This document shows positions 1-31,934 of a DNA stretch of 31,934 bases, piece after piece (within the stretch, counting starts at the first letter, position 1; the number at the start of each line of letters is the position of its first letter). The DNA is taken from IMG/VR virus record IMGVR_UViG_3300015263_000107, positions 1 through 31,934 of that record. The stretch is one strand, 5' to 3'. The DNA comes from a virus. The notes below the pieces were generated by a model, which ran no database searches, had not been told where the DNA came from, and saw only the letters and a program-made list of their open reading frames with translations. The position numbers were made by a program, and so were the translations under genes.

Positions 1-3
1 CTT

Positions 4-165
4 TCATAGCTTCAAATTATCCAAATCAATACGTTCCAGACCACGAACAGTGCGGTATACGTTAATTGCGCCTACGACAGCAAGACCAGTGAATCCGAGA
101 ACACCGAATACAACGGCTCTCTTGCCCCACTTAATGCTCTCTTCTTTGATCTTATCCTTGTTCAT
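4..165 (-). CDS. Small single-pass membrane protein, unknown function
   Basis: I do not recognise this 53-residue protein. It has a charged N-terminus (MNKDKIKEESIKWGKR), then a hydrophobic stretch of about 20 residues rich in V, G, L and A that could form one membrane helix, then a short polar tail. The start chosen is the ATG whose A overlaps the stop of the upstream gene (TAATG at 163-167), which suggests translational coupling. An in-frame ATG 30 bases further upstream (195) would lie inside the neighbour and has no ribosome-binding sequence. It is the last minus-strand gene in the window, downstream of a nucleoside deoxyribosyltransferase-like gene. Membrane location is inferred from hydrophobicity only. 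Confidence 0.6.
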   Translation of the reverse strand: MNKDKIKEESIKWGKRAVVFGVLGFTGLAVVGAINVYRTVRGLERIDLDNLKL

Positions 166-650
166 TATAAATACTCGCTTTTTGAATCTGCCCATTGAAA
201 AATCAACTCAATGAATCTATCTATATTGTCAACCAGATTGATACCATATCTTTCGCACACAATCTGTATGTTTCCCTTGCGCCAATATCCATCAGGACAA
301 CAAACAATAACATTTTCATTGTTAATACCGAACAAACCAAGTTCGAGCAGAGTAATAGGCGCGGGACCATTAGGATCAAAATAAAAAACAATCAGAGAGG
401 CTTTCTCAAGATGTTCCAATTCCCATGTAACTTGTTCTTTAAACTGTGGATTACTGATATCCTGAATCCAAGAAGAATCCCAATCATCACGGCGAGGATT
501 GTAGATAGTGATATCGTCAAAACCATCAAGAGCCTTTTCAACACGCTCCTGCCAGTTCTCAGCCTTACCCATATCAATTGAACCTGCTAGAAAGATACTA
601 TATTGGTTGTTCGACCAATCTTTCTTAGGTGCCTTTACAATCTTCGCCAT
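165..650 (-). CDS. Nucleoside 2-deoxyribosyltransferase-like protein
   Basis: This 161-residue protein matches the pattern of the nucleoside 2-deoxyribosyltransferase-like superfamily. It has an N-terminal FLAGSID segment (about residues 20-26), a YNPRRDDWD segment (50-58), an ELEHLEKASLIVFYF strand-helix region (78-91) and ITLLELG (99-105), whose Glu103 lies where the family carries its catalytic glutamate. Known members cleave or exchange the base of deoxynucleosides, so a role in nucleotide salvage or turnover during infection is likely; the substrate cannot be read from the sequence. AAAGGA precedes the start, followed by the A/T-only spacer AATATATC. The gene lies just downstream of tRNA-Met and ends in a TAATG overlap with the next small gene. 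Confidence 0.72.
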   Translation of the reverse strand: MAKIVKAPKKDWSNNQYSIFLAGSIDMGKAENWQERVEKALDGFDDITIYNPRRDDWDSSWIQDISNPQFKEQVTWELEHLEKASLIVFYFDPNGPAPITLLELGLFGINNENVIVCCPDGYWRKGNIQIVCERYGINLVDNIDRFIELIFQWADSKSEYL

Positions 651-671
651 GATATATTTCCTTTTTTTATG

Positions 672-747
672 TGGTGCTCCCGGTAGGATTCGAACCCACG
701 ATCTAGCCGTTATGAGCGGCCAGCTTTAACCACTAAGCTACAGGAGC
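672..747 (-). tRNA. tRNA-Met (anticodon CAT), CCA encoded
   Basis: The minus strand folds as a complete cloverleaf. The acceptor stem pairs GCTCCTG with CGGGAGC, discriminator A is followed by an encoded CCA, the D stem is GCTT/AAGC, the anticodon stem is GGCCG/CGGCT around loop CTCATAA, and the T arm is GTGGG-TTCGAAT-CCTAC. The anticodon CAU normally means elongator methionine; an isoleucine tRNA with lysidine at position 34 also reads as CAU and is not excluded. It lies between the peroxiredoxin gene and the deoxyribosyltransferase-like gene, in the same direction. Confidence 0.93.
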
Positions 748-758
748 ATTCTCACATA

Positions 759-1331
759 TTACCCCAATGACTTAAGATAGTCAAGGATATTTTCAGGTGA
801 TGTTTCACCATATGGATCGGTTGGGCAATTGTGCTGATAACCCGGCTCAATGAACCACTTTTCAATCTTGCCATTATCGACTACAGCAGCATAACGCCAT
901 GAACGATAACCGAAACCAAGATTGTCCTTAGCAACGCCCATACCCATCTGGTTGGTAAATTCACCAGAACCATCGGGAATCACAATGACTTCCTCTAGTC
1001 CCTGTTGCTTTGCCCATGCGTTCATAACAAAAGCATCGTTGACAGAAACACAATAGATGTAATCAATACCAAGATTGTAGAACTCAGATGCGTTCTTTTC
1101 AAATCCGGGTAGCTGATAGGTAGAACAAGTTGGTGTGAATGCTCCCGGCAATGAGAACAATACAACACGCTTGCCAGCGAATAGGTCGAATGAAGTAACG
1201 TCTTCCCAACGATATGGGTTTGGTCCTTCAATGCTGTCATCACGTACACGAGTCTTGAACACAACAGAAGGAACTACCTTTGGTAGAAACTGTGTAGGGT
1301 CCATAGGCTCATTGGCTCCTAGAATATTCAT
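759..1331 (-). CDS. Peroxiredoxin (Prx5-type thiol peroxidase)
   Basis: The 190-residue product carries the peroxiredoxin active-site pattern PxxxTxxC in LPGAFTPTCS, with Pro62, Thr66 and the peroxidatic Cys69, plus a conserved-type Arg146 in SWRYAAVV. The PGAFTPTCS form is typical of the Prx5 branch, cytosolic enzymes that reduce H2O2 and organic hydroperoxides at the expense of thiols. Other cysteines are Cys94 and Cys169; the latter could act as resolving residue, but this is uncertain. AAGGA lies eight bases before the ATG with an A/T-only spacer (TTTATT). It follows a GT17 glycosyltransferase by nine bases and precedes tRNA-Met. Peroxiredoxins are uncommon cargo in T4-like phages; protection from oxidative stress during infection is an inference. 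Confidence 0.9.
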   Translation of the reverse strand: MNILGANEPMDPTQFLPKVVPSVVFKTRVRDDSIEGPNPYRWEDVTSFDLFAGKRVVLFSLPGAFTPTCSTYQLPGFEKNASEFYNLGIDYIYCVSVNDAFVMNAWAKQQGLEEVIVIPDGSGEFTNQMGMGVAKDNLGFGYRSWRYAAVVDNGKIEKWFIEPGYQHNCPTDPYGETSPENILDYLKSLG

Positions 1332-1340
1332 AATAAATCC

Positions 1341-2099
1341 TTATCCAAATCTAGAGAATACACGATAGAAGAATGGTTCAAATTCTTCTGGTGTGGTTTT
1401 TACATACTGTTCCCAAGGACGATCATATAGGTCAACGCCTTGTTCGATGTACTTTTCAATGCGGTTTACATCGGTAAACAATTCAGTATTCATTTCACGA
1501 TGAGAACCAGCTAATAGCTTTTCTTTAATCTTTTCAGCACCGCCCCAATGGGATAAGTGCCAACCACCACGCATGACAGGCGGATATGTATCACGCATAT
1601 CACGAAACTCTTGTGGTGCCTTTACTCTCATTTCTTTACAGCGAGTAACAACAGTGCCAACCCATGGCTTTAGGCTGCGCTGCTTTAGGTTGTAGTAATG
1701 AGAATCCTGAATCATACTACATGCAACACTACTTTGTAAAGTGTGAATTGCATTGTCGATACCACTAAAGCTTGGTATCTCATCTAGGTCGCCCATGAGT
1801 ACGTAGGCATCATCAGGAAAATAGTCCATTGCCTTACGCAAGGTATTTCTCTGAAGATGCTCCACGCCCCAATATGTCTGACCTAGTTCAATCGGCGGAA
1901 CACATGGTAGATAGATGATTCTATCTAGGTAATATGTAAAGCGATTGATGTTTTCAATGAAGTTGAATTTCTTCGGCTGGCCACTAAATGTCAGGCAGCT
2001 TTCAGAGATAACAAAGTAGTTGACTTTCTTGTAGAGATATTCTAGTCTCGCTTCAAGAAGATCATATTCATTGAAAAAGGTAAAACAATCAATGATCAT
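1341..2099 (-). CDS. Glycosyltransferase family 17-like protein
   Basis: The 252-residue product begins MIIDCFTFFNEYDLLEARLE, the typical opening of family 17 glycosyltransferases (relatives of beta-1,4-mannosyl-glycoprotein N-acetylglucosaminyltransferase). It has the acidic metal and nucleotide-sugar motif GDLDEIPS with Asp104, Asp106 and Glu107. It is expected to be a cytosolic GT-A-fold enzyme transferring a sugar from a nucleotide donor. In a phage the target could be surface glycan, a virion protein or DNA; the sequence does not say which. Its ATG overlaps the stop of the upstream small gene (TAATG at 2097-2101), indicating coupling. The gene appears full length and intact. Confidence 0.83.
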   Translation of the reverse strand: MIIDCFTFFNEYDLLEARLEYLYKKVNYFVISESCLTFSGQPKKFNFIENINRFTYYLDRIIYLPCVPPIELGQTYWGVEHLQRNTLRKAMDYFPDDAYVLMGDLDEIPSFSGIDNAIHTLQSSVACSMIQDSHYYNLKQRSLKPWVGTVVTRCKEMRVKAPQEFRDMRDTYPPVMRGGWHLSHWGGAEKIKEKLLAGSHREMNTELFTDVNRIEKYIEQGVDLYDRPWEQYVKTTPEEFEPFFYRVFSRFG

Positions 2100-2287
2100 T
2101 AGTCGGCAATCTGGACCTTGGTGTCCTTAAAACCGGAAAGATATAGGAAGTTGTTGAACTCTTCTACAACCTGATCAGCACCAAGATCAGCGTCAATCTC
2201 AAAGTTGATGCTAATGTTGCGGCTTAGATGATCGTCGCTGCTATTGTAGCACTTGTTGCTATTAAAAGAAAATTCTAGCTTATTCAT
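2099..2287 (-). CDS. Hypothetical protein, 62 residues
   Basis: I do not recognise this acidic 62-residue protein (MNKLEFSFNSNKC...). It looks like a compact alternating strand/helix fold without obvious motifs. The start at 2287 is chosen because GGAG lies six bases upstream (GGAGATAATCATG); an in-frame ATG at 2320 would lie deep in the neighbour and lacks such a site. The start overlaps the end of the upstream zinc-binding-like gene by eight bases, and the stop overlaps the GT17 start, so three genes are translationally chained. Confidence 0.65.
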   Translation of the reverse strand: MNKLEFSFNSNKCYNSSDDHLSRNISINFEIDADLGADQVVEEFNNFLYLSGFKDTKVQIAD

Positions 2288-2558
2288 GATTATCTCCATT
2301 ATAAAATTTGGGCTTTTCATCCCAAGGAATTGTGTAATGTAAAACTCTACCGTGTGCAGCCAAGTCCTTTAGGCATTCATCACACACATTGATTTCCAGA
2401 TACGATCCATCCATAGGATCAAAGAAGGTTGAACCGTAGTGGCCTTGTGTCATAAAGCAAGTTGCCTCATGGGGCTGATTGCTTTCAGTTTCTTCATTGA
2501 AGACATGCTTTGGCTGATAGCCGCATGAAATACAAGGCAGTACTAGATTTTTATCCAT
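2280..2558 (-). CDS. Small CxxC-pair protein, putative zinc-binding
   Basis: This 92-residue protein has two CxxC pairs, CISC at residues 9-12 and CDEC in its second half, separated by a His-containing region. That arrangement suggests a structural zinc site of zinc-ribbon type. No catalytic motif is visible and the function is unknown. The start is preceded by GAAGAG and the A/T spacer TATATC. It is the first gene after tRNA-Arg and overlaps the start of the following small gene. Confidence 0.68.
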   Translation of the reverse strand: MDKNLVLPCISCGYQPKHVFNEETESNQPHEATCFMTQGHYGSTFFDPMDGSYLEINVCDECLKDLAAHGRVLHYTIPWDEKPKFYNGDNHE

Positions 2559-2577
2559 GATATACTCTTCAAAAAAG

Positions 2578-2653
2578 TGGCACCCCTACGAGGACTCGAA
2601 CCTCGAAATCAGGTTTAGAAGACCCACGCTTTATCCAGTTAAGCTATAGGGGC
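2578..2653 (-). tRNA. tRNA-Arg (anticodon TCT), CCA encoded
   Basis: The minus strand gives a cloverleaf with acceptor stem GCCCCTA/TAGGGGT (first pair G-U), discriminator G, encoded CCA, D stem GCTT/AAGC, anticodon loop CTTCTAA with anticodon TCT, and a perfect T stem CGAGG/CCTCG around TTCGAGT. The anticodon stem TGGGT/ACCTG has wobble pairs at its base. It reads AGA. T4 also encodes an Arg-UCU tRNA, so the presence fits the lineage. Confidence 0.92.
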
Positions 2654-2662
2654 GCAATAAAA

Positions 2663-2863
2663 TCAGATACGGTTATTTAGTCGATGTAATAGATTAGCAG
2701 CCTGACTTTCTTCTGCTTCTGTAATATTACCATTATGCTGGACATAAAACAGCAAAGCATCCTTAATTAGGTTAACGTCAGCAGGAGCATAGACACCACC
2801 CTTTGCCATCTTTGGCGTACTATCCTTATAAGGATGTGTGTCTTTATCTAGCATAGTGTCCAT
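2663..2863 (-). CDS. Hypothetical protein, 66 residues
   Basis: I do not recognise this protein. It has a polar N-terminus (MDTMLDKDTHPYKDSTPK) and a helical C-terminal half with a leucine-rich pattern (NLIKDALLFYVQ, AANLLHRLNNRI). Its ATG overlaps the stop of the upstream gene (TAATG) with GGAG eight bases before. It lies directly upstream of tRNA-Arg. Confidence 0.6.
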   Translation of the reverse strand: MDTMLDKDTHPYKDSTPKMAKGGVYAPADVNLIKDALLFYVQHNGNITEAEESQAANLLHRLNNRI

Positions 2864-3033
2864 TAATTACTCCATACAGTCATTAGCCAAGTGTTGGCTG
2901 TGTTCATCCAATCAATTTCAACATCATCAAGCTTTTCGCCATTACGATACTTGGATTCAAGCTCATTGTAACGGCGCTCAATGACAGTAAAATCGTCATT
3001 TAGAGTTGGCAGATCAAAAACTCGAATATCCAT
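2863..3033 (-). CDS. Hypothetical protein, 56 residues
   Basis: I do not recognise this small acidic protein (MDIRVFDLPTLNDDF...), which looks mostly helical. The ATG at 3033 is preceded by a strong GGAGGT and a four-base spacer, so I prefer it to an in-frame GTG twelve bases upstream that overlaps this same ribosome site. It is the first gene after the sigma70-like promoter at 3061-3089 and is coupled by TAATG to the following gene. Confidence 0.65.
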   Translation of the reverse strand: MDIRVFDLPTLNDDFTVIERRYNELESKYRNGEKLDDVEIDWMNTANTWLMTVWSN

Positions 3034-3060
3034 ATTTACCTCCACGAAATCAAGACAACA

Positions 3061-3089
3061 TATATATACCGAATTTCGCTGGAAGTCAA
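3061..3089 (-). promoter_or_regulatory. Sigma70-like promoter (TTGACT-N17-TATATA)
   Basis: On the minus strand a -35 box TTGACT (3084-3089) is separated by exactly 17 bases from TATATA (3061-3066). It lies just beyond the end of the gene at 3086-3328 and 28 bases before the next start codon, in one of the few spacers of this region. It would feed the run of small genes, tRNAs, glycosyltransferase and peroxiredoxin down to position 4. Inferred from sequence only. Confidence 0.55.
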
Positions 3090-3328
3090 CCCTTTTTTGT
3101 AATTTTCTTTCTTTTAGTCAGAATAAAAGGCTCAAGGGTTGACTTCGCACCGATTAAGTCTTCCTTATCCAGAAGACGGTCAACCTTGTTGATGATAGTT
3201 TCAACTCTGGTTTGTGGTATTTCTACGGTATATGTTTTCTTCCCAATCACTTGGTTAAATATAGTAGTTTTTACCGTCTGTGTCAAGCTTTCTTTTTCCC
3301 AATGGCATACTTTGTTACCAAGGTCCAC
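3086..3328 (-). CDS. Hypothetical protein after regA (GTG start, overlaps regA)
   Basis: This open frame of 80 codons is downstream of regA. Its C-terminal two thirds look protein-like (TYTVEIPQTRVETI, then a charged helix) and end in a lysine-rich tail, but I do not recognise a family. The GTG at 3328 has AAGGA sequences three and nine bases upstream, but uses 46 bases of regA in another frame. A sigma70-like promoter (3258-3286) lies within its 5' part, so the true start could be lower, for example the GTG at 3250. T4 has DNA polymerase gene 43 after regA; this gene is far too small to be that. Confidence 0.45.
   Translation of the reverse strand: MDLGNKVCHWEKESLTQTVKTTIFNQVIGKKTYTVEIPQTRVETIINKVDRLLDKEDLIGAKSTLEPFILTKRKKITKKG
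3258..3286 (-). promoter_or_regulatory. Sigma70-like promoter (TTGACA-N17-TATATT) at the end of regA
   Basis: The minus strand carries a consensus -35 TTGACA (3281-3286), a 17-base spacer and TATATT (3258-3263). The -35 box overlaps the last codons and stop of regA. Transcripts would begin near 3251 and cover the small gene ending at 3086 and everything below. Position and spacing are strong; activity is inferred. Confidence 0.55.
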
Positions 3329-3684
3329 TGGTCCTTTTCCTTGTGTGGCAGAATCTTAATCTGATTCAAACCAGCACGAGGATGCTTAGACTTCTCTGGT
3401 TCAACGATCTTGACCAATCCCCAATCTTCTAGTAGCTTGGCGATGGTGTTACGTCTACCCTTGTCTTCGTCTGAGAAGTCAGTTTGCTTGCCATCAAGTG
3501 CAAACATTTCCTTGAAGTGTACAATATAGAACTTACCCTGCTTGTGCAAGATGTGGCAAGACTGATATAACGTCTTGTCCTTTCTACTAGCGACTCCAAT
3601 TCGCGTCAATGTCTCACGTACCTTTAAGAAATCATCTTCCTCACCAAGCTTGATTTCTAGTAATGTGTCAATAACTTCATTCAT
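3283..3684 (-). CDS. regA: RegA translational repressor of early genes
   Basis: The 133-residue product closely follows T4 RegA (122 residues), including FLKVRETLTRIGVASRKDK, LYQSCHILHKQGKFYIVHF and the AKLLEDWGLVKIVEP block. RegA is an RNA-binding protein that represses translation of many phage early mRNAs by binding A/U-rich sequence around the initiation codon, and in T4 it controls its own mRNA. The gene sits in the T4 order 45-44-62-regA. Its ATG overlaps the end of gene 62 (ATGAATGA region, 3681-3684) with GGTGGA upstream. Unlike T4, gene 43 does not follow. The C-terminus is about ten residues longer than in T4 and ends KYAIGKKKA. Confidence 0.95.
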   Translation of the reverse strand: MNEVIDTLLEIKLGEEDDFLKVRETLTRIGVASRKDKTLYQSCHILHKQGKFYIVHFKEMFALDGKQTDFSDEDKGRRNTIAKLLEDWGLVKIVEPEKSKHPRAGLNQIKILPHKEKDQWTLVTKYAIGKKKA

Positions 3685-4073
3685 TTCATTCCACCTGTAT
3701 CCAATATTGTTTTTATCTTTTCTATTTGTTCAGGAGAAAGTAATGAAATTGCTTGTTCTGTTTTTGCGTTATTGTACTTAAAGTACTGCTTTACAGCTTC
3801 AAAATCATCACTATCCTGTCTTTTCGCCCATTTCGAAAAACGCTTTTTGGGTCTGACAATATTTAGTAGATATTGAAATTGAAGCTTATTGTCTGCATTG
3901 TAATGCATATTCATTTCATTGGCATACAGAATGGTGTCTGGAAAGTATGACAATGCCTTGTTAGTCAGATATGGATTGTAACCAGCTTCTGCAAGCTCAT
4001 CATTGTCCGTATCTGTCATTAGGTCTTTTTTGGTATAGTTGATCGCACTAACATAATCAAATGGATTGCTCAT
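3681..4073 (-). CDS. 62: Clamp loader small subunit gp62
   Basis: The 130-residue protein has the gp62 signature in its middle: KALSYFPDTILYANEMN followed by LQFQYLLNIVRPKKRFSKWAK, which parallels the T4 gp62 FNYL..VPRGKRYGKWAK segment. With gp44 it forms the loader that opens the gp45 sliding clamp and places it on primed DNA. It is markedly shorter than T4 gp62 (187 residues), mainly at both ends. It lies immediately upstream of regA with a four-base overlap and downstream of a small unknown gene with an ATGA overlap, so translation is probably coupled. Confidence 0.85.
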   Translation of the reverse strand: MSNPFDYVSAINYTKKDLMTDTDNDELAEAGYNPYLTNKALSYFPDTILYANEMNMHYNADNKLQFQYLLNIVRPKKRFSKWAKRQDSDDFEAVKQYFKYNNAKTEQAISLLSPEQIEKIKTILDTGGMK

Positions 4074-4312
4074 ATAGCCTCACGTTCTTCCTTGCGCTGG
4101 ATAGCTTCTAGCGCGTTTAAGGTGGAAATTACAAAGTCGCTTGCGAGGCTATTATAAGCGAGATAGTTACGAACTTCAACAATTTGATCAGCAGTGGGCG
4201 GATTGTTTACCCACTTTTGAAATAGTTCAAGTGCAGTTGGTGCGACTTGACTTTCTGGTGCTTCTGCCAGTAGTTTAATTATCTGATATGTCGCGTTGTC
4301 CTTCATAGTCAT
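4070..4312 (-). CDS. Hypothetical protein between gp44 and gp62
   Basis: I do not recognise this 80-residue, mostly helical acidic protein (MTMKDNATYQIIKLLAEAPES...). The start at 4312 is preceded by AAGGA and the A/T-rich spacer AATATACATT, whereas the ATG 48 bases upstream has no such site. The stop overlaps the start of gene 62 (ATGA). It is one of three extra genes that separate 44 from 62, which are adjacent in T4. Confidence 0.62.
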   Translation of the reverse strand: MTMKDNATYQIIKLLAEAPESQVAPTALELFQKWVNNPPTADQIVEVRNYLAYNSLASDFVISTLNALEAIQRKEEREAI

Positions 4313-4433
4313 AATGTATATTTCCTTCATCATCGTACCAATATCCACACTGCCTACCAAGCTCTTCTAGGTATTTACGGCAGCGTTCCTTGGCACCGGG
4401 TTCACGTGTCATCCTCTCCGTGAACTTCCTCAT
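4275..4433 (-). CDS. Hypothetical protein, about 52 residues, start uncertain
   Basis: I do not recognise this small basic-then-acidic protein (MRKFTERMTREPGAKERCRK...). Candidate starts are the ATG at 4433 (GGAG three bases upstream), the ATG at 4412 (overlapping the previous stop by eleven bases) and an ATG at 4484 deep in the neighbour. The frame overlaps both neighbours, 4402-4677 upstream and 4070-4312 downstream, which is dense even for this genome. That makes the call less secure. Confidence 0.45.
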   Translation of the reverse strand: MRKFTERMTREPGAKERCRKYLEELGRQCGYWYDDEGNIHYDYEGQRDISDN

Positions 4434-4677
4434 ATTCTCCAAGATCAAGCGGTTTCTTTCTGAATGCGTCATCACCATATTCATTTTCCAAAATTTGTGA
4501 AGAATGGTCTAGAACAGTAGAACAGCCCATACAGATTTCAAGCTCTAGTGGACCTTCGGCAGTTTCCAGACATAGCTTGCCTGTCTTGTGTTTCTTTTTA
4601 AGAACTGTTTTACAGAGAGGACACTTCTTTCTTTTCCACCAACTCAAGGTTAATTTCTGGATCAGCCACGAAAGCAT
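4402..4677 (-). CDS. Small zinc-ribbon-like protein after gp44
   Basis: This frame encodes two cysteine pairs, CPLC (residues 19-22) and CMGC (49-52), about 26 residues apart, with an acidic C-terminal tail. This resembles a small zinc ribbon, as found in nucleic-acid-binding phage proteins. The start is uncertain: the ATG at 4677 lies 68 bases inside the end of gene 44 without a clear ribosome site, and a TTG at 4647 is an alternative. Both cysteine pairs lie downstream of either start. Function is unknown; position between clamp loader genes hints at a replication or transcription role. Confidence 0.58.
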   Translation of the reverse strand: MLSWLIQKLTLSWWKRKKCPLCKTVLKKKHKTGKLCLETAEGPLELEICMGCSTVLDHSSQILENEYGDDAFRKKPLDLGEYEEVHGEDDT

Positions 4678-5539
4678 GTTGGTACTGGTATTTAGATAGG
4701 ATGAGAACAAGGTTTGGAATAGAATTCTTGGTGACATACATGCTTGCGTTGTCATAAAGATTGCGGTAAAGAGCAGTGCAATCATTATCGACATTTTCAG
4801 CAACCCACTTGCGGGCTGATGTAAAGTCACGATCCTTCAAAAATCCGATAAGGTTCTTGATAGTGGTTTCATTAAGGATTGCAATGATACCAGAATCGAT
4901 CTTACCAGTTGCTGAATAACGCTGGATTTCGTTAATGGTCCTGCGCCAATCAGGATGGAACTTTGTGATTACAGCAGCAATAGCAGCCTTGTCATAGTCC
5001 ACGTTTTCCTGATCTAGGATTGTGGTGACACGCTTCATCATCTGCTTTGCAAGTGATGGTAGGTCAGACTTCTTAATCTTGAAGTCAACCACAGAACAAC
5101 GTGAGTCGGCAACAGCACCAATGATACGGTTTTTGAAGTTACATGTTAAAATGAAGCCACAGTTCTTTGAGAACTCTTCAATGAAGCCACGAAGAGCAGC
5201 CTGTGTCTGTTGTGTGAGATAGTCGGCTTCGTCAAGGATGACGTACTTGCGACCACCATTGAAGGAAATGGTAGAGGCAAACTGTAGGATATCGTCACGC
5301 AGAGTGGCGATGTTACCGTTCATAGAGCCGTTGATAAGAATGTAGTCACATCCTAGCTCTTCTAGCATAGCGCGGGCTACAGTAGTCTTGCCACAACCAG
5401 CAGGACCAGAAAGTAGGAGGTTAGGGATATTTCCCTGATTTACAAATTCCTGAAAGGTGTTCTTTAGGTCTTCAGGAAGGATGGTGTCAGCGATAGTCTT
5501 TGGGCGATACTTTTCTACCCAGAGAAATTCATTTAGCAT
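4610..5539 (-). CDS. 44: Clamp loader ATPase subunit gp44
   Basis: The 309-residue protein is a AAA+ clamp loader subunit, T4 gp44 type (319 residues). It starts LWVEKYRPKTIADTILP, has the Walker A motif GPAGCGKT at residues 45-52, Walker B ILDEAD at 101-106 and the clamp-loader SRC motif at 146-148. Four gp44 with one gp62 load gp45 onto primer-template junctions. The ribosome site GATGAGG with spacer TTTTATT resembles the A/U-rich RegA-controlled initiation region of T4 gene 44. It follows gene 45 after a 55-base spacer with a hairpin. Confidence 0.96.
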   Translation of the reverse strand: MLNEFLWVEKYRPKTIADTILPEDLKNTFQEFVNQGNIPNLLLSGPAGCGKTTVARAMLEELGCDYILINGSMNGNIATLRDDILQFASTISFNGGRKYVILDEADYLTQQTQAALRGFIEEFSKNCGFILTCNFKNRIIGAVADSRCSVVDFKIKKSDLPSLAKQMMKRVTTILDQENVDYDKAAIAAVITKFHPDWRRTINEIQRYSATGKIDSGIIAILNETTIKNLIGFLKDRDFTSARKWVAENVDNDCTALYRNLYDNASMYVTKNSIPNLVLILSKYQYQHAFVADPEINLELVEKKEVSSL

Positions 5540-5561
5540 AATAAAACCTCATCATAAAGTT

Positions 5562-5585
5562 GGGGACAGAGGGTTACTCTGCCCC
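5562..5585 (-). promoter_or_regulatory. Intercistronic hairpin between genes 45 and 44
   Basis: On the minus-strand transcript GGGG-CAGAG pairs with CTCTG-(U)-CCCC with one bulged base and a five-base loop, placed between the gene 45 stop and the gene 44 start. There is no U-run directly after it (AACTTT follows), so it is more likely a processing, attenuation or 3'-end-stabilising structure than a full terminator. Confidence 0.45.
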
Positions 5586-5594
5586 CTGTGTCAC

Positions 5595-6254
5595 TTAACC
5601 ATTATAGCTTGAACTGGACTCCATTGCAATCCAATATTCTACGTCACTACCCTTAAAGTGGCCGATTCCCTTTGAGGTTGCGGACACTTCATAGTCGCCA
5701 GCCAGAAGCTTAACGTTTTCTACTGAAAAGATAAAGCGGAAGCTCTTATCAGTCTCGCCAACCTCAACACGATAGAAAGACTTGCTGCTATCCTTGGAGT
5801 TGAAGCCTTCTAGGTAAATCTTACCGTCTTCACCAGTAATAGCGATTTCAGGCACAGAGATAATACCAATCGCCTTCTGTAGGCGGGCAAATACATCACC
5901 CTTCATAGTGAAGTTTACAACCGCATCCTGTACAGCAACTTCCTTGTCAGGAGCAGCCATAATGTTATCTGGTGCGGTAAAGAAGTATTCCAGCTTTTCA
6001 GCACCAGATTCGATAACGACTGATCTTTCCTTAGTGACAAGATCGGGATTATCAAATAGAGTGACAGCACTTAGGAACTGACTAAGGTCATAAATTGCAA
6101 ACTGTGACTCAATATGAGTACTGATAGTTGCACGTGCCATAATAGAGCGAGTAGTAGAAATTGTACGAACCTCATTACCCGGTCTAAAAAGAATACCCGG
6201 ATTGATGGAAGTGAAGTTGCGTAGAATTTGGATTGCTCGTGAATCAAACTTCAT
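5595..6254 (-). CDS. 45: Sliding clamp gp45
   Basis: This 219-residue protein is placed as the T4 gp45 sliding clamp (228 residues) by its opening (MKFDSRAIQILRNFTSINPG), beta-rich two-domain composition and its position directly before gene 44 in the 45-44-62-regA order. Three copies ring DNA and hold the polymerase; in T4 the same clamp activates late promoters with gp55 and gp33. The ATG at 6254 has AAAGG and the spacer TAACTATATT; an upstream in-frame TTG (6272) is less likely. The upstream glycosyltransferase gene ends at 6273. Confidence 0.9.
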   Translation of the reverse strand: MKFDSRAIQILRNFTSINPGILFRPGNEVRTISTTRSIMARATISTHIESQFAIYDLSQFLSAVTLFDNPDLVTKERSVVIESGAEKLEYFFTAPDNIMAAPDKEVAVQDAVVNFTMKGDVFARLQKAIGIISVPEIAITGEDGKIYLEGFNSKDSSKSFYRVEVGETDKSFRFIFSVENVKLLAGDYEVSATSKGIGHFKGSDVEYWIAMESSSSYNG

Positions 6255-6272
6255 AATATAGTTACCTTTCAA

Positions 6273-7127
6273 TTACTTCTTTTTCTTAAGCTGGCTAATG
6301 TCTGCCGTAGCAGGAGCACCAATTTGTGCTAGGTCAACCAGTGAACCACCAAACACATACATACCAACGTGCTGTAGCTGCATCCATGGGCAGAACCATA
6401 CCTTCATACCAGCCTTACGTGACCATTGACAGAACATATAATCTTCTGATAGGTAACGATTGGTTTCTGGACAAATTGGGGTATCAAAGAATGCCATAAT
6501 CTGTCTAGAGCCATCAAACGCTTCGGTACGAATGTGGTCTGGTGTGTACATCTGTTCAGGATATGCTTCCTGAAACTTAAGGAAGGTTTCACGCTTGATC
6601 ATCATGAAACCAGTACCAGCTTCAAGAACTTCTACAGGCTGGCCTAGCGGGATAGATGTAGAACCTTGGACAGGATTGAAAACGTAGTCACCAACATACT
6701 TTTCTAGGTTCTGTGGGTTCTCGTCAGCAAAGCCCTTGTCCACGGCTGTCTTGATCTTCTCCCATGATATACACTTTTTGGGATAAGGTCCAGCGATAAT
6801 ATCATATTCGTTGCTAGAATCTTCATTATCTGCCAGTGCCAGAAGTGCGATAACGTCACGAGCATTAAACCCAATGTCAGAGTCGATGAACATCAAATGT
6901 GTGTCGCCAGAGCGAAGGAATTCATCGGCACAGTAGTTACGTGCACGTGTGATTAGTGATTCGTTGAAAAGGAAGTAAAAACGAACCTGAATTCCGTAAT
7001 GAGTTGCAAGGGCTGATAGGTCTGCAATAGATCGTGCAAACATACCAGAACACTGGCCACCATACATAGGAGCAGCCACAAAAAGCTTACGCTGCTTCAG
7101 TTTTTCAATAGGTACCTTGATTTCCAT
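6273..7127 (-). CDS. GT-A-type glycosyltransferase-like protein
   Basis: The 284-residue protein resembles GT-A-fold transferases of the Anp1/family 2 type found in phages. It has an N-terminal LFVAAPMYGG strand, a RARNYCADEFLR helix, the acidic motif FIDSDIGF (Asp82, Asp84) expected to bind metal and nucleotide sugar, and a later SEDYMFCQWSRKAG segment resembling the ED/xED catalytic region. The lysine tail ISQLKKKK is unusual. It is transcribed just ahead of the clamp gene, 18 bases before its start codon. Sugar donor and acceptor are unknown; modification of virion protein, DNA or host surface are possible. Confidence 0.7.
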   Translation of the reverse strand: MEIKVPIEKLKQRKLFVAAPMYGGQCSGMFARSIADLSALATHYGIQVRFYFLFNESLITRARNYCADEFLRSGDTHLMFIDSDIGFNARDVIALLALADNEDSSNEYDIIAGPYPKKCISWEKIKTAVDKGFADENPQNLEKYVGDYVFNPVQGSTSIPLGQPVEVLEAGTGFMMIKRETFLKFQEAYPEQMYTPDHIRTEAFDGSRQIMAFFDTPICPETNRYLSEDYMFCQWSRKAGMKVWFCPWMQLQHVGMYVFGGSLVDLAQIGAPATADISQLKKKK

Positions 7128-7136
7128 AGTTTATCC

Positions 7137-7490
7137 TTAGTTCTTATCGGCTCTATCTTGTGCCTTCTGGTCACTATATGTGAGACCGTGATAGCGCACA
7201 GATAGCTTGGCGATATTCTGTTCAATTGTTTGTTCTCTTGTAATTCCAAGATTCTGGCGTACACCTTCCATGTAGAATTCAAGATCGCCAAGCTCTTCGA
7301 TAACATTTTCGATATCAATGGGCTTGTTGTAGATAACGTGCTTCTTAACAGCGTCAAGCAGTTCACCGGCTTCACCAGCTACGCCAGTTGCCATGTGCCA
7401 TAGGTCTGCCTTTTCTGGTGTAACGGTTGAAAGAATATCTTCACCCGGTTTTACCAGTGCAGCAACCATTTCAGAGTGTGTGATTGTCAT
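7137..7490 (-). CDS. MazG-like nucleotide pyrophosphohydrolase
   Basis: The 117-residue protein has the all-alpha NTP pyrophosphohydrolase motif ExxE...ExxD: Glu40 and Glu43 in GEAGELLDAVKK, then Glu66 and Asp69 in EELGDLEFY. Such enzymes hydrolyse (d)NTPs to monophosphate and pyrophosphate, or in some phages affect ppGpp. The single-domain size fits phage MazG-like proteins rather than the two-domain bacterial enzyme. AAGGA precedes the ATG. It overlaps the DUF3310-like gene upstream by four bases, forming part of a nucleotide-related gene cluster before the clamp genes. Confidence 0.82.
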   Translation of the reverse strand: MTITHSEMVAALVKPGEDILSTVTPEKADLWHMATGVAGEAGELLDAVKKHVIYNKPIDIENVIEELGDLEFYMEGVRQNLGITREQTIEQNIAKLSVRYHGLTYSDQKAQDRADKN

Positions 7491-7780
7491 AGTGTATCCT
7501 TGCGTTCAAGATCATGTACATGTAGTGCAATAATGGCGTAATGGATGACCTTCATAAGGTCCTTGCGCCAATCTTCTGGGGTTCCCTTGTGCCCATAACG
7601 CTGTGCGTATTTTAGAATGTTTCCGATTGTGAAACCAATACCATGACCACCATCGATGATAAATTCTGTGGCCTGATAGTTATTCTGGGAATAGTGCTCA
7701 CCGTAAGTCTTGTTTACATAGTCGGTGATTTCTTGAAGGAGTTTTCCTTCGTTGTATTTATACTCGATTTTCTTGTCCAT
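7487..7780 (-). CDS. DUF3310-like protein
   Basis: The 97-residue product contains the pattern GFTIGNILKYAQRYGHKGTP followed by EDWRKDLMKVIHYAI, which fits the small phage DUF3310 family (GNxxKYxxR...K...EDLxKAxxY). Its biochemical function is not established. The ATG at 7780 is chosen because GAGG and the A/T spacer AAATATATT precede it; upstream in-frame ATGs lie inside the deformylase gene. It sits between peptide deformylase and the MazG-like gene. Confidence 0.68.
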   Translation of the reverse strand: MDKKIEYKYNEGKLLQEITDYVNKTYGEHYSQNNYQATEFIIDGGHGIGFTIGNILKYAQRYGHKGTPEDWRKDLMKVIHYAIIALHVHDLERKDTL

Positions 7781-7796
7781 AATATATTTGCCTCTT

Positions 7797-8294
7797 TTAT
7801 TTGTTGCGGCGGCTAGCAATTTTAGCATCTTTACGTGCCTTTTCCAAGTGAATTCTATTAGCACGTTGCTGATAGTTAATACCGTCAAGATGGTCTAGTT
7901 CATGTTGGAATACTCGTGCAGTGATACCATCAAATACACGTGTAAGTGTTTGTCCATTTGGTTCTGTATAGCGAACCTTGATTGTGCGTGGACGTTTTAC
8001 CTTGACAAGAAAGTTAGGATACGATAGGCATCCTTCTTCAAGGTAAATCATATCTGGGTCCTGATCGACAATGCGAGGATTGAATACAGGAATAAGTTCT
8101 GCCCCGTACATGATAAATGCACGATACGGTAGGCCACACTGGTTTGCAGCAAGACCAATACCGCCATTATGAATCATGGTTTCGGCAAGGTTCTCCATCA
8201 ATTCAAGTGGATCAATTGGTGGATTGGTGAAGTCAAATGGCCCCATCTTGGTTTTCAAGATGGGATCATTACAGTCAACTAAATCATAAATCAT
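7797..8294 (-). CDS. def: Peptide deformylase
   Basis: All three peptide deformylase motifs are present in this 165-residue protein: GIGLAANQ (residues 45-52), EGCLS (87-91, metal-ligand Cys89) and QHELDHLDG (130-138, metal ligands His131 and His135, catalytic Glu132). The enzyme removes the formyl group from N-terminal methionine of new proteins. Phage versions, well known from cyanophages and other marine T4-like phages, are usually compact; this one keeps a charged C-terminal tail of about 25 residues. The start overlaps the upstream P-loop gene by eleven bases. Confidence 0.95.
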   Translation of the reverse strand: MIYDLVDCNDPILKTKMGPFDFTNPPIDPLELMENLAETMIHNGGIGLAANQCGLPYRAFIMYGAELIPVFNPRIVDQDPDMIYLEEGCLSYPNFLVKVKRPRTIKVRYTEPNGQTLTRVFDGITARVFQHELDHLDGINYQQRANRIHLEKARKDAKIASRRNK

Positions 8295-8808
8295 ATGCGT
8301 GTCTCAATAGGTCATAGATAACATAGCGGGCATCTGCATTTGCAGGGATCACGTGATAGTTGTACCCGCCTTCTTCTAGAAGTTCCTTGATTTGAACATC
8401 AAGTTCACGTGCTTCTTCTTCACTCTGATTACGACCAACCTGATGATATGGCTTTTCTCTTTCAAGAAAAATATTGATATTATCATAGGTATCGTATAGT
8501 TCGTAGATCATACTACGAAATGTCTTTGGGAGGTAATCTGGCTTGGAGTATACCATACTTAGAAGCAAAGGGCTATCAGTAATTGCCCATTCTACCTGAT
8601 CTTTTACACGATGAAGCTTACGATTCTGCTTCGCTGTAACGTATAGTTGGTCTTCGAAAATCTTATAACGCTGTTCCCAAGTAATTTCCTTGGCATATTC
8701 GTTAATTAGTTCTACACTCTTATTAGACCACTTCATAAGAGCAAATAGGTCTGCGGCTGTGGTAGATTTACCAGTACCGGGACCACCAAATAGGTTAATA
8801 ACCTTCAT
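8284..8808 (-). CDS. P-loop NTPase, nucleotide/nucleoside kinase-like
   Basis: The 174-residue protein has a Walker A motif GGPGTGKST (residues 8-16), a LINEYAKEITWE segment, a Walker B-like strand AITDSPLLLS and a C-terminal REKPYHQVGR stretch resembling the LID region of kinases. This fits the AAA_28/NadR-like phage ATPase group, whose substrate is usually unknown. Spacing to neighbours is one base upstream, and an eleven-base overlap with the deformylase gene downstream. GAGGA precedes the ATG. Confidence 0.72.
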   Translation of the reverse strand: MKVINLFGGPGTGKSTTAADLFALMKWSNKSVELINEYAKEITWEQRYKIFEDQLYVTAKQNRKLHRVKDQVEWAITDSPLLLSMVYSKPDYLPKTFRSMIYELYDTYDNINIFLEREKPYHQVGRNQSEEEARELDVQIKELLEEGGYNYHVIPANADARYVIYDLLRHAYDL

Positions 8809-8809
8809 A

Positions 8810-9037
8810 TCAAATCCTCTTGTTTAGGACAGCCTCAAATAGTTTATTCAGAATCTGATCTAGATTAGAATCTTCCATACAACGAGCAACATACAGTTCA
8901 TGTACGATTGCCTCAACATCTGGTGTATCGATAGGATCATCAGACACAAAATAACAACGGGCACGTAGCTCTTCGATCAAGTCACTATCATCAAAATCGT
9001 CTAGGTCTACGTCAACATCTACACTGATTGTTGGCAT
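8810..9037 (-). CDS. Hypothetical Asp-rich small protein
   Basis: I do not recognise this 75-residue protein. Its N-terminus is a run of alternating Asp and Val (SVDVDVDLDDFDDSDL), followed by helical sequence with two cysteines. Such an acidic small protein could mimic nucleic acid or bind basic partners, but there is no direct evidence. It abuts the P-loop gene and overlaps the end of the basic gene upstream by one base. Confidence 0.6.
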   Translation of the reverse strand: MPTISVDVDVDLDDFDDSDLIEELRARCYFVSDDPIDTPDVEAIVHELYVARCMEDSNLDQILNKLFEAVLNKRI

Positions 9038-9225
9038 TACTTTTTCTTCCTATTTTCTTTTAGCCATTTCTTTTTATATTCTGGAAATGACATAGAAAAC
9101 TCTGCACCAGAGTCCTTATACTCTTTCCATATTTTGGCGTTTTGGTTAGTAAACTTTGCTTTTAGTTTGCGTTTCTCGAAAGACAGTTCACGAGAGATAT
9201 CATTTCCAGATTTTTTACTGACCAC
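9037..9225 (-). CDS. Hypothetical Lys-rich small protein (GTG start)
   Basis: I do not recognise this strongly basic 62-residue protein, which ends in WLKENRKKK. The GTG at 9225 has GGGAG six bases upstream, while no ATG is available near. It overlaps the exoribonuclease-like gene by eleven bases and the following acidic gene by one base. A basic protein next to a very acidic one could suggest pairing, but this is only a guess. Confidence 0.6.
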   Translation of the reverse strand: MVSKKSGNDISRELSFEKRKLKAKFTNQNAKIWKEYKDSGAEFSMSFPEYKKKWLKENRKKK

Positions 9226-9691
9226 TTTTGTCTCCCACTAAAATATGCTTAAGTGCTACGGCATCCCACCATGCATTATGCTGTACGGCACCCTTGACTT
9301 CTGTAGGATATGCGTCTACACGAACTACATCAAATTGTAGGCGAGGAACATTAATCATGAGACCGGGACCAGTGATAACAGCCTGACACATGTAGCGAAC
9401 ATCATCTGGCCAATCGGTAATGATGTAGGGAACGTGGTCATCTTCTGCAAGATATGCCTGAATTAAACGGGATGCTTCTAGGTCTGAATTGACTGAGTAG
9501 AGCATACCGGGTAAAGGCGATGGAACATCATACAGAATAGGCACGACATTCTTTTCTACCCACGGATCGTTAATTTGATCCAGATTGTGATTGTAGATGA
9601 TGTAAAGACTTTCATTGTCTTCACGTACTAGGGCTAGGGATAACAGTCTACCCCCAAACCCGTCAAATTCTGTGTCAAGGAAGTACTTCAT
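9215..9691 (-). CDS. DEDD-type 3'-5' exonuclease-like protein
   Basis: The 158-residue protein starts YFLDTEFDGFGG, with the DxE motif (Asp6, Glu8) of the RNase H-like DEDD exonuclease fold. It continues with ITDWPDD (Asp93) and HNAWWDA (His138, Asp143), matching Exo II and Exo III positions of the DEDDh type. It most resembles the small 3'-5' exoribonuclease family (Rv2179c-like). A role in RNA turnover or end trimming is likely but unproven; DNA as substrate is not excluded. GGAG precedes the ATG. It overlaps the upstream small gene by 17 bases. Confidence 0.75.
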   Translation of the reverse strand: MKYFLDTEFDGFGGRLLSLALVREDNESLYIIYNHNLDQINDPWVEKNVVPILYDVPSPLPGMLYSVNSDLEASRLIQAYLAEDDHVPYIITDWPDDVRYMCQAVITGPGLMINVPRLQFDVVRVDAYPTEVKGAVQHNAWWDAVALKHILVGDKSGQ

Positions 9692-9920
9692 TTCTCACTC
9701 CATAACTGTCCATAAGCTCAAATATCTGTTCTTGGCTCATGGACATAAGTTGTTCCATTTTCTTCATGTTATGTTCACACATACGAACATAAAGTTCCTT
9801 GGCAGTGTTCTTAGTTATAGTTCCCTCAATCATAGCAGAAACTATCAAAGCTTCCTGTTCCAGTAGGATTGGTCGTTGCATAAACTTATCCAAAAACAAA
9901 TTAAAGTCTATGTCGCTCAT
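9675..9920 (-). CDS. Hypothetical helical protein downstream of gp46
   Basis: I do not recognise this 81-residue protein. It is rich in Met, Glu and Leu and predicted mostly helical (EQEALIVSAMIEG, HNMKKMEQLMSMSQEQIFELM). Its ATG overlaps the stop of gene 46 (GCATGA) with AGGA upstream, so it is probably translated by coupling with gp46. Whether it assists the gp46/47 nuclease is not visible. Confidence 0.62.
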   Translation of the reverse strand: MSDIDFNLFLDKFMQRPILLEQEALIVSAMIEGTITKNTAKELYVRMCEHNMKKMEQLMSMSQEQIFELMDSYGVRNEVLP

Positions 9921-11629
9921 GCTGCTATCCTACTGAAATTGCTGTTCTTCTCAAAGCGAATGACAGTGTGGAACTTGTCGAACAGGGCATCACCCTTATG
10001 ACTGATTATAAACGTATTCGTTTCCTGTGTCAAGGTTTCGAGAATCTTAAGGAATTCTTCTGTACCAGCCGCATCCAGAGACGAATCAAAGATTTCGTCC
10101 ATGATCAATAGGTTGGTGCTGGCACTATTACGCATTTTGGCAATTGCTCTCCACGTAAACATAAGAGCAAGGTCAATACGTAGCTTCTCGCCTTCTGAGA
10201 AGGAAGCATAGGAGAATTCATCCCTATAGCGAGACTTAATAGTTTCGTTGAACGAATCGTCTAGCTGGAAATCAACAAAGAAGTCCATGGCGGCAAGATA
10301 CTTGTTGATAAGCTTGTTCATGATAGGAATGTACTGCTTGACAATCTTGGTCTTAATGCCAGTATCCTTAAGAAGGACAGCAGCAACATCATGGACAGCC
10401 TTTTCCTTGTATAGGCGTTCCTTCTGATCATGATACCCAGACAAGGCGGTCATATACTTGGTAATGTCTATATCAGAAGTGATTTCAACTTCCTGTTCAC
10501 GAAGACGCTTGATTTCAGCATTCAAGTCGCTGATGTAACGATTCAAGAAATTGATCTGTTGGTTGTTTGACTGAATAGCAGTATTGAACTTCTTAATCTG
10601 TTCATTAGTGCGATGAATAAACTCTAGACGCTCTTCTGTTTTCAGAATTTGCTTTTCAATCTTTGCCATGGCAGTAGTGAATTCATCGATCTTTTGTGTC
10701 TTGTTGTCAATCGAAGTTTCACGAAATTCTGGCTGAATACCCTGTAGACAGGTAGGGCAATTTTCATTGTCCTTATAGAATTGAATCTCTTTCTTCAGCT
10801 TACGAATCTTGGATTCCGCCTTGGACTCCATACCAACAAGCTCTGAGTGGCGATCACTAACAGTCTTGCTATCCGCTATCTGATTTGATAGCTCTTCTAC
10901 CTGACTCATCATCCCCTCTACATTAATTTCATGTAAAGCGATTGCGTCAGCATGTTCCTTGATCTTGGCTTCCTTTTCCGCAATCAAAGCATCGTTGTTG
11001 GTCTTCATCTTTTCAATATGAGCGTTGTGCATTTCAATGCGCTGCTCAAGTAGTTCAATTTCCTTATCAACCGCCTTCAAGGCTTCCTTGTTGTTGGAAA
11101 CCTTTTCTTTAAGAAGAGAATTCATAACAGAGAAAATCTGAATGTCTAATAGGTCTTCGATGACCTTGCGGCGATCAGCAGCGTTAAGCTGCATGAAAGG
11201 AATATAGTTAGCGGACCCAAGAACAACAATCTGTGAGAAGGTCTTGAAGTTCATCTTAAGAATGTTGGTTTCAAAGTGTTCCTGAAAATCCTTTGAAGCG
11301 GCAGACTGATTAATAGACTGTCCGTTCTGAAAGATTTCGAAGACATTTGGCTTCATACCACGGCGAACCATGAATTCCTTACCAGCAACCTCAAACTCCA
11401 ATTCCACCAGCAAATTTTTATTTGTGATGGTATTGACAAGCTGTGGCTTATTGATATCACGGTATGGCTTACCGAATAGAGCAAAGGTAAGAGCTTCGAT
11501 GATGGTTGACTTACCAGCACCGTTCTCGCCAACAATCAAGGTTGACTTAGCTCTATCTAGCTGAAGTTCAGTGAATTGATTACCAGTTGACAGAATGTTC
11601 TGGTAACGAATTGTCTTAAAGCGAATCAT
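9917..11629 (-). CDS. 46: Recombination nuclease ATPase subunit gp46 (Rad50-like)
   Basis: The 570-residue protein is an SMC/Rad50-type ATPase, T4 gp46 (560 residues). It has Walker A GENGAGKST (34-42), two long coiled-coil arms around the zinc-hook CPTC (291-294), the ABC signature SFSEGEK (476-482), Walker B LLIMDE (507-512) and an H-loop His544. With gp47 it resects double-strand ends and supports recombination-dependent replication. GGAG precedes the start with spacer TAAATTATATA. It lies eight bases after gene 47, the T4 gene pair in the same order. Confidence 0.97.
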   Translation of the reverse strand: MIRFKTIRYQNILSTGNQFTELQLDRAKSTLIVGENGAGKSTIIEALTFALFGKPYRDINKPQLVNTITNKNLLVELEFEVAGKEFMVRRGMKPNVFEIFQNGQSINQSAASKDFQEHFETNILKMNFKTFSQIVVLGSANYIPFMQLNAADRRKVIEDLLDIQIFSVMNSLLKEKVSNNKEALKAVDKEIELLEQRIEMHNAHIEKMKTNNDALIAEKEAKIKEHADAIALHEINVEGMMSQVEELSNQIADSKTVSDRHSELVGMESKAESKIRKLKKEIQFYKDNENCPTCLQGIQPEFRETSIDNKTQKIDEFTTAMAKIEKQILKTEERLEFIHRTNEQIKKFNTAIQSNNQQINFLNRYISDLNAEIKRLREQEVEITSDIDITKYMTALSGYHDQKERLYKEKAVHDVAAVLLKDTGIKTKIVKQYIPIMNKLINKYLAAMDFFVDFQLDDSFNETIKSRYRDEFSYASFSEGEKLRIDLALMFTWRAIAKMRNSASTNLLIMDEIFDSSLDAAGTEEFLKILETLTQETNTFIISHKGDALFDKFHTVIRFEKNSNFSRIAA

Positions 11630-11637
11630 TATATAAT

Positions 11638-12696
11638 TTACTCCACGTAAAGAGCTTCAGTATACAGGCTTGTGAGAAATTTGTCCAGTTCAATATTTTC
11701 TACACCAGCTTCGATGTTGGTGACAGCCTTTCGCAGGATAGTTAGCGTATCCTCTGCCTCATCGGCTACGTCCTCATCGGTCATATGTAATTCAACATAG
11801 TCACCGATTACCTGTATATCGATGGCACCAGCCGCTTCTAGCTTATTGATGAAAAGGTCAAACCAGTATGGATTTGTTTTGTTCTTGACAATGACCTTGA
11901 CGTAGTTATCAGCAAACTCATCAAAATAAATGTCTAGAACATCATCCATGTTTTTGTTCTTATCATCATAATCAATCATCTTGAAAATGGTGAATGGGTT
12001 CTTAATGAATTTTAGATCACGTGTGTCAGTATCAAAGATAAAGAAACCACGAGGATCATCATAGTCTGCCCATGTTAGCTCATACGGTGTTCCAAGGTAA
12101 TGAATGTTTCCACGACTTGACTTGTGGTGATAATGACCAGAGCACACGATATCGAACTTGTCGAATACCGAAGCATCCATACCATGCTCACTATAGACAC
12201 CACGATCCATTTCAAACCCCTTTAGTTCAAGGTGTCCAAACAGAATCTGTGCATCCGTTTCCTTGACAAACTTCATAATGTCTGCTTCATTGTCAGAACA
12301 AATCCAAGGAATAAGAGCAATCTTGATACCATCAAAAAGAATTTCTTGATGGGTACTGTACGTCTTAATGTTGTCGTATTCCCCTAGCAGAAGCTGTGGA
12401 GAATTGACTTGGTTGGTGTTCTTAAAGAAGGTGTCATGGTTGCCCACGAACACATGCACATCAATCCCCTTACGCTTTGCCACTTCAAAGAAAAACTCTC
12501 TAGAGCGGTATAGTGTAAGGAAATTGATGTACTTACGGCGATCAAACAAGTCACCAAACTGAACAATGGTGTCAATGTTATTCTCTTCAAGATACGGAAA
12601 TAGTGTTTCGGTATAAAACTTTTCGAAGTGATTGTGAAATGCCGCATGGTCATTTCTCGCTCCGAAGTGGGTATCACCCAACAAACAAATCTTCAT
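11638..12696 (-). CDS. 47: Recombination nuclease subunit gp47 (Mre11-like)
   Basis: This 352-residue calcineurin-like phosphoesterase carries the Mre11 motifs GDTHFG (Asp8, His10), FGDLFDRR (Asp49), VGNHD (Asn86-His87-Asp88), a histidine in ILFGHLE and CSGHYHHK for two-metal nuclease catalysis. It pairs with gp46 (339 residues in T4 for gp47). The C-terminal third is acidic and would include the gp46-binding region. The start has AGG plus spacer TAATTCATT. The preceding gene ends six bases upstream. Confidence 0.97.
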   Translation of the reverse strand: MKICLLGDTHFGARNDHAAFHNHFEKFYTETLFPYLEENNIDTIVQFGDLFDRRKYINFLTLYRSREFFFEVAKRKGIDVHVFVGNHDTFFKNTNQVNSPQLLLGEYDNIKTYSTHQEILFDGIKIALIPWICSDNEADIMKFVKETDAQILFGHLELKGFEMDRGVYSEHGMDASVFDKFDIVCSGHYHHKSSRGNIHYLGTPYELTWADYDDPRGFFIFDTDTRDLKFIKNPFTIFKMIDYDDKNKNMDDVLDIYFDEFADNYVKVIVKNKTNPYWFDLFINKLEAAGAIDIQVIGDYVELHMTDEDVADEAEDTLTILRKAVTNIEAGVENIELDKFLTSLYTEALYVE

Positions 12697-12702
12697 AATG
12701 AA

Positions 12703-12879
12703 TTACCTACGCTTTTTGTTTTGTTCCTTAGTCCAATTTTTAAGTGCGAGGTCACAAAAGTCTCTAACTGTCTCAAGGACAGTCGCTTGATTATACTTTA
12801 CATGTTCCGGTGTAGTCTTGGACTGTAAAGATTCAACCATTTGCTGTACTATGACAGGCACTGAATTAAATCTACTCAT
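12703..12879 (-). CDS. Hypothetical protein between gp55 and gp47
   Basis: I do not recognise this 58-residue protein (MSRFNSVPVIVQQMVESLQS...), mostly helical with a basic end (KEQNKKRR). Of tandem ATGs, the second (12879) has GGAG at the better distance of six bases. It overlaps the last codons and stop of gene 55 by eight bases, suggesting coupling to the late sigma factor. A function alongside gp55, such as a late co-activator, is only a positional guess. Confidence 0.6.
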   Translation of the reverse strand: MSRFNSVPVIVQQMVESLQSKTTPEHVKYNQATVLETVRDFCDLALKNWTKEQNKKRR

Positions 12880-13417
12880 CATCTTCTCCAATAAATTTGT
12901 CGATTCCTTTCTTTCTCTTTTGACGTTTTGCGGCTTGCTTTGCATCGTACTTTTCAGTAAGGTCAGTAAGCTTGTCCATATCCATCGTAACCATAATAGC
13001 GTTAAAATGAGAAAGGTCATCTGGTGATAGCTCTACCAGCGTGTTCATGGTCACGGAGTTTTCCATGGCCTTGTATTTAATGTACGTCTGCTTTCTTTCC
13101 TTGTCGATTCGACGCAGGAACGCATAGTACATGATCTGAGTGAAATATGCAAACGGATTCGTAGATTTTTCTGGATCAAAGTTGTGGAGGTATCTCAGGC
13201 AGTTTTCCACAGCGTCCCCGATCATTTCCTCACGATAGGTGTAGCCTATGAAGTTACGATTGGTCGAAAGTCTATTGGCAATTAGCCAGATACATTCCCC
13301 AATATAGTTACTCGGTGTAGGCGTTTCAACTCCCTTTGCCTTGGCACTGTTATATTCGTTAATAAATTTCACCATTTCGGTGTACAACTTTTTGTTGTCA
13401 ACGTAATGTTTTGTCAT
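12872..13417 (-). CDS. 55: Late transcription sigma factor gp55
   Basis: The 181-residue protein matches T4 gp55 (185 residues), especially the sigma region 2-like segment EEMIGDAVENCLRYLHNFDP followed by KSTNPFAYFTQIMYYAFLRRIDKE. It replaces host sigma70 on RNA polymerase and directs it to TATAAATA late boxes; five such canonical boxes stand upstream of genes in this window. In T4 the loaded gp45 clamp with gp33 activates this polymerase. The C-terminus is acidic, as expected for clamp contact. AAGGT precedes the ATG. Confidence 0.94.
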   Translation of the reverse strand: MTKHYVDNKKLYTEMVKFINEYNSAKAKGVETPTPSNYIGECIWLIANRLSTNRNFIGYTYREEMIGDAVENCLRYLHNFDPEKSTNPFAYFTQIMYYAFLRRIDKERKQTYIKYKAMENSVTMNTLVELSPDDLSHFNAIMVTMDMDKLTDLTEKYDAKQAAKRQKRKKGIDKFIGEDDE

Positions 13418-13428
13418 AAGTAATTACC

Positions 13429-13839
13429 TTAATGTTTTGTGTTTTTGGAATAAACAGTATTCATGAAGTTTTCCCATGGATCGCTCTGTTCATTCATAAT
13501 AGTTTCAAGTTCTCTGATAGCCCCTGTTATTTGTTTGTGGAGACGAGGCTTAGCATAGTTCTTGGCATAAACACTAGCTTTGGAATAATAATCGCAAAGC
13601 TTTGGAGCAGGTTTATAGTACGTTATAACATCTTTCTGTTTAAAAGTCAAGTATTCATCATCAGATAATAGTAATGCATCTTCTAATCTCATGACAGAAT
13701 GCCCTACTTCATCTTTCTGATCTACAATATACATGGGGTCGAGTAGATTGATTAGTTCTAGTTGATGTACAGGAACGTCATCATTTTCTACACACCCCAC
13801 GATTTCTTCACCGTTAGTTAGTTTCAATACTACGATCAT
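13429..13839 (-). CDS. Sm-like (Hfq/LSM-type) phage protein
   Basis: The 136-residue protein begins MIVVLKLTNGEEIVGCVEND, the typical Sm1 beta-hairpin with NG followed by a GxV turn, and continues with a second strand set ending DEYLTFKQKDVITYYKP, like Sm2. Sm-like proteins form rings that bind RNA; Sm-like proteins of cyanophage type have been described structurally. The C-terminal 50 residues are helical and charged and not part of the Sm fold. The ATG overlaps the stop of uvsW (ATGA). An RNA-related function is inferred from the fold pattern only. Confidence 0.68.
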   Translation of the reverse strand: MIVVLKLTNGEEIVGCVENDDVPVHQLELINLLDPMYIVDQKDEVGHSVMRLEDALLLSDDEYLTFKQKDVITYYKPAPKLCDYYSKASVYAKNYAKPRLHKQITGAIRELETIMNEQSDPWENFMNTVYSKNTKH

Positions 13840-15323
13840 TTTATCCCCACAGTGTATATCTTATAGTCAAACTTTTCGTTATCATAAATCTTGACTCTTT
13901 CCGCAAAGTGGTCCAGAGTGAAGTTAGATTTACTTCCGTATGACAGGTTATCTACAATATCGTAGAGGATTGCGTGTTCCTTCTCAGCATGTTGTCTAAG
14001 CATACGGCCAATAGACTGTAGGACTTTGATCTTTGACTTTGAAGGAGAACCAGCAATCATGTGGTGGAGTCTTTTGATTGAGACTCCTGTTGAAGTTGTT
14101 CCCATCGACGCAACGAGTATAGCTTCCTCAAGTTCTTCCATCGCCTTTCGTATCTCTTCTCGTCTATCGCCACTAACGTCACCGTCAATGTAAAATACAT
14201 TAGGATGGCCAGATAGTGCAGCATATAGTACGTCTCCATGATCTTTAAGGCGGAAGAACACAAGCTTATTACCCTTTAGTGAGAGTGCCAGATTCTTGAT
14301 GAATTCTGTTCTCTTCTGGTAATTCACTAGGAATTCTACTTCTTCTTGGTAAGTCTTTCTTCTTTTCTTACCACTCTTCTTATCGGTTACTTGCTTATGA
14401 AATTCTTTACACACGTGCTCTGGGTATTGAAGCACGATGCATTTGATTTTAATATCAGCAGCATGGCCTTCGTCAATCAGTTCACGTGTGGTGACAGTCT
14501 GATACGGCGCACCAAACAACCCGTAGATTGTGCGCTTGTTTAATTCTGAGTTGTCAAGGGTGCCTGTGGTGCCGAATCTGTACGGCGTATTGACCATGTT
14601 AGACATGATGTTGATGAGGCTCTTGGCCTTCCAACCATGCGCTTCGTCCCCGAACACGACTTTGAATTGTTGGTACCACGCTTTTGCCATTTTGGTCTTG
14701 CCATTATCGAGTGACTGCCATGTAGTGATGACAATATCAGATTTGATATCATTTGATCTATCCAATCCATTGATGCTAGTTGAAATACTTCCTGTGAAAC
14801 CATAGGAACGAATGTCCTCTTCCATCTGTCTGACAAGACCAATGGTAGGAACGATAATCAGGGTCTTCTTACGGTACCATGCCGCAATAAGGTAAATCAT
14901 GAAGGACTTACCAGAGGATGTAGGGGATAGGAGTGTTCTGCGCTTTGAACGTAAACACTTGGCTACAGCGTCTATCTGGTAGTCACGAATTTCTAGCCAT
15001 TCTGGTAAATCAAGGCTCTTGACGAATTCTTTTACCTGATGTAGGGAAACATCATCATAAGCAAACTCATGATCAAAAGAAAATGTGTATGAACGACTAT
15101 CACAGAAGCGTTTAATCTCTTGAGCCAATCCAGCATAAATCGTTCCGCTAAGTCTGTTGACAAGCGAAATCTTACCATCCCACATTCTGGATTTGTACTT
15201 GGGGTGGAATTTATAGTTTTCGGCATAGTGAGTAAAATGCTCCGATAGTTCCATTAAAGTACCCGGATCGCATCTTACTCTACAATGCACTTCATTTATG
15301 TACTCAAGATGAACATCTGTCAT
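13836..15323 (-). CDS. uvsW: DNA/RNA helicase UvsW
   Basis: The 495-residue protein is a superfamily 2 helicase of the UvsW type (about 503 residues in T4). It has an N-terminal accessory domain, the Q-like IRDYQIDAV, motif I SPTSSGKS (residues 133-140), motif II DEAH (226-229), motif III-like TGTL and motif VI QSIGRMLRQ. UvsW unwinds R-loops and branched DNA, which in T4 shifts replication from origin-dependent to recombination-dependent. It follows uvsY with a TAATG overlap and precedes the Sm-like gene with an ATGA overlap. Confidence 0.95.
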   Translation of the reverse strand: MTDVHLEYINEVHCRVRCDPGTLMELSEHFTHYAENYKFHPKYKSRMWDGKISLVNRLSGTIYAGLAQEIKRFCDSRSYTFSFDHEFAYDDVSLHQVKEFVKSLDLPEWLEIRDYQIDAVAKCLRSKRRTLLSPTSSGKSFMIYLIAAWYRKKTLIIVPTIGLVRQMEEDIRSYGFTGSISTSINGLDRSNDIKSDIVITTWQSLDNGKTKMAKAWYQQFKVVFGDEAHGWKAKSLINIMSNMVNTPYRFGTTGTLDNSELNKRTIYGLFGAPYQTVTTRELIDEGHAADIKIKCIVLQYPEHVCKEFHKQVTDKKSGKKRRKTYQEEVEFLVNYQKRTEFIKNLALSLKGNKLVFFRLKDHGDVLYAALSGHPNVFYIDGDVSGDRREEIRKAMEELEEAILVASMGTTSTGVSIKRLHHMIAGSPSKSKIKVLQSIGRMLRQHAEKEHAILYDIVDNLSYGSKSNFTLDHFAERVKIYDNEKFDYKIYTVGIK

Positions 15324-15757
15324 TAGAACCCACTTTGGAATTTAGCGAAGTCTATGGCATTCTTGATCGCAAATCCACGGTTCATAATGTTTTTGATAAT
15401 GGACTCTAGTAGTTCGATCTTTTCGTGCTGAATGCCAATCTTCAAGGTTAACTGGATAATGTCAGGGTCAGCATCTACGTATGTACCAGCATCGGCTTTC
15501 AATACTTTACCGATTGGTGGTAGCTGCCATCCCTTTTCATGTGATTCTTTGGTTGGCCCCTGAGTATAGAATTCATACTTTTCGAGCCTGAGAGTCTTAA
15601 GTTCTGTTTCGAGCTTGCGAAGAACAAGACGCTCATTAGTGTAAATTTTATGGTACTTGTGGTGTAACGAAGCAGCAGCCAATGATTCCGTATCAAGTTG
15701 AGCACGGTCAATCTTGGAGTCCTGTCCCCACATGTCAAAAATATCTTCAAGTTTCAT
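15323..15757 (-). CDS. uvsY: Recombination mediator UvsY
   Basis: The 144-residue protein parallels T4 UvsY (137 residues), with MKLEDIF at the start, a central basic segment around LRLEKYEFYTQG, LKADAGTYVDADPDI and the conserved ending NRGFAIKNAIDFAKFQSG. UvsY helps load the UvsX recombinase on gp32-coated single-stranded DNA. It is the first gene after a sigma70-like promoter (15787-15815); AGGGA and the A/T spacer TTTTATC precede its ATG. Confidence 0.93.
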   Translation of the reverse strand: MKLEDIFDMWGQDSKIDRAQLDTESLAAASLHHKYHKIYTNERLVLRKLETELKTLRLEKYEFYTQGPTKESHEKGWQLPPIGKVLKADAGTYVDADPDIIQLTLKIGIQHEKIELLESIIKNIMNRGFAIKNAIDFAKFQSGF

Positions 15758-15786
15758 GATAAAATCCCTTATAACAAATAAGCCTT

Positions 15787-15815
15787 ATTATATACTAATT
15801 AAGACTTTCAATCAA
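15787..15815 (-). promoter_or_regulatory. Sigma70-like promoter upstream of uvsY (TTGATT-N17-TATAAT)
   Basis: On the minus strand TTGATT (15810-15815) lies 17 bases from a perfect -10 TATAAT (15787-15792), about 30 bases before the uvsY start. The -35 box overlaps the stop codon of the upstream virion gene. It could start the long uvsY-uvsW-55-47-46 transcript. Inferred from sequence. Confidence 0.6.
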
Positions 15816-16285
15816 GCATTAAATGGTTCAATATACCATCTTAGGAATCTAAATCTCGCTGTTGCTGTAGCATATTGGACTTCTTGTAGTGTAGAGTCCA
15901 TGTCGATTCCTGATATTCCTACAGGGAATGCGTCTGTAAATCTTACATTGATATTTGCTTTTGATGAGCTATTCAGAATGATTACTGAACAGTCTGACAA
16001 AATATTCTGGTATTGTCCTAGTCTGTCTGGATAGCCAAGCTTTACCATCCAATCATAAATTTCAAGATAATCCTTCATGTTTTCACCTACCATGAAGGTG
16101 ACAGCAAACTCATCGTATTTGATATTTCCTGAGATAGGCATCTTGACAAACGGAGTTGGCAAGTCTACTGTTCCTAGCGTCATGCCGGGTAGGGATACCT
16201 TTTGAACACGAAATTCAAGCTCTGGCGTTTTGTCCAGTTTGAATTTGAAATTCAGCAAAGATAGGTTATTTTGGTTGAATGACAT
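15812..16285 (-). CDS. Putative virion protein, gp19/tail-tube-like
   Basis: The 157-residue protein has a pattern often seen in tail-tube-fold proteins of T4-like phages: FRVQKVSLPGMTL near residues 25-37, paired prolines in DLPTPFVKMP, SGNIKYDEFAVTFMVGENM, an EIYDWMVKLGYP helix and a beta-rich C-terminus. The true tail tube gene 19 is at 23750-24331, so this may be a tube-cap, hub or completion protein with the same fold. A canonical late box at 16343-16350 faces it with a 58-base leader, supporting late structural expression. The ribosome site is weak. The exact role is unresolved. Confidence 0.6.
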   Translation of the reverse strand: MSFNQNNLSLLNFKFKLDKTPELEFRVQKVSLPGMTLGTVDLPTPFVKMPISGNIKYDEFAVTFMVGENMKDYLEIYDWMVKLGYPDRLGQYQNILSDCSVIILNSSSKANINVRFTDAFPVGISGIDMDSTLQEVQYATATARFRFLRWYIEPFNA

Positions 16286-16292
16286 TTTGTGC

Positions 16293-16321
16293 TTGACTCA
16301 CTTTGTTCGTATGGGTATAAT
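16293..16321 (+). promoter_or_regulatory. Strong sigma70 promoter for plus-strand island (TTGACT-N17-TATAAT)
   Basis: The plus strand shows TTGACT (16293-16298), a 17-base spacer and a perfect TATAAT (16316-16321), 42 bases before the first plus-strand gene. This is near consensus for host vegetative RNA polymerase and fits early expression. It lies within the leader of the late minus-strand gene that starts at 16285. Confidence 0.8.
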
Positions 16322-16342
16322 CCATGTGTGGTGATAATATAG

Positions 16343-16350
16343 TATTTATA
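16343..16350 (-). promoter_or_regulatory. T4-type late promoter box TATAAATA
   Basis: The minus strand reads exactly TATAAATA, the gp55-dependent late box, 58 bases before the start of the gp19-like gene. The plus-strand early promoter lies between box and gene, so the late leader crosses it. Confidence 0.75.
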
Positions 16351-16363
16351 TAAGGACCAAATT

Positions 16364-16537
16364 ATGATTACAGATGGAGAATGGGTATGCAAACGATGCT
16401 TAGATTATCGTTCAGTGTGCCAACTATGTGAAGGTATGGGTCCAGAACTCATTCCAACCCCTCAATGGATAAAAGATGAGGAACAGAGGTTGACAGACTC
16501 TATGAAACCGATTAAGATGTTCCCACTATACCACTAA
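16364..16537 (+). CDS. Small zinc-ribbon-like early protein, 57 residues
   Basis: I do not recognise this 57-residue protein. It has two closely spaced cysteine pairs, CKRC (9-12) and CQLC (19-22), a compact arrangement likely to hold one zinc ion, then a Pro- and acidic-rich tail ending MFPLYH. AAGGA lies seven bases before the ATG. It is the first gene behind the strong sigma70 promoter, the position typical of phage early proteins that act on host processes; this function is an inference. Confidence 0.72.
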   Translation: MITDGEWVCKRCLDYRSVCQLCEGMGPELIPTPQWIKDEEQRLTDSMKPIKMFPLYH

Positions 16538-16550
16538 CGGAGTATTTATT

Positions 16551-16886
16551 ATGAGTAATTTTGACGATATTGACGAACTTTTCCAACAGGCTCTTGACGA
16601 AGCTGGTGTTTCTGATGCAGATATCATGCAGCTTGCTATGATGCTGGATGAAACTCTTGCCAAGAGCCTTCCCGCATCTATGGGATTTCCTGATTGGACT
16701 TACAAGGATTTACCACGAATGATCCCTTCTGTCAAGGACGAATTTATCGCTCTTGTCGGTGAAGAGAATATTAAGTGGATTACTTTTGCTAATTACGATG
16801 ATGGTTCTGTTCGTGGACAGGTTCTACTGTCTCCGACTGCCATGGCTATTGTCGAAAAGACCGCAACTTCACCGAGTATGAACTAA
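16551..16886 (+). CDS. Hypothetical early protein, 111 residues
   Basis: I do not recognise this acidic protein (MSNFDDIDELFQQALDEAG...). The N-terminal half is helical, the C-terminal half contains strand-like segments (IKWITFANYDDGSVRGQVLL). CGGAG precedes the ATG with the spacer TATTTATT. It is second in the plus-strand island, 13 bases after the zinc-ribbon-like gene, and its stop overlaps the next start (TAATG). Confidence 0.72.
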   Translation: MSNFDDIDELFQQALDEAGVSDADIMQLAMMLDETLAKSLPASMGFPDWTYKDLPRMIPSVKDEFIALVGEENIKWITFANYDDGSVRGQVLLSPTAMAIVEKTATSPSMN

Positions 16887-17230
16887 TGGATATTGAATAT
16901 CGCTACGAAGGCTTTGACGAGCTAGATGAAGCTGGATTCAAGGTAAATTATATGTCCTTGGATAAAAAGAATGGTGTCATTCGTCCAGCTTTTCCATATG
17001 AACAGCTTGTTGAGGATGGTTTTCTTGGTAGGGGAAAGCGTGTGCGTTATCTTAATCGTAATGGTTATGACGCACATCGTGAATATGCTGCCAAGATGGG
17101 TATTACAGAAGGTATGATCCTTACTGTTGATACTTGCACTGTGGAAAGTTGGTCTTCTGATTACACTTTTTACGAAGTAGGCGGAAGCCACAACACTGTC
17201 ATGTTTGAGGAAGTTGAAGATGGAGAATAA
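16886..17230 (+). CDS. Hypothetical early protein, possible SH3-like barrel
   Basis: The 114-residue protein is not recognised by family. Its second half (MGITEGMILTVDTCTVESWS, then YTFYEVGGSHNTVMFEEV) has the strand pattern of small SH3-like beta-barrels common in phage accessory proteins. The start is fixed by the TAATG overlap with the previous gene. It overlaps the next gene by eleven bases, giving a tight four-gene plus-strand operon. Confidence 0.7.
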   Translation: MDIEYRYEGFDELDEAGFKVNYMSLDKKNGVIRPAFPYEQLVEDGFLGRGKRVRYLNRNGYDAHREYAAKMGITEGMILTVDTCTVESWSSDYTFYEVGGSHNTVMFEEVEDGE

Positions 17231-17573
17231 AATTCGTTTTTCAAAATACGTCTATGATGAAATCATGGCGGGTAACTTCCATCACTATGATGCCACAACC
17301 CTATCACGTTTCTATGATGGACATGTTGGAACAAAGGTGTTCAACCTGTACTGTGGTTACAGGTGGTTTGGTCTAAAGAAGTTTACTACACTTTCAAGAA
17401 TTGATATGGATACTGATAATTGGCGTACCTACACTAGGATCAATCTTCGTCCTGATGAAGAAGATATGCTTTGGTCTGTGTGGCCTACGGTAGAAAAGAT
17501 TATCAATGAACGTAGATCAGAAGAAACAAAAAAGCACCTAGAGTATACAGAAAGAATGGCTTGGTGGCCATAA
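17220..17573 (+). CDS. Hypothetical early protein, Trp/Tyr-rich
   Basis: I do not recognise this 117-residue protein. It is rich in aromatic residues (YCGYRWFGLKKF, MLWSVWP, MAWWP at the end) and looks mixed alpha/beta. I take the ATG at 17220, with GAGGAAG six bases upstream, over the in-frame TTG at 17205. It is the last gene of the plus-strand island and faces the end of gene 23. Confidence 0.7.
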   Translation: MENKIRFSKYVYDEIMAGNFHHYDATTLSRFYDGHVGTKVFNLYCGYRWFGLKKFTTLSRIDMDTDNWRTYTRINLRPDEEDMLWSVWPTVEKIINERRSEETKKHLEYTERMAWWP

Positions 17574-17603
17574 AAAAGGTGGGGAACCTTTCGATTCCCC
17601 ACC
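17572..17603 (-). terminator. Rho-independent terminator after gene 23
   Basis: A perfect nine-base-pair stem GGTGGGGAA/TTCCCCACC with an eight-base loop (17578-17603) is followed on the minus strand by six U residues (17572-17577). It lies 30 bases after the gene 23 stop and should end the late capsid transcript. In the plus direction no U-run follows, so it is a poor terminator for the facing early genes. Confidence 0.88.
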
Positions 17604-17632
17604 CAAGTCTGTAACAACTTTTATCGTTATGA

Positions 17633-19012
17633 TTACATCAAGTTGTTGACGATCACACGACGATAGTATACGTTGCTGTCTTCTGCAAGACGACCTTCAC
17701 CAACGTCACCGCCTTCAGCAAATGGGTTTGCTACCATGCCGTAACGAGTCTTGAAGCCAATCTTTGGCTGGAAGGTGTTAGGATCGACAGCACGTACCAT
17801 CTGTAGTGGAACGTATGGGCAGTAGAAGAGACCAGCGTCAAATGCGCTTGAACCCTTGTAACCAACTACTAGGTAGTTAGCACCTGCATATGGGTCAATG
17901 TATACACGTAGGCGACCATTTAGAACACCTGCGAAGGTGTTGCCAGTATCGTCAACCTGTAGGTTGTTGCTGTTAAGAGCAGGAGCGTAGTCAAGGACAC
18001 CAGCCATCTGTAGAGCAGACGCAACGTCTGAAGAACAGATAACGATGTTACCCTTACCGCGTCTGGTTCCCTTAGCGATTGCGTTAGCTTCACGCTCTAG
18101 CTGGAACATAAGACCCTTGAACTTTTCAACTGACCAACGACCATTTGAGTCGGTGTCTAGGTCGAAAATACCTGCATTGGTTGTGCCGGTTTCAGCACCA
18201 CGCTTAGCAGTGATAACAACTGTACGGACAACTTCACGGTTGATATCAGCTAGAATTTCTGAAGACAGAATGTTTGAAAGTTCTGTCTCTGCATCAAGAC
18301 CATGAATTGCCTTTAGGTCCTGTGCAAGTTCTAGTGAGTATTCAGCCTTTAGTGCACGGCTCTTAGCAGTGACACTAACCTTCTCAATGGAGAAAGCCAT
18401 TTCTGGGAAGATTGAAGTTGTGGTTGAACCTAGACCTTCAGCAAGTGAAGTCTTGATACCACCAGCAAAGTTGTATAGGTCATTTGTTGCGTTTGTGTTA
18501 GCAGCAGGATATGTGCCAATGTTATTAGCAGCGCCACCAACAGTGTTTGAAGCTGCGTAGCCAGCGTCAGTTGCAGATGCGTTTGCACCACCACGAGCAG
18601 AACGGCCAGTCTGAACTTCATTGTAGAAGGTTTCTGGACCAGTCTGGTTCTCGTAACGTGCTCTCATTGCGAAGATAAGTCCGGTTGGACCGGTCATTGG
18701 CTGAACGCCGCAGATATCGTAAGCAACGAGGTTTGGCATAGCACGACGAACTAGTGAAATCAATACAGGGTCAAATGTATCGATAGCACCGGTTGAAGCG
18801 GTTGATGAAGATGCGCCCATTGAGTTGGTTGGAGCAGCTTCACCTAGGAAACCACCACCCATTGAAGCACGTGCTTCACGGATAGCATTCTCAGTATTCT
18901 CAAGAATCTGAGCGGTAACAGCGCGCTTGTGGCTGTCCTTAATTTCTGGAAGGTCCTCATGCTCAAGGATTGGCTTCCACTTGGTTTGAACTGTTTCGTC
19001 TAGATATGACAT
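17633..19012 (-). CDS. 23: Major capsid protein precursor gp23
   Basis: The 459-residue protein is the T4 gp23-type major capsid protein (521 in T4). It has a charged N-terminal propeptide (TVQTKWKPILEHEDLPEIKD) and a prohead protease site at LGE|A (Glu58/Ala59), which matches the [LI]xE|[AG] consensus. Then comes the HK97-like core beginning TFDPVLISLVRRAMPNLVAYDICGVQPM. The C-terminus keeps YRRVIVNNLM-type sequence. GGGAG precedes the ATG; a late TATAAATA box stands 43 bases upstream and a terminator follows, so this gene can be transcribed on its own as expected for the most abundant protein. Confidence 0.97.
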   Translation of the reverse strand: MSYLDETVQTKWKPILEHEDLPEIKDSHKRAVTAQILENTENAIREARASMGGGFLGEAAPTNSMGASSSTASTGAIDTFDPVLISLVRRAMPNLVAYDICGVQPMTGPTGLIFAMRARYENQTGPETFYNEVQTGRSARGGANASATDAGYAASNTVGGAANNIGTYPAANTNATNDLYNFAGGIKTSLAEGLGSTTTSIFPEMAFSIEKVSVTAKSRALKAEYSLELAQDLKAIHGLDAETELSNILSSEILADINREVVRTVVITAKRGAETGTTNAGIFDLDTDSNGRWSVEKFKGLMFQLEREANAIAKGTRRGKGNIVICSSDVASALQMAGVLDYAPALNSNNLQVDDTGNTFAGVLNGRLRVYIDPYAGANYLVVGYKGSSAFDAGLFYCPYVPLQMVRAVDPNTFQPKIGFKTRYGMVANPFAEGGDVGEGRLAEDSNVYYRRVIVNNLM

Positions 19013-19037
19013 TTTGTTTTCTTCTCCCTTGATAAAA

Positions 19038-19050
19038 AGCTTTTCAAGCT
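19038..19050 (-). promoter_or_regulatory. Short hairpin at the predicted 5' end of gene 23 mRNA
   Basis: On the minus strand AGCTT pairs with AAGCT around loop GAA, followed by a U-run. If late transcription starts six bases past TATAAATA (about 19049), the hairpin is at the very 5' end of the message, where it could protect mRNA. It is only five base pairs long. Confidence 0.35.
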
Positions 19051-19054
19051 ATTT

Positions 19055-19062
19055 TATTTATA
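19055..19062 (-). promoter_or_regulatory. T4-type late promoter box TATAAATA for gene 23
   Basis: The minus strand reads TATAAATA in the gap between genes 22 and 23, 43 bases ahead of the gene 23 ATG. It matches the gp55 late consensus exactly. Confidence 0.85.
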
Positions 19063-19068
19063 AAAATC

Positions 19069-20115
19069 TTATTTTACAGACTTCTTAATTGCCTGTAGGT
19101 AAAGGTCCATACCCGGAGCAGTGTAACCAGTGGTTCCTGCTTCAGTTGTGTCTTCGCCATCAATCTCTTCGCTGATCAAGCCAGTTGAAGCTGTCTTGGT
19201 CTTCTTGAAGATATTTTCCTTGACAATCTCTAGCTTCTTGCGGTATGAGTCACCATCGGTATACTCAAGACCTTCTGCAAGTGTGCGGAGCTTTTCTGCC
19301 TGTGTTAGAGCAAGACCTTCGCAAACTTCGTCAATAGCTGCTTGCTTGGTTGCTTCGTTAATGACGGTTTCTAGTTCGATCTTTTCGTCTAGAGTTTCAT
19401 TAAGCTTAGACTTAACTTCTTCTAGCTCTGCCTTCATTTCGGCAACAAGATCGATCTTCTCGTCAGGAACGCGAATATAATGCTCTGCAAATAGATCATG
19501 TAGACCCTGAATAAATCCTTCAGCAATGTCTGCACGAAGTGAATTTTCGATTGCAAGCTTATTCTCTTCCATCCACTGTTCTGCACAGTAGTCAAGATAC
19601 TGGTCAAGCTTTGTGGTTAGGTCTTCGAAAATAGCAGCAGTTTCTTCTTCAAGACGCTGATTGAATGACTCTTCTAGTTCTTCAACCTTAGCATCAAATG
19701 CTTCCTGAAGACGAGCCTCTTCAATGGTAATACGAGTATTTACAGCAGCTTCGAAAATGACACCAGCCTTTTCCTTCATATCTTCTGAAAGTTCTTCACC
19801 GAACATTTCATCGATATCTTCCTTGACAGCACCACCAGTTGCAGCACTTGGCTTTGTCTGGATTGTAGCAAGATTCTGTTGTGAATTGTCTACAGCGCCG
19901 GGTGCCTGATTTGGACCAAACTGTGCCTGTACCTGATTAAAGATATTGGACAAGTCTTCCTTACCAAGCTGTGCTAGAAGCTGTGTAAAAGTGGCAAGCA
20001 TCAAAGCTTTTGATTCAGTACCACCAGAACCAGCACCGGGATTTAGAGTGTCAACAGCAGCGGTTTCTTGTAGATCACCGTTGTCAACAATCTCAGGTGT
20101 TTCCTTCTCGTTCAT
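19069..20115 (-). CDS. 22: Prohead scaffold core protein gp22
   Basis: The 348-residue acidic protein lies between the prohead protease and capsid genes, the T4 position of gp22 (269 residues in T4). Residues from about 110 to 270 are Glu/Lys/Leu-rich with coiled-coil character, as expected for the assembly core. The C-terminus holds LISE, an [LI]xE site for gp21 cleavage, and gp22 is known to be degraded to small peptides in T4. The N-terminal 100 residues are Gln/Asn/Pro-rich and poorly structured. AAAGGAG precedes the ATG and a late-box variant lies 29 bases upstream. Confidence 0.85.
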   Translation of the reverse strand: MNEKETPEIVDNGDLQETAAVDTLNPGAGSGGTESKALMLATFTQLLAQLGKEDLSNIFNQVQAQFGPNQAPGAVDNSQQNLATIQTKPSAATGGAVKEDIDEMFGEELSEDMKEKAGVIFEAAVNTRITIEEARLQEAFDAKVEELEESFNQRLEEETAAIFEDLTTKLDQYLDYCAEQWMEENKLAIENSLRADIAEGFIQGLHDLFAEHYIRVPDEKIDLVAEMKAELEEVKSKLNETLDEKIELETVINEATKQAAIDEVCEGLALTQAEKLRTLAEGLEYTDGDSYRKKLEIVKENIFKKTKTASTGLISEEIDGEDTTEAGTTGYTAPGMDLYLQAIKKSVK

Positions 20116-20143
20116 TTTTTACTCCTTTTAAGGTAATTTTATG

Positions 20144-20151
20144 TATTTATT
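20144..20151 (-). promoter_or_regulatory. Late promoter variant AATAAATA before gene 22
   Basis: The minus strand reads AATAAATA, one base from the late consensus, overlapping the end of gene 21 and 29 bases before the gene 22 start. Weaker than the canonical boxes; inferred. Confidence 0.45.
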
Positions 20152-20821
20152 AAAACGTAATCTTTGAAAGTCGATTGACGTATCTTTCGAAAAGCTTAAG
20201 CTTATTCTCTTGTATTTCACGAGAAGAAAGGCTTCTAATATGCTTCTTTGCTTCTTCGGCAAGTTCAACAGCTTTCCAACCCATTTTCTCATCATAGAAC
20301 CATTCTACTGATTCCATAATACCATTAACCCAAGCACTAGGTGCAGAAGGATCAGCCACAATATCAGCAGCAGTTGCTAGACGGAAGTCGTTCTGGACTT
20401 CGTTAACACCTTCTTTGTTAAGCTTAAGTGAACCCATACCACGTGATGAAACACCAAGTGAACCACCGGATTCAATAAGACCCTTAGCAGTGTTACCCAT
20501 TGGTGTGTTTGTGATTAATGCCTTACCGATATAATCTGTGCCTTCCTTGCGGAGAGAAACAGTGCGGTGTGAGACTAGATTAAGATTAATCTGTGGACCA
20601 TTTGGATGCCCAAGTTCACCCCACGCACAATTTCTGTCAACGGCTTCCTTGACATATCGTGCAACTTCGCTATCCATGACTTCTTCTGGATACATACGAC
20701 CATTGCGGTTTTTAATTGCTGACTGTAGGAAAACGCCTTCGATGTACATGTTCTTTGAGCCATCTTCCTTGGCTTCGGTCACATATCTAACGTCTTCAAT
20801 TGTTTCCGTAATAAGTTTCAT
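20150..20821 (-). CDS. 21: Prohead protease gp21
   Basis: The 223-residue protein is the T4 gp21-type serine protease (212 residues in T4). It carries MYIEGVFLQSAIKNRNGRMYP near the N-terminus, histidine candidates in GELGHPNG (His72) and VSHRTVS (His85), and the nucleophile region LGVSSRGMG (Ser125/Ser126). It cleaves capsid and core precursors at [LI]xE sites during head maturation. Its own first residues MKLITE fit such a site. GAGG precedes the ATG. The position upstream of 22 and 23 is as in T4. Confidence 0.93.
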   Translation of the reverse strand: MKLITETIEDVRYVTEAKEDGSKNMYIEGVFLQSAIKNRNGRMYPEEVMDSEVARYVKEAVDRNCAWGELGHPNGPQINLNLVSHRTVSLRKEGTDYIGKALITNTPMGNTAKGLIESGGSLGVSSRGMGSLKLNKEGVNEVQNDFRLATAADIVADPSAPSAWVNGIMESVEWFYDEKMGWKAVELAEEAKKHIRSLSSREIQENKLKLFERYVNRLSKITF

Positions 20822-20830
20822 TTTTACCTC

Positions 20831-21214
20831 TTAGACTTGGAAATAAGTTGAGTTAGCGTTAAGATTTGTGCCAACCTTCTGTAGCTCAAGCATGACATAA
20901 GCGTTAGCGGTTCCTACAAAATTGACTACGATATCAGATTCCTGATTTAATGTAAGTGCCATACCAGCACCGGCATAATCGAAAGAACCTGAGGAATCAT
21001 ATACGCCAACAAGTTCACCACCACGAGTAAGTGTGATGTGACCAGCGTTACCAGTGCCTTGAAAAATCTGTGCGATATATGCGCCTGTCAGTACTTCATT
21101 TCCATAAGCAATATCGCTTACAGAGCTATTACCGGCAACCACGATGGTATTACTACCATTAAGGTGTACCACAGCAGATGTACCCGGCTTATTTGAAAGT
21201 ACCTTCTTAGCCAT
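20831..21214 (-). CDS. Putative beta-rich virion protein near prohead genes
   Basis: I do not recognise this 127-residue protein by family. It is rich in Gly, Ala, Val, Ser and Asn with repeated strand patterns (VVHLNGSNTIVVAGNS, GHITLTRGGELVGVYD, AYVMLELQKVG), suggesting a beta-sandwich. Its place between the core protein and protease genes suggests a virion component, possibly a capsid decoration protein. The start overlaps the stop of the upstream gene by one base, so it is translated with the head genes. Confidence 0.6.
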   Translation of the reverse strand: MAKKVLSNKPGTSAVVHLNGSNTIVVAGNSSVSDIAYGNEVLTGAYIAQIFQGTGNAGHITLTRGGELVGVYDSSGSFDYAGAGMALTLNQESDIVVNFVGTANAYVMLELQKVGTNLNANSTYFQV

Positions 21215-21852
21215 TATTCGCCTCTCATTTCAATCGCAAAGTTAAGGAGTTCGATTACGCCTTCACGAGTTTCCGCTTTGTCAAGCATTCTATACTGATT
21301 GTCTTCAGAAAGATTGCTGAATACGTCAAGCATAGTGTGGATATGGCTTTCTGAAAACCCTTCCATCTTTGCTACAAGACGCTCTTCCAATGTTGGTGGA
21401 GTGTAATCAGCAATGTCTGGCATAAACTTCTCAAGGGTACGATTAACGATATCTTCCTTGGTTAGCTTCTTTTTCTTCTTAGCCATCTTGGTAGCTGTAG
21501 CATACATTACTTCATCAGCACGATCACCGTACTGATCTTTCCAGTTACCGCCCTTCATCTTTTTGACAAGACTTTCGCGCTTCTTCTTTTGAGCAGCAGT
21601 AAGCTTCTTTTCTTCAAGCTCTTCTACTTCCTCATAAACTTTTTCGTCCTGACCCGGATCATAGCCATGGCGAGTCTTACTACGGCTACCCATTTTAATA
21701 TTGGTTGCCTGAAATACGTCATCACCATTTGCCTTACCGTTTACTTCGTTACGGTCAGCCTTCTTTTCGATTGTGTGCTTGTCAACAAACTTTTGCTCGT
21801 CTGGTGACTTTGGTCTATATACCTCGTTAAAGATATCCTTAAGCGTTTTCAT
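21214..21852 (-). CDS. Putative prohead core protein (gp68-like position)
   Basis: The 212-residue protein is highly charged, with a lysine-rich middle (LTAAQKKKRESLVKKMKGG, DRADEVMYATATKMAKKKKK) of a kind common in structural proteins of distant T4-like phages, and a helical C-terminus. It starts MKTLKDIFNE, resembling the capsid-targeting N-terminus of T4 internal proteins (MKTYQEFIAE). In T4 the small core protein gp68 is encoded between 67 and 21; the position is the same, but the protein is longer and I see no clear sequence match to gp68. Overlaps gene 67 by 14 bases. Confidence 0.62.
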   Translation of the reverse strand: MKTLKDIFNEVYRPKSPDEQKFVDKHTIEKKADRNEVNGKANGDDVFQATNIKMGSRSKTRHGYDPGQDEKVYEEVEELEEKKLTAAQKKKRESLVKKMKGGNWKDQYGDRADEVMYATATKMAKKKKKLTKEDIVNRTLEKFMPDIADYTPPTLEERLVAKMEGFSESHIHTMLDVFSNLSEDNQYRMLDKAETREGVIELLNFAIEMRGE

Positions 21853-22126
21853 CAGTGATGCCCTCGTTGTCTAAATCTTCCAAGTCTTCCAAGTCAAGGT
21901 CGATATCGTCTAGGTCAAGATCATCAATGTCAATGTCTTCTAGATCATCTTCGACTTCATCACCGATATCATCGTCTTCGCTGCCATAGATTGACTGTGC
22001 GTATTCAACACGCTTTGCGTCAAGTGCAGCCATAGCCTTTTCACGCATCAACTTATCGAATACATCTGTAAAATCTACAGGATTCTTGTCGATTGCTAGT
22101 CCAAGTAACTCATTTGTCTCTGGCAT
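21839..22126 (-). CDS. 67: Prohead core protein gp67
   Basis: The 95-residue protein has a helical N-terminal half (DFTDVFDKLMREKAMAALDA) and a C-terminal half dominated by Asp, Glu and Leu (DIDIDDLDLDDIDLDLEDL), like the acidic T4 core protein gp67 (80 residues). It lies between the portal gene 20 and the next core gene, as in T4. AAAGGA and a canonical late box 27 bases upstream support late expression. Identification rests on composition and position. Confidence 0.75.
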   Translation of the reverse strand: MPETNELLGLAIDKNPVDFTDVFDKLMREKAMAALDAKRVEYAQSIYGSEDDDIGDEVEDDLEDIDIDDLDLDDIDLDLEDLEDLDNEGITDENA

Positions 22127-22153
22127 AAAATTGTCCTTTAATCCAAGTAATAA

Positions 22154-22161
22154 TATTTATA
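22154..22161 (-). promoter_or_regulatory. T4-type late promoter box TATAAATA before gene 67
   Basis: Exact TATAAATA on the minus strand in the 38-base gap between genes 20 and 67, 27 bases from the gene 67 start. Confidence 0.82.
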
Positions 22162-22164
22162 AAT

Positions 22165-23724
22165 TTATTTTTTGTTCGTTTTTGCCATCTGGCTCACAGG
22201 TGCTGGAATTGCCTCACCCTCTGGACCCAACTCTGGTGGGTAATACTGAGGATTCTGCATTTCGAATGGAATCTGTTCATCGATTTCTTCCATTTCTTCA
22301 TCAGATTGGCGAAGAACCTTACGACGAATCCATTCATGTGAATAATACTTACCAGCAAACGGATCAATTTCAGATAGCATAGCAATACGGTTACGAAGAA
22401 TTTCAATTTCTTTTAATTCTGCGTAATAGTTGTCTTGTGAAAACTTGTAGCGAATCTGTTCTCTAATCTGATCCCATTCTTCAACAGTAATAATTCCCTT
22501 AAGGATTAGCTGTCTTTCTAGAATCTTAGTGAAGAGTTGTGCAAACTTATTACGCAAACGGCTTACAAACTTAGAGAATTTAACTTCGTCACGAGTAATT
22601 TCTGAGGCACGACCAAAATTGAATTGCGCTTCAGGATCAAGTCTGCTAATAGGAACGTTCAATGACATGTATAGCTTCTTTTGGAAGTACATTACGTCAT
22701 CCATCTGACCTAGGTTCTGCCCACCCGGTAGAGTTGTGATTTCTGTTCCCTTACCACCTTCACGGCGAGGAAGCCAGAAGTCTTCTAGCATGGTCATGAA
22801 CTTACGGTCATCACGAATTTCGCCAGTAGCGGAATCGTAAACAAGTTTGTTCTTGAACTTTGTCATAATATCACGTAGGTACTGTTCTGCCTTCATCTTA
22901 GGAAGGTTGCCTACGTCAATATAGAAAATACGGCGTTCTGGTGCACGGCTGATACGATAGATAACCAGCGAGTCTTCCATAGAACGAAGTTGGTTTAGAG
23001 GCTTTATGGCCTTGTGAAGATATGATTGAACCAAGTCACCATTGAGTGAGGTAAGACCTGATGTGCAATGAATGATAGAGTCTTTAGCAATTTTTAGACC
23101 GCCAATTGAATTCGATGGTAGAGCAGAGCTACCAGACGTTTTCGAGAATCCCTTATCATTGTAAATGTAGTATTCGCTAGCTGTCTGAGAGAAAGAAACG
23201 TTGTTAACAGCTTTCTTCTTACGGACTTCACGTAGCTTACGAATCTTACGTGGATCGATGTAGCGAAGCTCAATAATACCATTCGCAGGATTTGCTTCGT
23301 CTAGAATAGCGTGATAGTATAAACGTCCATCAACATACCAGCGTCTAAAGATTTCATAAGAAAGCTGATTAAACTCTAGTAGGTTGATGACGTTTTTAAA
23401 TTCTTCGATAAAGATTTTCTTTACTTTATCTGGCATTTCAATATCGTCAAGAATTAATTCAACGACTTCTTGTTCTGCCTCTTGTGTAATAACTTCGTTT
23501 ACGATATCATCAATGGCCTGATCGACTTCAGGATGTAGTGCCATTTCACGGTACTTGTTGACCAATTCTGCTTCTGTACGAATAGAACCATCAAGGTCAA
23601 CGTAAGTACCGTAAACGCCACCTTCCGCAACGATTGCAGCCCCGTCATCACTCTGCCTAGGGGCGAATGAGACGGGTTCCGGCTGCTTTCTCTTAATTTC
23701 AAATCCAAATAGGTCAAGTGCCAT
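22165..23724 (-). CDS. 20: Portal protein gp20
   Basis: The 519-residue protein corresponds to T4 gp20 (524 residues). Recognisable segments include VDQAIDDIVNEVI, FRRWYVDGRLYYHAI, IELRYIDPRKIRKLREV, LVIYRISRAPERRIFYIDVG and GRASEITRDEVKFSKFV with the LPGGQNLGQMDDVMYF loop before it. Twelve copies form the head vertex ring used for DNA packaging and tail joining. The start has GGA and an A/T spacer. It follows gene 19 in T4 (reverse) order. Confidence 0.97.
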   Translation of the reverse strand: MALDLFGFEIKRKQPEPVSFAPRQSDDGAAIVAEGGVYGTYVDLDGSIRTEAELVNKYREMALHPEVDQAIDDIVNEVITQEAEQEVVELILDDIEMPDKVKKIFIEEFKNVINLLEFNQLSYEIFRRWYVDGRLYYHAILDEANPANGIIELRYIDPRKIRKLREVRKKKAVNNVSFSQTASEYYIYNDKGFSKTSGSSALPSNSIGGLKIAKDSIIHCTSGLTSLNGDLVQSYLHKAIKPLNQLRSMEDSLVIYRISRAPERRIFYIDVGNLPKMKAEQYLRDIMTKFKNKLVYDSATGEIRDDRKFMTMLEDFWLPRREGGKGTEITTLPGGQNLGQMDDVMYFQKKLYMSLNVPISRLDPEAQFNFGRASEITRDEVKFSKFVSRLRNKFAQLFTKILERQLILKGIITVEEWDQIREQIRYKFSQDNYYAELKEIEILRNRIAMLSEIDPFAGKYYSHEWIRRKVLRQSDEEMEEIDEQIPFEMQNPQYYPPELGPEGEAIPAPVSQMAKTNKK

Positions 23725-23749
23725 ATTATATTATTCCAATCAAACTTTA

Positions 23750-24331
23750 TTACTTAATTGTGCCACCGGCAGTAGGACCTTCGACTACATAATAGTCATA
23801 GGCAAACTGAACTTGGAACGTTTCAATTTCATCGGTTCTGTTCCAATCTAGATCAATTGGTGAGATTTCGGTTGGAAATAGACCGACGAATTTATAGGTA
23901 CGAATAATTGCAGGTGTTGTACCAGATGCGCCACCAGACTTTGCATACTGATAAACATATGCGTCTGTCTTGTAGTTATTTGGTGCTGATGAACCTGTAG
24001 TATTTACGTTACCTTCAAGTGAGTTAATCTTGTTGTGCCATGTCTCAAGACCTTGACGAATTTTAAAGTCTTCGTCATTAAGAATTGATACTGACCATGG
24101 TTGGAAGGTTCTATCACCAGCAACACGAATCTTACGACCAAAATATGGAACTTCGATTGCAGAAATTGTTGAACCGGGGATTGCGCTAGCCTGAATCATA
24201 AAGCTAGCGTCTCTTGAAATATCCAGACCATTAGGTACAATTGATGGTAGTGTCAATTTGACTTGGAAGAGCGTTGGACGCGCCCCTCCAAGCTTCAATG
24301 CACCTCTGATATCTTCTATTCTAAAAGCCAT
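23750..24331 (-). CDS. 19: Tail tube protein gp19
   Basis: The 193-residue protein matches T4-like tail tube proteins (163 in T4): FQVKLTLP and ASFMIQASAIPGSTISAIEVPYFGRKI near the N-terminus, then RTFQPWSVSILNDEDFKIRQG, a GLETWHNKINSLEGN helix, and FVGLFPTEISPIDLDWN with ETFQVQFAYDYY at the end. Hexameric rings stack inside the sheath. AAAGGAG precedes the ATG and a late-box variant is 20 bases upstream. Confidence 0.95.
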   Translation of the reverse strand: MAFRIEDIRGALKLGGARPTLFQVKLTLPSIVPNGLDISRDASFMIQASAIPGSTISAIEVPYFGRKIRVAGDRTFQPWSVSILNDEDFKIRQGLETWHNKINSLEGNVNTTGSSAPNNYKTDAYVYQYAKSGGASGTTPAIIRTYKFVGLFPTEISPIDLDWNRTDEIETFQVQFAYDYYVVEGPTAGGTIK

Positions 24332-24351
24332 TTAAGTGTTCTCCTTTATTC

Positions 24352-24359
24352 TATTTATT
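24352..24359 (-). promoter_or_regulatory. Late promoter variant AATAAATA before gene 19
   Basis: AATAAATA on the minus strand in the 31-base gap between genes 18 and 19, one base from consensus. The distance to the start codon is short (20 bases) and would leave a leader of about 14 bases with the ribosome site. Confidence 0.35.
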
Positions 24360-24362
24360 CGA

Positions 24363-26594
24363 TTAGCCAACAATCTCAGAGAACTCGACACCGCTTCTAA
24401 CAGCCACAAAGTTTAGCTGAATGAAGTTGATTGCTCTAGCTGGCTTGATATAGATATCTCCAACAAATCTGTTAGTATCAACGATCTGTGGTGTGTTATT
24501 TGATTCATCGCACACAACACGGAAGTCATAGATACCACGGCGACCCTGTACATCACGTAGGAAAGGTTCTACGAGGTTGATGAACTGAGCACGTGTGAAT
24601 TCATCGTTGAATTCAAATAGGAATGACTTAGATGCTTGTGAAATAGTCTTTTCAAGAATAATGAATAGTCTACGCACATTGATGCGGTCAAACGCACTTG
24701 GCTTAGATAGAAGAGTCTTATCGCCATATAGGATAATGCCCTGACCCGGTTGTGAAATTACAGGGTTCACACTATTCTTATATAGAACGTCTCTCTGTGC
24801 TCTATTTGGATTAAATGCAAGTTTGATTGCGTTACGAATCTGACCACGTGAATTACCTGCTGGTGAATACCATGGATCACGAGTATTGTCAGTGCGTACA
24901 CATAGACCTGCAATGTCACCGTTTAGAGGAATCCAGCGGTAAGTATCATTGTACTTGTCATACTGGTACTTATAGCCAGAATCCATTACAGCGTAAGAAG
25001 ATGATCTTACTTCGTTGCGGAAAGCAACAACATTTTCTTCTGCACCAATTGGCTTATTGACAACAGTGTCAATTGTTGGTGAAACAAACACTACACAATC
25101 TCTGCGAACTTCAGCAAGGTTATCGATTAGATAGTTTGCTAGCTGTTCACCAACTGCACCATCTTCCTTTCTTGACTTACCAGTAAGAACTAGTGCAATG
25201 TCAATGTCTTCTGGTGATACGAATGTGTCGTATGCAGTTGCAAGTGATGCGAATGGTAGATCAACTTCACTCACATCGCTACCACCAACAAATGATACTG
25301 TAAGCGGAGCATTTGCAGTAACTGAAGCAATGTTTACGGCAGTATTGGCTTCTGATCCAGCACGTTCACCAGCTACCCAGACATATTCTGACTGATCGTT
25401 GATGACTGTTCTGTAGTAGTTTCCAGTGCCATCAGGAAGCTTAGCATCGGTTGCTCTTGAAACGCCCTTGTAAACTTCAAGAACAGCACCCGGAGCACCA
25501 GTGAAAGCACCGTCTTCGTCTACGACAACAACATGTACTTCGTCCATCTGTGCGGTTGGATCGGCAAGCTGTAGAGCAGTGTTGCCGTATGCAGCAACGT
25601 ATTCAGAACGACCCGGAGCAGCGTCTACCTGTGTGAAGTATTCCCAATAACGACCAACAAAATTCTGATTAATATCAGATGATAGCTTTAGTGGCTGATC
25701 AAGTGTTAGTGAAATTGTCACAACACCAGTATTGACAAGTCCATTCTGTTCGACTACAGGTGCACCAACGGTAAGAACCTTTAGCTTCTGTGAAGAATTG
25801 CCAACCTTAACTTGGATATAATCGCCTTCATTGATCTTATCGGCAACTGCGGCAGCATCGGCAGCAATAGTACCAGAATCTTCTGCTGTGAAGTTGAATG
25901 TTGTATTTGCTATTGGATCATAAATTGGAACGTTTACGTTTGAACCATCAAGAGTGATAGTAGCAATTGAGGAACCAACAGGCAGAAAGAATCCAGTATT
26001 TGGACCACTGAATGCAGCATTTGCAGTAACGGTAACTGCGGTATTTCCTGTTCCATATGTGTATGAAACATAGAACTTAGTTTCATCAATAATAACGTTT
26101 GATGAAAACTGTTCTGCGCTTTCACAGACAGATACCTTAAGTGAGTTACCAATTTCGCCGGGGAAACGAGCAACATATGCAAGATCGCTAGCAGCTAGGG
26201 TAGCTTCCTTAGTTGCAAAGTCATCTGCATTTAGTACTGTAAGTGTCGCTGAAGCAGAGCTTGCATTTGCGGTCTCACCACCTACGGCTGCGAACTGTGA
26301 TGCAGTATTAGCAGCACGAGTTACGTATAGTGCATTTGAGTATGATAGAAAGTTTGCTGCTGTGAAAAAGGTCTCAGGGTTAAGGTTTGTTGGCTTCCCG
26401 AACTGCTTAACAAGATCGTTCTCGGAAGTTACCAAAGCTGGCTTATTAACTGGACCCCAACGGAATACACCAGCAAATGCGCCAACAGTAGTAGCTACGG
26501 CAGGTGTTACCGTAGTAAGATCGATTTCTGAGAAATTTACACCGGCACTTAGTTGATTACCACCGCCACCGGTTCCAAAATTCTGAACGGCCAT
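24363..26594 (-). CDS. 18: Tail sheath protein gp18
   Basis: The 743-residue protein is the contractile sheath, longer than T4 gp18 (659), with extra length mainly in the Val/Ala/Thr-rich middle (about residues 100-400), where surface domains are inserted. N-terminal SAGVNFSEIDLTTVTPAVAT, the DCVVFVSPTIDTVV strand and the C-terminal KSFLFEFNDEFTRAQFINLV, RGIYDFRVVCDESNNTP and NFIQLNFVAVRSGVEFSEIV segments match the family core. AAAGGAG precedes the ATG; a canonical late box is 48 bases upstream. Confidence 0.96.
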   Translation of the reverse strand: MAVQNFGTGGGGNQLSAGVNFSEIDLTTVTPAVATTVGAFAGVFRWGPVNKPALVTSENDLVKQFGKPTNLNPETFFTAANFLSYSNALYVTRAANTASQFAAVGGETANASSASATLTVLNADDFATKEATLAASDLAYVARFPGEIGNSLKVSVCESAEQFSSNVIIDETKFYVSYTYGTGNTAVTVTANAAFSGPNTGFFLPVGSSIATITLDGSNVNVPIYDPIANTTFNFTAEDSGTIAADAAAVADKINEGDYIQVKVGNSSQKLKVLTVGAPVVEQNGLVNTGVVTISLTLDQPLKLSSDINQNFVGRYWEYFTQVDAAPGRSEYVAAYGNTALQLADPTAQMDEVHVVVVDEDGAFTGAPGAVLEVYKGVSRATDAKLPDGTGNYYRTVINDQSEYVWVAGERAGSEANTAVNIASVTANAPLTVSFVGGSDVSEVDLPFASLATAYDTFVSPEDIDIALVLTGKSRKEDGAVGEQLANYLIDNLAEVRRDCVVFVSPTIDTVVNKPIGAEENVVAFRNEVRSSSYAVMDSGYKYQYDKYNDTYRWIPLNGDIAGLCVRTDNTRDPWYSPAGNSRGQIRNAIKLAFNPNRAQRDVLYKNSVNPVISQPGQGIILYGDKTLLSKPSAFDRINVRRLFIILEKTISQASKSFLFEFNDEFTRAQFINLVEPFLRDVQGRRGIYDFRVVCDESNNTPQIVDTNRFVGDIYIKPARAINFIQLNFVAVRSGVEFSEIVG

Positions 26595-26641
26595 TTAGCT
26601 CTTCTCCTTTAAAGGGGTTAATTATGTTGTTTTACATGTCA

Positions 26642-26649
26642 TATTTATA
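26642..26649 (-). promoter_or_regulatory. T4-type late promoter box TATAAATA before gene 18
   Basis: Exact TATAAATA on the minus strand in the 65-base gap between genes 17 and 18, giving a predicted leader of about 40 bases. Confidence 0.85.
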
Positions 26650-26659
26650 AAAACAGGAA

Positions 26660-28312
26660 TTAGAAGAACATGAACTCTTTGGATGGATTCTCAGTAAGAT
26701 CAATCACATCCTGATATTCAGTGAATACTTCCTGACCATCATCCAAGAAAAATGAATCTAATTGACTTTCCAATTCCTCTTCTGTTTTGTCTCTAAGCTT
26801 CATCAGCGTATTAATATCAGTTAGGTCTCTGAAATATTGCTGATCACTCATCCATCCGAAGAGAACAAGGCCCATAACTAGATCGTCTGTACAACCCGGC
26901 TCTGCTTCATATGACACGCCCTTCTTTGAAAAACGAGAAAGTTCAAAGATAGTATCGTTATCGTTAATAATTAATTGTCTTTGCTCAACAAGTAGTTTGA
27001 GCATTGAACAGCCAACAGACTTGACAGTTTTTGTTGTTCTGATACCTCTGTCTGTTCCACCAGACTTATTGAATCCTGTGGAAATTCTCTTACCTCTGGC
27101 ACCAGCATGTTCTGTATATACGATGCCTTCGTATTCATAATCAAAGTGTAATGAGTCGGCAACCTGTGCACCGATATCATTAATTTCTACTAGCACAGTA
27201 GCGTTATTGAAGGCTTTGGCTGTCCTGAATATGACACCAGCATAATCAAGCGGGGTTATCATATTGCTACGGAAAGTGCAAACCTGTTGATACGGCATTT
27301 TGGTAACATCGATCAATTGGAATGCAGAGTAGTCTAGTCCTTTTCCTCTTGACACATCGCACACAATAACGTATTGGTGTCCTGCAATCTTATCTTCGTA
27401 GATATTTAGACCATCACCAGAATGAATTGGAGTCTTGGCAACCAATGTTTTCAGCACAGCACCAGAAATAAGGGTACCGGATGAACCAAGCCAAGCACAT
27501 TCGAATTCCTGTGCAAACTTTTCTAGGTCGAAGTTCATAGCAGATAGGGTTTCGTGTCTCCACTTTTCATCACGGCCCGGTACACGCTGCCAAGGAACTT
27601 CAATGTATTCGTAACCATTGTACTCTTTGCTGTCTCTGTCGGCTTGTGCGCCCATACAGATACCGTAGAAGTGGTTCAATCCGTTTGGTGTTGAAGTGAA
27701 TAGAATCTTGGTTGTCTGACCAGAAGAAATGGTAGGGAAAACGGATGCAAAGAATTCTTCCCATCCTTCAACGAATGCAGCTTCGTCAATGTATAGTAGT
27801 GAAATAGAACGACCACGAATAGCAGAAGATGATGTAGCAGCCGCAAGGACTTTACAACCGTTCTCTAATTCGATATTACCCTTGTTCCATTCCACAACGC
27901 CCTGTTGTAGCCAATCAGGAAGAGATTCGTATGATAGCTTCACACGCTCTAGAATTTCACGAGCAGCGTCACCCTTGTTAGCAAGTAGTGCGACTTCCTT
28001 GTGGTTATTAAAAAGAATGTAGTGAAGAATAATTGCTGCCGCTGTGGTAGTCTTACCTGCCTGACGGGAAGTACATACGGCGACTCGTCTTGACGTAGTG
28101 ATCCTGTTTATGATATCTTTCTGGTAATCATAGAGCCTGATAGGAATTAGACCATGGTCAACGTGAACAATCTGAATATACTTTTCGGCAAAGTAAATTG
28201 GGTCTTGTGCACATTTTAACCATTCTTGTACCTGTTCAGGAGTCCAAGCAATTTTCTTTCGTGCTTTTTTGAGTAGCGGATTACCGTTGTAACCCTTATC
28301 CTGCATTTGCAT
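26660..28312 (-). CDS. 17: Terminase large subunit gp17
   Basis: The 550-residue protein (610 in T4) has the packaging ATPase with Walker A SRQAGKT (residues 82-88) and Walker B SLLYIDEAAF (Asp176, catalytic Glu177), the coupling motif FTSTPNG, and the RNase H-like nuclease with Asp319 (VIVCDVSRG), Glu376 (VEINDIG) and Asp476/Asp477 (GCTDDLVMG). It cuts concatemers and pumps DNA through gp20. It overlaps nothing; gene 16 ends two bases upstream. The start has only a weak ribosome site, so coupling to gene 16 is likely. Confidence 0.97.
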   Translation of the reverse strand: MQMQDKGYNGNPLLKKARKKIAWTPEQVQEWLKCAQDPIYFAEKYIQIVHVDHGLIPIRLYDYQKDIINRITTSRRVAVCTSRQAGKTTTAAAIILHYILFNNHKEVALLANKGDAAREILERVKLSYESLPDWLQQGVVEWNKGNIELENGCKVLAAATSSSAIRGRSISLLYIDEAAFVEGWEEFFASVFPTISSGQTTKILFTSTPNGLNHFYGICMGAQADRDSKEYNGYEYIEVPWQRVPGRDEKWRHETLSAMNFDLEKFAQEFECAWLGSSGTLISGAVLKTLVAKTPIHSGDGLNIYEDKIAGHQYVIVCDVSRGKGLDYSAFQLIDVTKMPYQQVCTFRSNMITPLDYAGVIFRTAKAFNNATVLVEINDIGAQVADSLHFDYEYEGIVYTEHAGARGKRISTGFNKSGGTDRGIRTTKTVKSVGCSMLKLLVEQRQLIINDNDTIFELSRFSKKGVSYEAEPGCTDDLVMGLVLFGWMSDQQYFRDLTDINTLMKLRDKTEEELESQLDSFFLDDGQEVFTEYQDVIDLTENPSKEFMFF

Positions 28313-28314
28313 GA

Positions 28315-28713
28315 TTATTCGCTCTTGTTTTTCATGTCCTCAAGCATCTGCTGCAATTCGGCTGTGGAGCCGACGAATAGATTGTTGGTAACATTTTGTT
28401 GTTCTTGCGCTGGTTTATTTACAATGCGCTTCTTTTTGATTTGCAATTCAGCCAATCCCATGCTAATGTCAGCCATGGTTTTGATAGCAGAATTTAATAC
28501 TTCGTATGCCTTAGGGTGCTGTGATTGCTGTGCGATATTGACCATATCTTGAACAGCTTGTTTGCTCATTTCTAAAGCATTGTACAAGCCTTCTCGTGCC
28601 TGATCTACATCTTCCTCGCCCTGTTCTTCGCCTAGAGCAGGAAGGTTATCTTTCTCTTCATAAATCGCAGGTACTGTTCTCAGTCCTAATGCGTCATCTA
28701 TTTGTTTTGTCAT
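28315..28713 (-). CDS. 16: Terminase small subunit gp16
   Basis: The 132-residue protein sits directly before gene 17 as in T4 (gp16, 164 residues). It has an acidic N-terminus, a central helical region (AREGLYNALEMSKQAVQDMV and SAIKTMADISMGLAELQIKK) fitting the gp16 coiled oligomerisation core, and a polar tail. It recognises DNA and stimulates gp17 ATPase. ATGA overlap with gene 15 at 28710-28713. Confidence 0.87.
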   Translation of the reverse strand: MTKQIDDALGLRTVPAIYEEKDNLPALGEEQGEEDVDQAREGLYNALEMSKQAVQDMVNIAQQSQHPKAYEVLNSAIKTMADISMGLAELQIKKKRIVNKPAQEQQNVTNNLFVGSTAELQQMLEDMKNKSE

Positions 28714-29765
28714 AGTCCGTCTATAATGTCTATAATGAATCCATAGTCACTGTTTGCGTAGATTTGGTCTGGTGAGACAGATAGTGGTGGAGCAATGACC
28801 GTATCGATGACTGTTCCTGTAGCACCTGTATCCGAACCAATCACGATATCACCGTTTGCAATTTGACCATGAATGTTTCTCGTAGAGAATGAAGTCGAAT
28901 TACTTGCGGCAACATATGCATAATTATCAGCGTCAACGTATACTTTTTCTGTAATATCAAAAGTACCAGTAGTATTTGCTAATGTATATGTATACAAATG
29001 AACACTTGCAGAAGTTGCCATGCCATTTGCGAACATACCCGGAACAATGTGAACCACACTAGCAGGGTCTGTATTGTTTGGATTAGCATCCCACACAGAA
29101 ATGTTGGCTGGTGGATATGTAAGATTTAGTGTGATATCCTTAATAATACCATTTGAAGTGCTGTAGGTAGGACCAAAGAAATATGCCTTCATCGTGAACT
29201 TTAGTGTCCAGATGATCGCTCTTCTATTAATGAAGTCACCTTCATAGGTATCCTCTTGATCTACCGTTTCAAGTGTGATAGGAATGTCGTGCTTTTGATT
29301 AAGATCAGTATTAAGATTTAGTGTCGCCGTCCATGTAGGATTGAAAAACGGAAGGATTTGCTCGACAATATACGTACCGTCTTCCACGTTTTTCGTCATA
29401 ATTGACAACGTGAATTCGATGTTGTATGGAACGGGCTGATACTGGTATTTCACACCATTTGGATTATTAGGATCAATGACAGTGACTCTATTAAAAGTTG
29501 GTAACTTTCTTGTAGGATCGTAATACATGTTGGTCATTTCAAATGTCATTCTTGGTAGCTGAATGGCAATTGGTCTATTCAAACCGGGGTTGCCTTCAAG
29601 ACGAGCAAGAAACTTTTCACGAGGACCATAGTTCAATGGCACCTTCATGTTCTGAATCTGTGTACCAGTATTGTCGTATCTCTTTAACCAAATGTTATTA
29701 AAAAGAGTGCCGAAATAAATGACGTACTTACGCAGCGTACCATGTCCAAATGTAGTACCGAACAT
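28710..29765 (-). CDS. 15: Tail completion and sheath stabiliser gp15
   Basis: The 351-residue protein begins with the gp15-type region (MFGTTFGHGTLRKYVIYFGT, then NNIWLKRYD and NMKVPLNYGPREKFLARLEG) and conserved RPIAIQLPRMTFEMTNMYYD. T4 gp15 has 272 residues; the extra length is a Ser/Thr/Val-rich C-terminal part (about 240-351, with SDTGATGTVIDTV) that looks like an added beta domain. gp15 caps the tail and joins it to the neck. TAATG coupling with gene 14 upstream. Confidence 0.93.
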   Translation of the reverse strand: MFGTTFGHGTLRKYVIYFGTLFNNIWLKRYDNTGTQIQNMKVPLNYGPREKFLARLEGNPGLNRPIAIQLPRMTFEMTNMYYDPTRKLPTFNRVTVIDPNNPNGVKYQYQPVPYNIEFTLSIMTKNVEDGTYIVEQILPFFNPTWTATLNLNTDLNQKHDIPITLETVDQEDTYEGDFINRRAIIWTLKFTMKAYFFGPTYSTSNGIIKDITLNLTYPPANISVWDANPNNTDPASVVHIVPGMFANGMATSASVHLYTYTLANTTGTFDITEKVYVDADNYAYVAASNSTSFSTRNIHGQIANGDIVIGSDTGATGTVIDTVIAPPLSVSPDQIYANSDYGFIIDIIDGL

Positions 29766-30430
29766 TAAACGTTTCCTTCACTGAAAGGATCGATGGTAGA
29801 CCAGTCAACGATATCCTCGCCATCTTCCTGAAATTCTTGGTTTGTAGCAAATACATCAGACATTGCTTCTTCAAACGCATTATTAGAATACACGTTTGAT
29901 ACAGAAAATCTTTCTTCAATGGCATCGATTTCATCAACACCAGTTTCGAATCTTTCGTTTGAGTATTCCCACACTTCGCAAACAACATCCCAAACCTGCA
30001 AGGAACCCATCTGATAGAAGAATGCAGAGTTGTTTACGTATTTAATGACAAAGATACGCTTCATCATTGTAGAGTAAACAAGGTCGCCTTCTCTTGGTCT
30101 CTGAATATCAGGACGCTGAGCGGCAATCTCATTACCGAATACTCTTCTGGATACGGTAAAAGTAATCTGGTCGCGGATTTCTAGATTAAATTTGGATAGG
30201 AATGTGCCGTCACCTTCGTATGAGTCATAGGACTTGACGTACATGTCAAATTCATATGCTGAGCGATATGTTGATAGGGTATCTTCGCCGTAGATATCAT
30301 CCTTCTTCACAAGCTCTCGTGGAAGGTAATATACACTATGACCATAAATGGCAAGCGTTTCTACCACCAAATCATCGATAAGGCTTTGCTCTGCATAATT
30401 GTTGAAGGTGTCAAAATATAAATTTGGCAT
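29765..30430 (-). CDS. 14: Neck protein gp14
   Basis: The 221-residue protein matches T4 gp14 (256 residues) by order and by segments MPNLYFDTFNNYAEQSLIDD, GHSVYYLPRELVKKDDIYGED and RPREGDLVYSTMMKRIFVIK. It forms with gp13 the neck that joins head and tail. The C-terminus is acidic and variable. Its start overlaps the stop of the acetyltransferase-like gene (TAATG), not gene 13 as in T4. Confidence 0.92.
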   Translation of the reverse strand: MPNLYFDTFNNYAEQSLIDDLVVETLAIYGHSVYYLPRELVKKDDIYGEDTLSTYRSAYEFDMYVKSYDSYEGDGTFLSKFNLEIRDQITFTVSRRVFGNEIAAQRPDIQRPREGDLVYSTMMKRIFVIKYVNNSAFFYQMGSLQVWDVVCEVWEYSNERFETGVDEIDAIEERFSVSNVYSNNAFEEAMSDVFATNQEFQEDGEDIVDWSTIDPFSEGNV

Positions 30431-30777
30431 TATTTCGGTTCTCTATACATTGTTTCTCTTGTGGAGAAGTCTTTGTTTTTGCCTTTGTTTTCTACGTAAC
30501 CATGACTCTTGTAAAACTTTACCAATCTAGATTTTGTCCCGCCAAAATCAGATGAAGGTGTCAATACTACCTTTAATTTATGTTTATCGGCATGAGCATT
30601 TATAGCTTTCATTGATTGTGAGCCAATACCCTGATTTCTTTTTTCTTTAGGAACGACAATCTTTGAAACAGTTAATGTGTTTTTATTCTGATAAACACTA
30701 TGATCAACGCCAATATTGTCTAAAGACTTTCTTAGCGATTCTACATTTTCAGATATAAATTGCTCAAGTGTTTTCAT
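30430..30777 (-). CDS. GNAT-type acetyltransferase with capsid-targeting-like N-terminus
   Basis: The 115-residue protein has the GNAT acetyl-CoA motif A VPKEKRNQGIGSQSMKAINA, with R/Q-x-x-G-x-G at RNQGIG (about residues 47-52), a following strand LKVVLTPSSDFGG, and KFYKSHGYVE, the typical C-terminal GNAT strand-helix. Its first residues MKTLEQFISE resemble the MKTYQEFIAE targeting peptide of T4 internal head proteins, which is cut by gp21 at [LI]xE; here I-S-E|N (residues 8-11) would be the site. It is fused by TAATG overlaps to gene 13 upstream and gene 14 downstream, so it is co-expressed with late virion genes. The substrate is unknown. A packaged, injected enzyme is an inference. Confidence 0.82.
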   Translation of the reverse strand: MKTLEQFISENVESLRKSLDNIGVDHSVYQNKNTLTVSKIVVPKEKRNQGIGSQSMKAINAHADKHKLKVVLTPSSDFGGTKSRLVKFYKSHGYVENKGKNKDFSTRETMYREPK

Positions 30778-31523
30778 TAGCCTATCATATCCGATACTGG
30801 CAAGCTGTAGCTGGAAATCATTTCTGCTTCCATCTTTTCGATTTCATTCATAGCATCGTTCAAAATCTTTTCACCATTGAACTCGACACCACCCGGTAGT
30901 TTCATGCCTGTAAACTTGGTTAGGTTAGTACCCCATTGATATTTGATCTTGGCTGTGGTATAATTTTGTAGCCAACGGTCACTCCATACGTCTGTCCAGA
31001 CTTCAGGGTCAACAACTTCGTATGCTTCGACTACAAGGTATTCCAGATCGTTTGTCTTTGTGGTCCATTCCATATCGACATAGAGACGGTTTCTGTGTCG
31101 ATTGTAGCGGATTGGCTGTTGACCAACTAGAAGTTCTGAGACAAGAGCAAGGTGTTCCATGGTCATGTAATATGGTACCATTGAAACGCTTGTCAGTGTG
31201 TAAAGATCGTTAAGAGCAATCTGGTAGCGAATGTTAAATAGGTCATCGGAACGAACAATAGGATCGGCAATAGGAAATACTCTCACCGCACCAATTACGT
31301 TCTCTGGTAGAGTGATATACTTGTTGATTTTATCTTCTGGCTGAATTGCATGTTTATAATAAATTTTATCAGAACCGTCAAAGTGATAATCCCAATAATA
31401 GCGCAAAGCTTCATCAATACGATCCTCAACCTGATCGTCATCAACGTTGATTTCGATAACAGGTTTGCCTAGCTTACGCAAGCAATATTCTTTGAATTCG
31501 TTTCTACTTGTTGGTACTGCCAT
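30777..31523 (-). CDS. 13: Neck protein gp13
   Basis: The 248-residue protein corresponds to T4 gp13 (309 residues), first of the neck/terminase/tail run 13-14-15-16-17. The opening RNEFKEYCLRKLGKPVIEIN, followed by DRIDEALRYYWDYHFDGS and ITLPENVIGAVRVFPI, is characteristic of gp13. It assembles on the portal to receive the tail. A canonical late box lies 32 bases upstream. The stop overlaps the start of the acetyltransferase-like gene. Confidence 0.93.
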   Translation of the reverse strand: MAVPTSRNEFKEYCLRKLGKPVIEINVDDDQVEDRIDEALRYYWDYHFDGSDKIYYKHAIQPEDKINKYITLPENVIGAVRVFPIADPIVRSDDLFNIRYQIALNDLYTLTSVSMVPYYMTMEHLALVSELLVGQQPIRYNRHRNRLYVDMEWTTKTNDLEYLVVEAYEVVDPEVWTDVWSDRWLQNYTTAKIKYQWGTNLTKFTGMKLPGGVEFNGEKILNDAMNEIEKMEAEMISSYSLPVSDMIG

Positions 31524-31554
31524 TATTCCGTCCTATATACTATAGCGATCTATT

Positions 31555-31562
31555 TATTTATA
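31555..31562 (-). promoter_or_regulatory. T4-type late promoter box TATAAATA before gene 13
   Basis: Exact TATAAATA on the minus strand within the 49-base divergent gap between gene 13 and the plus-strand heptose-kinase-like gene. It would start the whole 13-to-18 transcript. Confidence 0.83.
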
Positions 31563-31572
31563 AAAGGTGATT

Positions 31573-31934
31573 ATGATGAAAGTTTGTATCATTGGCGATA
31601 TTATTATTGACAACTACATTTATGGTACCGCAGAAAGGTTGTCGCCAGAGGCACCAATCCCCATTGTAAAGTGTCAGTCAGCTACAGAAAAGTTGGGCGG
31701 CGCTGGTAATCTATACGAAAATCTATTGTCCCTTGGTGTTGACGTTGACTTGCTTGATTTAAGTGAGCCACGATGTGTCAAGACACGTGTATTCTGTGAC
31801 GGGCATTATGTTACCAGAATTGATGAAGACGAAATGACGGATGGTAGCAAGGTATTGGATACCATTCGTGAGCTAGATTTTTCTGACTATGAGTATGTTA
31901 TTCTCAGCGATTACGGTAAGGGTGTTCTCGAATA
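31573..31934 (+). CDS. HldE/RfaE domain I-like sugar kinase, 3' end outside window
   Basis: The 120 residues present match the start of PfkB/ribokinase-fold D-glycero-D-manno-heptose-7-phosphate kinases (N-terminal domain of HldE): IIGDIIIDNYIYG, ERLSPEAPIPIVK, LGGAGNLYENLLSLGVDVDL, VKTRVF, YVTRIDEDE and VILSDYGKGVLE. The segment between the GGAxN helix and VKTR is about 35 residues shorter than in bacterial HldE, so part of the usual fold is missing. The gene is cut by the window edge. Tandem ATGs at 31573 and 31576 both have AAGG upstream. Substrate and role (LPS or capsule precursor metabolism, virion or DNA glycosylation) are inferred. Confidence 0.78.
   Translation, partial: MMKVCIIGDIIIDNYIYGTAERLSPEAPIPIVKCQSATEKLGGAGNLYENLLSLGVDVDLLDLSEPRCVKTRVFCDGHYVTRIDEDEMTDGSKVLDTIRELDFSDYEYVILSDYGKGVLE

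What the first reader, a model, noticed from the sequence alone, without database searches (positions are those of the whole stretch)
30430..30777. A GNAT acetyltransferase with a T4-style capsid-targeting tag, inserted between neck genes 13 and 14: candidate injected effector
Seen: a 115-residue GNAT-pattern protein whose first ten residues (MKTLEQFISE) mirror the T4 internal-protein targeting peptide MKTYQEFIAE, including the [LI]xE site for prohead protease gp21. Genes 13 and 14, adjacent in T4, are separated only by this gene, with TAATG junctions on both sides, so it would be made late together with virion parts. Known: T4 IPI-IPIII and Alt are packaged through such peptides, cleaved by gp21 and injected with DNA. 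Inference: this enzyme is loaded into the head and acetylates a host target at the moment of infection.
Basis: partly seen in the sequence, partly recalled or inferred. Interest (0 to 1): 0.8.

Follow-up and report, generated by a model that had tools for sequence, protein, structure and literature searches.

The report
Phage enzyme tagged for head delivery
A small acetyltransferase gene in an uncultured T4-like phage carries a short front-end tag like the one T4 uses to load proteins into its head for injection into bacteria, and relatives of the same enzyme occur inside very large phage proteins of a class thought to be injected, so it is probably an effector delivered together with the viral DNA.

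Summary
On the minus strand, 30777-30430 encodes a 115-residue GNAT (PF13508, 30 bits, cut-off 27) between neck genes 13 and 14, TAATG at both junctions, an exact T4 late-promoter octamer ahead of gene 13. MKTLEQFISE matches T4 IPII/IPIII MKTYQEFIAE at six of ten positions. The phage has its own S77 prohead protease, and its gp23 has a fitting site (FLGE|A).

(1) Relatives are mostly domains of larger ORFs (59 of 84 loci over 300 residues, 37 over 1000, none tagged); four of four giant ones scanned are polyvalent, the class Iyer 2017 describes as injected. Of 25 short ORFs, 14 carry the tag. S77 occurs in 8 of 21 tagged contigs and 0 of 24 untagged ones with the domain. By Z the best fold match is anti-CRISPR acetyltransferase AcrVA5 (11.3).

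Packaging, cleavage, injection and target are untested.

The parts
30430..30777 (-). Gene of the 115-residue GNAT acetyltransferase with T4-type N-terminal targeting peptide
   Evidence: PF13508 E 6.9e-7; phrog_10691 E 2.4e-28 at 2701-2797 of 3925
30748..30777 (-). Codons 1-10, MKTLEQFISE: candidate capsid targeting sequence, predicted prohead-protease cut after Glu10
   Evidence: Six of ten residues as in T4 ipII/ipIII; tag family
30433..30747 (-). Codons 11-115: mature acetyltransferase domain, basic (21 K/R, 10 D/E)
30777..31523 (-). Neck gene 13 homologue (head-tail adaptor), upstream neighbour, TAATG junction
   Evidence: phrog_211 E 5.5e-41
29765..30430 (-). Neck gene 14 homologue (head closure), downstream neighbour, TAATG junction
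   Evidence: PF11649 E 9.3e-31
31555..31562 (-). TATAAATA, exact T4-type late-promoter octamer, 31 nt between it and the gp13 start codon
   Evidence: one of seven such octamers in the window, of which three more precede gp18, the acidic ORF 21839-22126 and gp23
20150..20821 (-). gp21-type prohead core serine protease (Peptidase_S77), the enzyme expected to cut the tag
   Evidence: PF03420 E 2e-35
17633..19012 (-). gp23 major capsid protein; candidate cleavage site FLGE|AA after residue 58, fits [LI]xE
   Evidence: PF07068 E 1.3e-149

Best explanation
It is a late-expressed, head-packaged, injected acetyltransferase. Shown by sequence: a small GNAT domain of a family otherwise found mostly in larger, often polyvalent, phage proteins has at its very N-terminus a 10-residue T4-type capsid targeting sequence and sits in the neck-gene operon behind a late-promoter octamer. 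Inferred steps: the peptide docks the enzyme into the prohead core; gp21 cuts after Glu10 and frees residues 11-115, which are basic and stay with the DNA; the enzyme enters the next host with the DNA and acetylates a host protein within the first minutes. The most likely kind of target is a component of bacterial defence or of the host transcription/translation machinery: polyvalent GNATs sit beside ADP-ribosyltransferases, and the closest solved fold by Z is AcrVA5, reported to inactivate Cas12a by acetylation. I put packaging at about 0.75 and a host-directed defence or takeover role, given packaging, at about 0.7.
For: GNAT identity. Tag match to T4 ipII/ipIII. Published: the first 10 residues of IPIII suffice for loading, positions 4 and 7 matter for targeting, 8 and 10 for processing (PMC9026906, passages). 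Tag pattern: 134 ORFs in 120 stretches; 132 of 134 begin within 32 codons of an upstream in-frame stop, median 6; 130 cargo ORFs of 45 residues or more form 74 clusters; K/T-swapped control 2 stretches; Leu4 form at least 119 stretches, 113 of 120 ORFs within 32 codons of a stop. Cargo is basic: 85% net positive, median +8.8 per 100 aa; this GNAT is second most basic of the 43 window ORFs I took as genes, median -2.6. Tagged cargo includes ART-PolyVal E 9.7e-24 (L234), a GNAT (L155), S-AdoMet lyase matches in 4 of 88 and cytidylyltransferase-like in 3 of 88; 3 of 88 match a PHROG named internal head protein and 2 of 88 one named internal virion protein. Tagged GNATs have another tagged gene close by in 13 of 19 contigs (some are near-copies, and L155 was found by its tag). 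S77 protease in 8 of 21 tagged contigs and 0 of 24 contigs with the untagged domain in a large ORF. Four giant proteins scanned all have LPD22, and in L042 an ART-PolyVal domain directly precedes the GNAT, the architecture of Iyer 2017 (PMC5512222, section 11 read). AcrVA5 Z 11.3, rmsd 2.8, 94 aligned; next entry 9.6.
Against: No proteomic or functional evidence. Position 4 is Leu where T4 has Tyr, one of the two residues that matter for targeting in T4. This virus shows only one strict tag in the parts held (window, G001, G002), so no second tagged gene in the same genome confirms that its core reads the peptide; the nearest, 21852-21214 (MKTLKDIFNEVY), is a poor match. Six of 19 contigs with a tagged GNAT, this virus among them, show no tagged neighbour in the DNA held. 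Solo GNATs of three T4-like records with S77 and gp23 (G006-G008) lack the tag. The first ten residues are modelled as part of the first helix. A single origin of tagged GNATs is not rejected (AU p 0.322). The Leu4 set is less basic (68% net positive) and includes families that may have nothing to do with heads. AcrVA5 is first by Z but only rank 14 by Foldseek E-value and E 0.094 by sequence profile; a shared fold does not show function.
Confidence: 0.6

Rival explanations
1. It is packaged but works as a basic internal protein (DNA-associated or core filler), with little or no enzymatic role after injection.
For: Cargo of this tag is generally basic and this protein is the second most basic of 43 window ORFs.
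Against: The core is strongly conserved across 47 aligned domains (G50, F88, N97, G99, N101, K102, D103 invariant; R47 and G52 nearly so), which a filler would not need.
Confidence: 0.12
2. It is a late cytoplasmic enzyme of the producing cell, for instance acetylating virion or host proteins during assembly, and the N-terminal match to the T4 peptide is accidental or only part of the first helix.
For: The peptide is predicted to be part of a helix 4-21 that continues into the domain; Leu at position 4 departs from T4; T4-like records G006-G008 have the solo enzyme without the tag.
Against: The tag is highly enriched and N-terminal on many kinds of cargo. In the 59 large ORFs alignment to this protein starts at query residue 20 in the median (range 2-36, 10 of 59 at residue 10 or before), so the first ten residues look like an addition. 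Most tagged GNAT contigs have another tagged gene close by.
Confidence: 0.15
3. The enzyme is injected but its target is host RNA polymerase or ribosomes (takeover, as with T4 Alt or phage Rac) and not a defence system.
For: ART/GNAT pairing recalls Alt; the jumbo-phage survey proposes such a role for polyvalent ARTs and GNATs (PMC7824862, passages); Rac, a GNAT, triggers RNAP alpha cleavage and its mutants suggest that acetyltransferase activity is needed (PMC7552054, passages).
Against: No sequence evidence for either target; the best fold match by Z is AcrVA5, and T4 Ip1, Ip2 and Ip3 each block a restriction enzyme (PMC12373910, passages).
Confidence: 0.3

Closest known systems
T4 internal proteins IPI-IPIII and their capsid targeting sequence
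   Same: 10-residue N-terminal peptide with M1 K2 T3 F7 I8 E10 (compared with ipII and ipIII only), S77 protease in the genome, late-promoter octamer, small basic cargo
   Different: Position 4 Leu instead of Tyr; cargo is a GNAT, whereas T4 Ip1-Ip3 block GmrSD nucleases (PMC12373910, passages); packaging not shown here
GNAT domains of phage polyvalent proteins (Iyer et al. 2017, PMC5512222)
   Same: Same domain family by sequence, 40-62% identity over the aligned part in 46 relatives, tagged ones included; in L042 the domain follows an ART-PolyVal domain as described
   Different: Here a single-domain protein of 115 residues with its own targeting peptide in a T4-type phage; that it is exactly Iyer's first family was not checked against their sequences
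AcrVA5 anti-CRISPR acetyltransferase
   Same: Small GNAT of similar size and fold, Z 11.3, TM-score 0.71 by its length
   Different: 19-22% identity; reported from a Moraxella prophage region (PMC7552054 passage); whether AcrVA5 is ever packaged was not looked at; target of the present protein unknown
Phage Rac and T4 Alt (protein-modifying takeover enzymes)
   Same: Phage enzymes that act on host proteins to favour infection; Alt is packaged and injected (PMC9026906 and PMC5512222, passages)
   Different: Alt is an ADP-ribosyltransferase; for Rac the words virion and packaged do not occur in the paper's main text; no sequence comparison to either was run

Membership tests
GNAT acetyltransferase superfamily | Curated GNAT profile above its cut-off | tested here: met
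   PF13508 30 bits, cut-off 27
GNAT acetyltransferase superfamily | Acetyl-CoA motif R/Q-x-x-G-x-G/A (motif recalled) and GNAT fold | tested here: met
   RNQGIG 47-52, G50 invariant, R47 and G52 nearly so in 47 sequences; model pLDDT 89.6; acetyltransferase chains fill the fold list
GNAT acetyltransferase superfamily | Acetyltransferase activity | not testable with these tools
   needs enzyme assay
T4-type capsid-targeted internal protein | N-terminal 10-residue peptide with Phe7 and [LI]xE at 8-10 | tested here: met
   MKTLEQFISE against T4 ipII/ipIII
T4-type capsid-targeted internal protein | Tyr/aromatic at position 4 as in T4 | tested here: inconclusive
   Leu here; Leu4 peptides are common at gene starts in viral contigs, at least 119 stretches, but some of those families may not be head proteins
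T4-type capsid-targeted internal protein | Cognate S77 prohead protease and a gp23 site of the same form in the genome | tested here: met
   PF03420 E 2e-35; FLGE|AA in gp23; that the site is used is inferred
T4-type capsid-targeted internal protein | Present in the head, cut after the tag, injected | not testable with these tools
   uncultured virus; needs proteomics
Polyvalent protein | Two or more unlike domains in one polypeptide | tested here: not met
   115 residues, one domain
GNAT family of polyvalent proteins | Sequence homology to GNAT domains inside polyvalent proteins | tested here: met
   59 of 84 homologous loci are ORFs over 300 aa, 37 over 1000; LPD22 in 4 of 4 giant ones scanned
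AcrVA5 | Same fold | tested here: met
   Z 11.3, rmsd 2.8, 94 aligned
AcrVA5 | Sequence relationship beyond the superfamily | tested here: inconclusive
   profile search E 0.094
AcrVA5 | Acetylates Cas12a | not testable with these tools
   needs biochemistry

The most novel reading that the evidence does not exclude
The T4 capsid targeting sequence is a general export-like tag across environmental T4-superfamily viruses, used to deliver an exchangeable arsenal of enzymes (GNAT, ADP-ribosyltransferase, SAM lyase, metallopeptidase, nucleotidyltransferase) in runs of tagged genes. These viruses use a split form of the polyvalent protein: effector domains that other phages fuse into one giant injected chain are each made separately and loaded by their own 10-residue tag.
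Probability: 0.55. Interest if true: 0.82.

Novelty: new variant of a known kind. Interest (0 to 1): 0.62.

Why it matters
If the tag means packaging, a 10-residue N-terminal motif lets one read candidate injected effectors directly from genomes and metagenomes of T4-type viruses, as signal peptides do for secreted proteins. It turns a large set of unknown genes into testable candidates for anti-defence or takeover enzymes acting before any phage gene is expressed, and it links two delivery solutions, polyvalent giant proteins and T4 head cargo, through one enzyme family.

Tried and rejected
Single tagging event versus repeated capture: the tree put this GNAT among untagged domains and eight other tagged GNATs on a separate branch, with L002 and L003 far off, but holding the nine tagged rows together is not rejected (AU p 0.322; L002, L003, L066, L083 and L132 were left out of that tree), so I make no claim of independent capture.

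ART identity of the gene next to the tagged GNATs in G003-G005, L155, L177, L229: Pfam finds nothing, nor for the YHGT gene of L259; profile comparison with ART-PolyVal gives probability 55.6 over 25 columns; a PDB profile search gives no ART; L155 has a phrog_5470 (RNA 2'-phosphotransferase) match of E 7.4e-4. I call it ART-like only. The tagged ART in L234 is firm.

SAM lyase: 4 of 88 tagged proteins match PF23780; I did not identify which. Guessed members L141, L154, L158 found no solved structure, L141, L154 and L197 no Pfam family, and L247:3883-4182 only two weak unrelated Pfam hits (E 0.021 and 0.089).

Metallopeptidase P0005 in G003 carries the peptide form MKKYTEFLTE, has HELVH and a phrog_87 match E 1.2e-6, but no Pfam family above cut-off; the MPTase-PolyVal match is E 0.038.

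Weak PHROG hits of single tagged proteins to internal head/virion families (E 0.0004 to 0.09) are not used as evidence. The virion RNA polymerase hits of the tblastn search have E 0.1 to 0.6 and are not used either.

A separate N-terminal tag for the untagged solo GNATs: in G011 three ORFs share an N-terminus like M..IIKE(N/D)GxYx..E; in G007 one regular expression found nothing else like MLSFLEYWK. Not followed.

Searches of named phages gave no match for the ART-like protein or for the module DNA. PADLOC gave nothing for this GNAT. Paper searches: 'capsid targeting sequence' with 'cyanophage' found only the T4 head review, six printed tag heptapeptides found no paper, and searches listed none that I saw describing this; only that open-access library was searched.

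The S77 comparison used 21 of 120 tagged loci and 24 of 59 large-ORF loci, chosen as contigs over 30 kb from printed lengths; tagged loci L213-L252 (lengths then unseen) were left out, and L019 (43 kb, large ORF) by oversight. Contigs are fragments and the tagged ones are longer on average, which favours the tagged set. One search's neighbour test was too strict (it missed those of L254 and L255, seen as L069 and L072) and was redone by hand. One search translated the wrong stretch of T4 and was of no use.

Full report
Observation. The ORF at 30777-30430, minus strand, encodes 115 residues beginning MKTLEQFISE|NVESLRK. It is a GNAT by Pfam (PF13508, 30 bits, cut-off 27) and by fold (model with 47 family sequences, pLDDT 89.6, residues 1-10 mean 68). 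It lies between gp13 and gp14 with TAATG on both sides. An exact TATAAATA stands 31 nt before gp13; the window has seven such octamers on both strands, three more of them before gp18, the acidic ORF 21839-22126 and gp23, so the single site is weak evidence alone. T4 ipII and ipIII both begin MKTYQEFIAE.

Same virus. L005, L006 and L007 are the same virus as the window (99.99-100% identity). In the window, G001 and G002 this is the only strict tag found. The ORF at 21852-21214, beside the prohead genes, begins MKTLKDIFNEVY, a looser likeness.

Machinery. The window holds an S77 prohead protease (PF03420 E 2e-35) and gp23. Before its conserved domain gp23 has FLGE|AA at residue 58, the form [LI]xE|A, so the phage's own protease probably accepts ISE|N.

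Is the tag real? I scanned the viral contig collection with a degenerate DNA pattern for MKT[FY]x[QE]F[ILMF]xE. 132 of 134 begin within 32 codons of an upstream in-frame stop, median 6, as gene starts do. Apart from the tag, 130 ORFs of 45 residues or more form 74 clusters by phmmer at E 1e-5. The same pattern with K and T exchanged gave 2 stretches, one of which looks like a true variant. With Leu4, as in this gene, at least 119 stretches were found, 113 of 120 ORFs within 32 codons of a stop, 111 ORFs in 43 clusters; that set is less basic (68% net positive) and contains families that may have nothing to do with heads. In T4-like sequence held for other reasons the strict motif occurs, in ORFs of 60 residues or more, only at the two GNATs that it was known to contain; T4 gene 61.1 (54 aa, MKTFKEFIKE) fell under that filter.

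What does the tag carry? Of 88 tagged proteins scanned (of 134), Pfam matches at E 1e-3 include S-AdoMet lyase (4), cytidylyltransferase-like (3), DPBB (2), ART-PolyVal (1), GNAT (1, by three models), HNH (1) and several DUFs; 16 families in all. The ART-PolyVal protein is L234:6037-6816, E 9.7e-24. PHROGs name 3 of 88 internal head protein and 2 of 88 internal virion protein. Among 19 contigs with a tagged GNAT, 13 have another tagged gene close by (L003, L050, L055, L065, L069, L072, L073, L077, L080, L155, L259, L329, L331) and 6 do not in the DNA held (S-CRM01, this virus, L260-L263); several are near-copies, L155 was found by its tag, and the GNAT-like gene of L329 and L331 scores low (39.6 bits). 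In G005 the run lies next to two baseplate wedge genes. Cargo is basic: 85% net positive; this GNAT ranks second of the 43 window ORFs I took as genes.

Relatives of the enzyme. In 84 loci (80 of 92 found, plus L002, L003, L132, L155; some are copies of one another), 59 encode the domain in ORFs over 300 residues, 37 of them over 1000, none with the tag anywhere in the ORF; 25 are short ORFs, 14 with the tag, of which three are this virus and one (L155) was found by its tag. Four giant proteins scanned all have the LPD22 polyvalent domain; in L042 an ART-PolyVal domain (955-1142) directly precedes the GNAT. Iyer et al. 2017 describe two GNAT families in polyvalent proteins, one typically next to an ART in the same chain, and infer that such proteins are injected (PMC5512222; passages and section 11). 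Named records with a significant match include ones annotated DarB-like antirestriction and PLxRFG protein. So one enzyme family appears in phages with two ways of loading proteins: inside a giant chain, or behind a 10-residue tag. This is the main new point.

Association with the protease. S77 was found in 8 of 21 tagged contigs and 0 of 24 contigs with the domain in a large ORF (Fisher p 9e-4). Contig choice and length differ, as told under Tried and rejected.

Counter-evidence. The solo GNATs of G006, G007 and G008 (gp23 and S77 present) and of G011 have other N-termini. The tree does not establish repeated tagging. Leu4 differs from T4 at a position that matters for targeting (PMC9026906, passages). 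The tagged T4 gene 61.1 is annotated only as hypothetical and lies away from the ip genes, so the tag alone does not prove a head protein.

Mechanism. In T4 the first 10 residues of IPIII suffice for loading, foreign proteins fused to IPIII or its tag are packaged and delivered, and positions 8 and 10 govern processing (PMC9026906, passages). T4 Ip1-Ip3 each block a different GmrSD restriction enzyme (PMC12373910, passages). The closest fold by Z is AcrVA5 (11.3; rank 14 by Foldseek E-value), reported to acetylate Lys635 of Cas12a (stated in PMC7552054, passage). Hence my preferred reading: an injected acetyltransferase that disables a host defence or takeover target before phage gene expression. 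Shown: gene, tag, family, context, protease. Inferred: packaging, cutting, injection, target.

Novelty. Both halves are known; their combination, and the breadth of the tag in environmental viruses, I did not find in the library searched (listings and passages only). New variant of a known kind.

Noticed in passing
L126:18966-19130, minus strand (T4 gene 61.1): T4's own 54-residue gp61.1, annotated hypothetical, begins MKTFKEFIKE, the same tag form as the internal proteins: either an unlisted head cargo or a warning that the tag alone is not proof.
   Followed up: partly
window 21214-21852, minus strand: A 212-residue ORF between prohead core and protease genes begins MKTLKDIFNEVY, a loose likeness of the targeting peptide; no Pfam family above its cut-off.
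   Followed up: partly
window 31574-31934, plus strand: A divergent, truncated ORF (MMKVCIIGDIIIDNYIYGTAERLSPEAP...) that looks like a sugar kinase of the ADP-heptose type; name recalled, no search run.
   Followed up: no
L234:6037-7309: A tagged ART-PolyVal protein (E 9.7e-24) followed by another tagged gene: a firm case of a polyvalent effector domain with the T4-type tag.
   Followed up: partly
L259, L329, L331, L220: Four tagged genes within about 3 kb each; in L259, L329 and L331 a GNAT-like gene and a YHGT ART-like gene are among them.
   Followed up: partly
4 of 88 tagged proteins: S-adenosylmethionine lyase matches among tagged cargo; the solved environmental phage lyase Svi3-3 came from a DNA fragment whose native start is unknown (PMC7877911, passages).
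   Followed up: partly
L097:15165-15539, minus strand: A HELVH metallopeptidase-like protein with a variant tag MKKYTEFLTE heads the tagged run of G003.
   Followed up: partly
L113:5408, L113:8508, L114:2397 (G011): Three ORFs share an N-terminus like M..IIKE(N/D)GxYx..E, one of them a solo GNAT: possibly a different loading tag in another T4-like lineage.
   Followed up: no
L374:4727-5428 and L374:8859-9500, minus strand: Two Leu4-tagged genes on a 29.6 kb contig whose name shares the metagenome number of L005.
   Followed up: no
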